From positions 3,065,501 to 3,129,500 of the forward strand of contig NC_014365.1 of the NCBI RefSeq assembly GCF_000143965.1: a stretch of 64,000 nt of DNA, written 5' to 3'. The notes beneath the pieces were generated by a model. The model did no database searches. It worked only from the letters and a program-made list of their open reading frames with translations, and was not told where the DNA came from. This DNA is from Desulfarculus baarsii DSM 2075 (GTDB taxonomy: Bacteria; Desulfobacterota; Desulfarculia; Desulfarculales; Desulfarculaceae). Below are positions 1-64,000 of this stretch, piece by piece; the stretch's first letter is position 1, and the number at the start of each line of letters is the position of its first letter. The translations under genes and the position numbers were made by a program.

Positions 1-357
1 ATCGCCCGCCGCCAGGTGGACGTCGAGCCCATCGACACAGGCAAGAGCCTCTACCACAAACTGGAGTTGGCGGCCCTGGCCCTTTTGGCCGAGACCTGGC
101 CGCTCATCGCCGCCGGCCAGGCCCCTCGCCTGCCCCAGGACAAAAGCCAAGGCTCTTGCCACCGCGCCCGCGATGTGAAAAAAATAGACCACATCGACCT
201 GGACAAATCATACAACGCGCGCGAGCTGATCGACATCCTGCGCGCCCGCACCTTCCCGCCCCACGCCGGGGCCTATTTCGTGGAAAACGGGCGCAGAGTC
301 TACGTCAGCCTGCAACTGAGCCATCAACCCGGCGAGACCACCGAGCCCGCCGATTGA
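1..357 (+). CDS. formyltransferase, C-terminal part (cut by left edge)
   Basis: The reading frame is open from base 1, so the 5' end lies outside the window; the GTG at 16 is probably internal. The visible ~118 residues contain the stretch 'DTGKSLYHKLE' and, near the end, 'IDLDKSYNARELIDILRARTFPP', which is split here only by memory of the family: both resemble the region following the catalytic core of formyl-tetrahydrofolate-dependent sugar or methionyl-tRNA formyltransferases. With glycosyltransferases and epimerases immediately downstream, an N-formylation step on an amino sugar of a surface polysaccharide is the likelier role (inference). The catalytic Asn-His-Asp residues are outside the window, so activity cannot be judged. 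Confidence 0.6.
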   Translation: MARRQVDVEPIDTGKSLYHKLELAALALLAETWPLIAAGQAPRLPQDKSQGSCHRARDVKKIDHIDLDKSYNARELIDILRARTFPPHAGAYFVENGRRVYVSLQLSHQPGETTEPAD

Positions 358-475
358 CCCAATAAAAACAGACCAACCAGACTGCGTGAGTTATGAGCAG
401 TTGCGCGGCCACGCCCAGCCAGAAAACATGCCCAGCGCCATCGCCCGGCCGTCATGGCCGTCGGAGACGCCAGTC

Positions 476-1630
476 ATGACGGTGCTGAACACGGCCGGCA
501 AGCGGCCCAAACTGCTGTTTTTCGTCTCGGAAGGCTGGTATTTCCTCTCGCATCGCCTGCCGCTGGCCCTGGCCGCCATGGAGCTTGGCTTCGAGGTGGC
601 GCTGATCACCCGGCCCGATCGTTCGGGCCAGATTCTGGCCGACAAGGGCGTGCGGGTCATCCCGCTGGACTTTTTCCGCGCCGGCGAAAACCCCCGCCAC
701 GAATTGTCCATCATCCGCCGGCTGATCGAAATCTACCGCCAGGAAGCCCCGGACATCGCCCACCACGTGGCGGTCAAACCGGTGATCTACGGCTCGTTGG
801 CCGCCAAGCTCACCGGCGTGCCGGCGGTGGTCAACGCCCTGGCCGGGCTGGGCTACATCTTTGTTTCGCACAGCCTGGAGGCCCGCCTGCTGCGGCCGCC
901 GATCAAGCTGGCCATGCGCTATCTGCTCTCGGGCAAAAACTACCGCCTGATCCTGCAAAATACCGACGACATCCAGTTGGTGCGCGACTCCATGGGCGTG
1001 CGGCGCGAAAACATTCGCATCATTCGCGGCTCGGGCGTCGACCTGCAAGCCTTTCGTCCCAGCCCCGAGCCCGAGGGCCGGGTGGCGGTGCTTCTGGCCT
1101 CGCGGCTGCTCAAGGACAAGGGCGTGGCCGAATACGTCGCGGCCTCGCGCATGTTGCGCGGCCAGGGCCTGGATATCGAATTCCTGTTGGCCGGCGATGT
1201 CGATCTGGCCAATCCGGCGTCTTTTCCCCGCAGCCAAGTCGAGCGCTGGCACAAGGAAGGCGCGGTCAACTGGCTGGGCTGGCAGGCCGACATGCCCGCG
1301 GCGATCGCCAAGGCGCACATCGCCTGTTTGCCATCCTACCGCGAAGGCCTGCCCAAGGCCCTGTTGGAGGCCGCCGCCTGCGGCCGGCCCATGGTCGCCG
1401 CCGACGTGCCCGGTTGCCGCGATGTCGTCCGCCACGGCGAGACCGGCCTGCTGGCCCCGCCCCGCGACGCCAAGGCCCTGGCCAAGGCCATCGCCAGCCT
1501 GGCCCAGGACCGCCAGATGCGCCTGCGCATGGGCCAACGGGCCCGCCAGGTCGCCGAGGCCGAGTTCGGCCAGGAGCTTATCGCCCGCCAGACCATGGAG
1601 ATCTATCAGAGCATGCTGCCATGGCCCTAG
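476..1630 (+). CDS. GT4-family glycosyltransferase
   Basis: A 384-residue GT-B fold retaining glycosyltransferase, expected at the cytoplasmic face of the inner membrane and transferring a sugar from a nucleotide donor to a lipid-linked glycan. The N-terminal half starts 'KLLFFVSEGWYFLSHRLPLA' (acceptor domain); the C-terminal half has the GT4 donor-site signature 'PSYREGLPKALLEAAACGRP' with the E-x7-E arrangement. I chose ATG 476, which has GGAG at 463-466, over an in-frame GTG at 386, because the extra 30 residues look non-conserved. The gene overlaps the next one by 10 nt, so the two are probably co-translated. It resembles bacillosamine/GalNAc-type transferases such as PglA, but the substrate cannot be assigned. 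Confidence 0.85.
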   Translation: MTVLNTAGKRPKLLFFVSEGWYFLSHRLPLALAAMELGFEVALITRPDRSGQILADKGVRVIPLDFFRAGENPRHELSIIRRLIEIYRQEAPDIAHHVAVKPVIYGSLAAKLTGVPAVVNALAGLGYIFVSHSLEARLLRPPIKLAMRYLLSGKNYRLILQNTDDIQLVRDSMGVRRENIRIIRGSGVDLQAFRPSPEPEGRVAVLLASRLLKDKGVAEYVAASRMLRGQGLDIEFLLAGDVDLANPASFPRSQVERWHKEGAVNWLGWQADMPAAIAKAHIACLPSYREGLPKALLEAAACGRPMVAADVPGCRDVVRHGETGLLAPPRDAKALAKAIASLAQDRQMRLRMGQRARQVAEAEFGQELIARQTMEIYQSMLPWP

Positions 1631-2595
1631 TGCTGGTCAGCGGCGCGGCCGGCTTCGTGGGCGTGGCCCTGTGCCAGGCGCTGTTGGCGGCCGGCCACGA
1701 CGTGCGGCCCCTGGTGCGTCGGCCCGAACAGGCGGCCCGCCTGGCGGCCATGGGCGCGGGACCGGCGGTGATCGGCGACCTTGGCCAGGCCATCGATTGG
1801 CCCAAGGCCCTGGCCGGGGTGGAAGCCATCGTCCATTTGGCGGCGGTGGTCCACCAGATGGGCCGCCACGCCGCCGGGGCCGCCGAGCACATGCGCGTCA
1901 ACCTGAAGGCCACCGAGGCCTTGGCCCTGGCCGCCGCCGGTCGGGTGGCGCGCCTGGTTTTCCTCAGCACCGTCAAGGTCCACGGCGAGAGCACGCCGCC
2001 TGGTCGGCCCTTTGTCGAAAGCCAGACGCCCCGGCCCCAGGGCCCCTACGCCCGGAGCAAGCATCTGGCCGAACAGGCCCTGACCGCCATCGCCGCCCAG
2101 GGCGGGTTCCGGTTGGTGAGCCTGCGGCCGCCGCTGGTCCATGGCCCCGGCGTGGGGGCCAACTTTCGCCTGCTGCTGAGGGCCGTGCACGGCCGTTGGC
2201 CCCTGCCCCTGGCCCTGGCCCGCGCCCCGCGCAGCCTGCTCTACGTGGAAAACCTGACTTCGGCGATCATCCTGGCCCTGGAGCATCCCGCCGCCGAGGG
2301 GGCCTATCTGCTGCGCGACGGCCAGGATGTGGGCGTGGCCGAGTTGCTGACCCGCCTGGGCCTGGCCATGGGCCGGCCGGCCCGGTTGTGGCCCGTGCCC
2401 CTGCCGGCCCTTGGCCTGGCCGCCCGCGTCGTGGGCAAGGCCGAACAACTCCGGCGACTGACCGAGGGCCTGTGCGTCGACGACCGACGCCTGCGCCATG
2501 AGCTGGGCTGGCGGCCGCCGTGCGACCTGGACGAGGGCCTGCGGCGCACGGCCCGCTGGTACGCCGGCGCGCCCGAACGCCTGGGCCGGCCGTGA
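1621..2595 (+). CDS. NAD(P)-dependent epimerase/dehydratase (extended SDR)
   Basis: A 324-residue extended short-chain dehydrogenase/reductase. The Rossmann glycine motif 'GAAGFVG' is near the N terminus, 'HLAA' follows around residue 75, and the catalytic Ser/Thr plus 'YARSK' (Y-x3-K) are in the middle. Such enzymes act on nucleotide- or lipid-linked sugars (4-epimerase, dehydratase or reductase). It overlaps the upstream glycosyltransferase by 10 nt and the downstream one by 4 nt (GTGA), so it sits within a polysaccharide operon. In several O-antigen clusters a homologue reduces or epimerises the first lipid-linked sugar; that specific role is only an inference here. Confidence 0.85.
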   Translation: MALVLVSGAAGFVGVALCQALLAAGHDVRPLVRRPEQAARLAAMGAGPAVIGDLGQAIDWPKALAGVEAIVHLAAVVHQMGRHAAGAAEHMRVNLKATEALALAAAGRVARLVFLSTVKVHGESTPPGRPFVESQTPRPQGPYARSKHLAEQALTAIAAQGGFRLVSLRPPLVHGPGVGANFRLLLRAVHGRWPLPLALARAPRSLLYVENLTSAIILALEHPAAEGAYLLRDGQDVGVAELLTRLGLAMGRPARLWPVPLPALGLAARVVGKAEQLRRLTEGLCVDDRRLRHELGWRPPCDLDEGLRRTARWYAGAPERLGRP

Positions 2596-3701
2596 AGATT
2601 CTGCACGTCATCCCATCGCTGGGCCAGGGCGGCGCGGAAAAAATGCTGGCGCTTTTGGTCAATCACCCCGCGCCGGGCCAGGAACACCACATCGCCACGT
2701 TCATCGACGGCGCGCCTTTTTATGACATCGGCCCCCACGTGAAGCTCCATCGGCTGGCCGGCGGCCGGCTGGGCCTGGCCGGAGCGCCCCTGGCCCTGGC
2801 CCGGCTGGCGGCCCGCCTACGGCCGGCGCTGGTTCACGGCTGGATGTATCACGCCAACGCCTTGTGCGCGGCGGCGCGGCTCGGCGGGGCCAAGGTCGTC
2901 TGGGGCCTGCACAACAGTGGCCTGGCCAGCCAGTTGAAGGGCTCGACCATGGCCGTCAGTGGCCTGTGCGCGGCCATGTCGGGTCTGATTCCCTGGCGCA
3001 TCGTTTATTGCGCCGAACATGTCCGACAAAACCATCAGCGCCAGGGCTACGCCGTGGCCAAGGGCCTGGTGCTGCCAAACGCCGTGGACGGCCGCGAGTT
3101 TTTCATCGATCCAGCCGCCAGGGCCCGCCTGCGCGCCAGCCTGGGCCTGACGGACGATCAGCCGGTCATCGGCCTGGCCGCCCGCTTGGCGGCCGACAAG
3201 GGCCATGCGGTTTTTCTGGAGGCGGCGGCCGTGCTGGCCCGCCGCCAGCCCAAGCTGGCCGTGCTGGTCTGCGGCCGTGGCTGCCAGGACGACAACCCCC
3301 AGTGGCGCGAGTTGGCCACGCCCTTTGGCCTGGGCGGGCGCCTGTGCGCCCTGGGCCAGTGGGCGGCCATGAACGATTTTTACAACTGCTTGGATTTATT
3401 GGCCATCACCTCGCCCATCGCCGAGGGCGCGCCGATGACCCTGCTGGAGGCCCTGGCCGCCGGCGCGGCGGTGGCGGCCAGCGACGTGCCCGGCCTGCGT
3501 GGAGCCGTGCCGCCGGAAGGCCGCCTTTGCCCGCCGGGCGACGCGGCGGCCCTGGCCCGGGCCATGGCTGAAATGCTGGCCCGCGCCGCGCCGGGACGGT
3601 CGGCCATCTCGCGCGATTGGGTCTTGGCCCGCCACGGCGTGGAGGCCGTGGCCGCGGCCCATGCCGCGCTCTACGCCCAGGCGGCGGCTCAGGGTCGATA
3701 G
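2592..3701 (+). CDS. GT4-family glycosyltransferase
   Basis: A 369-residue GT-B glycosyltransferase starting at GTG 2592 inside a GTGA overlap with the preceding epimerase. The N terminus 'KILHVIPSLGQGGAEKMLALL' split around 'GQGGAE' is the classic acceptor-domain loop of GT4 enzymes. The C-terminal donor site contains 'SPIAEGAPMTLLEALAAG' with the E-x7-E motif. It probably adds one sugar to the lipid-linked surface glycan built by the neighbouring genes. Its 3' end overlaps the tail of the convergent O-antigen ligase-like gene by 13 nt, so the two transcripts are antisense to each other at their ends. Sugar specificity cannot be read from the sequence. Confidence 0.85.
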   Translation: MKILHVIPSLGQGGAEKMLALLVNHPAPGQEHHIATFIDGAPFYDIGPHVKLHRLAGGRLGLAGAPLALARLAARLRPALVHGWMYHANALCAAARLGGAKVVWGLHNSGLASQLKGSTMAVSGLCAAMSGLIPWRIVYCAEHVRQNHQRQGYAVAKGLVLPNAVDGREFFIDPAARARLRASLGLTDDQPVIGLAARLAADKGHAVFLEAAAVLARRQPKLAVLVCGRGCQDDNPQWRELATPFGLGGRLCALGQWAAMNDFYNCLDLLAITSPIAEGAPMTLLEALAAGAAVAASDVPGLRGAVPPEGRLCPPGDAAALARAMAEMLARAAPGRSAISRDWVLARHGVEAVAAAHAALYAQAAAQGR

Positions 3702-5641
3702 GCCGGAGGAGGAGGGGGCGGCGGCCAGGCCACGATCACCCCCAGCCAGCGCGTATCGCCCGACCAGCCGTCGCGAGCCGGGCAGGCGGCATGGTCCGTG
3801 CGAAACTCCACCCGCAGCGGTTCATGGCCCGGCGGCAGCTCCAGCGTCAGCGAGCGCCACGCGGGGTCGGGCAAGGGGACAAACGCGCGCTTGTCGCCAG
3901 CCACGCGGACCTCCAGCCCTTGCGGCCGCCGGTCCAGCCCCGGCAACAGCGCGGCCACCTCCAGGCGCAACCATCGCCCGCGCAGTTCCGGCGGGGCGAA
4001 CCACACCGCCCGCCGGCCCATCCAACTGCCCACGCGGCCGCCGTCAAAGCGCTCCGGCGCGTAAAAGCCCGCCCGAAAATCGGCCATGGGCGGCCGACTG
4101 AAAACGTAAACCGCCCGCCCGCCCAGCAGCAACGCCGCCGTCAGCAGCACGATCAGCCAAGCCCGGCGGCCCAACCGCCAGCGCTCGGCCGACGGCCGCG
4201 CGGCCAGGGCCAGGGCCAGATAGAAGCACCACAACAGGCCAAAGGCCCGCAGGTGCGCGAACGTCTGGGTGGCGGCCACGATGGTGGTGACCGTAAGCCC
4301 CAGCAGCGCCGTACGGGCCAACGCCCCGCCGCCGGCCCGCCAGCCGCGCCAGGCGCAGGCCCAATAATAGGCCAGCGCCGTAAACAGGCAGGCCAGGCCC
4401 AGCAGGCCCTGCTCGCCCAACACTTGCAGATATTGGCTGTGGGCGTTGCCCAGGGTATGCGGGGCCGGACCGCCGACCACCGCCTCGGGCCAGTCGTACC
4501 ACCAGGCGTGGGAGCCCACCCCCACGCCCAAAATCGGCTCGATGCGCCACAGCCCCACGGCGAAACGCCAGATGTGAGCATAGGGGCTTTGGCCGGGCGA
4601 AAAATCGACGATCTTCTCCCACAAAAAACCGTGCAGGAAAAACACGTCGATGCACAGCAACGCCGCCGGCGGCGCGGCCACGATGGCCGCCTTGACCGGC
4701 CACTTGAGTTCGGCCCGCAGCGCCACCGCCGCCAGGGTCAGGCCCATGACGGCCAGCAGGTTGGAGCGCTGGCCATTGAGGCCCAGGCAGCCAAGGGCGA
4801 CCAACAGAGCCGCCGCCGCCAGCCAGGCCCCGCCGCCCCAGCGCTCCTTGGGCCAAAAAATCCAGGCCAGAAGCGGCAGGCACCAGACCAACCAGGTGCC
4901 GAAATAGGCCCGGTTGTAGGTGAAGCCGGCGATGGCTCCCTGCATCTGGCCGGCCAGCGAGGCCCCCAGATAGCTGCCGCCGGGCTGAAGCGCGTAGAGC
5001 AGGAGCGCCCCCAGGCAATAGAGCAAGACAAAAGCCGCGCCGGCGTCACGGGCCTGGCGGCGCTGGGCCTGATCGGCCTGATCGAGGACGGCCGTCATCA
5101 CCGGCAGGGCCGCCACGATCAGGCCCAGATCCAGCAGATGGCTCGGGCCGAACAGCGGATAGACGTGGGACGGCGCGGCCAACTGGCGCAGGGTGATCTC
5201 CAGCGGCTGGGCCCAGACTGCCCAGAACATCTCGCGGGCCATCAGCGGCAGGCTGACCATCGCCGAAATCAGCAGCAAAATCAGCGGCCAGACCAGGGAA
5301 AAATCCGGCCAGGCCCCGCGTCGACGCAAGCCCAGGCTGGCGCAAACCAGCCAAGTCACGGCCAGCAGGCCAAACAGAAAATGCCACGGCCGATAGGCTT
5401 CGCCCAAAAAAAACGGGGCCAGGAACAATAGCAGGCACAGCCCGCCCAGGCCCGAGCGATGGCTCCACAGGGCCAGGCCGGCCAGGGCGGCCAGGGCCAC
5501 GGCCTTGGCCGGCGCGCCCAGCCAAGCCGCCGCCGCCAACAGGCAGACCAGGACCAGGGCGCTCCACGGCCCCAGGATCAGGCCTGCCCAGGCCCGGCGC
5601 GCGCGCCGCCAAAGATCAGTGATGGTTTGGGCCAAATTCAT
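3689..5641 (-). CDS. O-antigen ligase/polymerase-like membrane protein
   Basis: A 650-residue polytopic membrane protein with about ten hydrophobic segments in the first ~500 residues. The Wzy_C/WaaL-like region contains 'GVGVGSHAWWYDW' and 'NAHSQYLQVLGEQGLLGL', where the His and the E-x-G are typical of O-antigen ligases. After the last membrane segment (about residue 490) comes a ~150-residue soluble tail of beta-rich appearance ending in a proline run, unusual for WaaL and presumably periplasmic. The family either polymerises O-units or ligates glycan to lipid A core or protein. Its location beside GT4 genes supports a surface-polysaccharide role. Ligase, polymerase and protein O-glycosyltransferase cannot be told apart. 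Confidence 0.75.
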   Translation of the reverse strand: MNLAQTITDLWRRARRAWAGLILGPWSALVLVCLLAAAAWLGAPAKAVALAALAGLALWSHRSGLGGLCLLLFLAPFFLGEAYRPWHFLFGLLAVTWLVCASLGLRRRGAWPDFSLVWPLILLLISAMVSLPLMAREMFWAVWAQPLEITLRQLAAPSHVYPLFGPSHLLDLGLIVAALPVMTAVLDQADQAQRRQARDAGAAFVLLYCLGALLLYALQPGGSYLGASLAGQMQGAIAGFTYNRAYFGTWLVWCLPLLAWIFWPKERWGGGAWLAAAALLVALGCLGLNGQRSNLLAVMGLTLAAVALRAELKWPVKAAIVAAPPAALLCIDVFFLHGFLWEKIVDFSPGQSPYAHIWRFAVGLWRIEPILGVGVGSHAWWYDWPEAVVGGPAPHTLGNAHSQYLQVLGEQGLLGLACLFTALAYYWACAWRGWRAGGGALARTALLGLTVTTIVAATQTFAHLRAFGLLWCFYLALALAARPSAERWRLGRRAWLIVLLTAALLLGGRAVYVFSRPPMADFRAGFYAPERFDGGRVGSWMGRRAVWFAPPELRGRWLRLEVAALLPGLDRRPQGLEVRVAGDKRAFVPLPDPAWRSLTLELPPGHEPLRVEFRTDHAACPARDGWSGDTRWLGVIVAWPPPPPPPAYRP

Positions 5642-5805
5642 CCCGCCGCCGATGCGTTTTTCGCCAGGCGCGCCACCCGCGCGCCGGGGTCATCATAATT
5701 CCAAACAGGCAAACATGGCCGCCAGCCATCCTCGGTCGATGGTCGATCATCGGCCGCGTCGGCCATGGCGTTTTGGCCGATTTAGGTTACAATCATTGCC
5801 CACCC

Positions 5806-5834
5806 TTGACTTGCGCCGGCTTTGGCCGGATAAG
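5806..5834 (+). promoter_or_regulatory. sigma70-type promoter for the 5880 epimerase
   Basis: TTGACT (5806-5811) is followed after exactly 17 bp by GATAAG (5829-5834). This would start transcription near 5841, about 40 nt before the TTG start of the epimerase, in a locally AT-rich stretch. Confidence 0.5.
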
Positions 5835-5879
5835 ATTTACAATAATATGTTTCGGTTTCAAACAAACTAGGGGCTCGGA

Positions 5880-6872
5880 TTGTCTAAAACCATTCTGGTC
5901 ACCGGCGCGGCCGGATTCATCGGCAGCCACTGCGTCAGGGCGCTCCTGGCCAGGGGCGACAGGGTCGTGGGCATCGACAACCTCAACGACTACTATGACC
6001 CTCGGCTGAAAAAAAACAACCTCGCCCTCATCGAGCGGGCCCACGCCGACAGCGGGCGCTGGCGCTTCGTCCACGGCGACATCCGCGACCGCGAGCTGCT
6101 GGCCAAATTGTTCGACCAAAACGGCTTCGACGCGGCCATCCACCTGGCGGCCATGGCCGGCGTGCGCGCCTCCATCGACCAGCCCCACCTCTATTGGGAC
6201 GTCAACCTCACCGGCACGCTCAACCTGTTGGAAGAAGCCCGGCGCGCGCGCCTGGGCAACTTCGTCTTCGCCTCCACCTCCTCGGTCTATGGCGACACCA
6301 AGATCATGCCCTTTGTCGAAACCGACACCTGTGACCGGCCCCTGGCCCCCTACGCCGCCAGCAAGCGGGCCACCGAGCTTTTGGCCTACAGCTATCGTCA
6401 CCTGCACGGCCTGAACTGCACGGCGCTACGCTATTTCACGGTTTACGGCCCCTGGGGCCGGCCCGACATGATGGCCCTGAAGGTGCTCGACAACATCCAC
6501 TTCGGCCGCCAGGTCGTCTTGTTCAACAAAGGCCAGATGCATCGCGACTGGACCTTCATCGGCGACATCACCGCCGGCACCATCCTGGCCGCCGACACGC
6601 CCCTGGGCTTCGAGGCCCTCAACATCGGTCGTGGCGAGCCGATCCTGCTGGCCGAGTTCATCGCCAAGCTGGAGGCTCTCAGCGGCAAAAAAGCCAACCT
6701 GCAAGACGCGCCCATGATGAAGGCCGACGTGCCCTACACCTTCGCCGACATCACCAAGGCCCGCAAGCTCATCGGCTACGACCCGGTCACTTCGCTGGAC
6801 GAAGGGCTGCACGGCCTCTACCAATGGTACGCCGAGCACGTCCTGCCCTCGGGCCAGCCCACGGCGGCCTGA
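5880..6872 (+). CDS. NAD-dependent epimerase, UDP-glucuronate 4-epimerase-like
   Basis: A 330-residue extended SDR with 'VTGAAGFIGSH' at the N terminus, 'STSSVYG' and the catalytic 'YAASKRATE' (Y-x3-K). The 'GIDNLNDYYD' segment after the first beta-alpha unit and the 'FTVYGPWGRPDMM' segment are characteristic of the UDP-glucuronate 4-epimerase branch, which makes UDP-galacturonate in the cytoplasm. The start is a TTG with an AGGGG-type ribosome site just upstream; no ATG fits the conserved N terminus. The gene stands alone with its own promoter and a hairpin terminator, and converges on wecB. A UDP-glucose 4-epimerase activity is the main alternative. Confidence 0.85.
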   Translation: MSKTILVTGAAGFIGSHCVRALLARGDRVVGIDNLNDYYDPRLKKNNLALIERAHADSGRWRFVHGDIRDRELLAKLFDQNGFDAAIHLAAMAGVRASIDQPHLYWDVNLTGTLNLLEEARRARLGNFVFASTSSVYGDTKIMPFVETDTCDRPLAPYAASKRATELLAYSYRHLHGLNCTALRYFTVYGPWGRPDMMALKVLDNIHFGRQVVLFNKGQMHRDWTFIGDITAGTILAADTPLGFEALNIGRGEPILLAEFIAKLEALSGKKANLQDAPMMKADVPYTFADITKARKLIGYDPVTSLDEGLHGLYQWYAEHVLPSGQPTAA

Positions 6873-6895
6873 GCCAGGCGCTACCCCAAAACGCC

Positions 6896-6940
6896 AAACC
6901 GGCGGCGGAGACTACTCCGACCGCCGGTTCATCTTTTTGA
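6896..6940 (+). terminator. rho-independent terminator after the epimerase
   Basis: Arms AACCGGCGG and CCGCCGGTT, extended by GAG/CTC pairs, flank a short loop and are followed by a CATCTTTTT tail. It lies between the convergent epimerase and wecB. Confidence 0.7.
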
Positions 6941-6960
6941 CGCCCAGGCCAGCGGCGCCC

Positions 6961-8079
6961 TCAGCCGGCCAGCAGATCGGCCATGATCCGCCGGGCCGTA
7001 TGGCCGTCCCACAGCGGCGGCGGGTTGGGCGCTGGCTTTGTCGCGGCCAGCAGTTGATCGACCTTGGCCAGGATGTCGGCCGGCTCCAGGCCCACCAAGT
7101 GGTTGGTGCCGGCGGCGATGGTCACCGGCCGTTCGGTGTTTTGGCGCAGCGTCAGGCAGGGCAGGCCCAGGTAGCAGGTTTCCTCTTGCAGGCCGCCGCT
7201 GTCGGTCAACACCAGGCGGCTGTCGGCCACCAGGCCCAAAAAACGTAAATACCCCATGGGTTCGACCAACCGCAGCCCCGGCCAGCCCTTGGCCAGGCCC
7301 AACAGGCCGAAATCCGCCAGCCGGGCCATGGTCCGCGGATGCACGGGAAAGACCACCGGCAGCCGCCGTTGCAGTTCGCCCAGCATCAGCCACATGGCCC
7401 GCAGGCTGGGCTCGGCGTCGACGTTGGAGGGCCGGTGCAGGGTGACCACGGCGTAGGCGCCGGGCGCCAGTCCCAACTCGGCGGCCACGGCCAGGGAGCG
7501 GGCCTTGGGCAGGCCCCGCGCCAACGAGTCGATCATGATGTTGCCGACCAGGCGGATTTTGGCTTGATCGACGCCTTCGGCCAGCAGGTTTTGATCGGCC
7601 AGAACGTCGGTGGTGTAGAGCCGGTCGGCCAGGACGTCGGTGACCAGGCGATTGATCTCCTCGGGCATGGAGCGATCGCGGCTGCGCAGACCGGCCTCGA
7701 CATGGGCCAGGCGGCCACCGAGCTTGCTTACCGTCAGGGCGCAGGCGGCAGTGGAGTTGACGTCGCCGACCACGACCACCCAATCGGGCCGCTCGCGCAG
7801 CCAGACCCGCTCGAAGCCGACCATGATCGCCGCCGTCTGGCGGGCGTGGGAGTCGGAGCCCACTTCCAGGTTTTCGTCGGGCTCAGGGATGCCCAGGTCG
7901 CGGAAAAAAGCTTCGGACATGTTGTCGGAATAATGCTGGCCGGTGTGGATGAGCATCATTTCCGGCAAGTTGTCCGCGCCGGCCGCCCGCAGGCGCGCCA
8001 GCTCCCAGAACAGCGGGCCGACCTTCATGAAGTTGGGCCTGGCCCCGGCCACCACGACGATTTTTTGCTTGGCTTTCAT
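6961..8079 (-). CDS. wecB: UDP-N-acetylglucosamine 2-epimerase (non-hydrolysing)
   Basis: A 372-residue cytoplasmic enzyme interconverting UDP-GlcNAc and UDP-ManNAc, the precursor of ManNAc/ManNAcA-containing polysaccharides. Family hallmarks are visible: 'ARPNFMKVGPL' near residue 13, 'HTGQHY' near 46, 'GDVNSTAA' near 105, 'HVEAGLRS' near 126, the 'MPEEINR' motif, and 'LTDSGGLQEE' near 290. Length and motifs are normal. It starts only 10 bp after the cheB stop on the same strand, so it is probably read through from the chemotaxis operon, although its function belongs with the polysaccharide genes to its left. No promoter is obvious between cheB and wecB. Confidence 0.93.
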   Translation of the reverse strand: MKAKQKIVVVAGARPNFMKVGPLFWELARLRAAGADNLPEMMLIHTGQHYSDNMSEAFFRDLGIPEPDENLEVGSDSHARQTAAIMVGFERVWLRERPDWVVVVGDVNSTAACALTVSKLGGRLAHVEAGLRSRDRSMPEEINRLVTDVLADRLYTTDVLADQNLLAEGVDQAKIRLVGNIMIDSLARGLPKARSLAVAAELGLAPGAYAVVTLHRPSNVDAEPSLRAMWLMLGELQRRLPVVFPVHPRTMARLADFGLLGLAKGWPGLRLVEPMGYLRFLGLVADSRLVLTDSGGLQEETCYLGLPCLTLRQNTERPVTIAAGTNHLVGLEPADILAKVDQLLAATKPAPNPPPLWDGHTARRIMADLLAG

Positions 8080-8089
8080 GCCGGCCGGC

Positions 8090-9675
<1,586 letters not shown>

Positions 9676-10072
9676 CTGGCTCTCCCACGAACAATTTCAA
9701 TATCTTGCGCAATCCTTCGGGCTGGAACGGCTTGAGCACGTATCCCCGCGCGCCAAAGGCCAGGGCCTGGCGCAGCTTTTCCTTGCGGCCCTCGGTGGTC
9801 ACCAAAATGAAGCATTTGGGCACGCGGCCTTCGTTTTGCAGGGCCTCCAGCAGTTGCAGGCCGTCCATCTCGGGCATGTGCAGGTCGCTGAGCACCACGT
9901 CCACTTCGTTTTGGCGCAAAACATCCAGGGCCTCCAGGCCGTTGGCGCCCTCGTAGCATTTGTCCAACGAAAAGCCGGCGGCTTTCAAGGTTTTTTTGAC
10001 CATGGCCCGCATGGCCGCCGAATCGTCGACGATCAGAACCCTTAGAGCCATTTCACACCTCTCCCCCCTTTA

Positions 10073-10924
10073 TCAGCCGGCCAAATTGAGCAATTCCGTG
10101 GCCTTGTCGTTGATATCCTTGACTTCGAGGGCGATCTTGTCCATCTCGCGCGGGCCGAAACCGGCCATGGCCGCCAGGCCCTCGGGCATGGGCACGGCCA
10201 AGCCGGCCGCCCCGCCGCTGAACCCCATGCTCAGGGTCAGCACGTTGGCCAGGGCCACCAGCGCCGTGAGCTGGCCGTATTTGGCCGCCCGCTCGGGCGC
10301 GTGGTGGAAGGCGATGGCCGTCACGATGGACTCGGGGAAGTTCCAGTGGCGGGCCACCAGGCCGCCCAACAGGGCGTGGTCCACGCCCAGCACCTCGCGC
10401 TCGGCCTCGACGAAACTCTTGCCGTCCTCCCCGACCATCCGCTCGATTTTGTGATATCTTTCACCGACATATTGGCTGAGGATCAGCTTGCCCACGTCGT
10501 GCAGCAGCGCGGCGGTGAACAGCGTGGCCGTATCTTGATACTTGAGCATGTCGCCCATGCGGTGGGCCAGCAGGGCCGTGGCCATGCAGTGACGCCACAA
10601 CTCGCCTCGCTCCAGCCGATAACCGCCCTGGTCGACCTGGAAATACTTGACAACCTGGGTGCTCAGGACGATCTCGACCAGGTTGCGCGTGCCCAAAAGG
10701 GCCAAGGCCTGCTCCAGCGAGGATATCTTCTGGCGCAGGCCGTAGAACGGCGAATTGGCCATGCGCAGCACGTGGGCGGTGATGCCCGGGTCCAGGCGCA
10801 CCGTGTCGATGAGCTTGGAAAACGAAAACTCCGGGTTTTGCACCAGGGCCAGAACCTGCTGCACCACCGCCGGCACCGCGGGCAGTTTTTCCGCCTTGGC
10901 CAGTATTTCCTTGACCAGACTCAC
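10073..10924 (-). CDS. HDOD domain signalling protein
   Basis: A 283-residue protein made almost entirely of an HDOD domain, a helical HD-like fold that usually lacks phosphohydrolase residues and serves as a signalling adaptor. Visible features include 'LPAVPAVVQQVL' near the start, 'LDPGITAHVLRMANSPFYG', and 'LLHDVGKLIL', which keeps an H-D pair; a catalytic metal site is not evident. GTG 10924 was chosen: it overlaps the cheD stop as GTGA and has GAGGAAG just upstream, whereas the longer TTG-type start would run 40 nt into cheD. Lying inside a chemotaxis operon, it probably links taxis to another output. Confidence 0.85.
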   Translation of the reverse strand: MSLVKEILAKAEKLPAVPAVVQQVLALVQNPEFSFSKLIDTVRLDPGITAHVLRMANSPFYGLRQKISSLEQALALLGTRNLVEIVLSTQVVKYFQVDQGGYRLERGELWRHCMATALLAHRMGDMLKYQDTATLFTAALLHDVGKLILSQYVGERYHKIERMVGEDGKSFVEAEREVLGVDHALLGGLVARHWNFPESIVTAIAFHHAPERAAKYGQLTALVALANVLTLSMGFSGGAAGLAVPMPEGLAAMAGFGPREMDKIALEVKDINDKATELLNLAG

Positions 10925-11406
10925 AGCTTCCTCAGATTGGCGCCATTGGTTTTGAGCCAAATTTCGCCGGTGGCCACGCTGAGGCCCACGGTGCGGTTGA
11001 CCGTGCCGCCGACGTCTTCCTTTTCGACCATCACGTTGTTGCGGTAGAGGATCTTGCGCACCGCCGCGTAATTACGTTTGCCGATGTTGAAATGCCCGCC
11101 CTCGTCGAGCACCTGGCTGCCGCCGATCAAGGCCACCTTCAGCCGGCCCTTGATCGCGCCAAGTTCGTAGGCCCCGCGAAACAGCTTGGGCAGGCCCGTG
11201 TCGGCGAACACCGCCGGCTGGCTGGAGGCCCGCTGGGGGTTGAGGGCGGAGTCGGGCAGCATCAGGTGCAACAGGCCCCCCACCCCGGCCTTGGCGTCGT
11301 GGATGATCACGGCGATGCAAGAACCAAGCGAGAAGGTGACCAGTTCGTCCTTGGCGTCGCCAGAGACGGCCAGGTCGCCGACCCCGACTGCAATCCTGCC
11401 GGCCAA
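10921..11406 (-). CDS. cheD: chemoreceptor glutamine deamidase CheD
   Basis: A 161-residue CheD, converting specific receptor glutamines to glutamates and, in CheC/CheX systems, taking part in adaptation feedback. The catalytic Cys is C30 in 'FSLGSCIAV' and the His partner is H47 in 'GGLLHLMLPD'; the Thr is expected in the 'GGSQ/FNIGKRN' region, which is conserved here. It follows cheR with a 1-nt gap and overlaps the HDOD gene by 4 nt. Length is normal for the family. Confidence 0.93.
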   Translation of the reverse strand: MAGRIAVGVGDLAVSGDAKDELVTFSLGSCIAVIIHDAKAGVGGLLHLMLPDSALNPQRASSQPAVFADTGLPKLFRGAYELGAIKGRLKVALIGGSQVLDEGGHFNIGKRNYAAVRKILYRNNVMVEKEDVGGTVNRTVGLSVATGEIWLKTNGANLRKL

Positions 11407-11407
11407 C

Positions 11408-12361
11408 TCAAGACTCCTTGCGGTAAACGGCTGGGCGCACGAAACTCAGGCCGTGTTTGATCCCCGTCAGGCTCTCGGAGTGGCCAACGAACAGGTAACC
11501 ACCCTTGCCAAGGCAATCGTGAAATTTTTGCACCAGCCGCTGCTGAGTTGGCTTGTCGAAGTAGATCATCACGTTGCGGCAGAATATCACATGCATGGGC
11601 CGGTCGAAGCAAAACTGGTCCATGAGGTTGATCTTGCGGAATTCCACGAGCTTGCGCAGCTCGGGCTTGACCCGCACATGGCCGGCCCAGGCGTTGCCGC
11701 CCTTCTGGAAATAGCGCACCAAAATGTTGCGCGGGATGCAGGCCGCCCGCTCCTGCTGATAGATGCCCCGCTGGCCGTGTTGCAAAACCTGGGTGTCGAT
11801 GTCCGAGGCCAGGATCACCGCGCCGCGCCGCGCCCAGAGGTCACGGTTTTCTTGCAGGACCATGGCCAGGGTGTAGGGCTCCTCGCCGGTGGAGCAAGCC
11901 GCCGACCAGACGCGAAGCGGCTCCGATGGCCCGCAAAGCTTGTCGAGCTGACGCAGCACTTCCGTGGCCAGAAAGTCGAAGTGTTGGGATTCGCGAAAAA
12001 AGTCGGTCTTGTTGGTGGTGATGCAATCCAGGAAGCCGACCAGTTCCTGACCGGTCTGGTCTTCCTCCAGCCGGCAGATGAACTCGGAGACATCGCGGCA
12101 ACCGGTGGTGCGCATGCGCTTGGCCAGGCGGGCCTTGAGCAACTCTTTTTTGCTGTCGCCCAGGTTGATGCCCGAAAGGCTGTAGACCAGCTTGGCCAAC
12201 TTGGCGTATTGGGCGTCGGTTATGGCGATGCGCAACGGCTCCAGGTTGGCTGCGGCCGGCGGCCCGGCTGGCTTGGCCTCGGCCTTGGCCCCTCTGATGA
12301 TGTTCAGGTGATCGCTCAAACCCACCGATCGCGGCCCCCTGGCTTCAACCGTGTCAACCAA
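11408..12361 (-). CDS. cheR: chemotaxis protein methyltransferase CheR
   Basis: An SAM-dependent methyltransferase that methylates receptor glutamates. After a ~45-residue low-complexity N-terminal extension rich in Ala/Pro comes the CheR N-terminal helical domain ('KLAKLVYSLSGINLGDSKKELLKARL'), then the catalytic Rossmann domain with 'VWSAACSTGEEPYTLAM' (SAM binding) and 'VIFCRNVMIYFDK'. The start is uncertain: TTG at 12361 gives 317 residues, while GTG at 12325 with AGGGGG upstream would give 305. It sits between cheW (29-nt gap) and cheD (1-nt gap) in the operon. Confidence 0.93.
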   Translation of the reverse strand: MVDTVEARGPRSVGLSDHLNIIRGAKAEAKPAGPPAAANLEPLRIAITDAQYAKLAKLVYSLSGINLGDSKKELLKARLAKRMRTTGCRDVSEFICRLEEDQTGQELVGFLDCITTNKTDFFRESQHFDFLATEVLRQLDKLCGPSEPLRVWSAACSTGEEPYTLAMVLQENRDLWARRGAVILASDIDTQVLQHGQRGIYQQERAACIPRNILVRYFQKGGNAWAGHVRVKPELRKLVEFRKINLMDQFCFDRPMHVIFCRNVMIYFDKPTQQRLVQKFHDCLGKGGYLFVGHSESLTGIKHGLSFVRPAVYRKES

Positions 12362-12390
12362 TCGCCGATATTGCGTATTCTCTTTAACGA

Positions 12391-12891
12391 TTATAACACC
12401 GCGTGTCGGTCGCCCAACACCTTATCGATGTCGAGGATGGTTTTCACCTTGCCGTCGACCTTGGCCATGCCCAGCAGATAAGACATGTCCAGCTCCACGC
12501 CGAAGGTCGGGGCCGGCTCCAGGTCGGCGGCGGCCACGTTGATCACCTCGCGCACGGCGTCGACGACCACGCCCATCAGAAGCGTCACGCCCATCTCGCC
12601 CAGCACCTCCACCACCACGATGCAGGTGCGATCGTCGGGCTGGCGATAGGCCATGCCGAACTTCAGGCGCAGGTCGATCACCGGGATGACCTTGCCGCGC
12701 AGGTTGATCACCCCCAGCACGTGGTCGGCGGTCTGGGGCACTGGCGTCACGTCCAAGACGCCAATGATCTCGCGGACCTTGTTGATCTGGACGCCGTATT
12801 CCTCGTCGTCGACCCGGAAGGTCAGGTATTTTCCGGCCAGATGGGCCAGTTGGCCCTGGTGCTCGCCGCTCTGGGCGTTTTGTGTTTCCAT
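12391..12891 (-). CDS. cheW: chemotaxis coupling protein CheW
   Basis: A 166-residue CheW, the SH3-like adaptor that couples CheA to chemoreceptors at the membrane. Conserved landmarks are 'YLTFRVDDEEYGVQINKVREI', 'VPQTADHVLGVINLRGKVIPVIDLR' (the R of NLRG is the kinase/receptor contact), and 'MGVVVDAVREV'. A ~18-residue polar N-terminal extension precedes the domain. The gene lies 31 nt after cheA and 29 nt before cheR. Confidence 0.94.
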   Translation of the reverse strand: METQNAQSGEHQGQLAHLAGKYLTFRVDDEEYGVQINKVREIIGVLDVTPVPQTADHVLGVINLRGKVIPVIDLRLKFGMAYRQPDDRTCIVVVEVLGEMGVTLLMGVVVDAVREVINVAAADLEPAPTFGVELDMSYLLGMAKVDGKVKTILDIDKVLGDRHAVL

Positions 12892-12922
12892 GCCGCCAGT
12901 CTCTCCGTCGCTCGCGCCGCCC

Positions 12923-15265
12923 TCAGGCCCGCCGGCCCTCGTGGCTCTTGAAGACCCCTTCCACGTCCAAAATCAGGCTGACCCGGCCGTCGCCCATGAT
13001 CGCCCCGCCGGCGGCCACCTTGACGTCCTTGAGGCTCTCGCCCAACGACTTGATGACCACCTCCTGGCGGCCCACCAACTGGTCGACCATCAGGCAGCGG
13101 CGATGGCCGTGGTGCTCGACCACCACCACCAGGCCCTCCCAGGGCTGGCGGTGATCGGGCTCGATGCCCACGATCTCGTGCAGGCGCACCAGCGGCAGCA
13201 GGTTGCCGCGAATGATGATCATCTCGCCCTTGCCCTGGACGGTGGTGTAGTCGGCGCGGGCGGGCCGCAGGGATTCGGCCACGCTGATGGTGGGCAAAAT
13301 GAAGCGCTCGGGACCGACCTTGACCACCATGCCGTCGATGATGGCCAGCGTCAGCGGCAGGGCGATGGTGAGGATGGTGCCCTCGCCCAGGGTCGATTGG
13401 ATCTCGATCTTGCCGCGCAGTTCATCGATGGTGCGCTGGACCACGTCCATGCCCACGCCACGGCCGGAGATGTCGGTGATCTGCTCGGCGGTGGAAAAGC
13501 CCGCCCGCATGATCAGGGCGTAAACCTCCTGGTCGGTCATGTCGTCGTCGGAGGCGATCAGACCCCGCTCGACGGCCTTGCGGGCGATCTTGTCGCGGTC
13601 CAGGCCGCGACCGTCGTCGGCGATCTCGATGCAAACGCTGCCGCCCTTGTGATAGGCGCTCAAGCGGACCGCGCCCTCCTCGGGCTTGCCGATCTTCTGG
13701 CGCTCCTCGGGGTCTTCGATGCCGTGATCGACCGAGTTGCGCACCATGTGCATCAGCGGATCATAGAATTTCTCGACCATGTTGCGGTCGATCTCGGTGT
13801 CTTCGTTGACCAGCTCCAGGCGCACCTTCTTGCCGCGTTTCTTGGCCGTGTCGCGCACCACCCGCACCATCTTCTGAAACGTCTGGCGGATGGGGATCAT
13901 GCGCATGCTCATGGTCGATTTTTGCAGCTCGGTGGTGATGCGCGCCAACTGGCCCAGGTCGGTGTGCAGCTTGCGATCGCTGATGGCCTGGACGTGGGGA
14001 TTGGCCTGGACCATCGATTGGGCGATGACCAGCTCGCCAACCATGTCCAGGAGGTTGTCGAGCTTTTGCGTGTCGATCTTGACTTCCTGGGCGGCCATGA
14101 CCTGGGCGCCCTGGGTCATGGCCTTCTGGGCGCGCAGGCCCTCGGCCACCTGGTCGGGCTGGGCCTTGCCCTGCGCCACCAGGATCTCGCCCAGGTGCTT
14201 GTCGGGCTTTTTCTGACGCTGGGTCTCCAGGGCCTCGTCCATGTCCTCGGGGCTGACCACGCGTTTGCCCACCAACACCTCGCCCAGCTTGAGCGGCTCG
14301 ACCGGTTCGGGCTCGGGGGCCGGCGCGGCGGCCGGGGCCGGGGCCGGGGCCTGGCCGGAAAGCAACGCCTCGACGCGGGCCTCCAGCTCCGAGGTGTCAA
14401 AGGCCCGCCTGGCGCGGCGCTCGTTGGCCGCCGCCAGCGACTCCTCGATCATCTGGCGCAGGAAATCCACGCCGCCCAATATGACGTCGATGGCCACGCT
14501 GTCGACGACAAGCTCCATGGCCCGGGCCTTGTCCAGCAGGTTTTCCAGGGCGTGGGCCAGGTGGTTGATGTCGGTGAGGTTCAAAAAGCCGCTGACGCCC
14601 TTGATGGTGTGGAAGGGCCGAAACACCGCGTTGAGGGCCTCGACGTCCTGGGGCGAATCCTCCAGCACCAGGGCGTTGACCTCGATGGACTCCAGGTGCT
14701 CCAGGGCTTCGTTGACAAAGCCCGTCAGCAGCTCCATGTCCTCGTCGTTGATCAACTGGGGCTCGGGCTCGGCGGTGGGGCCCAGGTCGGGGGCGTCGGG
14801 CAGGAATTCTATGTCGTCGTCGGCCAGATCGGGCGGCTCGCCCAGGCCGGCTTCCTCGGGCTGGGCCGGGGCCGGCGGCGCGGCGGCGGGTGGCGCGGCG
14901 ACCGGCGGCGCGTCGGCGGACCTGGCCCTGGCGGCCAGGCAGGGGCTGGCCATGTAGGCGCCGACCTCGGCGTCGGCGGCCTCGCCGCGCAGCAGGCCCT
15001 GGGCCACGCTGACGCCTTGGCGGGCCAACTCCAGGCCGCCTTCCTGATCGGCGACCTCGCCCAGGATCATGCCCTCCATGTGGGCCTTGAGCGCGCCGAC
15101 CAAGCGCGTCAGGGCCGAGTCGCCGCCGCCTTCGCAGACGATCTCCAGCCGCTCCAGGTGAGAGAGGAATTCGCCATAGGCCATCAGATCCCCGGCTTCG
15201 AGGATCATCACTTCGGAGGCCATTTCGTCGAGGAGGGAGCCGATCACTTCGTTATGCCCGGACAT
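12923..15265 (-). CDS. cheA: chemotaxis histidine kinase CheA with MshEN-like insert
   Basis: A 780-residue CheA that autophosphorylates in response to receptors and phosphorylates CheY and CheB. Layout: residues 1-105, a helical HPt-like module with no obvious phospho-His; 115-170, a Pro/Ala linker; 172-285, the HPt with H219 in 'RPFHTIKGVSGFL'; 326-380, two 24-residue repeats of MshEN type (both with LGE-x-L/I-L-V and a terminal Q); 393-455, dimerisation; then the ATPase with N-box 'HMVRNSVDHG' (N510), 'DDGRGLD' and 'GRGVGMDVV'; and a CheW-like C-terminal domain. No separate P2 domain is evident. ATG 15265 has GGAGG 9 nt upstream. It is the first gene of the operon. Confidence 0.95.
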   Translation of the reverse strand: MSGHNEVIGSLLDEMASEVMILEAGDLMAYGEFLSHLERLEIVCEGGGDSALTRLVGALKAHMEGMILGEVADQEGGLELARQGVSVAQGLLRGEAADAEVGAYMASPCLAARARSADAPPVAAPPAAAPPAPAQPEEAGLGEPPDLADDDIEFLPDAPDLGPTAEPEPQLINDEDMELLTGFVNEALEHLESIEVNALVLEDSPQDVEALNAVFRPFHTIKGVSGFLNLTDINHLAHALENLLDKARAMELVVDSVAIDVILGGVDFLRQMIEESLAAANERRARRAFDTSELEARVEALLSGQAPAPAPAAAPAPEPEPVEPLKLGEVLVGKRVVSPEDMDEALETQRQKKPDKHLGEILVAQGKAQPDQVAEGLRAQKAMTQGAQVMAAQEVKIDTQKLDNLLDMVGELVIAQSMVQANPHVQAISDRKLHTDLGQLARITTELQKSTMSMRMIPIRQTFQKMVRVVRDTAKKRGKKVRLELVNEDTEIDRNMVEKFYDPLMHMVRNSVDHGIEDPEERQKIGKPEEGAVRLSAYHKGGSVCIEIADDGRGLDRDKIARKAVERGLIASDDDMTDQEVYALIMRAGFSTAEQITDISGRGVGMDVVQRTIDELRGKIEIQSTLGEGTILTIALPLTLAIIDGMVVKVGPERFILPTISVAESLRPARADYTTVQGKGEMIIIRGNLLPLVRLHEIVGIEPDHRQPWEGLVVVVEHHGHRRCLMVDQLVGRQEVVIKSLGESLKDVKVAAGGAIMGDGRVSLILDVEGVFKSHEGRRA

Positions 15266-15324
15266 GCCGCGACACCTCCAACAAGCACGCGAAAGACTTA
15301 AATCGTTCGAGCTGATGATTTGCG

Positions 15325-15475
15325 ATGACGCCGCTGGCGCGGTGGGCGCCAGCGCGGATGCGCGTCAGGGGCTCATCGGGGCCAGGCCCGCCGCCTCGCC
15401 TTCCCAAGCCCCGGCGAGGGCTGGGGGATAGCGCCAAGCGGCGACGAACCAAAGGCGACCGTATCCGCACAGTTG
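15325..15475 (-). promoter_or_regulatory. structured 5' leader of the cheA transcript
   Basis: If transcription starts near 15470, cheA has a ~200-nt leader. It contains two perfect hairpins: CCTCGCC/GGCGAGG (15394-15400 with 15413-15419) and CGCTGGCGC/GCGCCAGCG (15332-15340 with 15346-15354, 5-nt loop). A GGATA/TATCC pairing (15462-15466 with 15426-15430) could close an upstream multiloop. I do not recognise a known riboswitch class. It may be a cis-regulatory RNA or a dispersed repeat. Confidence 0.3.
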
Positions 15476-15478
15476 TAG

Positions 15479-15506
15479 ATTATCATACAAAACGGCCCGC
15501 CGGCAA
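15479..15506 (-). promoter_or_regulatory. candidate promoter of the chemotaxis operon
   Basis: On the minus strand TTGCCG (15506-15501) and GATAAT (15484-15479) are separated by 16 bp. They lie at the far end of the ~400-bp gene-free stretch upstream of cheA. No sigma28 or sigma54 consensus was recognised nearby. Confidence 0.4.
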
Positions 15507-15559
15507 AAGCACTTATGCGTCATGGCCGATTTCAACGGGCCGGGGCCGGAGCCACGCCC

Positions 15560-15604
15560 CAAAAATACGACAACGCCCCGGCGGTTGAAGCCGTGGCGTT
15601 GTCG
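15560..15604 (-). terminator. rho-independent terminator of the HU gene
   Basis: A perfect 10-bp stem CGACAACGCC/GGCGTTGTCG (15568-15577 with 15595-15604). It is followed on the minus strand by TATTTTTGGGG, 66 bp past the HU stop codon. Confidence 0.75.
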
Positions 15605-15669
15605 CGTCAAGAACCATCGGTGGCCAATGGCCGAAATCGCCGCGCCCAAACCGGCTCGGCCCAGGCGCG

Positions 15670-15957
15670 TTAGTTGAGCATGTCGCGAACTTGAGCGCTC
15701 ATCTTGAAAGCCATGCGCTTTTTGGCCGTGATCTCGATGGGCTTGCGCGTCGCCGGGTTCACGCCCTGCCGAGGAGCGGACTCTTTGAGGCTGAAAGTGC
15801 CAAGCCCGGCCACGCGGATCGTGCCGCCGGCCATGACCTCGTCGCGGCAGATCTCGACAAAAGCTTCCAAAGCGTCCTTGGCCGCACGCTTGGAAATGTC
15901 GGCCTTGCTGGCGATCTTGTCGATCATCTCCGCCTTGGTCATCGGTTTCCCAGCCAT
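15670..15957 (-). CDS. HU family DNA-binding protein
   Basis: A 95-residue nucleoid protein of the HU/IHF family, a dimer that bends DNA. The N terminus 'MTKAEMIDKIASKADISKRAAKDAL' forms the helical body. 'GGTIRVAGLGTFSLKESAPRQGVNPAT' followed by 'RKPIEITAKK' gives the beta-arm with the conserved R-x-G-x-N-P-x-T tip and Pro intercalator. A strong AAGGAGGAGG ribosome site precedes ATG 15957. Whether it is the major HU or an IHF-like subunit cannot be decided, but the arm sequence is HU-like. Confidence 0.95.
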   Translation of the reverse strand: MAGKPMTKAEMIDKIASKADISKRAAKDALEAFVEICRDEVMAGGTIRVAGLGTFSLKESAPRQGVNPATRKPIEITAKKRMAFKMSAQVRDMLN

Positions 15958-16427
15958 GCCTCCTCCTTAGGTCATTAGGATTCTTGATTGTTTTGAAAAA
16001 GACATCCGCAGCGCCCCTGCGACGGGGCCACGCCAAGGCGCAAATCGCCCGTCTTGATCGTCACGCCGCCACCCGTCACGACTCGATTACCCTTGGCGGA
16101 GGCACGTCTGACAAAACTTCACGAACGCTGGCGCGAATTGCACAGAAGCATAGCACCCGCGAAAACGGCCCGTCAACAGTACAAAAAGCAGATTTGCCTC
16201 CATTGCGCCAAGGCTTTCCCCACTTTTCGCCACCACTGGCCAAGCTTCACAGGCCCACGGAAATGAGGCCTTTTTTCAGGCGGCGGCGCAAAATCGACCA
16301 TATAGCAAATTAATTAATAATTACAAATACATAACTATAAATATCACCAATGCGCCGGTCATGGCAAATCACAGAAGTGAAAGCGCCCGCGCACGGCGGC
16401 GATGCGGCAAAAAATCGAGTTTTTTTA
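15958..16427. other. intergenic region between HU and mraZ
   Basis: No gene is recognised here. The right half (about 16300-16430) is strikingly AT-rich compared with its surroundings and leads into the mraZ promoter. The left part holds a candidate minus-strand promoter for HU, TTGTCA (16114-16109) and GGTAAT (16091-16086) with a 17-bp spacer, which would give a ~120-nt leader. Confidence 0.4.
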
Positions 16428-16456
16428 TTGACATGCGGCTCTGGTTAACATTATAG
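16428..16456 (+). promoter_or_regulatory. promoter of the dcw cluster (Pmra)
   Basis: A perfect -35 TTGACA (16428-16433). The -10 is either CATTAT (16449-16454, 15-bp spacing) or TTATAG (16451-16456, 17-bp spacing). MraZ boxes begin directly after it, as in other mra promoters. Confidence 0.7.
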
Positions 16457-16491
16457 TGGGCTCCAGTGGTAGATAGTGGGGATTGGTGGGG
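16457..16491 (+). promoter_or_regulatory. MraZ operator: four 10-bp-spaced TGGG boxes
   Basis: TGGGC, TGGTA, TGGGG and TGGGG begin at 16457, 16467, 16477 and 16487, exactly 10 bp apart. MraZ is known to bind direct TGGG repeats separated by about 5 nt. The array lies between the -10 element and the mraZ start, predicting autorepression of the cluster. Box 2 deviates (TGGT). Confidence 0.8.
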
Positions 16492-16511
16492 AAAAAGGGA
16501 GCGCCTCCGAC

Positions 16512-16955
16512 ATGTTCACCGGCTCGTCAACACACAGCATCGACGCCAAAGGCAGGCTGGCCATCCCGGCCGGCTTCCGCGACGCCTTGAGCGTCAGCGG
16601 CGACGACAAGCTGATCTTGACCACCCTGCCCAACGCCGATCACTACCTGGTCTGCTATCCCGTCGAGGACTGGCGCAACCTGGCCGACAAGATCTCCCGC
16701 CTACCCGAACTCAACCCCAGCGTCCAGGCCATCAAGCGGCGCTTTTTCGGCAACGCCAACGAGTGCCCGCTGGACAAGCAAGGCCGCATCCTGATCCCGC
16801 CTCGGCTGCGCCAAAAGGCCGGCCTGGAATCCAAGGCCGTGCTGGTGGGGGCGCAAAGCTATTTCGAGGTTTGGGACGAGGAGCGCTGGGAGCAGGAGGA
16901 GCGGCGCCTGGCGGCCGCCGACATCGGCGCGGCCATGGCGGAGTTGGGGGTTTAG
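16512..16955 (+). CDS. mraZ: transcriptional regulator MraZ
   Basis: A 147-residue AbrB-like regulator with two MraZ repeats, each with the D-x-K/Q-GR signature: 'SIDAKGRLAIPAGFR' near the N terminus and 'CPLDKQGRILIPPRLR' around residue 80. In other bacteria the protein forms a ring that binds TGGG boxes upstream of its own operon and represses it. ATG 16512 was chosen because 'MFTGSSTHSIDAKGR' matches the family N terminus; a longer GTG-initiated frame would begin inside the operator. It starts the division and cell-wall cluster, with rsmH 1 nt downstream. Confidence 0.95.
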   Translation: MFTGSSTHSIDAKGRLAIPAGFRDALSVSGDDKLILTTLPNADHYLVCYPVEDWRNLADKISRLPELNPSVQAIKRRFFGNANECPLDKQGRILIPPRLRQKAGLESKAVLVGAQSYFEVWDEERWEQEERRLAAADIGAAMAELGV

Positions 16956-16956
16956 C

Positions 16957-17907
16957 ATGACCGCCGGGCATCGGCCGGTGTTGCTGGCCGAGACCTTGCG
17001 GGCCATGCAACCAAAACCCGGCGGAATCTACGTCGACGGCACCCTGGGGGCCGGCGGGCACGCCGCGGCCATCCTCGAGGCCTGCGGCCCCACCGGCCGG
17101 CTGCTGGGCCTGGACCGCGACGCCCAGGCCCTGGCCCTGGCCACGGCCAACCTGGCCGGTTTCGACCAAGCGCGGCTGCGCCTGACCCAGGCTAGTTTCG
17201 ACGAAATCGGCCAATGCCTGAGCGCCTGGGGCGTGGCGGCCTGCGACGGAATCTTGCTGGATTTGGGAGTCAGCTCCATGCAGTTGGATCAAGGCCAGCG
17301 GGGGTTTTCCTTCATGCACGACGGCCCACTGGACATGCGCATGGGCCAAAGCGGCCCGGGCGCCGCCGAATTGGTGGCCGACTCCGATCAGAACCGCCTG
17401 ACGGCCATCTTCCGCGACCTGGGCGAGGAGCCCTTGGCCCGACGCTACGCCCAGGCCGTCATCGAGGCCCGCCGTCAGGGGCCCATCGTCAGCACCGGCC
17501 GTTTGGCCGCCGTCATCGAGGCCAGCACGCCGGCGGCCGTGCGCCGCAAAAGCAAGATCCATCCGGCCACCAGGGTCTTCCAGGCCCTGCGCCTGGCCGT
17601 CAACGACGAACTGGGCCGCCTGGAGCGCTTCCTGGCCGGCGCGCCGGCCTGGCTCAACCCCGGTGGCGTGCTGGCGGTGATCAGCTATCATTCGCTGGAG
17701 GATCGCCGGGTCAAACGCAGCCTGCGCGCGGCGGCCAACCCCTGCACCTGCCCGCCCGACCTGCCGCGTTGCGTCTGCGGCCGCCGGCCCCTGTTCGACC
17801 TGCCCAGCCACAAGGCCATCACGCCGTCGGCCGTCGAAGTGGCGCAAAACCCCCGATCCCGTTCGGCGCGCCTGCGCGTGGCCGTGCGCACCGAGGCGAC
17901 GACATGA
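16957..17907 (+). CDS. rsmH: 16S rRNA (cytosine(1402)-N4)-methyltransferase RsmH
   Basis: A 316-residue SAM-dependent methyltransferase (formerly MraW) that modifies C1402 of 16S rRNA in the ribosomal P site. Motifs: 'HRPVLLAETL', 'VDGTLGAGGHAAAIL' (SAM loop), 'GILLDLGVSSMQLD', 'RGFSF..DGPLDMRM', 'VISYHSLEDRRVK', and the C-terminal 'SRSARLRVA'. Length is typical. It follows mraZ by 1 nt and overlaps ftsL as ATGA. Confidence 0.96.
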   Translation: MTAGHRPVLLAETLRAMQPKPGGIYVDGTLGAGGHAAAILEACGPTGRLLGLDRDAQALALATANLAGFDQARLRLTQASFDEIGQCLSAWGVAACDGILLDLGVSSMQLDQGQRGFSFMHDGPLDMRMGQSGPGAAELVADSDQNRLTAIFRDLGEEPLARRYAQAVIEARRQGPIVSTGRLAAVIEASTPAAVRRKSKIHPATRVFQALRLAVNDELGRLERFLAGAPAWLNPGGVLAVISYHSLEDRRVKRSLRAAANPCTCPPDLPRCVCGRRPLFDLPSHKAITPSAVEVAQNPRSRSARLRVAVRTEATT

Positions 17908-18221
17908 GCATCAGCGTGCGCAAAAACAACCTGCGCCGGCCCGACAAGGCCCCGGCACGCAATATTCTGTTGCGGCCGGCGCTGTTCATGCTGGTCCTGG
18001 GCACCTGCGCGGCGATCTTCTACGCCTATGCCTCGGCCCGTTCGCTGGAGACATCCTACCGCCTCAGCCGGGCCCTGGAACAGCAGCGCGAACTGCGCGA
18101 GGTCGGCCGCCGCCTGCGCGTGGAGCTTGGCAACCTGCGCTCGCCCCAGCGCCTGGAGCAGGCCGCCCAGCGCGCCGCGCTCAATCCGCCCCTGCCCAGC
18201 CAGATGCGGGAGCTGCCATGA
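17904..18221 (+). CDS. ftsL: cell division protein FtsL
   Basis: A 105-residue bitopic membrane protein: a short basic cytoplasmic N terminus, a transmembrane helix at about residues 22-42 ('ILLRPALFMLVLGTCAAIFY'), then a predicted coiled coil ('LEQQRELREVGRRLRVELGNL') facing the periplasm. FtsL forms the FtsQLB complex that activates septal peptidoglycan synthesis. Sequence conservation in this family is low. The call rests on size, topology and the position between rsmH and ftsI, with 4-nt overlaps on both sides. Confidence 0.85.
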   Translation: MSISVRKNNLRRPDKAPARNILLRPALFMLVLGTCAAIFYAYASARSLETSYRLSRALEQQRELREVGRRLRVELGNLRSPQRLEQAAQRAALNPPLPSQMRELP

Positions 18222-20212
18222 GGCCCAGGCAAACCAACTACTCCAGTTGGCTGCGCGTGCGCCTGGTGGCGCTGGGCGTATTCTTCCTGGTGGTTTTCTT
18301 GGCGCTGGTGGCCCGGGCCGTTGACCTACAGTTGTTCGAGCGCCAACGCCTGCGCGACATCGCCGAGCGCGAATCGATTCGCCAGGTCGACCTGTCACCC
18401 CGCCGGGGCATCATTTTCGACCGCAACCACGAGGAACTGGCCGTCAGCATCGACACCGACAGCATCTACGCCAACCCCCTGGGCATCGCCGACCCCGCGC
18501 GTCACGCCCGGTTGCTGGCCCCTGTCCTCGGTCAGCCGGCCGGCGAGCTGGCCAAACGCCTGGGCGCCGAGCGGGCCTTTGTCTGGCTGGCCCGCCGCGT
18601 CAGCCCCGAAGTGGCCGAAAAAACACGCCAGCTTGGTCTGGACGAAATCTACATCCTCCGCGAACCCAAACGGATTTATCCCTATTCCGACCTGGCCTGC
18701 CACGTGCTGGGCTTTTCGGGCCTGGACGCCAGAGGCCTGGAGGGCCTGGAGCGCAGCCAAGATCAGATCCTGCGCGGCCAGGCCAAGAGCCTGACCAGCG
18801 TGCGCGACGCCCTGGGCCGAACCATCCACCTGACCCCCGAGGCCCTGCTCAACCCGCCCGAGGGCAATCATCTGATCCTGACCCTGGACAAGCAGATTCA
18901 ATACGCCACCGAGCGCTATCTGGCCGAGGCCGTGACCAAGCATCGGGCCAAGGCCGGCCAAGCCATCGTCATGTCGCCCCAGACCGGCGAAATCCTGGCC
19001 ATGGCCTCGACCCCGGCCTTCAATCCCAACGCCTTCGACAAATACGCCAAGGACGCCTATCGCAACCGGGCCATCACCGACTTGTACGAACCGGGCTCGA
19101 CCTTCAAGGCCTTCGTGGCCGCCGCGGCCCTGGCCAGCCACCGCGTCAGCCTGAGTCAGACTTTCGACTGCGAACACGGTCAGTGGCGCATTGGCGGCCG
19201 GATCATCCACGACACCCATCCCTACGGCATGCTGCGCCTGGCCGAGATCGTCAAGGTCTCCTCCAACATCGGCGCGGCCAAGGTGGCCCAGGCCATCGGC
19301 GCCGAGGGCATGTACGCGATGTTGCGCAACTTCGGCTTCGGCCAGCCCACCGGCGTCGACCTGCCCGGCGAGGCCCGTGGCGTGCTGCGGCCGGCCCGCA
19401 CGTGGCGGCCGGTGGAGATGGCCAACATCGCCTTTGGCCAAGGCGTGTCGGTGACGGCCATCCAGATGGTCCAGGCCTTCGCCGCCGTGGCCAACGGCGG
19501 GGTGATGATGCGGCCCCACGTGATTCAGGCCGTGCTGGACAAGCACCACCAGGTCGTGCGCGAGACCAGGCCCCAGATGGTGCGCCGGGTCATGAGCCAG
19601 GACGAGGCCCGCGAACTGACGCGCATGCTCATGTCAGTGACCGAGGACGGCGGCACCGGCACCCTGGCCCGGGTGGGGCCCTTCGCCGTGGCCGGCAAGA
19701 CCGGCACGGCCCAGAAGGTCAACCCCGGCGGCGGCTATTCCAAAACCGACTACATGTCCAGTTTCATCGGTTTCGCCCCGGCCGAAGACCCCAAGGCCGT
19801 GGTCATGGTCCTGCTGGACACGCCGCGCGGCCAATATTACGGCGGCGTGGTGGCCGGGCCGGCCTTTTCGCGGATCGCCCGCGTGGCCCTCAGCGAGATG
19901 GGCGTCTTCGAGATGGCCGCCCAGGGCCAGCCCAACGCCCCGCAGGCCAAGGGCCCGGCCCAGTTCGCCCAGAGTCCGCCGCCGGCCCGGCCAGCCTCGC
20001 TGGCCCAGGCCCGCCAGGCCCTGGCCCAGGGCGCCACGCCCGATCTGGGCGGGCTGAGCCTGCGCCAGGTGCTGCGCCTGGCCGCCGACGCCCACTGCCC
20101 GGTCACGGCCCAGGGTTGGGGCCGGGTCGTGCGGCAGTCACCCACGCCCGGCGCAAAGCTCTCGCCCGGCGGCCTGAGCGTCCAATTGGCCCCGACCCAT
20201 GGAGGCGCGTGA
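18218..20212 (+). CDS. ftsI: septal peptidoglycan transpeptidase FtsI (PBP3-like) with PASTA domain
   Basis: A 664-residue class B penicillin-binding protein that cross-links septal peptidoglycan with FtsW. An N-terminal membrane anchor (about residues 14-34) is followed by the PBP dimer domain. The transpeptidase carries the catalytic S294 in 'PGSTFKAF' (SxxK), 'SSN' near 345, and K494 in 'KTGTAQ'. The last ~60 residues ('LGGLSLRQVLRLAADAHC...') form one PASTA domain, a feature of PBP2x/Spo-like enzymes that E. coli FtsI lacks. ATG overlaps the end of ftsL by 4 nt, and the stop overlaps murE as TGATG. Confidence 0.95.
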   Translation: MRPRQTNYSSWLRVRLVALGVFFLVVFLALVARAVDLQLFERQRLRDIAERESIRQVDLSPRRGIIFDRNHEELAVSIDTDSIYANPLGIADPARHARLLAPVLGQPAGELAKRLGAERAFVWLARRVSPEVAEKTRQLGLDEIYILREPKRIYPYSDLACHVLGFSGLDARGLEGLERSQDQILRGQAKSLTSVRDALGRTIHLTPEALLNPPEGNHLILTLDKQIQYATERYLAEAVTKHRAKAGQAIVMSPQTGEILAMASTPAFNPNAFDKYAKDAYRNRAITDLYEPGSTFKAFVAAAALASHRVSLSQTFDCEHGQWRIGGRIIHDTHPYGMLRLAEIVKVSSNIGAAKVAQAIGAEGMYAMLRNFGFGQPTGVDLPGEARGVLRPARTWRPVEMANIAFGQGVSVTAIQMVQAFAAVANGGVMMRPHVIQAVLDKHHQVVRETRPQMVRRVMSQDEARELTRMLMSVTEDGGTGTLARVGPFAVAGKTGTAQKVNPGGGYSKTDYMSSFIGFAPAEDPKAVVMVLLDTPRGQYYGGVVAGPAFSRIARVALSEMGVFEMAAQGQPNAPQAKGPAQFAQSPPPARPASLAQARQALAQGATPDLGGLSLRQVLRLAADAHCPVTAQGWGRVVRQSPTPGAKLSPGGLSVQLAPTHGGA

Positions 20213-21747
20213 TGCATTTTGACCAACTGACGCGCCTGATCGGGCCCGAATCGCTCCTGGGCCATGCGCCGACGGCCGAACTGACCGGCGTCTGCTGCGA
20301 TTCGCGCCAGGCCGGGCCGGGCATGGTCTTCGTGGCCGTCGTCGGCCACAGCGCCGATGGCCACGCCTATGTGGCGGCGGCGGCGGCGGCCGGGGCGACG
20401 GCGGCCGTGGTCCAGCGGCCAGTGGAGGCCGACATCGCCCAAATCGTCGTCCCCGACAGCCGGCTGGCCCTCTCGGCCCTGGCCGACGAGTTCGCCGGCC
20501 GGCCCAGCCAACGCCTCAAGCTGGTGGGCGTCACCGGCACCAACGGCAAGACGACCATCTGCCACCTGGCCAGGGCGATCATGGCCCAGCGTTGGCCCAC
20601 GGGCATGATCGGCACCGTCGAGACCTGCTTCGCCCAGGTGCGCCGGCCCGCGGCCATGACCACCCCCGACGCCGTGACCCTGCAAAAGACCCTGGCCGAG
20701 ATGCTGGCCAACGGCGTGGAGGCGGCGGCCATGGAGGTCAGCAGCCACGCCCTGGATCAACACCGGGCCGATCACTGCCGCTTCGACGTGGGGCTGTTCA
20801 CCAACCTCAGCCGCGACCACCTGGACTATCACCCCGACATGGCCGACTATTTCCGGGCCAAGCGCCTGTTGTTCACCGAGCTTCTGCCCTGGTCGGCCCG
20901 CCAGGGCAAGCGGCCGGTCTCGGTGATCTGCCTCGACGATGATCACGGCCGCGTGCTGGCCGATCAGGCCAGGGGCACGGGGCTGGCCCTGCTGACCTAC
21001 GGCCTGGCCCCCGGCGCGGACGTGGGCGGCCGCGTGCTGGCCGGCGGGGTCGACGGCATGACGGTGCGCATCGATCACCCCGGCGGGTCGCTGGAGTTTC
21101 ACTCGCGCCTGGTGGGCCGCTACAATCTGCAAAACATCGTCGGCGCGGCGGCGGTGGGCCTGGCTCTGGGGCTTTCGCCCGAGGAAATCAAGGCCGGCCT
21201 GGAGGGCGTGGCCGGCGTGCCTGGCCGGCTGCAACGCGTCCCTGGGCCTGACCGTTCGCCGGCGGTTTTTGTCGACTACGCCCACTCGCCCGAGGCCATC
21301 GCCGCGGCCCTGGCCGTGTTGCGGCCGCTCTGCGCCGGCCGCTTGATCTGCGTCTTCGGGGCCGGTGGCGACCGCGACAAGGGCAAGCGGCCCCTGATGG
21401 GCCGCGCCGCCGGGCAGGCCGCCGACTTCTGCGTGTTGACCAGCGACAACCCGCGCACCGAAGACCCCATGGCCATAATCGACATGGTCGAGGCCGGGCT
21501 AGTTGAAAGCGAGGCCCGGCGGTGCGACAATCCCGCCGCCGGCCAGAGGGCCTACGCCGTCGAAGCCGACCGCGCCGCGGCCATCGCCATGGCCATCCAG
21601 GCGGCCGGGCCAGCGGACGTGGTGCTCATCGCCGGCAAGGGACACGAGGATTACCAGATTATCGGCCGCGTCAAGCGGCATTTCGACGACCGCGAACAAG
21701 CCTTGACGGCCATGACCGCCAAGGCCGCGCGCCTGGGAGAACAATAG
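20212..21747 (+). CDS. murE: UDP-MurNAc-L-Ala-D-Glu:meso-diaminopimelate ligase MurE
   Basis: A 511-residue Mur ligase that adds the third residue of the peptidoglycan stem. The P-loop 'VTGTNGKTT' is around residue 108 and 'HALDQHR' marks the central domain. The specificity motif 'DNPR' (D412-R415) selects meso-diaminopimelate rather than lysine, so the organism has Gram-negative-type peptidoglycan. The ATG overlaps the ftsI stop by 1 nt; upstream extensions of the frame belong to shadows of ftsI. Confidence 0.97.
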   Translation: MHFDQLTRLIGPESLLGHAPTAELTGVCCDSRQAGPGMVFVAVVGHSADGHAYVAAAAAAGATAAVVQRPVEADIAQIVVPDSRLALSALADEFAGRPSQRLKLVGVTGTNGKTTICHLARAIMAQRWPTGMIGTVETCFAQVRRPAAMTTPDAVTLQKTLAEMLANGVEAAAMEVSSHALDQHRADHCRFDVGLFTNLSRDHLDYHPDMADYFRAKRLLFTELLPWSARQGKRPVSVICLDDDHGRVLADQARGTGLALLTYGLAPGADVGGRVLAGGVDGMTVRIDHPGGSLEFHSRLVGRYNLQNIVGAAAVGLALGLSPEEIKAGLEGVAGVPGRLQRVPGPDRSPAVFVDYAHSPEAIAAALAVLRPLCAGRLICVFGAGGDRDKGKRPLMGRAAGQAADFCVLTSDNPRTEDPMAIIDMVEAGLVESEARRCDNPAAGQRAYAVEADRAAAIAMAIQAAGPADVVLIAGKGHEDYQIIGRVKRHFDDREQALTAMTAKAARLGEQ

Positions 21748-23147
21748 TGCCCGCGCTGGACGCACAATTCGTCATCGCCGCCACCGGGGCGGAATTGACC
21801 GGCCAAGCGCCGGCCCAGGCCATGGCCGGCGTCTGCACCGACAGCCGGACCATCGCCCCCGGCCAGCTTTTTGTCGCCCTGAAGGGCGAAAACTTCGATG
21901 GCCACGATTTCGTGGAAAAGGCCTTGCAAGCCGGCGCGGCCGCCGCCCTGGTCGAGCGCGGCTTCAACCCGACCGCCGCCGGCCAATGCCTGCTGCGCGT
22001 CGACGACACCACCAAGGCCCTGGGCCGCTTGGCCGCCGCCTGGCGCGCGGCCCTGCCGGCGCGGATCGTGGCCGTCACCGGCTCCAACGGCAAGACCAGC
22101 ACCAAGGAAATGATCGCCCAGGTGCTGGGCCAGCGCTTCGAGGTCCACAAGACCAAGGGCAACCTGAACAACCACATCGGCCTGCCGCTGACCCTGCTGG
22201 CCCTGCGGCCCGAGCACCAGGTCTGCGTGGCCGAGATGGGCATGAACGCCCCCGGCGAGATCGCCTATCTGGCCGCCATCGCCCGGCCCGACGTGGCCGT
22301 GATCACCAACGTCGGCCCGGCCCACCTGGGGCCCTTGGGCTCCATCGAGGCCGTGGCTGCGGCCAAGGCCGAGCTGTTCCAGGCCCTGGGGCCCGAGGCC
22401 GTGGCCGCCGTCAACCTGGACGACCCCCTGCTGGCCCCCTGGGCCGACAAACTGCCCTGCCGCGTGATCACCTTCGGGCTGGATCCCAAGGCCCAGGCGC
22501 GGGCTCGCGATGTTTCGGCCTTTGGCAGCCGCCAGGCCTTCACCATGGAGATCGGCGACCAACCGGCCGAACGGGTGCGCCTAGCCGCGCCGGGCCTGCA
22601 CAACGTGCGTAACGCCCTGGCCGCCGCCGCCGTGGGCGCGGGCCTGGGTTTGGAAGCCTGGCAGATCAAGGACGGCGTGGAGGCCTTCACCCCGACCAAG
22701 GGCCGGCTGGAGAACGTCTTCACCAAAGGCGGACCGCTGCTCATCGACGACACCTACAACGCCAACCCGGCCTCGGTGGCCGCCGGGCTCCAGTCCTTGG
22801 CCGCCCTGTCCAAGTGGGGCAAAGGCCATGGCTTGATCATGGGCGATATGGGCGAGCTTGGCCCCGAGGCCCCGCGCCTGCATCGCCAGGTGGGCCGCCA
22901 GGCCGTGGAGTTTGGCTGCAAGTTCGTGCTGGCGGTGGGGCAAATGGCCGACGAGGTCGTGGCCGGGGCCCGTGAGGCCGGCCTGGCCGCGCCCAAGGCC
23001 CTGGCCTTCGCCGAGGTCGACCAATTGATCGACGCCAGCCCGCGCGTCATCGGCGAGGGCTGGACGGTGCTGGTCAAGGGCTCACGGGCCGCGCGCATGG
23101 AGCGCGTCATCCAGCGCCTGCAGGAAGTCGACTGGGAGAACGCCTGA
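21747..23147 (+). CDS. murF: UDP-MurNAc-tripeptide:D-Ala-D-Ala ligase MurF
   Basis: A 466-residue Mur ligase adding D-Ala-D-Ala to the tripeptide precursor. Motifs: '[27 protein letters not shown]' in the N-terminal UDP-binding domain, the P-loop '[13 protein letters not shown]' around residue 110, '[15 protein letters not shown]' (typical of MurF), and '[10 protein letters not shown]' in the C-terminal half. It starts at GTG 21747 within TAGTG at the murE stop, and its own stop overlaps the mraY ATG by 1 nt. Confidence 0.97.
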
Positions 23148-24229
23148 TGCTATACCACCTGCTATATCCCCTGCGGGACGTCTTCGTCGGCTTCAACGTC
23201 TTCCGCTACATCACTTTCCGCACCATCTACGCGGCCATCACCGCCCTGGTCATCGCCTGGGCGCTGGGCCCGTGGATCATCGCCAAGCTGCAACAGATGC
23301 AGATCGGCCAGCATATCCGCAAGCTGGGCCCCGAAAGCCATCAGGCCAAGGCCGGCACGCCGACCATGGGCGGGGTGCTGATCTTGTTTTCGGTGGCGGT
23401 CTCGGTGCTGCTGTGGGGCGATCTGGGCAATTTCTTCTTGTGGATGGCCCTGCTGGTGACCTACGGCTTCGGCGCGGTGGGCTTTGCCGATGATTACCTG
23501 AAAAAAGTGCGCAAGAGCAACGAGGGCGGCCTGAGTTCGCGCACCAAGTTCCTGGCGCTGACCGCCGTGGCCGCCGTGGCCGCCGTGGCCCTTTACCTCC
23601 ACCCCGGCTACAGCACCAAACTGGCCGTGCCGTTTTTGAAGTTCGTGGTGCCCGATCTGGGCTGGGGCTACGTGCCGCTGGCCATGTTCATCTTGGTTGG
23701 CGCATCCAACGCCGTCAACCTCACCGACGGCCTGGACGGCTTGGCCGCCGGCCCGGTGCTGATCGCCATGGGCACCTACCTGATCCTCAGCTATCTGGCC
23801 GGCAACATCAAAAGCGCCGAATATCTGCAAATATTCTACGTGCATGGCGTGGGCGAGCTGGCGGTGTTCTGCGGGGCGGTGGTCGGGGCGGTGTTGGGTT
23901 TTCTGTGGTACAACGCCTATCCGGCCCAGGTCTTCATGGGCGACACGGGCTCGCTGTCGCTGGGCGGAGCGCTGGGCGTGGTGGCCCTTTGCACCAAGCA
24001 TGAGATCCTGCTGGCGCTGGTGGGCGGCCTGTTCGTGGTCGAGGCCCTGAGCGTGATCATGCAGGTGGGTTTTTTCAAGCTCACCGGCGGCAAGCGCATC
24101 TTTCGCATGGCCCCGTTGCACCATCACTTCGAGCTCAAGGGCTGGCCCGAGCCCAAGGTGATCGTGCGCTTCTGGATCATCTCGATCATCCTGGGCCTGC
24201 TGGCCCTTAGCACGCTGAAATTGAGGTGA
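23147..24229 (+). CDS. mraY: phospho-N-acetylmuramoyl-pentapeptide-transferase MraY
   Basis: A 360-residue integral membrane enzyme with about ten transmembrane helices that makes lipid I from UDP-MurNAc-pentapeptide and undecaprenyl phosphate. Catalytic loops are intact: 'GTPTMGGVL', 'FADDYLKK' (Asp pair), '[13 protein letters not shown]', 'FMGDTGSL' and the histidine cluster '[11 protein letters not shown]' near the C terminus. The ATG overlaps the murF stop by 1 nt. Confidence 0.97.
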
Positions 24230-24234
24230 GGGCC

Positions 24235-25575
24235 ATGGTCTTGGCGGGCAAAAAAGTTTTGGTGGTGGGCATGGGCGCCTCGGGCGCGGCGGCGGCGCGG
24301 CTGTGCCTGGCCCGGGGCGCGGAGGTGCGCTTCACCGACAAAGCGACCGCCCCGCCAGCGGCGGCCGGCCTGGCCGAGTTGGGCGCGACGCCGCGCCTGG
24401 GTGGCCACGACCCGGCCGACTTCCTGTGGGCCGAACTGATCGTGCTCAGCCCCGGCGTGGACCACCGCCTGCCCGAAGTCGCCGCCGCCGCCCGAAACGG
24501 CGCCGAGGTCATCGGCGAGATGGAGCTTGGCTTCCGCTTCCTGAGACCGCCAGCGGTGATGATCACCGGCACCAACGGCAAGAGCACCGTAACCAGCTTG
24601 ATCGCGGCCATGCTGGAGGCCGAGGGCCTGCGCGCCTTTGCCGGCGGCAACCTGGGCACGCCCCTGTGCGCCTACGTGGCCGGCGCGCAAGACGACGACT
24701 GGGCCGTGCTGGAGGTCAGCTCCTTCCAGACCGACACCGCCGTCAGCCTGCGGCCCAAGGTCGGCGTGATCCTCAACATCACCGACGACCATCTGGACCG
24801 CTACGACAGTTTCGAGCAATACGCCCAAAGCAAGTTTCGCCTGCTGGCCAACCAGGCCGAGGGCGACGTGGCCGTGCTCTGCGCCGACGACCCCGAAGTG
24901 GCCGCCCGCCTGGGCCTGGCCCCGGCCAGCGTCTGGCTCTACGGCGCGGCCAACGATCACCGCCCCGGCGGCCGCCTGGAGAACCAACGCCTGGCCCTGG
25001 AGCTGCCCGGCCGCCGCCTGATCAAGCTCGACGCCTCGCGGTCGCGGCTGTGGGGCGGTTTCAACAAGCTCAACATCCTGGCCGCCGGCCTGGCCGCGGC
25101 GGCCTGCGGCGTTTCGGCCCAGGCCATGCAAAGGGCCATCGACGAATTTCAGCCCCTGGGCCACCGTCTGGCCCTAGTGGCCGAGCGCGACGGCGTGGCC
25201 TGGTACGACGACAGCAAGGGCACCAACGTCGGCGCGGTGCAGGCGGCCCTGGAGGCCTTGGCCCGGCCGGCGGTGCTGCTTTTGGGCGGCCGCGACAAGG
25301 ATGGCCGTTTCGCCCTACTGGCCCCGCAACTGGCCGCCTGGGCGCGCCTGGTGATCTGCTTCGGCGAGGCCGGAGCGAGCATCGCCGGCCAGATCGAGGG
25401 CCTGGCCGAGCGCCAGGTGGTGGCCGATCTGCCGGCGGCGGTGACCCTGGCCGCCCAAGAGGCCAAGCCCGGCGATGTCGTGCTGCTTTCGCCCGGCTGC
25501 GCCAGCTTTGACGCCTATGCCGGTTACGCCATGCGCGGCGATCATTTCCGCCGCCTGGTGGCGGAGTTGAACTGA
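24235..25575 (+). CDS. murD: UDP-MurNAc-L-Ala:D-glutamate ligase MurD
   Basis: A 446-residue Mur ligase adding D-Glu to UDP-MurNAc-L-Ala. Visible are the N-terminal dinucleotide-like fold 'KVLVVGMGASG', the P-loop 'ITGTNGKSTVTSLI' around residue 105, 'NITDDHLDRY', 'HRLALVAERDGVAWYDDSKGTN' (split by family loops), and 'LLLGGRDKDG'. ATG 24235 with the GAGGTGAGG ribosome site is preferred; a GTG at 24226 that overlaps the mraY stop as GTGA would add three residues. Confidence 0.96.
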   Translation: MVLAGKKVLVVGMGASGAAAARLCLARGAEVRFTDKATAPPAAAGLAELGATPRLGGHDPADFLWAELIVLSPGVDHRLPEVAAAARNGAEVIGEMELGFRFLRPPAVMITGTNGKSTVTSLIAAMLEAEGLRAFAGGNLGTPLCAYVAGAQDDDWAVLEVSSFQTDTAVSLRPKVGVILNITDDHLDRYDSFEQYAQSKFRLLANQAEGDVAVLCADDPEVAARLGLAPASVWLYGAANDHRPGGRLENQRLALELPGRRLIKLDASRSRLWGGFNKLNILAAGLAAAACGVSAQAMQRAIDEFQPLGHRLALVAERDGVAWYDDSKGTNVGAVQAALEALARPAVLLLGGRDKDGRFALLAPQLAAWARLVICFGEAGASIAGQIEGLAERQVVADLPAAVTLAAQEAKPGDVVLLSPGCASFDAYAGYAMRGDHFRRLVAELN

Positions 25576-26717
25576 TGGCCCAAGCCGCCGCCAACGCCAA
25601 CGAGCGCCCGAGGGCCTGGGGCCTGATCGTGGCCGACCCTTGGCTGCTGCTGTGCGTCCTGGCCCTGGTGGCCATCGGGGTGGTGATGGTCTATTCGGCC
25701 AGCAGCTCGCTGGCCATCAAGCGCCACGGCCAATCGGCCTATTTCCTGTGGCGGCAGTTGGCCAACGTGGGCCTGTGCCTGCCGCTGATGATCGTTTTGG
25801 CCTACATCGACTACGACCGCCTGCGGCGCTGGGCCATGCCGATCTACTTCCTCGTCCTGGCGATGCTGGTGCTGGTGCTCATCCCCGGCGTGGGCCACAC
25901 CTCCGGCGGCGCGGCGCGCTGGCTGCGGCCGGGCGGCTTTTCGATCCAGCCGGCCGAGCTGGCCAAGCCGGCCCTGGTCCTCTGCCTGGCCCACGCCCTG
26001 TCGCTCAACCACGACCGCATCCGCCGCTTCTGGCGCGGCTTCGTTTTCCACATGGCCCTGGCCCTGGCCCTGATCCTGCCGGTGCTGCTGGAGCCGGACC
26101 TGGGCATGTGCATCATGCTTTTCGCCATCACCTTCGCCATGCTCTTCGTGGCCGGGGTGCGCCTGAGCTTCCTGGGCGGGATGGTGCTGGCGGCCGCGCC
26201 GGTGATCTGGGTGCTGATCGTCAATTTCCCCTATCGCTTCGCGCGTGTGATCGCCTTCCTGGACCCTTGGCGCTATCGCCAAAGCTCGGGCTTCCAGGTC
26301 ATTCACAGCTTTTTGGCCTTCGGCTCGGGCGGGCTGGGCGGCGTGGGCCTGGGCTCGTCGACGCAAAAGCTCTTTTATTTGCCCGAGCCCCACACCGACT
26401 TCATCTTCAGCGTCATCGGCGAAGAGTTGGGCCTGTGGGGGGTGACGCTGGTGTTGGGCCTGTTTTTGACGCTGATCTGGCGGGGCGTAAAAATCTCCCT
26501 GGCGGCTCGCGACATCTTCGGCACCTTCCTGGCCGCCGGGGCCACGGCCGTCATCGGCATCCAGGCCTTTGTCAACGCCGGGGTGGTGATGGGTCTGTTG
26601 CCCACCACGGGGCTGACGCTGCCGTTCATCAGCGCGGGCGGTTCGTCGATGATGACCAGTTTCACCTGCGTGGGCCTGCTGCTTTCGGTGGCCGCCCACA
26701 ACAAGAGGGCCGCGTGA
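25575..26717 (+). CDS. ftsW: peptidoglycan glycosyltransferase FtsW
   Basis: A 380-residue SEDS-family membrane protein with about ten transmembrane helices that polymerises lipid II at the septum together with FtsI. Family landmarks: 'VMVYSASSSLA' in TM1, 'GARWLRPGGFSIQPAELAKPALVLCLA' split by the conserved W-R/Q-P-x-E element, 'LEPDLGMCIMLF' with the catalytic Asp, 'FPYRFARVIAFLDPWRY', 'LGSSTQKLFYLPEPHTDFIF', and 'GLTLPFISAGGSSMM'. It overlaps murD by 1 nt and murG by 4 nt. Confidence 0.97.
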   Translation: MAQAAANANERPRAWGLIVADPWLLLCVLALVAIGVVMVYSASSSLAIKRHGQSAYFLWRQLANVGLCLPLMIVLAYIDYDRLRRWAMPIYFLVLAMLVLVLIPGVGHTSGGAARWLRPGGFSIQPAELAKPALVLCLAHALSLNHDRIRRFWRGFVFHMALALALILPVLLEPDLGMCIMLFAITFAMLFVAGVRLSFLGGMVLAAAPVIWVLIVNFPYRFARVIAFLDPWRYRQSSGFQVIHSFLAFGSGGLGGVGLGSSTQKLFYLPEPHTDFIFSVIGEELGLWGVTLVLGLFLTLIWRGVKISLAARDIFGTFLAAGATAVIGIQAFVNAGVVMGLLPTTGLTLPFISAGGSSMMTSFTCVGLLLSVAAHNKRAA

Positions 26718-27823
26718 AACGCTCGGTGCTCATAGCCGGCGGCGGCACGGGCGGGCACTTGTTCCCCGGCGTGGCCGTGGCCAACGAACTCAAACGCCAG
26801 AGCCCCGGCCTGGAGCTGGCCTTTGTCAGCGCCGGCAAGGCCCTGGAAAGCCGCCTGCTGCGCGAGGCCGGCCTGCCCCTGGAGTCGCTGCCGGCCAGCG
26901 CCTTTGTCGGCGGCGGCCTGGTGGGCCGCTTCAAGGCCCTGGCCAAGGTGCCCCTGGCCGTGGCCAAGGCCTCGGCGATCATCAGCCGGCGGCGGCCGGG
27001 GCTGGTGCTGGCGGTGGGCGGATACGCCGCCCTGCCCCTGGGCCTGGCCGCCTGGCTGCGCGGCGCGCCGCTGGCGGTGCAGGAGCAAAACGCCGCCCCC
27101 GGTCTGACCAACCGCGTCTTGGCCCGCCTGGCCCAGGTGGTGTTCACTTCCTTCCCCGGGGCCGAGGAGCAACTGCCCGCGGCCAAATGCCGCATGGTGG
27201 GCAACCCCGTGCGCGCCGAGCTGCTGGCCCAGGCCCAGGCGGCCGCCGCCCAGCGCCCGCCGGCCGCCGAGGAGTTTCGCGTGCTGGTGCTGGGCGGCTC
27301 CCAGGGCGCGCGCAGCATCAACAAGGCCGTCACCGGCGCGCTGGCCTTGCTGGCCCAGCGCCTGCCGCGCCTGGCCTTTATCCACCAGACCGGCCAGGCC
27401 GACGAGCAGTGGGTCCAAAAGGCCTATCAAGACGCCGGCGCGCGGGGCCAGGCAGCGGCGTTTTTTGGCGACGTGGGCAGGCTCTATGGCTGGGCCCACC
27501 TGGTGATCTGCCGGGCCGGCGCGGGCACCCTCACCGAGGCGCTGGCCTGCGGCCGAGCCGCCGTGTGCGTGCCCTACCCCCACGCCGCCGCCGATCACCA
27601 GACCAAAAACGCCCGCGCCCTGGTCGCCGCCGGGGCCGCGCGATTGATCGCCGATCACGACTTCGACGCCGCCGCCGCGGCCAGGGTCATCGCCGAGATG
27701 ATCGACGACGAGCCGGCCCGCGCCCAGTTCGAACGCCGGGCCCTGGCCCTGGCCCGGCCCGGGGCCGCCGCCGAAATAGCCAGGCAGTGCCTGGAGATCA
27801 TGGGAGAAGCCGATCATGTATAA
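26714..27823 (+). CDS. murG: lipid II synthase MurG
   Basis: A 369-residue GT28 glycosyltransferase, peripheral on the inner membrane, transferring GlcNAc to lipid I. The N-terminal G-loop 'IAGGGTGGHLFPGVAVA', 'VGGYAALPLGLAA', 'QEQNAAPGLTNR', 'LGGSQGARSIN' and 'RAGAGTLTEAL' are all present. The enzyme starts at GTG 26714 in a GTGA overlap with ftsW and overlaps murC by 8 nt. Confidence 0.97.
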   Translation: MKRSVLIAGGGTGGHLFPGVAVANELKRQSPGLELAFVSAGKALESRLLREAGLPLESLPASAFVGGGLVGRFKALAKVPLAVAKASAIISRRRPGLVLAVGGYAALPLGLAAWLRGAPLAVQEQNAAPGLTNRVLARLAQVVFTSFPGAEEQLPAAKCRMVGNPVRAELLAQAQAAAAQRPPAAEEFRVLVLGGSQGARSINKAVTGALALLAQRLPRLAFIHQTGQADEQWVQKAYQDAGARGQAAAFFGDVGRLYGWAHLVICRAGAGTLTEALACGRAAVCVPYPHAAADHQTKNARALVAAGAARLIADHDFDAAAAARVIAEMIDDEPARAQFERRALALARPGAAAEIARQCLEIMGEADHV

Positions 27824-29192
27824 CCGGCCGCAGAACATACATTTCGTGGGTATCGGCGGCATCGGCATGAGCGGCATCGCCGAGGTGCTGATCAACCTGG
27901 GCCAGCGCGTCAGCGGCAGCGACCTGCGCCAATCGGCCATCACCGAGCGCCTGCGCGGCCTGGGGGCCAGGGTCCATCTGGGCCATCACCCCGAGCAGGT
28001 GCGCGGGGCCGATGTGGTGGTGGTCAGTTCGGCGGTGGACAAGGACAACCCCGAGGTGGCCGCGGCCATCGAGTTGCAGATTCCGGTCATCCCCCGTGCC
28101 GAAATGCTGGCCGAGCTGATGCGCCTGAAATACGGCGTGGCCGTGGCCGGGGCCCACGGCAAGACCACCTGCACATCGCTGGTGGCCACGCTCCTGGCCG
28201 CCGGCGGCCTGGATCCCACGGTGGTGGTGGGCGGAAAGCTGGGGGCGCTGGGCACCAACGCCGTGTTGGGCCGGGGCGAATTTCTGGTGGCCGAGGCCGA
28301 CGAAAGCGACGGCTCGTTCAACCGCCTGAGCCCGGTGGTGGTGGTGGTCACCAACATCGACCGCGAGCACATGGATCACTACGGCTCCGACCAGGCCCTG
28401 GACGAGGCCTTTGTCGAGTTCATGAACAAGGTGCCTTTTTATGGCGCGGCGATCATCTGCCTGGACGATCCGCGCGTGGCCGCCCTGATCCCCAGGGTGC
28501 GCAAGCGCGTCATCACCTATGGCCAGAGCGGCCAGGCCGATTTCGAGGCCCGCGAGGTCAGCCATCAGGGCATGCGCACCAGCTTCAGCCTGTTCGCCCA
28601 GGGCCAAAACCTGGGCCGAGTCCAGGTTCCTCTGCCCGGCCGGCACAACGTGCTAAACACCCTGGCCGCCCTGGCCGTGGCCAAGGAGTTGGGCGTGGCC
28701 ATGCCCGTGGCCATGAGCGCCTGCGCCGGCTTTGGCGGAGTGGGCCGACGCATGGAGCAAAAGGGCCAAAGCGCCGCCGGCGCGCTGGTGGTCGACGACT
28801 ACGCCCACCACCCCACCGAGATCCGCGCCACCTTGCAGGCGGCCCGCGACTGCTGGCCCGACAAGCGGCTGGTGGTCTGCTTCCAGCCCCATCGCTACAG
28901 CCGCACCCGCGATCTGTTCGAGGAGTTCGCCACCGCCTTTTACGTGGCCGACGAGCTTTTGCTTTTGGACATTTACGCGGCCAGCGAGAAAAAAGACCCG
29001 GCCGTCAGCGCCGAAAAGCTGGCCGAGGCCATCCGCGCCCACGGCCACCGGCGGGTGGAGTACGTGGGCGGCCAGGAGGCGGCCCGCGAGCGCTTGGAAA
29101 AAATGCTGGGCCCGGACGACGTGTTTTTCACCATGGGCGCCGGCGACGTCTGGAAGCTGGGGGCGGAGCTGACCAAGGAGGGCGGACGCTGA
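27816..29192 (+). CDS. murC: UDP-N-acetylmuramate:L-alanine ligase MurC
   Basis: A 458-residue Mur ligase that starts the stem peptide. 'IHFVGIGGIGMSGIAE' opens the UDP-binding domain, 'GAHGKTTCTSLVA' (around residue 112) is the P-loop, 'EADESDGSF' and 'NIDREHMDHYG' line the active site, and 'DDYAHHPTEIRATL' with 'FQPHRYSRTRDL' lie in the C-terminal domain. The start overlaps murG by 8 nt and the stop overlaps murB by 1 nt. Confidence 0.97.
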   Translation: MYNRPQNIHFVGIGGIGMSGIAEVLINLGQRVSGSDLRQSAITERLRGLGARVHLGHHPEQVRGADVVVVSSAVDKDNPEVAAAIELQIPVIPRAEMLAELMRLKYGVAVAGAHGKTTCTSLVATLLAAGGLDPTVVVGGKLGALGTNAVLGRGEFLVAEADESDGSFNRLSPVVVVVTNIDREHMDHYGSDQALDEAFVEFMNKVPFYGAAIICLDDPRVAALIPRVRKRVITYGQSGQADFEAREVSHQGMRTSFSLFAQGQNLGRVQVPLPGRHNVLNTLAALAVAKELGVAMPVAMSACAGFGGVGRRMEQKGQSAAGALVVDDYAHHPTEIRATLQAARDCWPDKRLVVCFQPHRYSRTRDLFEEFATAFYVADELLLLDIYAASEKKDPAVSAEKLAEAIRAHGHRRVEYVGGQEAARERLEKMLGPDDVFFTMGAGDVWKLGAELTKEGGR

Positions 29193-30091
29193 TGGAGGCC
29201 CTGCGCCGCGAGATCGCCCGTCGCCTGGGCCGCCGGGCCCTGTTCGGCGAGCCGATGAGCCGCCACACCACCTGGGGCGTGGGCGGGCCGGCCTGGTGCT
29301 TCTGTCGGGTGGATAGCGCGGCCGAACTGGCCTGGCTGATCCAGATGGCCGCCCAAGCCGGCGCGCCGTTGAAGATCGTCGGCCGGGGCTCCAACCTGCT
29401 GGTCGCCGACGCCGGCTTCGCCGGGCTGATCGTCTTGCTGCGCGGCGATTTGGCCCGCATCCAGTTCGGGGCGACGGCCATGGTCTGCGGCGGCGGGGCC
29501 TCGCTGGCCAAGGCCGTGCGCCGGGCCGGCGAACGGGGCCTGGCCGGCCTGGAGTGGGCCGTGGGCATTCCGGCCACGGTGGGCGGGGCCCTGGCCGGCA
29601 ACGCCGGGGCGGCCGGCGGGGAGATGATGACCCTGTGCCGACGCATGACCCTGCTGTTGCCCAGCGGCGACCTGCGCCACATGGCCGCCGCCGAATTGGC
29701 CTGGGGCTATCGCCGCACCGACCTACCGGCCGGCGCGGTGATCCTGGAGGCCCAGTTGGCCCTGCGACCCGAGGCGGCCTCGGCCGTGCTGGCCCGGCGC
29801 GAACAACACCTGCGGCGGCGCAAGGCCAGCCAGCCCATGAGCGCCCGCACCGCCGGCAGCGTGTTCAAAAATCCGGCCGGCGATTTCGCCGGGCGTTTGA
29901 TCGAAACCGCCGGGCTCAAGGGCCGGCGCGTGGGTCGGGCCATGGTCAGCCAGGTCCACGCCAATTTCATCGAAAACATCGGCGGAGCCACGGCGGCCCA
30001 GATCGCCGAGCTGATGGAGCTGGTGCGCGAAGGCGTTGGGCGGGCCCACGGCGTGCGCCTGGAGCCCGAAGTGGAGCGAGTCGGTGATTAG
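29192..30091 (+). CDS. murB: UDP-N-acetylenolpyruvoylglucosamine reductase MurB
   Basis: A 299-residue FAD enzyme reducing UDP-GlcNAc-enolpyruvate to UDP-MurNAc with NADPH. 'HTTWGVGGPAWCF' and 'VGRGSNLLVADAGFAGLIV' bind FAD. 'GLEWAVGIPATVGGALAGNAGAAGGEM' split at the glycine turn, 'GSVFKNPAGDFAGRLIE' with the active-site Ser, and 'VHANFIENIGGATA' are all present. The sequence has the shorter type II layout. It overlaps murC by 1 nt and ftsQ by 8 nt. Confidence 0.96.
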   Translation: MEALRREIARRLGRRALFGEPMSRHTTWGVGGPAWCFCRVDSAAELAWLIQMAAQAGAPLKIVGRGSNLLVADAGFAGLIVLLRGDLARIQFGATAMVCGGGASLAKAVRRAGERGLAGLEWAVGIPATVGGALAGNAGAAGGEMMTLCRRMTLLLPSGDLRHMAAAELAWGYRRTDLPAGAVILEAQLALRPEAASAVLARREQHLRRRKASQPMSARTAGSVFKNPAGDFAGRLIETAGLKGRRVGRAMVSQVHANFIENIGGATAAQIAELMELVREGVGRAHGVRLEPEVERVGD

Positions 30092-30980
30092 GCAACGACG
30101 CGGCAACGGGCGCAAAAGCGCGGCCAGCCCGACCATGGGCCGCAGCGTCGGCGCGCGCCTGCGCGATCAGCACGTCAACCGCGGGCCCAAGCGACGGCGG
30201 CAAGCCGCTGAAGTGCTGGGCGGCATCGCCTGGCTGGCGGCGACGTTGATCAAAAAGGCCCTGGTCGTGGCCCTGATCAGCGTGATTCTGCTGGGCGGCT
30301 GGGCCGTGGCCTCGACCAGCAAGGCCTTTGCCGTGCGCCGGGCCGTGGTCGAGGGCAACGCCCACCTCAGCAGCCTGGACGTGCTGCGCGCCGCCGGCGT
30401 GGGCGCCCACAGCAACCTGTTGGCCCTCAACGTGGAGCGCATCGCCCAGCGGGTGGCCCAACTGCCCTGGATCAACGACGTCGGCGTGGCGCGGCGGCCG
30501 CCGCACACGGTGCGCATCCGCATCGAGGAGCGCCGGCCCCATCTGCTGGCCCTGGCCGGCGGGCACATCTACTGCCTGGACCAGCGCATGCGCCCCTTCG
30601 CCGCCCTGGACGGCCAGAAGCCCATCGACCTGCCGGTGCTCACCGGCCTGAACAAGGCCGACATCCTCGAGCCCGACGCCGACGTGGAAAAGTTGATCGC
30701 CGCGGCCCGTCAGGTGTTGCTGCTGCTGCCGGCCGAGGGCCTGCCGGGGCGCAAGAGGCTTTCGGAAATAAACATCGACCGCATCTGGGGGTTGAGCCTG
30801 GTCTTCGACGGCTTCACGCCCACGGTGCGGCTGGGCTTCGACAACTTCGGCCCCAAGCTGCGGCGCCTGGTCGGCGTCGGCGCCGACCTGGAGCGGCGCG
30901 GCGAACTGGAGCGCGCCACACTCATCGACCTGGACCACGATTATCGCGTGGTGGTGCGGCTAGCGCGGGAGGCGGCATGA
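30084..30980 (+). CDS. ftsQ: cell division protein FtsQ
   Basis: A 298-residue bitopic membrane protein of the FtsQLB complex. A basic cytoplasmic N terminus (about 60 residues) precedes a transmembrane helix ('ALVVALISVILLGGWAVA'). Then come the POTRA domain ('FAVRRAVVEGNAHLSSLDVLRAAGV') and the FtsQ domain with 'LPWINDVGVARRPPHTVRIRIEERRP'. GTG 30084 was chosen because GGAG lies 8 nt upstream and only 8 nt overlap murB. There is no ddl gene between murB and ftsQ, where many species have one. Confidence 0.92.
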   Translation: MIRQRRGNGRKSAASPTMGRSVGARLRDQHVNRGPKRRRQAAEVLGGIAWLAATLIKKALVVALISVILLGGWAVASTSKAFAVRRAVVEGNAHLSSLDVLRAAGVGAHSNLLALNVERIAQRVAQLPWINDVGVARRPPHTVRIRIEERRPHLLALAGGHIYCLDQRMRPFAALDGQKPIDLPVLTGLNKADILEPDADVEKLIAAARQVLLLLPAEGLPGRKRLSEINIDRIWGLSLVFDGFTPTVRLGFDNFGPKLRRLVGVGADLERRGELERATLIDLDHDYRVVVRLAREAA

Positions 30981-32203
30981 GCAACAAGGGTGACATCATC
31001 GTCGGGCTGGACATCGGCACCACCAAGATCTGCGCGGTGGTGGGCATGATCAAGGACAAGAGCGTGGAGATCCTGGGCATGGGCAGCCACCCGTCCGAGG
31101 GCCTGCGCAAGGGCGTGGTCGTCAACATCGAAGCCACGGTGGAAAGCATCAAAAAGGCCGTGGCCGAGGCCGAGCTGATGTCTAGCTGCGAGGTCACCAG
31201 CGTCATCACCGGCATCGCCGGCGGCCACATCAAGGGCTTCAGCTCCCACGGCGTGCTGGCCGTGCGCGGCCGCGAGGTCACGGCCAAGGACAAAGAGCGC
31301 GTCGTCGACGCGGCCCGGGCCGTGGCCATCCCCACCGACCGCGAGGTGATCCACATCCTGCCCCAGGAGTTCATCCTCGACGGGCAAAAGGGCATCCAAG
31401 ACCCGGTGGGCATGAGCGGCGTGCGCCTGGAGGCCAAGGTGCACATGGTCACCGGCGCGGTGGCCAGCGCCCACAACCTGATCAAGTGCTGCAACCAGGC
31501 CGGCCTGGACGTGGCCGACATCGTCTTGCAGTCGCTGGCCAGCGCCGAGGCGGTGCTGACCGCCGAGGAGATGAGCCTGGGCGCGGCCCTGGTGGATTTT
31601 GGCGGCGGCACCACCGACCTGGCCATCTTCGGCAACGACGCCATCAAGCACACCGCCGGACTGGCCCTGGGCGGCATCAACCTGACCACCGACCTGGCCG
31701 TGGGCCTGCGCACGCCCATGGCCGAAGCCGAAAAGCTCAAGACCGCCTTTGGCTGCGCCATGGTCGGCCTGGCCGGCAAGGACGAAATGATCAACGTGCC
31801 GGGCGTGGGCGGCCGCCAACCGCGCAAGGCCCAGCGGCGCATCCTGGGCGAGATCCTCGAGCCCAGGGTCGAGGAGCTGCTGACCCTGCTGCAGATGGAG
31901 ATCGAGCGGTCGGGCTTCAAGAATCAGATCGCCGGCGGCGTGGTGCTCACCGGCGGTTCGGCCCAGCTCGACGGCCTGGTCGAGATGAGCGAACAAGTCT
32001 TCAACATGCCCGCGCGCATGGGCAGCCCAGCCGGCGTGCTGGGCCTGGCCGACGTGGTCAGCAACCCCAAGTACTCCACCGCCGTGGGCCTGGTGCTCTA
32101 CGGCGCGCGCAACAAGAACGAGGAAAAATTCCGCATCCGCGACGCCAATATCTTCAACCGGATAACCGGCCGCATGCGGAGATGGTTCAATAAGATAATG
32201 TAA
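30977..32203 (+). CDS. ftsA: cell division protein FtsA
   Basis: A 408-residue actin-like ATPase tethering FtsZ to the membrane. '[16 protein letters not shown]' is phosphate loop 1, followed by the 1C domain, '[17 protein letters not shown]' (phosphate 2) and '[15 protein letters not shown]' (adenosine motif). The C-terminal '[15 protein letters not shown]' is the amphipathic membrane-targeting helix. It overlaps ftsQ by 4 nt (ATGA) and is followed by ftsZ after 26 nt. Confidence 0.97.
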
Positions 32204-32229
32204 CTTCGCCTTTTCCCCGGGAGGTTGAA

Positions 32230-33408
32230 ATGACTATGGAAATCGAAATGGTCGAGAGCTTGAACGCCGGCGCTAAACTGCGGGTGGTGGGCATCGGCGG
32301 CGGCGGCGGCAACGCCCTCAACAACATGATCGAGGCCGGCCTGGCCGGGGTGGAGTTCATCTCCGCCAACACCGACCTCCAGGCCCTGGAAAAAAGCCGG
32401 GCCAGGGTCCACCTGCAGATCGGCCGCAACCTGACCCGCGGCCTGGGCGCCGGCGCCGATCCCGAAGTGGGCCGCCAAGCCGCCCTGGAAGACCGCGACA
32501 AAATCAAGGAAATGCTCTCCGGCAGCGACATGGTCTTCGTCACCGCCGGCCTGGGCGGCGGCACCGGCACCGGCGCGGCCCCGGTGGTGGCCGAGGTGGC
32601 CAAGGAGCTGGGCGCGCTGACGGTGGCCATCGTCACCAAGCCCTTCGACTTCGAGGGCAAAAAGCGCATGATCCAGGCCGACGAGGGCATTGAGGAGCTC
32701 AAAAGGGTCGTCGACACGCTGATCGTCATCCCCAACACGCGTCTGCGCAGCCTGGCCCCCAAAAACGCCCGCTTCGCCGAGATGCTCAAAAAGGCCGACG
32801 AGGTGCTGCTCTACGCCGTGCGCGGCATCAGCGACCTGATCATGACCCCCGGCCTGATCAACCTGGACTTCGCCGACGTGCGCACGATCATGTCCGAGAT
32901 GGGCGTGGCCCTGATGGGCACCGGCGAGGCCAGCGGCGACGATAGGGCCATGCAGGCGGCCAACCGCGCCATCAACAACCCCCTGCTGGAGGACATCACC
33001 ATCGACGGCGCGCGGGGAGTGTTGGTCAACATCACCGCCTCCAGCGACATCACCATCGACGAGGTCAGCGAGGCCAGCCAGTTCATCCAAGAGGCCGCCC
33101 ACGACGAGGCCAACATCATCTGGGGCACGGTCATCGACGACACCATGGGCGACCGCATGCGCGTGACCGTCATCGCCACCGGCATCGGCGACAGCGCCAC
33201 CCGCGTCAACGCCGAGCCCATGCGCCTGGCCGCGGCCGTGGGCGGCGACACCGACCCCACCGAGATCGGCGAATTCAACGTGCCGCGCTACGTGCGCACC
33301 ACCCAGGCCCGCCAGGCCCAGGGCGTCGGCCGCGCCGACCGTGGCAACCCCATGCGCGACGTCTCCGACCTGGACGTGCCCACGTTCCTGCGGCGTCAAG
33401 CCGACTGA
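32230..33408 (+). CDS. ftsZ: cell division protein FtsZ
   Basis: A 392-residue tubulin-like GTPase forming the Z ring. The T1 loop '[16 protein letters not shown]', the tubulin signature '[12 protein letters not shown]' (around residues 109-115), and the T7 synergy loop '[11 protein letters not shown]' are intact. After a variable linker the conserved C-terminal peptide '[12 protein letters not shown]' binds FtsA. GGAGG precedes ATG 32230. It is the last gene of the cluster. Confidence 0.98.
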
Positions 33409-33474
33409 CAAGAGCACAAGGCGGCGCGGACCGGCCAAATCCCGGGCCGCGACCATCCAAGCCTTTGCTGCAAC

Positions 33475-33540
33475 GGGCCAGGCGCTACCGGGGATGCGCC
33501 TGGCCCATCATCGATCCCCGGCGCGGGCTTTGTTTTTTTG
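33475..33540 (+). terminator. terminator region after ftsZ
   Basis: A perfect 11-bp stem GGGCCAGGCGC/GCGCCTGGCCC (33475-33485 with 33496-33506) is followed by a second small CCCG/CGGG hairpin. A TTTGTTTTTTT run ends at 33539. Confidence 0.6.
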
Positions 33541-33565
33541 CGCGACAGGCGCGGCGGCCGCCGCG

Positions 33566-34381
33566 TCAGCGTGGAAAGACGGCCAGGGCCACCGGCAGGG
33601 CCTGGCGTGGCCAGGGCAGATCGGGCGTGGAGCTGGGCCCGCCGTATTGCTGGTAGCGGAAATCGCCGACCTTGACGTCGATCTGCGATTCGCCGCCGCC
33701 GTCCATGAGCATCACCTCGCGCAGGTCAAGCCCGGCCCCGGCCAGAAACTGGGCCAACTCCCACAGCGTATGGGCCCCCTCGGTGACGATGACCAGGATG
33801 CGCCCCCGCGCATCGGCGGCCACGGCCGTGCGGTGGGCCACCCGTGGCGAACGCCGCACGCGAATCTGCCCGAAACGGTCCAAAAGCATCAGCGACTGGG
33901 CGGCTTGGCGATAGGGGTTGGCCCTGGGGTCGAAGGCGGTGTAGCGCAGGTCGAGGATGCGGGCCGGCGGCAGGGCCGGGTCGTTGGGCTCGGCCAGGAA
34001 AAGCGCCTCCAGGTGGCCGACCATGCGGCCCAGAATCTGGCCGTCCTGGGCCAAAAAACCCAGATACGAATGATCCTCGGCGTATTGCCCGGCGTTGAAC
34101 ACGGCCAAGGCGCCGCTTTGCGCCCGCCACTGGCCGGCGGTCCATTCGTCGTCCTCGTTGGCGGTGGCCAGCACGGTGAAACGATAGCGCTGGGGATCGA
34201 CCCGCAGGATGCTGATCAGATCGCTGCCCACGCGGGCCGCGCCGCCGGCGTCGAGCTTGGCGAATTCCAGCCCCTCGGCCAGGATTTTCCAGCGCGGGGC
34301 CGCCGGCTCCTGGGCCAGGGCCGGCCAGGCCAAGGCCGCGACGATCAGCAAAAGACATGCGCTTTGGGCCAAAAGCTTCAT
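33566..34381 (-). CDS. phosphodiester glycosidase family protein (exported)
   Basis: A 271-residue exported protein. The signal peptide is residues 1-24 ('MKLLAQSACLLLIVAALAWP' then ALA|QE). The mature part resembles the DUF2233/NAGPA family, named after the human enzyme that uncovers mannose-6-phosphate and shared with bacterial envelope proteins. Supporting stretches are 'AVFNAGQYAEDHSYLGFL', 'RTAVAADARGRILVIVTEGAHTLWELAQFL' split by the strand pair, and 'VMLMDGGGESQI', where D-G-G is the family core. ATG 34381 is chosen because it starts the signal peptide. It converges with ftsZ. Substrate unknown. Confidence 0.7.
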   Translation of the reverse strand: MKLLAQSACLLLIVAALAWPALAQEPAAPRWKILAEGLEFAKLDAGGAARVGSDLISILRVDPQRYRFTVLATANEDDEWTAGQWRAQSGALAVFNAGQYAEDHSYLGFLAQDGQILGRMVGHLEALFLAEPNDPALPPARILDLRYTAFDPRANPYRQAAQSLMLLDRFGQIRVRRSPRVAHRTAVAADARGRILVIVTEGAHTLWELAQFLAGAGLDLREVMLMDGGGESQIDVKVGDFRYQQYGGPSSTPDLPWPRQALPVALAVFPR

Positions 34382-34475
34382 GCCGACATGGTAGCCCGGC
34401 CTGGCGCTCTTGGCAACAGGCCGGGGCAAAATCAGCCGTCCCGGCCTGGCTGAAGGGACGGGCGGCAAGACGGGG

Positions 34476-34757
34476 TCAGGCGGTGGCGAAACGGGCGGGT
34501 CGGGCCTGGGGCTCGATGGCGGCCATGGCCAGAACCTGCTCCATCAAGCCGCGGGCCTCGGCGTAGGACATCTCGAACATGGCCTCGAAAAAGGCCCGGC
34601 CACGGCCTTCGGGGGCCAGGCGCTGGCGAAGATCGTCGCGCAGGCGGCCGAAGTTCTCGGGCGTCCACAGGGCGTCGGGGTCGGGCGCGTGCATCGAAGC
34701 CGAGGCCATTTCCTCGAAGATAACCTTGGTCAATCCATTTATGGCGTGAGCTTCCAT
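34476..34757 (-). CDS. hypothetical small acidic protein
   Basis: A 93-residue protein I do not recognise. It is predicted to be helical, without signal peptide or membrane segment. Notable stretches are 'LTKVIFEEMASASMHAPDPDALW' around residues 9-31 and 'FFEAMFEMSYAEARGLMEQVLAM' near the C terminus. AAGGAG precedes the ATG. A TTGACC-N2-GGTCAA palindrome lies 20 bp upstream, so it may respond to an HcpR-type regulator. It is read on its own, in the same direction as the glycosidase-like gene 94 bp downstream. Confidence 0.6.
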   Translation of the reverse strand: MEAHAINGLTKVIFEEMASASMHAPDPDALWTPENFGRLRDDLRQRLAPEGRGRAFFEAMFEMSYAEARGLMEQVLAMAAIEPQARPARFATA

Positions 34758-34777
34758 CGCGGGCTCCTTGGTTTTCG

Positions 34778-34791
34778 TTGACCTGGGTCAA
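34778..34791. promoter_or_regulatory. HcpR-like palindrome TTGACC-TG-GGTCAA
   Basis: A perfect 6+6 inverted repeat with a 2-bp centre lies 20 bp upstream of the 93-residue gene. From memory, HcpR (a CRP/FNR-family regulator of nitrosative-stress genes in sulfate reducers) recognises this spacing and half-site. No regulator gene is visible nearby. Confidence 0.4.
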
Positions 34792-35046
34792 TGCAAACCA
34801 GGGGCCATCTTTTTGATCACAAAAAACTTATCGTGATAACGGCATATTAGCCCATCAAGTCCGCGCAAGTGGCACAGATGGGCCTAACGCCCCGGCAAAA
34901 AAGAACAGGGCCCGGCGATGGAAAGCATGTGTTTTTTCAGATGGTTGGGAAAATATTGCCCATGACCGGCCGTGACGCCGTCTGCACGCCGCCGTGAAGC
35001 GCGCTGCGCACTAGACGCGGGGCGCATCGTCGAAATCGTGCCACCG

Positions 35047-35292
35047 TCAATCTTTTGGCTGGGGTCGGCGGGTGAAAATGACGCGCAAGGCCTCGGCCGC
35101 TCGCGGATCGCCCAGGCAGGCCGCGCACTGGCCGTCGTCGCTGGCGGCCGGGTCCACCGGCTCCAGGCGCACCTCGAAGCCCAGGAGGCGATATTCGGCC
35201 ACCGCCTCGTCGAGGCGCGGCCCCGCGGCCGTCAGACGCCTTCGCCAACCCTGGGCCGTCAGGCGGGCCGTGGTCGCCGTCGCGCAGTCCAA
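35047..35292 (-). CDS. hypothetical small protein with CxxC motif
   Basis: An 81-residue protein of unknown function. 'RLDEAVAEYRLLGFEVRLEPVD' resembles a glyoxalase- or GNAT-like alpha/beta unit. It is followed by 'GQCAACLGDP', a C-x2-C pair that could bind metal or be redox active, and ends 'RVIFTRRP'. Similar small proteins are, as far as I recall, found beside acetyltransferases in sulfate reducers. It begins with TTG 6 nt after the acetyltransferase stop and so is probably translated from the same mRNA; its ribosome site is weak. Confidence 0.6.
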   Translation of the reverse strand: MDCATATTARLTAQGWRRRLTAAGPRLDEAVAEYRLLGFEVRLEPVDPAASDDGQCAACLGDPRAAEALRVIFTRRPQPKD

Positions 35293-35298
35293 GGCCGT

Positions 35299-35727
35299 TC
35301 AGCCGCTGTTTTTTTGCAGATTGATAAAGGGGCTGCGGTCGAAACCCAGGTTCTTGAAAAAGGCCAGCAGATCGCCGCTGTCCCAGCGCACGGCCGTGCA
35401 GACGTCGGCCACGCCGGCCGCCGCGAAGTGCTCCAGCGCCTGGCCCACCAGGGCGCTGCCCACGCCGCCGCCCATGTGGTCGGGCCGCACGCCGATCACC
35501 TCGATCCAGCCGGTGAGTTCGGCCCCGAAACCGCCGGCCTTGACCTCGACCAGGATGAAGCCCAGCACCAGGCCGTCGTCCTCGGCCACGAAAGCCGAAC
35601 GCTCCGCGCCGCCCACGTGGTTGGCCAGCATGCGCCGCCAGGCCTCGCCCGGCTCGCGACGCAGAATCTGCCGTTGAATCTCGACCACGCCGGCCAAGTC
35701 TTCGTTAGTCATCTGACGCAGCTTCAC
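35299..35727 (-). CDS. GNAT family N-acetyltransferase
   Basis: A 142-residue acetyl-CoA-dependent acetyltransferase. 'VKLRQMTNEDLAGVVEIQ' forms the first strand and helix, and 'WIEVIGVRPDHMGGGVGSALVGQAL' contains the pyrophosphate-binding Q/R-x-x-G-x-G/A loop (here H-M-G-G-G-V-G). 'FFKNLGFDRS' is the C-terminal strand and helix. GTG 35727 was chosen because GGGAAGG lies 5-6 nt upstream and the upstream reading is part of the preceding small gene's region. It follows the DUF2080-like gene by 20 bp. The substrate (protein, amine or antibiotic) is unknown. Confidence 0.85.
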   Translation of the reverse strand: MKLRQMTNEDLAGVVEIQRQILRREPGEAWRRMLANHVGGAERSAFVAEDDGLVLGFILVEVKAGGFGAELTGWIEVIGVRPDHMGGGVGSALVGQALEHFAAAGVADVCTAVRWDSGDLLAFFKNLGFDRSPFINLQKNSG

Positions 35728-35747
35728 GTGAACCTTCCCGCTGGTGT

Positions 35748-35924
35748 TCAGTCGATCCGGATGATCTTGACGTTTTTGCCGATCCACTCCGGCGGCAGAT
35801 AGACCCGCCCCGAGTTGCCGCTGGGCTTGACCGTCTTTTCGATCATCTCCTCGCCATAGACCTCGAACTTGGCCTGCGGTCGCGGCGCGGACGATCCGGC
35901 TGCTGGTTGCTTGTCTTGCGGCAT
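35748..35924 (-). CDS. DUF2080-like small protein ('transposon-encoded' family)
   Basis: A 58-residue ORF, too short for most length cut-offs. After a 19-residue Pro/Ala/Ser N terminus the sequence runs 'FEVYGEEMIEKTVKP' then 'SGNSGRVYLPPEWIGKNVKI'. This matches the short DUF2080 family known mainly from archaeal transposon-associated genes, whose V-K-P-x-G-N-S-x-R-I/V-Y-(V/L)-P core looks like an AbrB/SpoVT swapped-hairpin DNA-binding fold. GGGGGCAG precedes ATG 35924. No transposase or inverted repeats are seen nearby. It is the first gene of a three-gene operon with GNAT and a CxxC protein, so it may be their regulator (inference). Confidence 0.7.
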   Translation of the reverse strand: MPQDKQPAAGSSAPRPQAKFEVYGEEMIEKTVKPSGNSGRVYLPPEWIGKNVKIIRID

Positions 35925-36039
35925 CTGCCCCCTGCCCCCTTGGCGTTGGTTGTTTCGGGCCCGGCTGATTGGCGGCGCCTGTTCCTTATTTATCAGAAAT
36001 CGTCGCGCCGCGCCGCTTTGCCGTGTCCGGGCCGCTTCT

Positions 36040-36067
36040 TGGCTATAATATAACTATTATATAGCCA
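36040..36067. promoter_or_regulatory. AT-rich inverted repeat between divergent operons
   Basis: TGGCTATA (36040-36047), 12 bp, TATAGCCA (36060-36067). Each arm carries an exact TATAAT, on the plus strand at 36044-36049 and on the minus strand at 36061-36056. It lies ~120-140 bp from the starts of the divergent ParB-domain and DUF2080-like genes and could hold both -10 elements and a shared operator. Confidence 0.45.
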
Positions 36068-36186
36068 GCAACCGTCACCCCGTCCACCGCCGATCCAAGT
36101 CACTTGCGCAATCGCCACGAGCTTACTAAGATTGCCCTCGTCAAGGCAAGCCCCGGACATGACCTCCCCCCAAACGGCGAGGCGGC

Positions 36187-36558
36187 ATGATGCATTTCGA
36201 GCAGGCGTTCATCGGCGGGCTGCGCCCCCATCCCGAGCATCAACGGCTTTTTGTGCCGCTGAGCGACGACGAGCTGACCGAGTTGGCCCGACGCATGGCC
36301 GATGGCGGCCGTTTTCAGCCGCTATTGATCACCGATGACGGTCTTATTTTGGCCGGCGTGGAGCATTGGCTGGCCGCGACCCGGCTGGGCTGGCGCGAGA
36401 TCAGCGTCATCCGCGCGCCGCGCCTGCGGCCGGTGGAGCTGCGCGCGCTGATGGTGGCCGAAAACATTCGCTCGCTGGATGTGCGCGACGAGCATCTCTG
36501 GCGGGGGATGAACAATTTCTTTGACATGGAGCCGCTGCGGCCGCCGGGCGGCTGGTGA
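36187..36558 (+). CDS. ParB N-terminal-like domain protein
   Basis: A 123-residue protein that is essentially a lone ParB/Srx-type nucleotidase domain: 'PHPEHQRLFVPLSDDELTELARRM', 'FQPLLITDDGLILAGVEHWLAATRLGW' (G-x-x-R/H motif region) and 'LRALMVAENIRSLD' (E-N-I-R, typical of ParB). It lacks the helix-turn-helix and dimerisation domains of chromosome-partition ParB, so it is not the partition protein. A GAGG ribosome site lies 5 nt before ATG 36187. It diverges from the GNAT operon. Function unknown; such short versions may bind CTP or act as regulators. Confidence 0.7.
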   Translation: MMHFEQAFIGGLRPHPEHQRLFVPLSDDELTELARRMADGGRFQPLLITDDGLILAGVEHWLAATRLGWREISVIRAPRLRPVELRALMVAENIRSLDVRDEHLWRGMNNFFDMEPLRPPGGW

Positions 36559-36598
36559 AGCATCGCCCGCCGCCGGTCGGGCGGTTGAGCTTTTCAGC

Positions 36599-36817
36599 CT
36601 AGATGGGCTGGCACGACTCCACCTGCAACACGGGTTTGCGGCCCATTTCGTCGGCCAGCAGCCCGTTTATCTCCACCTGGCCGCCCACGTGGCGCTCCAG
36701 ATCCTCGCCGCGCACGGGGTAGGAGCAATAGGGCGTGCGGATCAAGAGTCCGTCGCCCACGGCGGTGAGCACCCCGCGCAACGTGGCCGAAATCCGCACC
36801 TGGCGCTTTTGGCGCAT
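36599..36817 (-). CDS. hypothetical small protein
   Basis: A 72-residue protein with a short basic N terminus 'MRQKRQVRISATLRG' and an all-beta look ('GVLTAVGDGLLIRTPYCSYPV', 'VGGQVEINGLLADE', 'KPVLQVESCQPI') suggestive of an OB fold. ATG 36817 has GAGGAG upstream and is preferred to the longer frame from 36886. No recognised family. It ends 40 bp past the stop of the convergent ParB-domain gene. Confidence 0.6.
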   Translation of the reverse strand: MRQKRQVRISATLRGVLTAVGDGLLIRTPYCSYPVRGEDLERHVGGQVEINGLLADEMGRKPVLQVESCQPI

Positions 36818-36938
36818 GATTTTCTCCTCGGCTGGCAACTTGCTGACGACGCCGGGCGGCCGGCTTGGCCACCCCGCTCGGCCCATTATTTAGCGGGCCA
36901 ATGTTGCGCCGCCGGCGCGGCGGCATGACATTTCGGCG

Positions 36939-37661
36939 TCATCGCGGGATGTTGGCCAAGGGGCGTTCGGCCACGTGGACCCAGGCCACGCCGGCGGTCA
37001 GGGCGTGGGAGCGGGCGGCGATCAGGCCGGCGGCGGCCATTTCGCCCCGAAATTCGGCCGGGCTGGGAAACTCCATGATCGTCTCGGCCAGATAGCGATA
37101 GCTGGCCTCGTCGCCCGAGATCAGCCCGCCGACGCGCGGCAGCAGATGGCGCAGATAACGCAGATAGACCCGCCGCACCCAGGCGCTCTGGGGCGTGGTG
37201 AACTCCAGGATGTAGACCCGCCCGCCAGGGACCAGCACCCGCCCCATCTCGGCCATGGCCTGCCGGCGATCGGGGATGTTGCGCACGCCAAAGGCGCAGG
37301 TCACGGCGTCGAAGCTCTGGTCGGCAAAGGGCAACAGCGTGCCATCGCCGGCCAAAAGCGCCACCCTGGCCCCGCTGGCGGCGCACTTGCGCCGGGCCGG
37401 GCCCAGCATGGCCGGAGTCAGGTCCAGGCCCACCACCAGCGGTCGCTCGGGCCGTTTGGCCACGGCCAGGGCCAGGTCGCCGGTGCCGGTGGCCACGTCG
37501 AGCACGCGGCCGGTGGGCCCCAGGCGCAGGGCCCGGGCCACGAAACGCCGCCAGCGGATGTCCTCACCCAGGCTAAGCACGTGGTTTAGCAGATCATAGA
37601 CCGGGGCCACGCGGCTGAAGATGCCCTTGACCTGTTTGATCTGGGCGGACGGGTCTCTCAT
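36939..37661 (-). CDS. ubiE: demethylmenaquinone methyltransferase UbiE/MenG
   Basis: A 240-residue SAM-dependent C-methyltransferase making menaquinone from demethylmenaquinone (or the ubiquinone intermediate). 'VKGIFSRVAPVYDLLNHVLSLGEDIRWRR' split by its helix matches the family N terminus. 'VLDVATGTGDLALAV' is the SAM loop, 'FDAVTCAFGVRNIPDR' is strongly diagnostic, and 'GGRVYILEFTTPQ' and 'YRYLAETI' follow. ATG 37661 overlaps the stop of the DUF6178-like gene as ATGA. As an anaerobe the host probably uses menaquinone. Confidence 0.93.
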   Translation of the reverse strand: MRDPSAQIKQVKGIFSRVAPVYDLLNHVLSLGEDIRWRRFVARALRLGPTGRVLDVATGTGDLALAVAKRPERPLVVGLDLTPAMLGPARRKCAASGARVALLAGDGTLLPFADQSFDAVTCAFGVRNIPDRRQAMAEMGRVLVPGGRVYILEFTTPQSAWVRRVYLRYLRHLLPRVGGLISGDEASYRYLAETIMEFPSPAEFRGEMAAAGLIAARSHALTAGVAWVHVAERPLANIPR

Positions 37662-39406
37662 TTTTCCACCACCAAGCTGGCGATGAAGCGCGGATCGACC
37701 TTGCTGGCGTCGACGGCGGCCAAATCGCGTTGGATGCGCCCCAACACGCCGCGCAGCAACTGCCCGGCCATCTCGGCCTTGGCCGGATCGGCCAGGGCCT
37801 CCACCGACTCGGCGGCCCGCCGCTCGCGCCACTGGGCCAGGCCCCGTTGCAGGGCGGCCACGGCCCGGGGGGCCAGCGCGGCCGGGATGGGCCACAGGCC
37901 GCTCAAGCCCAGTTCGCCGCGCGCCAAAAACGTGCCGACAACGGCGGTGAGCTTGAGCTCCAGCGGTTGGTGGCCCCTGGCCAGTTCGGGGCTGAGTTGG
38001 GCCAGTTGGTCGATCGCCACGCCCATCAAACCCAGCAACTCGCCCCAGAACTCGGCCAGATCCAGGCCGCGGCGGGCGTGCTCCAGGTCGGCCTGATCGC
38101 GAAAACCGCGATATTCGCGGCCATCGCCCATCAGTTGATCATAGCAGCGGGGGTGCGGGAAGAGCAGCCCGGCCAGCCAACGATCCAAGGGCTCGTCGAG
38201 GATATGCAGGCCGCCGGGGGCCTGGGCCAGCCAGCCCTCGTTGACCAGGCGCCAAGCGCGGGCGTTGAGTTGGCGGATGGCCTGGGCCCCTTGCCGGGCC
38301 AGGGCGGCCAAGCCCAGGCGTTCGAGGATCTGCCCGGCCACGGACCGGTCGCCGTCGGACAACAGCTCCAGGCCCAGGTTGACCAGGCCCACGGCCTCAC
38401 GGCCGGCCCTGGCCACGGCTTCCAGATCGGTGGGATCGACGTCCAGGGCCATCACCCCGCAGTTGGCCACGTAGGCCAGCTCGGCCCGCAGGCGGTCGCG
38501 CGCGCCCTGGGGCAGGGCGCGGGCCAGGGCCGGCAGGGCGTGATCACGGGGCAGCAGGTTGAGCGCCGCGTCGGAGCGCGGCGGCGCATCGGCCAGAAAG
38601 CCCGTCTCGCCCTTGGTGGGCAGGGCGCGCCAAGCGGCCTCCTTGGGCGGCGGCGCGGCCCATAGCTCCAGGGCCTCGGCGCGGCTGGGCATGCCCAGGT
38701 CGGCCAGACGGCCGGCGCGCAGGATCAGGGCGTCCTCGGCCATGCCGATGGCCGACTCCCAGAGCATGGCCTCCAGGATTTGCGTGTAGCGATCGGGCGT
38801 CTGGCTCTTGAGCACCACCAAGACCTGGCTGGCGTAGTCTTGCATGTCCTTTTGGCGAAACTCGATGAAATAGACGCCATCGAGCGTGAAGCCGGGCAGA
38901 TCGTCGGGCGGCTCCTGCTCGTCGTGGCTGGTCAAAAACTTGACCACCCGGAACCAATGGGCGAACAACAGCGCCAGCACCTCGACGTCGGTCTGCGCCA
39001 GCCAGCGGGCGATGCGCTCGGCCCCGGCCTCGACGATGGCCGGCAGCCAGAGCTGATAGCGCTGGGGCCAGAGGCGCTCGCCTTGCCAGCCGGTGATGTC
39101 GAGCAGATAGGCCAGTTGATCGTCGGTGCTGGCGGCGACGAGGGCGTCGGCGGCGTCTGGGCCCACGTCCAGGGTGGTGGCCAGAAACTCGTCGGGCGGC
39201 AGTTGGCGCACCAGCGTATCGGCGTCCTGGGCCAGGACGATCAGGCGCAGGCGCTCGGAGCCCTGGCAGGCCAACACGGCGCGCAGGCGCTCGGCGCGGC
39301 TCAGGCCGTGCCAAAACGCCTCGGCCCGACGCGGGTCGCGGGCCTCCAGGCCCAGGATTTCGCGGGGATTTTCCAGCAAACGCTGGACGTTGGCCTGATC
39401 ATTCAT
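37658..39406 (-). CDS. DUF6178-like protein
   Basis: A 582-residue cytoplasmic protein without catalytic motifs that I can name. It consists largely of alpha-helices rich in Leu/Ala ('LLENPREILGLEARDPRRAEAFWHGLS', 'ETGFLADAPPRSDAALNLL', 'FWGELLGLMGVAIDQLAQL'). The content and the neighbour resemble the DUF6178 family found beside radical SAM genes in deltaproteobacteria. GGGAGAG precedes ATG 39406, whereas the longer frame adds a low-complexity N terminus. It overlaps the radical SAM gene by 8 nt and ubiE by 4 nt, so the three proteins are probably made together. Confidence 0.65.
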   Translation of the reverse strand: MNDQANVQRLLENPREILGLEARDPRRAEAFWHGLSRAERLRAVLACQGSERLRLIVLAQDADTLVRQLPPDEFLATTLDVGPDAADALVAASTDDQLAYLLDITGWQGERLWPQRYQLWLPAIVEAGAERIARWLAQTDVEVLALLFAHWFRVVKFLTSHDEQEPPDDLPGFTLDGVYFIEFRQKDMQDYASQVLVVLKSQTPDRYTQILEAMLWESAIGMAEDALILRAGRLADLGMPSRAEALELWAAPPPKEAAWRALPTKGETGFLADAPPRSDAALNLLPRDHALPALARALPQGARDRLRAELAYVANCGVMALDVDPTDLEAVARAGREAVGLVNLGLELLSDGDRSVAGQILERLGLAALARQGAQAIRQLNARAWRLVNEGWLAQAPGGLHILDEPLDRWLAGLLFPHPRCYDQLMGDGREYRGFRDQADLEHARRGLDLAEFWGELLGLMGVAIDQLAQLSPELARGHQPLELKLTAVVGTFLARGELGLSGLWPIPAALAPRAVAALQRGLAQWRERRAAESVEALADPAKAEMAGQLLRGVLGRIQRDLAAVDASKVDPRFIASLVVEK

Positions 39407-41216
39407 CGGCGCTCTCCCGGCCGCAGACGCCGCAACGCCGGCAGGTCGACGGCTGGCATGGCGGGGATTGTTTTTCCTCGAACGCCCGCTGGCGCTCGGA
39501 CCAAAGATAATCGGCCTGGATGCCGTGGTCAATGAAGCTCCAGGGCAAAAGCTCCTGGCGCCGACGGGCGCGGCCGGCGTAAAAATCAGGGTCGACGCCG
39601 GCGCTTTTGTAGGCGGCCTCGGGGTTCTGGCCGGCGGCCAGGGCCAGGATCAGCCCGTCCAGGCGACGGTCGCCTCGGGCCAGGACGGCTTGCAGGCGGG
39701 CGTACTTGGGCGTCTCGTGGGCCAGTTTGACGTTGGCCAGGCCAGAGAGCCCGCCGGCGACGAGCTTGAGCCGGCGCTTGATCTCGGCCACCGGGGCCAT
39801 GGGCTCCCACTGAAAGGGCGTCCAGGGCTTGGGCACGAAAGCGCTGACGCTGGCGGTGATCTGGCCCAGATGGCCTCGCCCCCGCGAGTGGCTGACGAAT
39901 TGTTGCCGCACCTGGGCGGTCAGCTTGGCGATGGCCAAAACGTCGTCGTCGGTCTCGCCGGGCAGGCCCACCATGAAATATAGCCGCAAGTTGGGCACCC
40001 CGGCCTGGATCAGCCGCTCGACGGCGGCGAACATGTCGGCCTCGTCCAGGTGCTTGTTGATCACCCGGCGCAGACGTTGGCTGCCGGCCTCGGGGGCCAG
40101 GGCCACGGTCTGGTGCCGGCTGGCGGCCAGAGCTTGGGCCAGATCGTCGCCCAGGCGGTCGGCGCGCACGCTGCTGACCGACAGCCGACCGCCGGCCGTC
40201 AGCACCGCCCCGGCCAGCTCGTCCACACCGGGCAGATCGCTGACCGCCGCCGAAACCAGGCCCACCCGGCCGCCGCCCTCGGCCGCCGCCCCGGCCAGGG
40301 CCTGAAAATCGGCCCCGCAACCCAGGCGCGGCGGGCGATAGACGTGGCCGGCCGCGCAGAAACGACAGCCGTGGGCGCAGCCCCGGCCCACCTCGATCAG
40401 CGTCATGTCGCCGAATTCTGGCCCTTGAGCCATGGTCACGCTGTGGGCCAGGCCCGACGGCGGGCCGGCGTATTTGGGCGCGGCCACCCGGGCCGGGGCG
40501 TCGGCCAGGGGCTCGAAGGCGCTCAAAAGGCCGTCCGGGCCGTAGTGGGCCGCGTAGAGCGAGGGCGCGTAGAACCCCGGCGCCTGGCGGGCCAGGTGGG
40601 CCAAAAGCTCGGGCTTGGGCCGGCCGGCGTGCTCGATGAAGCCATCCAGCAGCGGATGCAGGATCACCTCGGCCTCGCCCAAGGCGAAAGCGTCGACGAT
40701 CGCCGCCAAGGGCTCGGGATTTAACATGGCCATGACCCCGCCGGCCACGACCAAGGGGCCATCCCGCCTCGCGGCCAGGGGATCGAGCCCGGCCAACCTC
40801 AGCATGGCCGCCAGGTTGGGCGCGTCGTTTTCAAAAGATATCGTGGCCAGAATCAGGTCGAACTGGGCCACCGGCCGGCTGGTTTCCAGGCTCAAAAGCG
40901 GCGCGCCGCCCTTGGCGTAGAGCCCGGCCAATTGGCGGTCGGGCAGAAAGGCGCGCTCGCACAGGGCGTCGTGCCGGTCGTTGATCAGGCGATAGACCGT
41001 TTGCAGACCCAGGTTGGCCATGCCCACCTGGTAGGTGTTGGGATAAAGCAAGGCCACCCGCAGCCGACCGCCGGGGTCTTTGATCCGCGCGCCGCGCTCG
41101 GCGGCCAGGATCAGCCTGTGTTGTTTTTCGATGGGCCAGCTCAAGGGCGCCGCTTTCGCTTGGGGCCAAAGGGTCTTCGCGTCAACAAAATACCACAGCC
41201 CGGCCCCGTCGGCCAC
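39399..41216 (-). CDS. radical SAM protein with B12-binding-like N terminus
   Basis: A ~605-residue radical SAM protein of the TIGR03960-like group. 'RVALLYPNTYQVGMANLGLQTVYRLIND' is the N-terminal cobalamin-like fold. The cluster motif C-x3-C-x2-C is in 'VGRGCAHGCRFCAAG', followed by 'ALAPEAGSQRLRRVINKHL' and 'YFMVGLPGETDDDVLAIA'. A C-terminal cysteine set 'CQPSTCRRCGVCG' could hold a second cluster. The start is uncertain: GTG 41216 is proposed because coding signal fades upstream, with a TTG at 41144 as alternative. It overlaps the DUF6178-like gene and heads the operon ending in ubiE. Confidence 0.85.
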   Translation of the reverse strand: MADGAGLWYFVDAKTLWPQAKAAPLSWPIEKQHRLILAAERGARIKDPGGRLRVALLYPNTYQVGMANLGLQTVYRLINDRHDALCERAFLPDRQLAGLYAKGGAPLLSLETSRPVAQFDLILATISFENDAPNLAAMLRLAGLDPLAARRDGPLVVAGGVMAMLNPEPLAAIVDAFALGEAEVILHPLLDGFIEHAGRPKPELLAHLARQAPGFYAPSLYAAHYGPDGLLSAFEPLADAPARVAAPKYAGPPSGLAHSVTMAQGPEFGDMTLIEVGRGCAHGCRFCAAGHVYRPPRLGCGADFQALAGAAAEGGGRVGLVSAAVSDLPGVDELAGAVLTAGGRLSVSSVRADRLGDDLAQALAASRHQTVALAPEAGSQRLRRVINKHLDEADMFAAVERLIQAGVPNLRLYFMVGLPGETDDDVLAIAKLTAQVRQQFVSHSRGRGHLGQITASVSAFVPKPWTPFQWEPMAPVAEIKRRLKLVAGGLSGLANVKLAHETPKYARLQAVLARGDRRLDGLILALAAGQNPEAAYKSAGVDPDFYAGRARRRQELLPWSFIDHGIQADYLWSERQRAFEEKQSPPCQPSTCRRCGVCGRESADE

Positions 41217-41306
41217 GCCGGCCTTGACCCGCCCGACGCGGGGTGTATGTTTGAAAACAAAACGCGCCCGCGCCGCCGGCGGCCAGGCCAAGGGAGGACC
41301 AACCCG

Positions 41307-41780
41307 ATGGATGAAACCATCCGCATGGAGTTTTTGAAGCGCCTGGCCCAGGCCGGCGATGGGGCCAGCGCCAAGGTCGTGGCCCAGGAAATGGGCCTGC
41401 AACGCCAGGACGCCGAAGATCTGTCGGTGAGCCTGATGACCGGCGGCCTGCTGGAGATGGTCTCGCTGAGCGGGGCCGTGCGCCTGACCCCGGCCGGCCG
41501 CAATTTGCTGCAAGGGGCCAGCGCCGCCGCCAGCGGCCAGGACGACCTGACCTCGTTGCTGGCCGAGATCGCCGCCGCCGGCGACCTGGGGCTGGGCCCG
41601 GTGGAGGACATCGATCTGGCCTCGGACACGGCCTGCCTGGCCGCCCACCTGCGCCGCAGCCGGCCGTTGGAGCCGGTGCGCCGGGCCTGTCTGGCGGCCA
41701 TCGCCGATGGGCTGGAAAAGGCCCGCGCGCCCCTGGCCCAGAGCTTTTTGCTGCGCATCGAGGCCTTTCGCAAAAAATGA
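41307..41780 (+). CDS. winged-helix-like hypothetical protein
   Basis: A 157-residue protein beginning after a strong AAGGGAGGA ribosome site. Residues 5-65 ('FLKRLAQAGDGASAKVVAQEMGL...LSVSLMTGGLLEMVSLSGAVRLTPAGRNLL') look like a winged helix with the usual 'L-T-x-x-G' wing. The second half is helical ('LAAHLRRSRPLEPVRRACLAAIADGL') and of unknown role. It diverges from the radical SAM operon with ~90 bp between the starts and shares a bidirectional terminator with the convergent iron-sulfur gene. It may be a local regulator, but nothing proves this. Confidence 0.65.
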   Translation: MDETIRMEFLKRLAQAGDGASAKVVAQEMGLQRQDAEDLSVSLMTGGLLEMVSLSGAVRLTPAGRNLLQGASAAASGQDDLTSLLAEIAAAGDLGLGPVEDIDLASDTACLAAHLRRSRPLEPVRRACLAAIADGLEKARAPLAQSFLLRIEAFRKK

Positions 41781-41808
41781 GCGGGAGCGGGCCGACGCCC
41801 GCCCCCGC
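41772..41808. terminator. bidirectional terminator
   Basis: A 12-bp stem (GCGGGAGCGGGC at 41781-41792, 41797-41808 opposite, one mismatch) with loop CGAC. On the minus strand six Ts follow (opposite A41772-41777), serving the HesB-like gene; on the plus strand CTTTGG follows. Confidence 0.6.
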
Positions 41809-41826
41809 CTTTGGCCGCGACCTGGC

Positions 41827-42168
41827 CTAGCAGCAGCCGCCGCTGCCGCAAGAGCCCGAGCTGCAATCGCAACTTCCGCCGCCCATGGGCCGGGCGGTGG
41901 TCAGCGTAAAGCCCTGCTGGCCGTTGTCGTCGATGAAATCCAGGGTCACGCCCCCGGTCATCACGCCCAAGCCCTTGTCGATCAGATAAGTCTGGCCGTC
42001 GACCACCACCTGGTCGTCGGTTTCCAGCGTCTCCTCGTCGACCCGCAGGCCCAGCGAAGGCCCGCAGCAGGAGCTTTGGTTCAAGAACACGCGCAGGGGA
42101 GAAACCAGGTTCTTCTCCTGCATGAAGTCGCGAACTGCCTTGCTCGCGCTGGGGGTTACCTGCACCAT
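41827..42168 (-). CDS. HesB/IscA-like protein (Cys form)
   Basis: A 113-residue member of the HesB/IscA superfamily associated with iron-sulfur cluster assembly. 'VTPSASKAVRDFMQEKN' leads into 'LRVFLNQSSCCGPSLGLRVDE', where C34 matches the first conserved Cys of the family. 'DGQTYLIDKGLG' and 'LDFIDDNGQQGF' follow. The usual C-terminal C-x-C is replaced by a Gly/Ser/Cys tail 'CDCSSGSCGSGGCC'. It is the Cys paralogue of the gene 127 bp upstream, which has an in-frame TGA at the same position. It belongs to the HesB-like subset (TIGR01911-type), not to housekeeping IscA. Confidence 0.85.
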   Translation of the reverse strand: MVQVTPSASKAVRDFMQEKNLVSPLRVFLNQSSCCGPSLGLRVDEETLETDDQVVVDGQTYLIDKGLGVMTGGVTLDFIDDNGQQGFTLTTARPMGGGSCDCSSGSCGSGGCC

Positions 42169-42248
42169 GGCGTCGATCCTTTCTCGCGCCGGCCGCCGGG
42201 CCGCGGCCCGATGACGCGCTCATGTTGGTTTTGCCTATAAGTTATATC

Positions 42249-42292
42249 GCGACAACCAACGCCATGGCAATCGCCTAGCGGCGTTTTGTCGC
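42249..42292 (-). terminator. hairpin after the HesB-like selenoprotein gene
   Basis: GCGACAA/TTGTCGC (42249-42255 with 42286-42292) and an inner AACGCC/GGCGTT, with a 2-nt bulge. There is no T-run beyond it, so termination strength is uncertain. Confidence 0.35.
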
Positions 42293-42294
42293 CC

Positions 42295-42633
42295 TCAGCA
42301 AGAGCAGCTCCCGCCCGAATCACATCCGCCGGAGCATCCGCCGCCGCCGTCCAGGGGCATCGCCGAGCTGACCATGAAGCCTTGCTGCCAGCCGTTGTCG
42401 ACGAAATCCACCTTCACGTCGCCGCTCTTTTGCGCCAAATCCTTGTCGATCAGATAAGTCAAACCGTCGATGTCGTAGCTGTCGTCAGTGTCTTTTGGTT
42501 CGTCCAGAACCAATCGCAGCGACGGCCCGCCTCAGCCGCCAGATTGCAGGTAAACCCGCAACGGCGACGCCAGACTGCGCTCGCTCATGAAGGCCTTGAT
42601 GGCCTTGCTGGCGCTCTCGGTCACTTCAACCAT
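42295..42633 (-). CDS. HesB-like selenoprotein (in-frame UGA = Sec34)
   Basis: A 112-codon gene from ATG 42633 that is interrupted only by TGA at 42534-42532. Read through it, the protein aligns without gaps to the Cys paralogue at 41827-42168: 'SPLRVYLQSGG-U-GGPSLRL' against 'SPLRVFLNQSS-C-CGPSLGL', so residue 34 is Sec where the paralogue has Cys. The frame continues with 'DIDGLTYLIDKDLAQ' and 'FVDNGWQQGF' and a Cys-rich tail 'CSGGCDSGGSCSC'. A hairpin 18 nt after the UGA fits a bacterial SECIS. HesB-like selenoproteins with Sec at the family cysteine are an established class. A pseudogene or sequencing error is the alternative, but the conservation downstream argues against both. Confidence 0.85.
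42495..42513 (-). promoter_or_regulatory. SECIS-like hairpin
   Basis: In the mRNA the perfect 7-bp stem UUGGUUC/GAACCAA (42513-42507 with 42501-42495) has loop UGGAC. It begins 18 nt after the UGA codon, within the distance used by bacterial SECIS elements that bind SelB. It is located in the coding sequence, as usual in bacteria. Confidence 0.65.
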
Positions 42634-42783
42634 GATATCCTTACCTTTCCGTGGCGGCCTTCCTGGCCTGGCCGGCCTTCGCCGCCGCAATTCATACTAA
42701 AAAGATAGGCTTTATGCCGTCATTTGCAACCCCGCCGCGAATTTTTTCGCGGCCAGCCCGCCCCTCCTGTCCGGCGGGCGCAC

Positions 42784-42811
42784 TTGCTGTATCCTTCAAC
42801 TAGGATATAGC
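42784..42811 (+). promoter_or_regulatory. candidate promoter of the PrmA-like gene
   Basis: TTGCTG (42784-42789), 16 bp, TATAGC (42806-42811). The spacer contains TATCCT and AGGATA as a 6-bp inverted repeat with a 6-bp gap, which could be an operator. Confidence 0.4.
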
Positions 42812-42852
42812 ATCAACCTGGCCGATGCAAATCGGCCGAAAAGATAGGAATC

Positions 42853-43704
42853 ATGCCGATGTCCGATAACGCTTGGGTGGAAGTGCGGCTGAGTTGCCCC
42901 GACAGCCAGCAGGCCAGGCGCTTCGCGCGGCGCTTGAAACGCGGCGGCGCGCGGCATTTGCTCCAAAAGGGTTTGGAGCTGTGGTCCGTCTGGCCCGACG
43001 ATCAAGCCAGCCGTCAGGCCCTGGCCTGGCTGGGCGAGTTGGACCCGCCGGCCAGCCTGCGCGCCTTTCGCGCCGTCGACGCGCTGGCCGCCTGGTCCGC
43101 GCCGCAAGCCCGGCCCATGGGCCCGGGCCTGGCCCTGGCCGGGGCCGACAGCGGCCTGCGCGCCGGTCCGGGGCTTTTGATCATCGACGCCCTGACCGCC
43201 TTTGGCGCTGGCGATCATCCCAGCACGGCGCTCAACCTGGAGCTTTTGTGCCGACTGCTGTCCGGCCAGTTCGGCCCGCCGCCGCCGGCCGGTGTTTGGG
43301 CCGCCGACATCGGCGCGGGCACGGGCGTGTTGGCCCTGGCCATGGCCCTGGTGGGGGGCCTGAGCGTATTGGCCGTCGATCCCGAGCCGGCCGCGCGCCG
43401 GGCCTGTCTGCGCAACATCGCCCTCAACCCGTTGGCTGGCGGCCGGGTTCATTTCGTGCAGGCCCGTGGCGACGCCGTGGGCGGCCGCTTCGCCGTGGTG
43501 GCGGCCAACCTGCCCACGGGGCTGCTGCTGGCCATCGGCGACCAGATCGCCGCGTTGGTCGCCGACGGCGGCTTCGTGGCCCTCAGCGGTTTTCGCGACG
43601 AAGCCGTCGAAAGCATTGCCCAAATTTTCACATCGGCCGGCCTGAAGCCCATCGCCACGCCAAGCCGTCACGGCTGGTCCGGGCTTTTGTTGTCACGACA
43701 GTGA
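42853..43704 (+). CDS. prmA: PrmA-like protein methyltransferase (ribosomal protein L11 type)
   Basis: A 283-residue SAM-dependent methyltransferase of the PrmA family, which trimethylates ribosomal protein L11. The C-terminal catalytic half carries 'TAFGAGDHPSTALNLELL' (family signature F-G-x-G-x-H-x-T), 'ADIGAGTGVLALAMAL' (SAM loop) and 'VVAANLPTGLLLAI' where PrmA normally has N-I/L-x-x-x-x-L. The N-terminal substrate domain is divergent from typical PrmA, so a different protein substrate is possible. TAGGAATC precedes ATG 42853. Confidence 0.75.
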   Translation: MPMSDNAWVEVRLSCPDSQQARRFARRLKRGGARHLLQKGLELWSVWPDDQASRQALAWLGELDPPASLRAFRAVDALAAWSAPQARPMGPGLALAGADSGLRAGPGLLIIDALTAFGAGDHPSTALNLELLCRLLSGQFGPPPPAGVWAADIGAGTGVLALAMALVGGLSVLAVDPEPAARRACLRNIALNPLAGGRVHFVQARGDAVGGRFAVVAANLPTGLLLAIGDQIAALVADGGFVALSGFRDEAVESIAQIFTSAGLKPIATPSRHGWSGLLLSRQ

Positions 43705-43734
43705 ATAATTATCGCCCGAGCCCAGTCGCCCTCG

Positions 43735-43764
43735 TTGACACCGCGCGCGCCGATTTCCTATGAT
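43735..43764 (+). promoter_or_regulatory. promoter of the chemoreceptor gene
   Basis: Perfect TTGACA (43735-43740), 18-bp spacer, TATGAT (43759-43764). Transcription would start near 43771, ~36 nt before the ATG at 43807. Confidence 0.65.
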
Positions 43765-43806
43765 TTTCCCACGCCGCGTTGGCGCTCTTGCCGGTTAGGG
43801 GGCTTC

Positions 43807-45078
43807 ATGAGCATTTTCAGCCGCTACATCGAATGGGCCATTCCCGAGCAAATCAAGACCGACGTCGATCTCTACAGGCGCGCCCGCCAACTGGTCACCT
43901 TCACCATGATCGCGCCGCTATTTTTTATCTACAACGTCATCAAATGGTTCAACCTGGGCAGCGCGACCCTGGCCGTGTCCATGGCCATCGTGGGCCTGGT
44001 GGTGACGCTGGTGCCGTTGGTGCTGCGCCTGACCAAATCCTTCGCGGCCATGGGCAACCTCATCTTTCTGGCCCTGGGCTGGCACTTCGCCATCCTGCCC
44101 TATTTCACCGGCGGCATTCATTCCAGCGCCCTGACCTGGAACCTGATCATGCCGGCCCTGGTGGCCACCTTCATGGGCATGCGCAGCTTCATGTTTTGGT
44201 CGCTGGCCATGATCGCCGAGATGATTCTGTTCATCGCCATCGACAAGGCCGGCATCCCCTTGCCCACCATTCATCTGACCGAGGCCCAGGCCACCCAGGC
44301 CCTCATCGCCAACGTCATGGGCCCCCTGCTGGCCATCGCCATCACCATGTACTTCAATATCAAGGGCTTCCAGTTCGCCTTCGGCATCCAGGGCCAGGCC
44401 TTGGAGGCCCAGAGCGCCGCCCGCCGCGAGCAGGAACAGGCCGCCGTCCAGTTGGAGCAGCTAAACGCCAACCTGGCCGCCATCTTTGAAAAAGTCGGCG
44501 AGACCACCAACCGCCTGGCCACCAACACCCTGAAGGAAATGGCGTCCATGACCCGCCAAAACGCCGCCAGCGCCGAACAAGCCGACCAAATGATGAAAAA
44601 TTCCGGGCAAATAGTCCAAGCAGCCAGCCAATCCATGGACCAGCTCACCCTGTCCATGGACGAGATCACCAAGGCTAGCGCCCAGACGGTCAAGATCATC
44701 AAGACCATCGACGAAATCGCCTTCCAGACAAACCTCCTTGCCCTCAACGCCGCCGTGGAGGCAGCCCGAGCCGGCGAGGCCGGCGTGGGCTTCGCCGTGG
44801 TGGCCGACGAGGTGCGCAACCTGGCCCAGCGGGCCACCGAGGCGGCCAAGAACACCGCCGGCCTATTGGAGGGCACGGTGCAAAAAATCCGCGCCGGCTC
44901 CGAGCTCGTTTCGCGGACAAATCAGGCCGTGGGCCAGGTGGCCCAGACCGTGGGCGGCGCCAGCGCCTTGCTGGACCGCATCGCCGTGGCCTCCCATCAG
45001 CAGGCCCAGGGTATCGAGGAGATCAACCAGGCCGTGGCCGAGATGGACCGCATCGTCCAGGAAAACGCCCTGCGCTGA
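43807..45078 (+). CDS. methyl-accepting chemotaxis protein with multi-pass membrane sensor
   Basis: A 423-residue chemoreceptor. The first ~190 residues hold about six hydrophobic helices (roughly 31-48, 54-74, 81-100, 110-128, 129-147, 165-184) with only short loops and no periplasmic domain. The signalling domain follows without a HAMP domain and includes the conserved hairpin tip '[26 protein letters not shown]' (around residues 316-340), which binds CheA/CheW. ATG 43807 has AGGGGG upstream and is preferred to the longer frame. Sensing probably occurs in or near the membrane. No C-terminal CheR/CheB pentapeptide is present. Confidence 0.9.
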
Positions 45079-45098
45079 CCCGCCGCCGGCGGCCAACA

Positions 45099-45145
45099 CG
45101 ACAAAGCCCCGACAGCCGCTCGCCACGGCCGCCGGGGCTTTGTCG
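45099..45145. terminator. bidirectional terminator between chemoreceptor and acyltransferase
   Basis: A perfect 13-bp stem CGACAAAGCCCCG/CGGGGCTTTGTCG (45099-45111 with 45133-45145), with no strong T-run beyond. It serves both convergent genes. Confidence 0.6.
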
Positions 45146-45164
45146 ATTCAACGCGCGCGCTGGC

Positions 45165-46316
45165 TCAGGCCGCCGCCCTGGCCGCCGCGCGCTTGGCGTG
45201 CCAACGCATGATGCGGGCGCGCATGGGTTCCTCGAACTTCTTGGTCATGAACACCGATATGGCCACCACCAACAAGGCGTAGGCATAAAACAAGGCCATG
45301 CCGTTGGTCGGGGTGATGTGCTTTTCGAAAAAGAAACGAATGATGACGTGATACATGAAAATCGAATAACTGGCCTCGCCCAGGGTCAGGAATACCTTGT
45401 GCGAGAGCAACTTGCTCAGCGCGCCGGCTTGGAAGGCGAAGACGAGAATCGCTAGGCCGAAAAGCGGAAAAATACCGGAATGCCGAAACCATCGCGTGAG
45501 AAGGCCATGCAGGTAAGACTCCTGGCCGCCCAGCGCCTTTTTCAACACCCAAAATACGTCATAGAAATAAACGAACGCCGTCACCACCGCGATCACGGCG
45601 CACAACTCGGCGATGGTCGCCAGCCAGAAATTGAGCTTCACGCCTTGCAGCCGCCGCCACGCCAAGGCCAGGCTCATGCCGAAAACAAACTCGAGCAGCC
45701 GCGCGGCCGGGTTGATATAACCCAGCGACCAGGCTATCTCGCGCGACAAGGGGCCAGGCGACATCACGCAATACCGCCAGCCAAGCCAGATCATCACGCC
45801 GGTCAAGGCCGCAGACAAGGCCAACGTCACGGGCCATCTTTTATGGAAATTGACCACCAAAACGATAAACGCCAGATAAAAACACATCTCGGCCGAAATG
45901 GCCCAGCTCTGGCCGTTCAACGAAAAATTCAGCGCCTTCAGCGGAAACAAGGCATGGGCGAAAATAAAATTGAGAAACACGACCGGCGACAGCGGATCAT
46001 AGCGCCTCAGCGAAAAAACGCCCCAGACCACGACCAGCAAAAACACATTGCACAAAAAATGCGTTGGGTAAAGCCGGGCAAATCTGGCCATCAAAAACTT
46101 TTTGACGTCCTTGAGCCCATCGGGCCGATAATAGACATAGGTGATGACGAAACCGGACAGCACAAAGAAAAAAGACACCGCCTGGTCCAAAGGGCATTTC
46201 CACAGCGGCTTGAAGCCAAAAAAACATGCGGCGTGATGGATGACGATCAGCATCGCCGCGAAAAAACGCAGCGACGTCAATGGCAACAACCGCCGCGGAG
46301 GTTGCGCGTGATCCAT
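45165..46316 (-). CDS. acyltransferase family 3 (OafA/NodX type)
   Basis: A 383-residue membrane protein with about ten transmembrane helices of the acyltransferase-3 family, which O-acetylates or acylates surface sugars. 'LTSLRFFAAMLIVIHHAACFF' in TM1 carries the conserved R and H-H. 'DQAVSFFFVLSGFVITYVYY' and 'FLMARFARLYPTHFLCN' (R-x-R-x-x-P) are family hallmarks. ATG 46316 has GGGAG upstream. The gene is noticeably richer in A/T-ending codons and poly-A runs than its neighbours, suggesting acquisition. It probably modifies O-antigen or another glycan; the substrate is unknown. Confidence 0.88.
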   Translation of the reverse strand: MDHAQPPRRLLPLTSLRFFAAMLIVIHHAACFFGFKPLWKCPLDQAVSFFFVLSGFVITYVYYRPDGLKDVKKFLMARFARLYPTHFLCNVFLLVVVWGVFSLRRYDPLSPVVFLNFIFAHALFPLKALNFSLNGQSWAISAEMCFYLAFIVLVVNFHKRWPVTLALSAALTGVMIWLGWRYCVMSPGPLSREIAWSLGYINPAARLLEFVFGMSLALAWRRLQGVKLNFWLATIAELCAVIAVVTAFVYFYDVFWVLKKALGGQESYLHGLLTRWFRHSGIFPLFGLAILVFAFQAGALSKLLSHKVFLTLGEASYSIFMYHVIIRFFFEKHITPTNGMALFYAYALLVVAISVFMTKKFEEPMRARIMRWHAKRAAARAAA

Positions 46317-46481
46317 GCCTACTCCCTGCCCCCTGTCCGAAACCACCGGCTCGCCGCCCGCCCAACATGCCGGCACGCCACCGGAGTATGCCACGCGGCC
46401 ATCAGCCAGTCCAGACCATTGCGCCCGCGGCGGCGTCACGACGCGCTGGGCCAGGCGGCCGATTCGGATGCAAAATGGCCC

Positions 46482-46510
46482 TTGACGGCCGCAAGCGCCC
46501 AAGGTATATG
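46482..46510 (+). promoter_or_regulatory. tRNA-Thr promoter
   Basis: TTGACG (46482-46487), exactly 17 bp, TATATG (46505-46510). It would start transcription ~10 nt before the tRNA. Confidence 0.7.
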
Positions 46511-46525
46511 AGATTTCACATTTTA

Positions 46526-46600
46526 GCCGGCGTAGCTCAGGGGTAGAGCAGCTGATTCGTAATCAGCAGGTCGCGGGTTCAAATCCCATCGCCGGCTCCA
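46526..46600 (+). tRNA. tRNA-Thr (anticodon CGT)
   Basis: A 75-nt cloverleaf: acceptor GCCGGCG/CGCCGGC, discriminator T and encoded CCA; D-arm GCTC-loop-GAGC; anticodon stem GCTGA/TCAGC with loop TTCGTAA, giving anticodon CGT, which reads ACG. The T-arm contains TTCAAAT but has one C-A mismatch and one G-U pair in its stem (GCGGG/CCCAT). It is a single gene with its own promoter and terminator. Confidence 0.95.
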
Positions 46601-46613
46601 GTATTCGCGCCGA

Positions 46614-46644
46614 CAGGCTAGGCTCACCGCCTAGCCTGTTTTTT
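46614..46644 (+). terminator. rho-independent terminator after tRNA-Thr
   Basis: A perfect 10-bp stem CAGGCTAGGC/GCCTAGCCTG with loop TCACC and a run of six Ts, ending 44 nt past the tRNA. Confidence 0.9.
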
Positions 46645-46953
46645 GTTGTGGGCCGCCGGGCGCGCCGACATGGCCTGCCAAGTGAGACGCCCCGCAGCGG
46701 CCCGCGCCTCATCTCCCCCGCCCTCGATCACGCCGAGCTCGATCTACTCGCCTTTCCTGAAGGAAGCAAGAATTTTGCGCCGATAATAGACATCCTCGAG
46801 CGGGCCGGGGCGGTGCGCGCCCCAGGCGGCGCATGGCCATGGTGAGGGCGACGCCTCCGCCCACGGCCACGCGCGGCCGTTAGCGCGCCCAGGCGGCGCA
46901 ATCCACTTTCGGCGGCCGGTCGAGAATCGTCGCGTTCAGGGCAATTTTCGGCC
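46645..46953. other. gene-free stretch downstream of tRNA-Thr
   Basis: No supported gene. A short plus-strand frame (46648-46845) lacks a ribosome site and recognisable similarity. No repeat of the tRNA 3' end, integrase or transposase was seen, so there is no sign of an integrated element despite the tRNA location. Confidence 0.5.
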
Positions 46954-46982
46954 TTGACGGGCGATGCTGAACAGTGTTTAAT
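46954..46982 (+). promoter_or_regulatory. promoter of the TetR/ATC-hydrolase operon
   Basis: TTGACG (46954-46959), 17 bp, TTTAAT (46977-46982). The -10 element forms the left edge of the 22-bp palindrome. Confidence 0.65.
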
Positions 46983-46998
46983 GAACGCGTTCATTAAA
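46977..46998. promoter_or_regulatory. perfect 22-bp palindromic TetR operator
   Basis: The half-site TTTAATGAACG is followed directly by its exact inverse. It covers the -10 element and the presumed transcription start of the TetR gene, predicting autorepression. Confidence 0.75.
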
Positions 46999-47024
46999 TG
47001 AATGCATTTTGTGGCGAGCAAAGA

Positions 47025-47663
47025 ATGAGCACCACCCAGCGTAAACAGCGCGAAAAGCAAGCCCGGCGGGAGCACATCCTGGACGCGGCGGCCGGCCTGT
47101 TCGCCGAAAAGGGCTTCGAGGCCGCGACCATGGCCCAGATCGCCCGCCGGGCCGAGTTGGCCCCAGGCACGCTTTACATCTACTTCAAGAGCAAGGACGA
47201 ACTTTACTTCGCCTTGCTGGAGCCGCAGTTGCTGGCCCACCACCAGCGCAATCTGCAGATCGCCGCCGACGAGGCCGCGCCGGCCGACCGGGCCATTGCC
47301 GAGGTCTTGTTGGAAGCGGGCCGCTATTATCTGGAAAAGCCGGGCATGATCCACCTGCTGACCAGCTATCACGCCCAAAAATATCGCCGGCTGCTTTCGG
47401 CCGAGTGCTTCGACCGCCTGCGCGAGTTGATGCGCGCCAACGTGGACGTGTTGGCGGCGTTGCTGCGGCGGGGCGTGGAGCAAGGCCTTTTCGCGCCCAT
47501 GGACGCCTTGGCCACGGCGATCATGATCTGGAACATGGCCATGGGCGTGGTTCAGGGCCAGGAGGCGCGGGTTTTTCGCCACAAGCGCGGCCACGGACGC
47601 GCGGCCATCGCCGCCGCCGTGGATCTGCTGATGAACGGCATCAAACGGCGCGACGCGCCATGA
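47025..47663 (+). CDS. TetR/AcrR family transcriptional regulator
   Basis: A 212-residue repressor-type protein. Residues 14-60 form the TetR helix-turn-helix ('ILDAAAGLFAEKGFEAATMAQIARRAELAPGTLYIYFKSKDEL' in family order). The C-terminal two thirds are the ligand-binding helical domain. ATG 47025 is used; an earlier ATG at 46998 lies inside the palindromic operator and would start at or before the predicted transcription start. It probably represses itself and the adjacent gene, whose start follows within 30 nt. Ligand unknown, perhaps a fatty-acyl or amphipathic compound as in related regulators. Confidence 0.92.
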   Translation: MSTTQRKQREKQARREHILDAAAGLFAEKGFEAATMAQIARRAELAPGTLYIYFKSKDELYFALLEPQLLAHHQRNLQIAADEAAPADRAIAEVLLEAGRYYLEKPGMIHLLTSYHAQKYRRLLSAECFDRLRELMRANVDVLAALLRRGVEQGLFAPMDALATAIMIWNMAMGVVQGQEARVFRHKRGHGRAAIAAAVDLLMNGIKRRDAP

Positions 47664-47692
47664 ACGCCAAACCGGGAAAAGGAGCCATCGAC

Positions 47693-48397
47693 ATGCCCGA
47701 GCCGCAATATCCAACCAACGAAGGCATCTGGTCCGAAGGCCGCCGGGCCGAGGCCGCCTACGAAAAAGTCGATCTGGGCCTGCCTTATCAAAAGGCCGTG
47801 GCCAACTTCCGCGCCGCCTGCCAGGGCCGCGCCGATTTCGACCCGGCGGTGGTTTTTGTCTGGGGCACGATGCAGGCCATGGCCGTGCTCAATGTGCTAA
47901 AGGCCGTGGAGGGCGCTTTTGGCGCGGCGGGCCAGGATGTCGTGCGCCAGGCCATCAACCAGAGCGGCTATCGGGCGGCCCAAGAGATGATGGAAAACTC
48001 CAGTTTCCCCGAGGGCCTCAGCGAGGCCGAACTGGGCTCGTTCGTCACCACGGCCATCAACACCGTGCTCTACGCCAGCCTGGAGCGGCCGTGGATCGCC
48101 GGCGAAAAGCGTTATGAATTCGACATATTGTGGTGCCCGCACCAAGACATGTACACGGCCTTTGACTGCCGCGTGCAGCGCTATTTCGTCGAAGGCATGC
48201 TGGACGCCATGGAAGACGCCGGCCTGCCGCGTTCGCTGCCCGTCGTGGACAAGCTGATCCCCCACGGCGACGATCACTGTCATTTTTTCGTGCAATTGCT
48301 GGAAGACAAGCAGGGGGTCAACCCCTGGCGCGATTACTCCGACCAGTTGGCGCGGCGGGCGTTGGAGCGGCTGGGCCAAAAGGCCGAGGGCGAATAG
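47693..48397 (+). CDS. L-2-amino-thiazoline-4-carboxylate hydrolase-like protein
   Basis: A 234-residue cytoplasmic protein resembling the ATC-hydrolase-like family (PF14196), many of whose members have no known substrate. Features are 'VFVWGTMQAMAVLNVLKAVEGAFG', 'RYEFDILWCPHQDMYTAFDCRVQRYF' and 'IPHGDDHCHFFVQLLED', where conserved Cys/His occur. ATG 47693 has AAGGAG 9 nt upstream; an ATG at 47660 that overlaps the TetR stop as ATGA is possible. Co-transcription with TetR suggests this is the regulated function. The family name should not be read as a proven activity. Confidence 0.55.
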   Translation: MPEPQYPTNEGIWSEGRRAEAAYEKVDLGLPYQKAVANFRAACQGRADFDPAVVFVWGTMQAMAVLNVLKAVEGAFGAAGQDVVRQAINQSGYRAAQEMMENSSFPEGLSEAELGSFVTTAINTVLYASLERPWIAGEKRYEFDILWCPHQDMYTAFDCRVQRYFVEGMLDAMEDAGLPRSLPVVDKLIPHGDDHCHFFVQLLEDKQGVNPWRDYSDQLARRALERLGQKAEGE

Positions 48398-48419
48398 GGC
48401 CGGGCGGCGGGTCGATGGC

Positions 48420-51347
48420 TCAGAAAACGCCCGTTTGGCCGCCTTCCAGGGCGGCCCGCACCGCCGCCAGCAGCTCTGTCCGGCGGAAGGGTTTGGCCAC
48501 GTAGCCTACCGCCCCGCCTTCCAGGGCGGCCTGGACCTGGCCGTCGGCCGCGTAGCCGCTGGCGATGAGCACCCTGGCCGCCGGGTCGCCGGCCATGATC
48601 GCCAGCATGGCCTTGCGCCCGCCCATGCCCGGCATGCTCATGTCCATGAGCACCAGGTCAAAGCCCGCCTCGTCTTGCCGGTAGGCCTCAATGGCCAGTT
48701 CGCCGCTGGCCACGGCGCGCACCTGGTAGCCGGCGCTTTCGAGCATGCGCGCGGTGACGTCGCGGATGGCCGCTTCGTCGTCGACCAGCAAGAGACGCTC
48801 GCGGCCGCCGACGACCGCCCGCGCGGGCGCGTCGGCCTCGACGGCCGGCGTCGACTGGCTTTGCAGGGCCGGAAAGAACACGGTGAAGGTCGTGCCCTGG
48901 CCGAGCTCGCTGTGGCAATCGATGTGGCCGCCGTGGCCCAGGACAATGCCGTAGACCGTGGCCAGGCCCAAGCCGGTGCCCTTGCCCTTGGGCTTGGTGG
49001 TGAAGAAAGGCTCGAAGATGCGTTCGATGGTCTGGCGGTCCATGCCCTGACCAGTGTCGGAGACGCTCAAGGACACGTATTGGCCCGAGAACGTCCGGCC
49101 GCAGGCCAGACAGGACCGGTTTTCCACCACGACATTTTCGGTCCTTATGCGCAGCAGCCCACCGTCGGGCATGGCGTCGGCGGCGTTGACGCCCAGGTTT
49201 AGCAGAATCTGCTCCAGTTGGTTGGCGTCGGCGTTGATGGGCCGCAAGCGCCGGATTAGCTCGAGTTCCAGGCCGATCATGCGCGGGATGGTTTTTTCCA
49301 GCAGTTGGGCGGCCTGGCTGACGGCCTGGTTCAAGTCCAACGGCCTGAGGTCCACCTCGACCTTGCGGCTGAAGGTGAGGATCTGGCGCACCAGTTGCTT
49401 GCCTCGTTCGCCGGCCTTGACGATCTGCTCCAGGTCGGCGGGATTGGCGCGCTTGGTTTTGGCGTCTTGCAGGGCCATTTCGGCGTAGCCCAGAATCGCG
49501 CCAAGGATGTTGTTGAAGTCGTGGGCCACGCCGCCGGCCATCACGCCGATGGCCTCCATCTTGCGGGCCTGCATGAGCTGGCCTTCCAGCTTGACCTTTT
49601 CGGCCTCGGCCTGCTTGCTCTCGGTGATATCGCGCGAGAAGCTGGCGATCTGGGCCACCTCGCCGTCGGCGCCCGGCACGGGGAACATGCGGATCATGTA
49701 ATGACGGCCGTCGCGATCTTCCTCGAAAACCGTGGGCTGGCCGGTCCTCAGGATGTGTTCGACCTTGGCGCTACGGATCCTGGCCGTCTCCGGCGGCAGG
49801 CGCTCGCACAGCGACTGACCCACCAAGTCCTCGGGCCGCAGGCCCCGGCGTCTGGCCCCGTGCTCGTTGATGGCCAGGATCGTGCAGTCGGGGTCCAGGA
49901 GGATCACCGAATCGGAGGTGGCGTTGAACAGGGCGGTGATGCGCCGGCTGCTCTCGCGGATGCGCTCCTCGGCCAGCTTGCGCTCGCTGATGTCGCGGGC
50001 CAGGCTCTGGGCCAGCCGCTGGCCGCCCACCTCCAGCAGGCCCACGCTCAGCTCCACCGGCAAAAGCGAGCCGTCTTTTTTGCGATGGCGCGTCTCGAAG
50101 CGTTGGCCGTGGCCAGGGGTCAGGCGTCGCCAAAGCTCCTCGTAACGCCCGCCGGCCATGGCCGGGTCGATATCGGCGATGGCCATGGCCAGCAGTTCGT
50201 CGCGTTCGTAGGCCAAAATGGCGCAGGCGGCGCGGTTGACGTCCTGGATGCGCCCTTGCGCGTCGGTTAGAAAAAAGGCGTCGGCGGCCTGATCCACCAA
50301 CGAGCGGAAGCGGGTTTCGCTGTCGCGCAGGGTGGTTTCGGCCTGTTTGCGGGCGGTGATGTCCACGTGGGTGCCGATGATGCGCAGGGCAAGGCCGTCG
50401 GCGGCGCGCTCCACGGCCTTGCCCCGCCCCAAAATCCAGCGCCAGGCGCCATCGGCGGCGCGCGCGCGAAATTCGATCTCAAAGCCCGGGACGCGGTTTT
50501 CCACGCAGTCCTGATTGGTCCGCGTGGCCAGAGCGCGGTCGTCGGGATGCAACAGATCGGACCAATCCTGAATCCGTTGGCCGGAGCGGTCCGGGTCGTA
50601 GCCCAGCATGCGCCAATAGCCGGGGCTGTAATAGACCTCGCCGCTGGCCACGTTCCAATCCCACAGGCCGTCGCTGGTGGCCTCCATGGCCAGGCGGAAG
50701 CGCGTCTCGCTGTGGCGCAGGTCGTCTTCCAGGGCGATGCGCCGGCGGTCGGCCAGGTAGACGGCCACGCCCACCAGCCCCAGCAGCAACGTGGCCGCCA
50801 CCACCGCCAGGCCAAACTGCAAATCCAGCCGGCGCGACAGCTCCATGACGTGGCGCTGGGCCTGCAGATCGATGGCGTCGGCCCGCCGCTCCAGGTCATT
50901 GAAGGCCACGCGCAGGGCCACGGCCTGGCCGGCCTTGGCCTGGCCGGCGTTTTTCCAGCGCTCCAGGCTGGCGTCGAAGGCGTCCACCTTGTGGCGAAAT
51001 TCCTCGGCCGTTTGCCCTTCCACGCCGGCCTGACGCTGGAGGGCGTCCTCGAACGAGGCGAGGGCCTGGCGCAACAGGGCCACGCCCTCGGCCTGACCAA
51101 AGGGCGCGCCGGGCTCCTCGCCCAGGCTGAGGTGCAAAAAGCCCTTGCTCAGGTCGATGCGCGCCTGGCGGATGTTTTCGAAACGCCCCAAGGCGGCGCG
51201 CATGGTCTCGCGGCCTTGGGCGTGCATCCAGGCGATGGCCGCGCAGATCAAAAACGCCAGCAAGAATACGCCCCAAATCCACAGCGGCGAATGGCGCGGA
51301 CGGCCCGAGGCCGATCGCTGGCCGGTTTTGTCGGCGGCGCTTTTCAT
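48420..51347 (-). CDS. hybrid sensor histidine kinase with PAS domains and receiver
   Basis: A 975-residue membrane kinase. TM1 is about 22-42 and TM2 about 181-203, enclosing a helical periplasmic sensor. Three PAS domains follow, roughly 215-335 ('ATSDGLWDWNVASGEVYYSPGYWRMLGY'), 340-465 and 470-590. HisKA has H609 in 'GGVAHDFNNILG'. The ATPase shows 'NLGVNAADAM' (N box), 'DTGQGMD', 'FEPFFTTK' and 'GTGLGLATVYGI'. The C-terminal receiver has phospho-acceptor D902. ATG 51347 overlaps the stop of the solute-binding gene as ATGA. No dedicated output regulator lies next to it. The coupling suggests the binding protein presents its ligand to this kinase (inference). Confidence 0.9.
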   Translation of the reverse strand: MKSAADKTGQRSASGRPRHSPLWIWGVFLLAFLICAAIAWMHAQGRETMRAALGRFENIRQARIDLSKGFLHLSLGEEPGAPFGQAEGVALLRQALASFEDALQRQAGVEGQTAEEFRHKVDAFDASLERWKNAGQAKAGQAVALRVAFNDLERRADAIDLQAQRHVMELSRRLDLQFGLAVVAATLLLGLVGVAVYLADRRRIALEDDLRHSETRFRLAMEATSDGLWDWNVASGEVYYSPGYWRMLGYDPDRSGQRIQDWSDLLHPDDRALATRTNQDCVENRVPGFEIEFRARAADGAWRWILGRGKAVERAADGLALRIIGTHVDITARKQAETTLRDSETRFRSLVDQAADAFFLTDAQGRIQDVNRAACAILAYERDELLAMAIADIDPAMAGGRYEELWRRLTPGHGQRFETRHRKKDGSLLPVELSVGLLEVGGQRLAQSLARDISERKLAEERIRESSRRITALFNATSDSVILLDPDCTILAINEHGARRRGLRPEDLVGQSLCERLPPETARIRSAKVEHILRTGQPTVFEEDRDGRHYMIRMFPVPGADGEVAQIASFSRDITESKQAEAEKVKLEGQLMQARKMEAIGVMAGGVAHDFNNILGAILGYAEMALQDAKTKRANPADLEQIVKAGERGKQLVRQILTFSRKVEVDLRPLDLNQAVSQAAQLLEKTIPRMIGLELELIRRLRPINADANQLEQILLNLGVNAADAMPDGGLLRIRTENVVVENRSCLACGRTFSGQYVSLSVSDTGQGMDRQTIERIFEPFFTTKPKGKGTGLGLATVYGIVLGHGGHIDCHSELGQGTTFTVFFPALQSQSTPAVEADAPARAVVGGRERLLLVDDEAAIRDVTARMLESAGYQVRAVASGELAIEAYRQDEAGFDLVLMDMSMPGMGGRKAMLAIMAGDPAARVLIASGYAADGQVQAALEGGAVGYVAKPFRRTELLAAVRAALEGGQTGVF

Positions 51348-52204
51348 CGGCTTGGCTGCTCCCCATCCGACGCGTGGCGGGGCAGTTCGGCATCGGTGAA
51401 GCCGAACCTGGTCATCAGCGCCAGGTGTTGCGGTCCGCCGACGTAGTCCGCCAGCACCGCGTTCCAGGCCTCCAGCAGGCGACGATCGGCTTTGCGAAAG
51501 GCGAAAGCGCCCAGACCCGTCTCGCCGTCGCGGGGTGCGTGAAATGGTTCGGCCGCCTCGGTCCGGCCCGTCGGGCCGGTCATGGCCAGCCAGCGCACCG
51601 CCGGCGACGAAAGGGCCAAGGCGTCGGCCGCGCCGGACTCCACGGCCGCCCGGCCGGTGAGCGCGTCGGGCACGGTAACGAGCTGGGCCTGGGCCGCGCC
51701 CATGCGCCGCAGGGCCTGCTCCTCCACCGAACCGGCCAGGGTGGCTATCCTGATGTCGGCCAGCGCCAGGGCCTGCCTGTATGAATGGAGCCCCCGCGGG
51801 TTGCCCCGCGGCGTCAACAAGCCCGGGCGCACCTGAAAGGTGGGCAGGGAAAAACTCACCCGGCGCGCCCGCTGGGGCGTGACGAACATGCCCGCGGCGA
51901 CGACGTCGATGCGTCCGGCCTCCAGTTCGTCGATGAGCGAGGCGAACTCCACCTGCCGCCACTTGACGCGGCACAGGCCCAACTTCGCCGCCACATACTT
52001 GGCGACTTCCGGCGATTCACCGGTGACTTGGCCGTCAGCGGCCAGAAAGGCGTAGGGCGCCTCCACCGCGTAGCCGATGCGGATCACACCCGAATCGCGC
52101 ACCAACTCCCACGAGGAATCATTGGGCATGACGCCGACCACGCCGACGGCCAAGGCGGCGGCCATGGCCAGGCCGATGCCCCCGAACAGCGCGATTCGTT
52201 TCAT
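51344..52204 (-). CDS. periplasmic amino-acid-type solute-binding protein (SBP family 3)
   Basis: A 286-residue exported or membrane-anchored protein. Residues 1-25 are hydrophobic ('MKRIALFGGIGLAMAAALAV'). 'VIRIGYAVEAPYAFLAADGQVTGESPEVAKYVAAKLG' and 'FASLIDELEAGRIDVVAAGMFVTPQRARRVSFS' are typical of SBP_bac_3, near the ectoine-binding EhuB branch. ATG 52204 has GGAG upstream. No transporter genes adjoin it; instead it overlaps the hybrid kinase by 4 nt, so it probably serves as a sensor input rather than for uptake. Ligand unknown. Confidence 0.85.
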   Translation of the reverse strand: MKRIALFGGIGLAMAAALAVGVVGVMPNDSSWELVRDSGVIRIGYAVEAPYAFLAADGQVTGESPEVAKYVAAKLGLCRVKWRQVEFASLIDELEAGRIDVVAAGMFVTPQRARRVSFSLPTFQVRPGLLTPRGNPRGLHSYRQALALADIRIATLAGSVEEQALRRMGAAQAQLVTVPDALTGRAAVESGAADALALSSPAVRWLAMTGPTGRTEAAEPFHAPRDGETGLGAFAFRKADRRLLEAWNAVLADYVGGPQHLALMTRFGFTDAELPRHASDGEQPSR

Positions 52205-52352
52205 GCCAGCTCCGCCGCCCACGAGACGCCCCCCTTCCATCGCCTGGCTCGCCAAGCGCCTTGGTAATCATTATGCCACAGGCCGTGGGCGCTGGGCGCT
52301 TTTTAGACCCACCAGCGGCCACCGCGCCGTGCGCTTGTTTTGGCCGCGCCCC

Positions 52353-52396
52353 TTGACGGGCGGCCGCCTCGACGCTATTATGACTGACATGTCAGT
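52353..52396 (+). promoter_or_regulatory. promoter and palindromic operator at the TetR-MMPL operon
   Basis: TTGACG (52353-52358), 17 bp, TATTAT (52376-52381). Right after it comes the perfect palindrome ACTGACATGTCAGT (52383-52396), which spans the predicted transcription start and the ATG at 52389. Confidence 0.65.
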
Positions 52397-53030
52397 TATC
52401 AAACGCAACAAGGAAAACACCGAGGCCGCCCTGCTCGCGGCCGCCGTCCAGACCTTCCAGGAGGTGGGCTACGCCAAGGCCAGGGTCTCGGACATCGTCG
52501 GCCGTTGCGGCTTGTCCCAGGGGACGTTCTATCTCTACTTCAAGTCGAAGGAAGACATCCTGCGGCGGGTGTTGCGCGACTTCATGGAGCAGATGAACCA
52601 GGCCCTCGACGACGTGGACAACATCTTCGACGGCCAGACCAGCCGGGAAGTGCGGGCCAGCCTGAGCGCCTTTCTGGAAAAAGTGCTGCTGGTGCATCAG
52701 CGCAACCTGGGCCCGGCCGAGATCCTCTGGCGCGAGGGCTTTGGCCACGGCGGCGTTTTCGCCGAGCTGCACGCCGAGATTTACGCCTATTTCCTCGAGA
52801 TAGTCCAGGCGCGCATGGCCGAGGCCGTGGGCAAGGGCCTGATCCGCGACGAAAACATCGAGGACGCCTCGGTCTTTCTCATCAGTTTGTTTGAACGAAG
52901 CTCGTTTTACTTCATGATAGTAAAGGGCGCGCCCGACATTCCCCGCCTGGCCGCCAGCATGGCCAGGTTCATCTTGCACGGCCTGCTGCCCGAGTCCAAG
53001 GCCCAACCCGGCAACCACCAAGGCAAGTGA
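52389..53030 (+). CDS. TetR/AcrR family transcriptional regulator
   Basis: A 213-residue TetR-type regulator. 'ALLAAAVQTFQEVGYAKARVSDIVGRCGLSQGTFYLYFKSKEDIL' in family order is the DNA-binding domain near residues 14-58; the rest is a helical ligand-binding domain. An in-frame ATG at 52380 overlaps the -10 box, so ATG 52389 is chosen. Since transcription should begin at about 52387-52389, the mRNA may be leaderless. It probably autorepresses and controls the following exporter operon. Its stop overlaps the exporter start as GTGA. Confidence 0.88.
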   Translation: MSVIKRNKENTEAALLAAAVQTFQEVGYAKARVSDIVGRCGLSQGTFYLYFKSKEDILRRVLRDFMEQMNQALDDVDNIFDGQTSREVRASLSAFLEKVLLVHQRNLGPAEILWREGFGHGGVFAELHAEIYAYFLEIVQARMAEAVGKGLIRDENIEDASVFLISLFERSSFYFMIVKGAPDIPRLAASMARFILHGLLPESKAQPGNHQGK

Positions 53031-56017
53031 CGGCAATGGCAAAGCAAACACCTCCGCGCAAAGTTTCGGCCCTGTCGCTGCATGGCCTGGTCATGCCCGT
53101 GGCCCGCAGGTTCTGGCTGGTGATGGCCATCATCGCCCTTGTCACGGCGGCCTCCGCCTACGGCCTGAGCCTCTTGGTCACCGAAAACGACCTGATGTAC
53201 ATGATGCCCGAACAAAACCAGGCCAAGATCGACTTCCTGGACGCCGAGGAAGACTTTGGCGATTCGGTAGGCATCGTGGTGGCCTTCGGCGCGCCGGGCG
53301 GCATTTATCAGGGCGATTTTCTGCGCCGGGTGGAAGACCTCAGCCGCCAGGCGCTGCAACTGAACACGCGATTGTTGGCCCAAAAACTGCGCGCGGCGGT
53401 GGCCTTGAGCGAGGATCAATCGCTGATGGTGGCCGCCTGGCTGCAAAGCCTGGCCTCGGACCCCAGCTTCGAGCCGGCCGATTTCGGCCAAATGCTGGCC
53501 GACCAGGACGCCACGGCCGAGGGCCTGAGCGATTTCGCCCCGCCGTTTTTGCGCGTTGACGACCCCGAGGAACTGGCGCGCGCCACGGCTGAAATCCTGG
53601 CCCGCAACGCCGGCAAGGCGGCGGCCATCCTGGCCGTGGCCCAGCAAACCACCGACCGCCGGGGCAAGGAAAAAAGCCGCTGGGTCGATCGGGTGGTCGG
53701 CCTGACCCAGACCGAATCGGCCTGGCCCGAGTTCGTCGATCGCCAGCCGCTGCTGGAGTTGCTGGCCGGCTGGGGCGTGGCGTCAAGCCCCGGCCTGGCG
53801 GCGCTGCTGGATAGCGCCCTGGAGCGCGGGGTGAGTGATCCGGCCGCCCTGGCGGCGTTGTTGGCCGACAAGGATGGCCTGGTTAGGGATGGCGCCTCGC
53901 CGGAGGCGGTCGAGGCCCTGGCGGCGGCCCTGAGCCCGGAGCGGGCCCAGGCCTTGCTGGCGGCCATGCGCCAAGCGCCCAAGCAGATCCGCGTGGCCAA
54001 GATGATCGACCTGGACGGCAAGGCCACGCCCGAGGCGGCCCAGAGCCGTCGGCTGGAGCTGCGCCTGAAGTCGTGGAGCTTTTTCAAGGGCGCGCTGCGC
54101 GCGGCCGACGACAAAAGCACGCTGCTGCTGATCCAGACCGCGCCCAACCTGACCAAGGAGTCACGCGAGGAATTGCTGGTCATGGTCAAGCAGTTGATCG
54201 AGCGCGACTTTGGCGAGACCGACTACGGCGTCTATCTGGCCGGCGAATCCATCGTCGATCACCAGATCTCACAATACATGGCCAGCGACATCGCCCGGCT
54301 GTTGCCCATCGTGGTGGCGGTGGTGGCGATATTTTTGTATTTCAGCCTGCGCGGCCTGGCCGGGGTGATCTATCCACTGGCCACGGTGCTGCTCTCGACG
54401 CTGTGGTGCCTGGGCTTCATGGGTTTCGTTGGGCTGCCGGTGTCGATCGTGGGCACGGTGCTGCCGGTGCTATTGGTGGCGGTCGGTTCGGCCTATGGCA
54501 TACATTTCGTGCATTATTTCAACATGATGCGCAACAACGGCCTCTCGCGCGAGGAGGTCGTGCGCCGGGCCATCGACACCACCGGCCTGGGCGTGCTCAT
54601 CGCCGGGTTGACCACCGTGGCCGGTTTCGGCTCGCTGGGGGCCAACGACATCATCGCCCTGCGCGACTTTGGCCTGGCCATCGCCGTGGGCGTGGCCCTG
54701 GCCCTTTTGACCTCGCTGTACATGATCCCGGCGCTTTTGATCAAATTCGGCGCGGGCAAAAAGCCGGCCCGCCCGGCCGACGCGGGCAACGAGGGCGGCG
54801 GCGGGCTTTTTATCCGGTTATCCGACTTTTGCCTGCGCCGGCCGTGGTGGATCGCGGGCTTTTTCGCGGCGGTGCTTTTGGCCTCGGGCGTGGGGCTTTC
54901 GCGGCTGACGGTCGAGATGAACAACATGAATTTCTTCGAACCCGACGCCAAGCTGCGCCAGGACAACGACTTCATCAACCAGCACCTGGCCGGCACGGTG
55001 GGCCTGCGCGCCGTCTTCGACACCGGCCGCGACAACGGCGCGCTGGACCCGGAGCTGCTGGGCGTGCTGGAGCGCCTGGCCCAAGACATCCCCGCCGACA
55101 ATCCCGAGGTGGGCAAGGTCATCAGTGTGGTGGATCTGATCAAAAAAATGAACCAGGCCTTCCATTACAACGACCCGGCCCATTATCGCCTGCCCCGGCC
55201 CGAGGATCTGGAAGGCGCGCGCGACGCCCAGGCCTTGCTTGGCCAATACGTCTTTTACGTCGACAAGTTCGGCCTGGCCGACCGCCGGGCGTTCATCGAC
55301 CAGCAAAAGCGCGTGGCCGTGCTTAGCATCCAGGTGAAAACGGCCTCCAGCTCGGTCAGCAGCCGCATCAACAACTATATCGCCGAAAAGCTGGCCGGGC
55401 CCCTGGGCGAGACCTTGCGCCAAAAGGGCGTCAAGGTCCGCGTCACCGGCATCGGCGCGCTCTACAAAGAGGCCTCCGACCTGCTCATCCGCGGCCAGAT
55501 GTGGTCGGTGGCCTCGTCGATGGCCATAGTGCTGGTGCTGGTGGCCCTGGCCATGCGCTCCATGGGCCACGGGCTGCTGTCGATCCTGCCGCTGAGCGTC
55601 ACGATCATCTTCAACTTCGGCCTGATGGGTTTTCTGGGCATCGCCCTGGACCCGGGCACGGCCATCACCGCCTGCGTGGCCGTGGGCATCGGCGTGGATT
55701 ACTCCATCCACTACCTCAACCGCTATCGCCTTTGCCGCCAGCAGGGCATGGACCACTTCGCCGCGGCCAACGAGACGGCCCAGGGCTCGGGCAAGGCCAT
55801 CGTCATCAACGCCGTGGCCGTGGCGGCGGGCTTTTTGGTGCTGACGTTTTCTTCGTTCGTGCCGCTGTTCAACCTGGGCATCCTCATCGCCCTGACCATG
55901 ATCCTCACCGCGCTGGGCTCGCTGACGCTGGTCCCGGCGCTTCTGACCATCGCCAACCGCAAGCGGGGCTCTGGCCGACCTGCCGCCGAGCCCGCCACGA
56001 AAGGGGTAACGGCATGA
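53027..56017 (+). CDS. MMPL/RND family exporter
   Basis: A 996-residue inner-membrane protein with two homologous halves. Each half has one transmembrane helix (about 27-49 and 605-627), a large periplasmic domain, then a cluster of five helices (about 420-570 and 825-960). The MMPL pattern appears as 'VGSAYGIHFVHYFN' and 'VGIGVDYSIHYLNRYR'. The family exports lipids, hopanoids or drugs using proton motive force. The first periplasmic domain is unusually long and Ala-rich. GTG 53027 (AAGG just upstream, GTGA overlap) is used; ATG 53036 would shorten it by three residues. Downstream LolA-like and outer-membrane genes suggest lipid export to the outer membrane. Confidence 0.9.
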   Translation: MTAMAKQTPPRKVSALSLHGLVMPVARRFWLVMAIIALVTAASAYGLSLLVTENDLMYMMPEQNQAKIDFLDAEEDFGDSVGIVVAFGAPGGIYQGDFLRRVEDLSRQALQLNTRLLAQKLRAAVALSEDQSLMVAAWLQSLASDPSFEPADFGQMLADQDATAEGLSDFAPPFLRVDDPEELARATAEILARNAGKAAAILAVAQQTTDRRGKEKSRWVDRVVGLTQTESAWPEFVDRQPLLELLAGWGVASSPGLAALLDSALERGVSDPAALAALLADKDGLVRDGASPEAVEALAAALSPERAQALLAAMRQAPKQIRVAKMIDLDGKATPEAAQSRRLELRLKSWSFFKGALRAADDKSTLLLIQTAPNLTKESREELLVMVKQLIERDFGETDYGVYLAGESIVDHQISQYMASDIARLLPIVVAVVAIFLYFSLRGLAGVIYPLATVLLSTLWCLGFMGFVGLPVSIVGTVLPVLLVAVGSAYGIHFVHYFNMMRNNGLSREEVVRRAIDTTGLGVLIAGLTTVAGFGSLGANDIIALRDFGLAIAVGVALALLTSLYMIPALLIKFGAGKKPARPADAGNEGGGGLFIRLSDFCLRRPWWIAGFFAAVLLASGVGLSRLTVEMNNMNFFEPDAKLRQDNDFINQHLAGTVGLRAVFDTGRDNGALDPELLGVLERLAQDIPADNPEVGKVISVVDLIKKMNQAFHYNDPAHYRLPRPEDLEGARDAQALLGQYVFYVDKFGLADRRAFIDQQKRVAVLSIQVKTASSSVSSRINNYIAEKLAGPLGETLRQKGVKVRVTGIGALYKEASDLLIRGQMWSVASSMAIVLVLVALAMRSMGHGLLSILPLSVTIIFNFGLMGFLGIALDPGTAITACVAVGIGVDYSIHYLNRYRLCRQQGMDHFAAANETAQGSGKAIVINAVAVAAGFLVLTFSSFVPLFNLGILIALTMILTALGSLTLVPALLTIANRKRGSGRPAAEPATKGVTA

Positions 56018-56826
56018 AAAAGCTGATCTTCGCCCTTTGCGCCCTGGCCTGCCTGATCGGCGGCCAGGCCCTGGCCGCCGAGATCCCGGCCTACGACAAG
56101 GCCAACGAAGCCACTGACGGCCGGCTGATCGCCGACGAGGTCGACCAACGCAACCGGCCCAAGCAAGACCTGATCTCCTTTGCCGTGATGACCCTCAAAT
56201 CCGGCGAAAGCGTCAGCGACACGCGCAAAATCATCATCAAGCAAAAGACCTATGGCGACGTGCAGCGGCTGTTGTTCCGCTTCATCGACTCGCTCAAGCG
56301 CGGCACCACCTTCCTGACCATCGAGCACAAGGACGCCGACAACGAGCAATATCTCTACATTCCCTCCATGGGCCGGCCCCGCCAGGTGGCCACCGCCGAC
56401 CGTCAGAACGACTTCGAGGACACCGACTTCACCAACGAGGAGTTGGGCGGCCGCAAGATCGACGACTACACATACCTGCGGCGCAAGGACGCCAAGCTGC
56501 GCGAGGTGAATACCTACGTCATCGTGGCCACGGCCAAGGACAGCGGCGCGCGCTATCCCAAGTACGTGGCCTGGATCGACCAGCAGAGCCTGGTGCCCTT
56601 GCAGGTCAAGGTCTACAACAAGGACAACAAGCTGCAAAAGGTGCTGGTGGCCGGCGACGTGCGCAAGGTCGGCGGGATTTATCTGCCCTTCACCACCGTG
56701 GGCAAGGATTTGCTGCGCGACCACAGCACCATCGTCAGCGTCAAGGAGGCCAAGACCGACACCGGCCTGGACGAGTTGCTCTTCGATAAGGAAAAGATGG
56801 GCGACGCCTGGAGCGAGTCGTTCTAA
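56014..56826 (+). CDS. LolA-like outer-membrane lipoprotein-sorting protein
   Basis: A 270-residue exported protein. The signal peptide is residues 1-21 ('MKKLIFALCALACLIGGQAL' then AA|E). The mature part matches the lipoprotein-sorting/LolA-like family that accompanies MMPL exporters: 'MTLKSGESVSDTRKIIIKQKTYGD', 'TTFLTIEHKDADNEQYLYIP', 'YLRRKDAKLREVNTYVI' and 'GGIYLPFTTVGKDLL' in typical order. It starts within an ATGA overlap with the exporter. It probably carries a hydrophobic substrate across the periplasm between the exporter and the outer membrane (inference). Confidence 0.8.
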   Translation: MKKLIFALCALACLIGGQALAAEIPAYDKANEATDGRLIADEVDQRNRPKQDLISFAVMTLKSGESVSDTRKIIIKQKTYGDVQRLLFRFIDSLKRGTTFLTIEHKDADNEQYLYIPSMGRPRQVATADRQNDFEDTDFTNEELGGRKIDDYTYLRRKDAKLREVNTYVIVATAKDSGARYPKYVAWIDQQSLVPLQVKVYNKDNKLQKVLVAGDVRKVGGIYLPFTTVGKDLLRDHSTIVSVKEAKTDTGLDELLFDKEKMGDAWSESF

Positions 56827-56851
56827 GCCGGCGAGCGCCCGGAGGTATATC

Positions 56852-58273
56852 ATGGCCAAGCTGCTGAAATCATTGTTATCATTGCTGGCCGTGGCCGCCA
56901 CGGTTCTGGCCCTGCTGGCCGCGCCGGCCTGGGCCGAGGGCGAGGAGCCCGCCGACGAGGACTTGAGCGAGTTGCTAAACGAAGCGCCCGACGCCGCCGG
57001 CCTGGGGCAAGACGAGTCCGGCGGGCCTTGGGGCGTACGCTTCGAGGGCGAGTTGCGGGCCAATGTCTGGTATCAATACGGCGGCGAGCACGAGTGGAAA
57101 ACCACCAACCGGCTCGATCTGCTGGCCGAAAAGCAACTCGATGCGCTCAAGCTGCTGGGCCGGCTCAAGCTCGACTACCAGAACCTGCAACAAGAGCCCG
57201 ACTTCCGCGCCGACCCCCGCGAGCTTTACGGCCAATATCGCCTGCAAGCGAGTTGGTTCAACTATCTGGACCTGACCGCCGGCAAGCGCATCCTCTATTG
57301 GGGCAAGGGCGACGAGATCCGCCCGGTGGACATCGCCAACCCCGAGGACATGACCAGCTATCTGTTCTACCTGAAAAACGAGCGCAAGACCGGCGTGCTG
57401 GGCCTGTTCGCCGACTGGGCCATCAACCGCTTCGTCATCGTCGAGGCCTTTTGGTCGCCATACTTCCAGAAATCGTGGACGCCCGACCTGGGCGACTATT
57501 TCGAGCCCCACGCCCTGCGCGCCCTGCATGACGCCGGCGTTGGCGAGGGCTCGGCCATCGCCCCGGACAGCTTCAGCGACATGGCCTCGGCCGGCGGCCG
57601 GCTCAAGCTCTCGGTGGAGCGCTTCGACATTGGCCTCTACGCCTATCAGGGCTACAGCAACATGCCCACCTACGAGGTCAGCGCCCTGGCCCGGCACCCG
57701 CTCTACGGTCTGCCGATCATCCCCACCCAGGTTTCGCCAAAGTATTATCGCACCACCATGTACGGCCTGGATTTCGAGCGCGCCCTGGGCGATTTCGTCT
57801 TTCGCGGCGAGTTGGCCTGGTTCGCCGACGGCAATCAGGCCAACATCGACTGGGCCCACGACCCCACCCTGCTGCTCAAGCGGCCCAGCGGCGTCGAGGA
57901 GGCCCAAGAGCTGCAATACGTGGCCGGCGTCGACAAAAACGACTTGTTCATCAGGCACTTGTACGTCAACGTACAATACGTCGGCCAGTATATCCTCGAC
58001 TACGAAGACTACTTCACCGAGGACCAGGCCACCCACGGCATGACCCTCTCGACGCACTACTCCATGTTCGACTCCAAGCTGAAGTTCCGCTACTGGCTGG
58101 TCTGCGACTTCACCAACCACACCTATCGCAACCTGCTGGAAGGCACGTACAAGATCAACAACTGGTCGGAGGTCTCGCTGGGCACGATCTTCTACGACGG
58201 CGACGCCGACACGCTCTTTGGCCAATACGACAACAAGGACTACGTTTACACCCAGCTCAAGCTCATCTTCTGA
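56852..58273 (+). CDS. DUF1302-like outer-membrane beta-barrel protein
   Basis: A 473-residue outer-membrane protein. The signal peptide is residues 1-28 (AWA|EG). An acidic stretch (29-52) leads into alternating strands with aromatic girdles, ending '...DYVYTQLKLIF' with a C-terminal Phe, typical of beta-barrels inserted by BAM. 'LYWGKGDEIRPVDIANPEDM' resembles the DUF1302/alginate-porin-like group usually found with MMPL exporters. GGAGG precedes the ATG. It is the last gene of the operon and is followed by a perfect terminator. It may be the outer-membrane end of the export route; substrate unknown. Confidence 0.75.
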   Translation: MAKLLKSLLSLLAVAATVLALLAAPAWAEGEEPADEDLSELLNEAPDAAGLGQDESGGPWGVRFEGELRANVWYQYGGEHEWKTTNRLDLLAEKQLDALKLLGRLKLDYQNLQQEPDFRADPRELYGQYRLQASWFNYLDLTAGKRILYWGKGDEIRPVDIANPEDMTSYLFYLKNERKTGVLGLFADWAINRFVIVEAFWSPYFQKSWTPDLGDYFEPHALRALHDAGVGEGSAIAPDSFSDMASAGGRLKLSVERFDIGLYAYQGYSNMPTYEVSALARHPLYGLPIIPTQVSPKYYRTTMYGLDFERALGDFVFRGELAWFADGNQANIDWAHDPTLLLKRPSGVEEAQELQYVAGVDKNDLFIRHLYVNVQYVGQYILDYEDYFTEDQATHGMTLSTHYSMFDSKLKFRYWLVCDFTNHTYRNLLEGTYKINNWSEVSLGTIFYDGDADTLFGQYDNKDYVYTQLKLIF

Positions 58274-58294
58274 GCGCCCGCGCGGGCGAGGCGA

Positions 58295-58330
58295 AAGCCG
58301 GGGAGCGCGGCCGCGCTCCCCGGCTTTTTT
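58295..58330 (+). terminator. rho-independent terminator of the MMPL operon
   Basis: A perfect palindrome with 16-bp arms (58295-58310 and 58311-58326; core GGGGAGCGCGG) that ends in six Ts. It is the strongest terminator in the window. Confidence 0.92.
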
Positions 58331-58352
58331 CATGCGCGAAGCCGCCCCTGGC

Positions 58353-59351
58353 CTACCTGGCTGGGATATCCGGCACCGTGAACAGGCTGGGGCTTTTGAG
58401 CAAATCGCCCGGCGTGACGAAGTTGGCCTGGGCGTATTGGCCCAGCCAGGCCAGGGCCGAGGTGCGCGGCATCCCCCTGGCCGGCGCGTGGGCCGGGTCC
58501 ACGGCGCGGCGGAGCCTGTCGCCGAACTTGTGCATGATCCCGTCCAGATCGGCGAAGGTCACCGTCGGCCGCGCCTCCCGCCACGCCGCGTCAGGGTCGT
58601 GGCCGAGTTGACGCTGGTACTGGCCCAGGAGCTGGCCCAGCTCGGCGTCGGTGGGCTCGGGTTCGTCGCCCAGGAAACGCGCCTGGCTCACGCCCTTGGT
58701 CAGCCAAGAGCGGGCCGGCGCGGCCTGGGCCAGGGCCAGCAGGCTGCGCGGATGGGCCCCACCGCCCACCGGCGTCGGGGCCTTCAAGCCCAGGCCCCGC
58801 GCGCCCATCGGCGCCGGGCCGGCCTGACGACGCTGGGCCACCTCGATGACGTAGGGATCTTCCAGGGCCGGGTCGGCCTCGTCGTGGCAGCGGAAAACAA
58901 ACTCCGAGCAGATCATGGGCTCCCTCTGCCCGGCCACCAAGCGGGCCAGCAAGGCCAAGCCCTTGCGCAACAGCCCGTCGACCAGCTCCGCCACGATCGG
59001 GGCCTGGGGGATGTTTCTGACGATGGACAACAGCGCCAGCATGAGTATCTGCTCGTAGGCGTAGCGCTGGCCCTGGTCCAGATAGTCGCGGGCCTTTTCC
59101 AGCACGGGCTCCATCGTCTCCGGCCGCGAACTCAGCCGCCGCACCCAGATCTGGCTGCCCTCCACGCTCTGGGCCAGGCCTTGGCGCGCCAAGCCCTGGG
59201 GCAAGGCCTCGCCGACGGTGGCCTGGCCCAGATAAAGCCCGGCGTGGTTGACCTCGGAGTTATCGAAGAGCCTGATGGCCCACGAGATCAAGCCCTCGCC
59301 ACGATAAAGCAGCACGTCGCCCGGGCGCAGCGTTTCCTCGGCAATGGTCAT
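58353..59351 (-). CDS. YiiX-like permuted NlpC/P60 cysteine hydrolase
   Basis: A 332-residue protein of the permuted papain-like (YiiX/YebB-type) superfamily. 'LRPGDVLLYRGEGLISWAIRLFD' and H36 in 'NSEVNHAGLYLG' give the histidine; C148 in 'EPMICSEFVFRC' is the candidate nucleophile. The order His before Cys shows the permutation. Substrates of the family are acyl- or peptide-linked lipids. No signal peptide is visible, so it may be cytoplasmic. GGAG lies 9 nt before ATG 59351. The C-terminal ~150 residues are Pro/Ala-rich and variable. It lies 62 bp after the A-type flavoprotein gene on the same strand. Confidence 0.72.
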   Translation of the reverse strand: MTIAEETLRPGDVLLYRGEGLISWAIRLFDNSEVNHAGLYLGQATVGEALPQGLARQGLAQSVEGSQIWVRRLSSRPETMEPVLEKARDYLDQGQRYAYEQILMLALLSIVRNIPQAPIVAELVDGLLRKGLALLARLVAGQREPMICSEFVFRCHDEADPALEDPYVIEVAQRRQAGPAPMGARGLGLKAPTPVGGGAHPRSLLALAQAAPARSWLTKGVSQARFLGDEPEPTDAELGQLLGQYQRQLGHDPDAAWREARPTVTFADLDGIMHKFGDRLRRAVDPAHAPARGMPRTSALAWLGQYAQANFVTPGDLLKSPSLFTVPDIPAR

Positions 59352-59413
59352 GGCTTTGCTCCACGTAAGGGGTTGCGTCCGCGGGCGACGTCGTCGCGCC
59401 GGGTCACGCCCGG

Positions 59414-60604
59414 TCAGTCGAACTTGGCGGCCAGGCTCCGGCCGTAGTCCAGGCAGCGCTCCAGGGCCGGCTGGTCCGGGTTCCACATCTCGCGCAGGCC
59501 ATCGTCGACCAGCGCGAAGCCAGCCTCTTGCAGGCGGCCGGCGATCAGCTTGACGCTCTCGCCGCTCCAACCGTAGGCCCCGAAAGCGGCGGCCTTTTTG
59601 TTCTTGAACTGCAAGCCGCGGATCATCTCCAGCAGGCCGGCCACGGCGTGCAGCAGGCCCCGGTTCATCGTCGGCGAACCAACGACGATGGCCTTGGAGC
59701 GGAAGACCTCGGTGATGATGTCGTTCCAGTCGCCCCGCGCGCAGTTGCAGACCTTGACCGTCACCCGCTCGTCGGCCTGGCTCAGGCCCTGGGCGATGGC
59801 CTCGGCCATGCGGCGGGTGCCGTTCCACATGGTGTCGTAGATCACCGTGACTTGATTTTCCTGATAATCGGCGGCCCACTTGGCGTATTGATTGACGATC
59901 TGCAAGGGGTCGTCACGCCAGATCACGCCGTGGCTGGGGCAGATCATGTTCACCGGCAGGTTGAAGCCCACCACTTCCTCGATCTTTTTGGCCACCATCT
60001 TGCTGAAGGGCGTGAGGATGTTGGCGTAGTACTTGATGGCCTCTTGATAAAGTTCGCATTGATCGACCAAGTCGTTGAAGGGCCGCTGGGCGGCCACGTG
60101 CTGACCAAAGGCGTCGTTGCTGAAAAGCACGCCGGCCTCGGTCAGGTAGCAGAACATGCTGTCGGGCCAGTGCAGCATGGGGGCCTCGATGAAAACCAGC
60201 TCCATCCGGCCCAGGCTCAGGCGCTGGCCGGTCTTGACCACCTGGAAATTCCAATCGGCGTGATAGTGGCCCTTGAGCGACTTGACGGCGTTGGCCGTGC
60301 AATAAACGGGCTTGTCGGGGATGAGCTTCATCAGGGCGGGCAACGCGCCGCTGTGGTCGGATTCGGCGTGGTTGGCGACGACAAAGTCCAGCTCGTTGAG
60401 GTCGATCTCGCGGCGCAGGTTTTCCACGAACTGATCGCCGAAGGGCCCCCATACGGTGTCGATCAAGGCGGTTTTGCCGTCGCGCACCAGATAGGAGTTA
60501 TAGGTCGAACCGCGTTTGGTGGTGTACTCCTCGCCGTGAAATTTGCGCAGTTCCCAGTCGATCTGGCCGACCCAGCGCACGTTGGGGCAGACATCAAAAG
60601 CCAT
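59414..60604 (-). CDS. A-type flavoprotein (rubredoxin:oxygen oxidoreductase type)
   Basis: A 396-residue cytoplasmic flavodiiron protein that reduces O2 to water or NO to N2O in anaerobes, taking electrons from rubredoxin. Residues 1-245 are a metallo-beta-lactamase-like domain with diiron ligands H79-x-E81-x-D83-H84 ('ANHAESDHSG') and further His/Asp in 'LHWPDSM', 'FSNDAFGQH' and 'PSHGVIW'. Residues 250-396 are a flavodoxin-like FMN domain ('VIYDTMWNGTRRMAEAI', 'SPTMNRGLLHAV'). No C-terminal rubredoxin extension is present. Neighbouring cupin and flavodoxin genes suit an oxidative-stress role. Confidence 0.95.
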   Translation of the reverse strand: MAFDVCPNVRWVGQIDWELRKFHGEEYTTKRGSTYNSYLVRDGKTALIDTVWGPFGDQFVENLRREIDLNELDFVVANHAESDHSGALPALMKLIPDKPVYCTANAVKSLKGHYHADWNFQVVKTGQRLSLGRMELVFIEAPMLHWPDSMFCYLTEAGVLFSNDAFGQHVAAQRPFNDLVDQCELYQEAIKYYANILTPFSKMVAKKIEEVVGFNLPVNMICPSHGVIWRDDPLQIVNQYAKWAADYQENQVTVIYDTMWNGTRRMAEAIAQGLSQADERVTVKVCNCARGDWNDIITEVFRSKAIVVGSPTMNRGLLHAVAGLLEMIRGLQFKNKKAAAFGAYGWSGESVKLIAGRLQEAGFALVDDGLREMWNPDQPALERCLDYGRSLAAKFD

Positions 60605-60666
60605 TGCGAAACCTCCAGTTTTTGCTTGCCTTGCGCTTTTTCCACAGACCAGCCGGCGGCGCGGGC

Positions 60667-60981
60667 TCAGATGGGCGGGGCAATGGTGACCAGGGCGCGC
60701 AGGCGGGTCTTGGCCCGCAGGCCGTGGGGCTCGGCGATGTCGCTGATCAGCACGTCGCCGGCCGCGGCGGGCAGCACGCCGTCCTTGGCCAGAAACTCGC
60801 CCTGGCCCTCCAGGATGACGATGCTCAGTTGCCCCTCGATGTCGTGGGAGTGCACGGGCAGTTCCTGGCCCGGCTCGAAGTTGAAGTTGATGATCTTGAA
60901 GTGAGGCGAATCGTGGACCAGCAGCTTGCTCATGGCCTCGGGCCGGAATTTGCCCTCGGTGAACAGCGCCACGTGTTTCAT
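60667..60981 (-). CDS. cupin domain protein
   Basis: A 104-residue single-domain cupin. 'GQELPVHSHDIEGQLSIVILEGQGEF' carries metal ligands H44 and H46 and the Glu of motif 1. 'AAAGDVLISDIAEPHGLRA' is motif 2 with the second His. AAGGAGG precedes ATG 60981, and a longer in-frame ORF upstream is not used. Small cupins like this often bind metals or small ligands; the function here is unknown. The gap to the A-type flavoprotein is 62 bp on the same strand, so co-transcription is possible. Confidence 0.82.
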   Translation of the reverse strand: MKHVALFTEGKFRPEAMSKLLVHDSPHFKIINFNFEPGQELPVHSHDIEGQLSIVILEGQGEFLAKDGVLPAAAGDVLISDIAEPHGLRAKTRLRALVTIAPPI

Positions 60982-61159
60982 CGGCGGCCTCCTTGCGTTA
61001 AGCGCGTGGGCCGCGCGGGCGGCCCCATCTGCTTTCAGGTTGCAAGATGGCGGCGGGGAAATCAAGCCCAAACCGGCGAAAAAGCAAACGCCCCGCCGGG
61101 CATGGCCGCCCAAGCGAGGCGTCGGTGTTGATCCGGGCGGCCGCGGCCGCGCCGAAATT

Positions 61160-61459
61160 TCAGGAAACCCGCGCCAGATTTGTCCCCACCACCTGGCACA
61201 GCCGCGAGTTCGGCCCCAGCTTGCCCCGGGCCATGCCGTGGGCGGCGCGGTAGTGCTCCCTGGCGGCGCGGCAATCACCTTTCAGTTCTAAGACGATGCC
61301 AAGATTGTTCATGATCTTGACCTGATAGCACTCCAGGCCGATCTGGCGGACCTCCTCCAGGGCTTGCTTGAGCTTGCCCAGCGCCCCGTCCAGGTCGCCG
61401 CTCTGGCAGGCGGCCATGCCGCTGCGATGCAGGTTGATGATTCTTTTGGCTCTGCACAT
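61160..61459 (-). CDS. small TPR-repeat protein
   Basis: A 99-residue protein with about two tetratricopeptide repeats: 'AACQSGDLDGALGKLKQALEEVRQIG' around residues 16-41 and 'IMNNLGIVLELKGDCRAAREHYRAAHGMA' around 49-77, then a short Cys-containing tail. No signal peptide. Such small TPR proteins mediate protein contacts; no partner can be named. It lies between the flavodoxin and cupin genes on the same strand, with GGGAC upstream as a weak ribosome site. Confidence 0.6.
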   Translation of the reverse strand: MCRAKRIINLHRSGMAACQSGDLDGALGKLKQALEEVRQIGLECYQVKIMNNLGIVLELKGDCRAAREHYRAAHGMARGKLGPNSRLCQVVGTNLARVS

Positions 61460-61506
61460 AATGTCCCGTTATATCATGGTGATGGGTTGGCCTGGCCGCT
61501 GGCGGC

Positions 61507-61953
61507 CTAGAGCGAGCTGGCCACGCTGTTGGCCCAGTCGATGACGTCGTCGGCGTAGTCGTCGGGGTCGCCGTCGATCTTCAGGCCGCTGACGACGACA
61601 TCGGCCCCCAGGGACTTGCACTTGCCCTCGATGGCGTCCACCGCCCCGCAGAAATGCTCGTAGCTCTTGTCGCCGCAGCCGAACACGGCCACCTTCTTGC
61701 CGTCCAGGTCCAGATCGTCCATGGTCTCGTAAAACTCGGCGAAGTCTTCCTGCAACTCGATTTCGTCGTCGCCCCAGGTCGAGCTGCCCAGGATGAACAC
61801 GTCGTAGGCGGCCGAAAAGTCACTTTTGCTCACCGAGGTCACGTTCTTGACCTTGGCCTCTATTTTGTTCTCGGCCACGGCCTTGGCGATGACGTGGGCC
61901 ACGCTTTCGGTGTTGCCGGTGGTGGAGCCAAAGACGATCAGGGCTTTTGCCAT
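61507..61953 (-). CDS. flavodoxin
   Basis: A 148-residue FMN-binding electron carrier of the short-chain flavodoxin class (Desulfovibrio-like). 'IVFGSTTGNTESVAHVIA' is the phosphate loop. 'FILGSSTWGDDEIELQEDF' and 'AVFGCGDKSYEHFCGAVD' flank the isoalloxazine ring, with Trp and Tyr in the expected stacking positions. Predicted to be acidic and cytoplasmic, it could serve hydrogenases, pyruvate oxidoreductase or oxygen reduction. An inverted repeat lies ~30-55 bp upstream. Confidence 0.95.
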   Translation of the reverse strand: MAKALIVFGSTTGNTESVAHVIAKAVAENKIEAKVKNVTSVSKSDFSAAYDVFILGSSTWGDDEIELQEDFAEFYETMDDLDLDGKKVAVFGCGDKSYEHFCGAVDAIEGKCKSLGADVVVSGLKIDGDPDDYADDVIDWANSVASSL

Positions 61954-61981
61954 TGTTTACTCCTCGGGTTGGTGGGTCCAG

Positions 61982-62009
61982 CTAATTTAGTTGCTTCTTA
62001 TTAAATTAG
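61982..62009. promoter_or_regulatory. inverted repeat upstream of flavodoxin
   Basis: CTAATTTA (61982-61989) and TAAATTAG (62002-62009), 12 bp apart, in an AT-rich stretch 29-56 bp before the flavodoxin start. It could be an operator for redox- or iron-responsive control, but the regulator is not identified. Confidence 0.35.
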
Positions 62010-62093
62010 GTACGATTAAAAAATAGCCCATCCTCCGAAATGCGCAAGTCAAAAAACCAGCCCACGGCTATTTTTTCGCCGGCGACAGGCACG

Positions 62094-62136
62094 AAAAAAG
62101 GCCCCGGGGCAAGCGCCGGCGGCGTCGCCCGGGGCC
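62094..62136 (-). terminator. rho-independent terminator of the DUF4198 operon
   Basis: A 9-bp perfect stem GGCCCCGGG/CCCGGGGCC (62100-62108 with 62128-62136). It is followed on the minus strand by six Ts, 22 bp after the DUF4198 stop. Confidence 0.85.
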
Positions 62137-62157
62137 AGGGCCAAGGCCCGGGTATGG

Positions 62158-63042
62158 CTACGGTTTCACGGTGAAGCCCACGGAGGCGGCGATGTAGACG
62201 TCGGTGCATTTGCCGGCCAGGTCTTTTTGCCCGTCCGCCACGCGCTGGTGATAATAGATGTTGGCCAACCACTGGCCGGCCGCCGGCATGCGGAACTGGG
62301 CCACGCCGTCGATGACATAGGCGGCCAAATGGAATTTGTCGGGTTGGCCGAAGGCGTTGCTTTCGCAGGTCAGGGTCGGGATGGCGGCGGGGCTGGCGGT
62401 CAGGGGCTGGCCTTTGTAGGTCACCTTGAAGCGCACCAGGTCGTTTTTCCGCACGTTGGAGAGGTCATCCAGGGGGACGATCTCCAGTTCGTGGCCCAGG
62501 GCCTTGGGCTCGGTCCATTTCTTGATGCCAAAGAAGGCCTTGGCGTAGGACTGATATTTGATCGACGAGATGACCTTGCCCAGGTTGGCGATGGCGTCCA
62601 TGGGTTTGGGGGCCATGGCCTGCTGGCCCTTGTCGTCGAGGTAAACGGTGAAGAAAAGCGGCTCGGAGGCGGCCACGACCTGATACGTCCCCGGCCCGAC
62701 CTTGTCGGTGAGGGCGATCTTGCGCAGGCCCAGGTCACCCTGCTGCACGGTCAGGCCCGTTGGCGTGGGCTTGATCGGCGGCACGGCCGGATCGGGCAGG
62801 CCCAGGTCCGAGCTCTGGCCCTTGGGGTCGACCAGGACGTAGCTTTTGATCCTGATCACGCCGGCCTCGCTGGTCAGCAGATCATCCAGCGGCAGGACGT
62901 GGCCAAAGCCCAGCAGGCTGGTGACATGCCCCGGCGGATGGGTCAACGACTCGTTGAGCAGCACCCAAAAGCTGTGGGCCATGGCTGGCTGGGTCCACAA
63001 CACGCCGGCGGCCATGGCCAGCGTCGCGATGATTTTTTTCAT
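62158..63042 (-). CDS. DUF4198 periplasmic protein
   Basis: A 294-residue exported protein. The signal peptide is residues 1-22 (AMA|HSFW), so the mature protein would start with His, a pattern seen in metal-binding periplasmic proteins. The mature part is mostly beta and matches the DUF4198 family, often linked to nickel/cobalt uptake. 'KKWTEPKALGHELEIVPLDDLSNVRKNDLVRFKVTYKGQPL' in order and 'FRMPAAGQWLANIYYHQRV' are shared with the partial gene at the right edge. It lies 24 bp after a small exported gene and ends at a terminator. A metal role is inferred. Confidence 0.8.
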   Translation of the reverse strand: MKKIIATLAMAAGVLWTQPAMAHSFWVLLNESLTHPPGHVTSLLGFGHVLPLDDLLTSEAGVIRIKSYVLVDPKGQSSDLGLPDPAVPPIKPTPTGLTVQQGDLGLRKIALTDKVGPGTYQVVAASEPLFFTVYLDDKGQQAMAPKPMDAIANLGKVISSIKYQSYAKAFFGIKKWTEPKALGHELEIVPLDDLSNVRKNDLVRFKVTYKGQPLTASPAAIPTLTCESNAFGQPDKFHLAAYVIDGVAQFRMPAAGQWLANIYYHQRVADGQKDLAGKCTDVYIAASVGFTVKP

Positions 63043-63066
63043 CTCCTCAACTCCCGCTGATTTTGG

Positions 63067-63372
63067 TTATCTGGGCCCGTCCGCCGTGGCCACGTGGCCC
63101 GGCCCGCCGTCCATGACGATGCGATAGGGCCCCTTGGGTTTGTCAAAGGTGATCTCGCCCTCGTCGTCGGTGCGCCCCTTGAACAACACCCGTCCCTGGT
63201 CGTCCTCCAGGCGCACTTCGGTGGCCGGGGCGGTCACGCCGGTTGAATACATGCCCTGGGCGCTGACGGTGCCGTCGCCGTTGTCGATGACGGTCATGAA
63301 CAGGGTGTGCGCCTGGGCCGCGCCGGCCAGGCACAGCACGATCAGCGCCGCGCCGATTGTTCGCCAAAACAT
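63067..63372 (-). CDS. small exported beta-domain protein
   Basis: A 101-residue exported protein. The signal peptide is residues 1-21 (AQA|HTLF), again predicting a mature N-terminal His. The remainder 'GDGTVSAQGMYSTGVTAPATEVRLEDDQGRVLFKGRTDDEGEITF' in order resembles a carboxypeptidase-regulatory or DUF4198-type beta-sandwich, with G-x-T-D-x-x-G-E-x-x-F. It precedes the DUF4198 gene by 24 bp on the same strand and probably works with it. A partner in periplasmic metal handling is plausible but not shown. Confidence 0.65.
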   Translation of the reverse strand: MFWRTIGAALIVLCLAGAAQAHTLFMTVIDNGDGTVSAQGMYSTGVTAPATEVRLEDDQGRVLFKGRTDDEGEITFDKPKGPYRIVMDGGPGHVATADGPR

Positions 63373-63445
63373 TCGTTTCCCCCGTGTCGCAGGCGTTCTC
63401 GGCGGCCTTGGCCGTCCGTCGTGGCCGGCCAGCCGTTCGTTTCCT

Positions 63446-63474
63446 TGTATATCCTAAAAAATTTAGGCTTGCAA
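63446..63474 (-). promoter_or_regulatory. promoter with palindromic operator in its spacer (DUF4198 operon)
   Basis: On the minus strand TTGCAA (63474-63469) and TATACA (63451-63446) are 17 bp apart. The spacer is almost entirely the palindrome CCTAAA-N3-TTTAGG (63467-63453). Repressor binding there would block RNA polymerase. Confidence 0.55.
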
Positions 63475-63629
63475 AATTATTTTACCAAGAACCTGTCCGG
63501 CCGGGACACTGACCCATGAGCTGGCCCCGTGGGGCCACGGCGCGACGGGTTGTCGAGGCGGTGGCGACGACGTGGCCCATCGATGGTCCACGCCGTCGCC
63601 GCGATCGTGGTTTGCCGAGCCGGGCAAGA

Positions 63630-64000
63630 TCAGGGCTGCACGTGGAAAGTGTAGCTGCTGGCGTAATGTATCGTCATGCATTTGCCCTTCAACGCGGACA
63701 AGTCGGCCCGGCGGGCGACGTCCTCCTGCATGCGCGCCTGCATCAACCATTGCCCGGCCGCCGGCATGCGGAACGCGCAGCGCCCGTTTTCCAGATAAGA
63801 CATCAGAAAGGTCTTGTCGGAAGCGCCAAAGGAGCCGCTTATGCCGGTCAAGGAGAACATGCCGTCAACGCCGGCTGAAAGAGGCTTGCCCATGAAGGTG
63901 ACTTCGAACTCCACTACATCGCCGACCTTCACGCGGGAAAGGTCGCTCACCGGCGTTATCTCCAAGTCGTAACCCAGCTTGGACGGCCCTGTCCACTTAC
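63630..64000 (-). CDS. DUF4198-like protein, C-terminal part (cut by right edge)
   Basis: The frame is open to the window edge on the minus strand (first complete codon at 63998). The ~122 visible residues align with the C-terminal part of the DUF4198 protein at 62158-63042: 'KWTGPSKLGYDLEITPVSDLSRVKVGD', 'VTFMGKPLSAG' and 'CAFRMPAAGQWLMQARM', ending 'YTFHVQP'. It is a diverged paralogue, probably also exported. It lies upstream of the small exported gene, with a 257-bp gap that contains a promoter, so it is likely a separate unit. Confidence 0.8.
   Translation of the reverse strand, partial: KWTGPSKLGYDLEITPVSDLSRVKVGDVVEFEVTFMGKPLSAGVDGMFSLTGISGSFGASDKTFLMSYLENGRCAFRMPAAGQWLMQARMQEDVARRADLSALKGKCMTIHYASSYTFHVQP

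Follow-up and report, generated by a model that had tools for sequence, protein, structure and literature searches.

An IscA/HesB-family gene of Desulfarculus baarsii with an in-frame TGA codon, probably read as selenocysteine, and its tandem cysteine-containing paralogue

The analysed stretch of DNA, referred to here as the window, comprises 64,000 nucleotides of the Desulfarculus baarsii DSM 2075 genome. On its minus strand lies a 112-codon HesB/IscA frame (42633-42295), which starts with ATG (42633-42631) and ends with C-S-C-TGA, the final codon being located at 42297-42295. When the frame is read through its only internal TGA, which is codon 34 (42534-42532), a coding sequence of 112 amino acids is obtained (42298-42633), and the product matches the NF038090 and PF01521 models. 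The earlier note on this DNA had described a single TGA in an otherwise normal HesB/IscA-like frame, and both the description and the coordinates were correct. It had also stated that conventional gene calling truncates the gene, and standard ORF calling indeed gave only a fragment of 72 amino acids with a TTG start (42513-42295). The probability that the UGA is a stop codon and that a 72-amino-acid protein is made from TTG 42513, as the automatic ORF listing would have it, is close to nil. In such a protein the first strand and helix, and with them the N-terminal third of the fold, would be missing, and the codons upstream of the TGA are conserved through the ATG. The terminal TGA was also considered as a site for a second selenocysteine (Sec) and rejected; orthologues have TAA, TAG or TGA as the stop codon at the corresponding position, and this codon is regarded as the true stop. 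The window was scanned for other in-frame TGA codons flanked on either side by coding-like base composition, which returned only one more candidate, at 44273 on the minus strand. It is antisense to a chemotaxis-receptor gene and was judged spurious.

The protein scored 125.5 bits against the NCBIfam profile NF038090 "IscA_HesB_Se" (cut-off 85) and covered the model over its full length (positions 1-101 of 101); the short name of this model marks selenium. The Pfam domain PF01521 (Fe-S_biosyn), which is shared with the A-type carriers IscA, SufA and ErpA, was passed narrowly (27.2 bits against a gathering threshold of 26.3). The protein differs from these carriers in its scores, which lie far under the model cut-offs (41.9 bits against 150.6 for the IscA model TIGR02011, and well below for SufA and ErpA), in the replacement of the first cysteine by Sec, in its Cys-rich tail and in the lack of isc or suf genes among the neighbouring genes tested. 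The earlier note had expected the gene to belong to TIGR01911 (HesB_rel_seleno). This did not hold, as the protein reached only 38.7 bits against a cut-off of 66.35, which was passed by none of 60 relatives, and NF038090 takes the place of that model. The best match among solved structures was 1s98, "Protein yfhF", which we take to be the IscA of E. coli, and codon 34 aligned with the first cysteine of its chain. In IscA, this cysteine is one of the metal or cluster ligands. The residue is also cysteine in the tandem paralogue, which agrees with the placement of the UGA on the conserved cysteine proposed earlier.

HesB-like selenoproteins are an established class, as the earlier note had said and as the existence of the NF038090 model indicates. 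They were catalogued by Zhang and colleagues in 2006, with members in Syntrophobacter, Syntrophus, Desulfovibrio and Geobacter (PMC1794560), and a 2026 review lists them with TIGR01911 and the motif UxGP (PMC13188914). The Desulfarculus protein shares this motif, since its Sec34 is situated in U34-G-G-P; TIGR01911, the model listed for the class, is the one that it does not pass. No difference was found between the gene and the other members of NF038090, and a tandem Cys paralogue, as present here, also occurs in various relatives. No publication was returned when the literature was searched for Desulfarculus baarsii in combination with selenoprotein.

The internal TGA is not peculiar to this genome. 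It is kept at codon 33-35 in 22 further aligned genes from relatives in the family and the class. In a draw of 297 genomes from the phylum, 124 had a match above the NF038090 cut-off, and the best of these mostly carried exactly one internal TGA, as here; Desulfocarbo, Desulforhabdus, Syntrophobacteraceae and Desulfobacula are among the named loci. A lone TGA in a frame that otherwise has the character of the Cys family, beside a paralogue that is intact, is what would be expected of a recent nonsense mutation or of a misread TGC or TGT in a gene whose function has been taken over by the Cys twin. However, many relatives, sequenced independently, have TGA at this codon too, with full-length flanks on both sides, and this conservation practically rules out an error of sequencing or a nonsense mutation of recent date. 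The explanation by a pseudogene or an error is therefore very improbable. Two further arrangements were observed among the relatives, namely two tandem copies with an in-frame TGA in both (L009:984-2112) and a family match with two internal TGA codons (G278:C66:233-529).

The machinery for Sec synthesis and insertion was searched for in the whole Desulfarculus baarsii genome, a single contig of 3,655,731 bases, and all the components whose presence the earlier note had proposed to check were found. A tRNA-Sec with the anticodon TCA was detected above the Rfam cut-off (72.8 bits), and SelA (607 bits), SelB (406 bits) and SelD (376 bits) are encoded, the last with an in-frame TGA of its own in AAGUAAKIGPGDL. 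There are also two copies of formate dehydrogenase (FdhA) with the Sec motif CARTUHAPT, whose alpha-subunit genes are near-identical (L152, G000:C1:2345758-2347764, and L153, G000:C1:549267-551273). A third FdhA-like frame (L154, G000:C1:560061-561734) has cysteine at the Sec position (GRACLAP) and, close to where the match ends, an in-frame TAG that is probably an ordinary stop. On these matches the genome is judged able to make selenocysteine.

In bacterial selenoprotein genes, the UGA is followed shortly 3' by a hairpin with a G early in its apical loop. Such an element is found here on the minus strand at 42513-42495, 18 nt after the UGA, as UUGGUUC-UGGAC-GAACCAA, with a 7-bp stem (42513-42507 paired with 42501-42495) and the loop UGGAC (42506-42502). 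The sequence, position and spacing of the SECIS-like hairpin given in the earlier note were thus right, but folding of this one sequence did not distinguish it from chance (z = -0.39; 65 of 200 shuffles fold as well). At Rfam gathering scores no SECIS match was found in the window, a result of little weight, given that bacterial SECIS elements vary from gene to gene. The support for the hairpin comes from the comparison of relatives. Across 37 distinct sequences the distance between the TGA and the stem is constant, 88% of the alignment cells are paired (14-53% when the partner strand is slid), and the covariation score is 0.189, as compared with 0.116 +/- 0.012 for shuffled alignments, and exceeds all six slid controls. 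Two stem pairs are invariant in this set, and only one, pair 26-36, changes on both sides, being C-G in 18 sequences and U-A in 18. The outer two pairs are not conserved; the perfect 7-bp stem claimed for this gene exists here, but the element is generally one of about 5-6 bp.

Copies with TGA and copies with Cys were also contrasted. Of 49 distinct TGA copies, 48 have the inner four pairs together with the UGGA loop, a combination that is absent from all 18 Cys copies, and the Val/Ala codon of the stem ends in T in 48/49 and 3/18, respectively; the Fisher p-values for these contrasts overstate the case, since the sequences are related and the counts are not independent events. The sole TGA copy examined with a broken inner stem (L097:4097-4147, GCC for GCT) possibly has a weaker or altered SECIS. 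The retention of the hairpin with TGA and its absence with Cys also speak against a decayed gene. The stem codes for a conserved protein motif, (V/A)LDEP, and the hairpin could in principle reflect a constraint on the protein or on codon use only, the UGA being translated as a different amino acid or passed by ordinary read-through. Against this, the switch between U-A and C-G corresponds to Val (GTT) or Ala (GCT) on one side and to the synonymous codons GAA or GAG on the other, and the codons go together almost without exception (GTT with GAA in 14 of 15, GCT with GAG in 33 of 33). The preference for a T-ending codon in TGA copies, the presence of tRNA-Sec, SelA, SelB and SelD in the genome and the cysteine at codon 34 of homologues in the alignments made point in the same direction, and this explanation is exceedingly improbable. 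The fit to a bacterial SECIS proposed in the earlier note was borne out by the compensatory change and by the presence of the hairpin with TGA and its absence with TGC/TGT. Decoding of the UGA as Sec34 in an IscA/HesB-type, A-type Fe-S carrier-like selenoprotein is, on the comparison of sequences, almost certainly the correct reading.

Downstream of the Sec gene lies a tandem Cys paralogue (41827-42168, minus strand; 87.1 bits against NF038090), in which SSCCGPSL replaces the SGGUGGPSL region and the hairpin is missing. Its alignment with the Sec gene was described as gap-free; this is true around codon 34 (SGG-U-GGPSL against QSS-C-CGPSL), but there is one gap elsewhere. The paralogue was likewise correctly placed, except that the spacer measures 126 bp (42169-42294) and not 127 bp. 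Many genomes have Sec and Cys copies in tandem, the Sec copy usually being the first of the two; such pairs were noted across the phylum in the window (41827-42633) and in loci L018, L021, L024, L129, L131, L132 and L134-L140. An adjacent pair of cysteines at or beside the Sec position was seen in the Cys copy of the window (codons 34-35, 42069-42064) and in L021, L135 and L137, which belong to separate lineages. When the Sec/Cys label was traced on a tree of 66 copies, 11 changes were required, of which well-supported branches force at least nine, and several Cys copies cluster with the copy beside them in their own genome; the tree has only 103 columns and long branches, including that of the window's Cys copy, gene conversion is possible, and the sample was chosen partly for having Sec/Cys pairs. 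The pattern suggests repeated duplication with a change from Sec to Cys and several independent origins of the pairs. Recurrent local duplication may have produced isozyme pairs that depend on selenium, with the Cys protein active under selenium shortage or both proteins acting together, but this is rather doubtful. The 126-bp spacer that precedes the Cys copy was scanned for sigma-70-type promoters and for terminators and yielded neither pattern; because no promoter pattern was found there, a selenium-dependent switch can be named only as a possibility. The literature, not searched specifically for such a switch, yielded no description of one for the IscA_HesB_Se family.

As to the mechanism, the hairpin, located 18 nt 3' to the UGA, would recruit SelB carrying Sec-tRNA(UCA), and SelB would decode the UGA so that Sec enters at position 34, which in related proteins is occupied by the first metal- or cluster-ligand cysteine. 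Insertion of Sec at this codon is what we infer from the sequence. Sec34 and the Cys-rich tail of the protein (CSGGCDSGGSCSC) may then form a metal or Fe-S site, and the protein would take part in the handling of iron or of Fe-S clusters. In the predicted structure the core is confident (most of residues 1-95 with high confidence) and the tail, part of this putative site, is disordered (pLDDT < 50 for residues 97-112). The neighbouring genes tested, which encode a radical SAM protein, a PrmA-like methyltransferase, a DUF6178 protein and a chemotaxis receptor, gave no hint at the function of the Sec protein. The radical SAM gene, which contains PF19864 (39399-41399, minus strand), adjoins the gene for the DUF6178 protein of unknown function (37658-39400, minus strand; 513 bits).

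Summarizing, the comparisons indicate that the Desulfarculus gene is an ordinary, real member of a known selenoprotein family, ordinary rather than surprising because databases already recognise this family as selenoproteins, and it changes nothing in known selenoprotein biology. Since NCBI has a model named for the group, its current annotation probably recognises the gene. The locus is a clean and well-supported case for gene-call correction, in which a 112-amino-acid protein is missed if the UGA is taken as a stop, and the tandem Sec/Cys pairs are natural side-by-side comparisons of what Sec adds to an IscA-like site.
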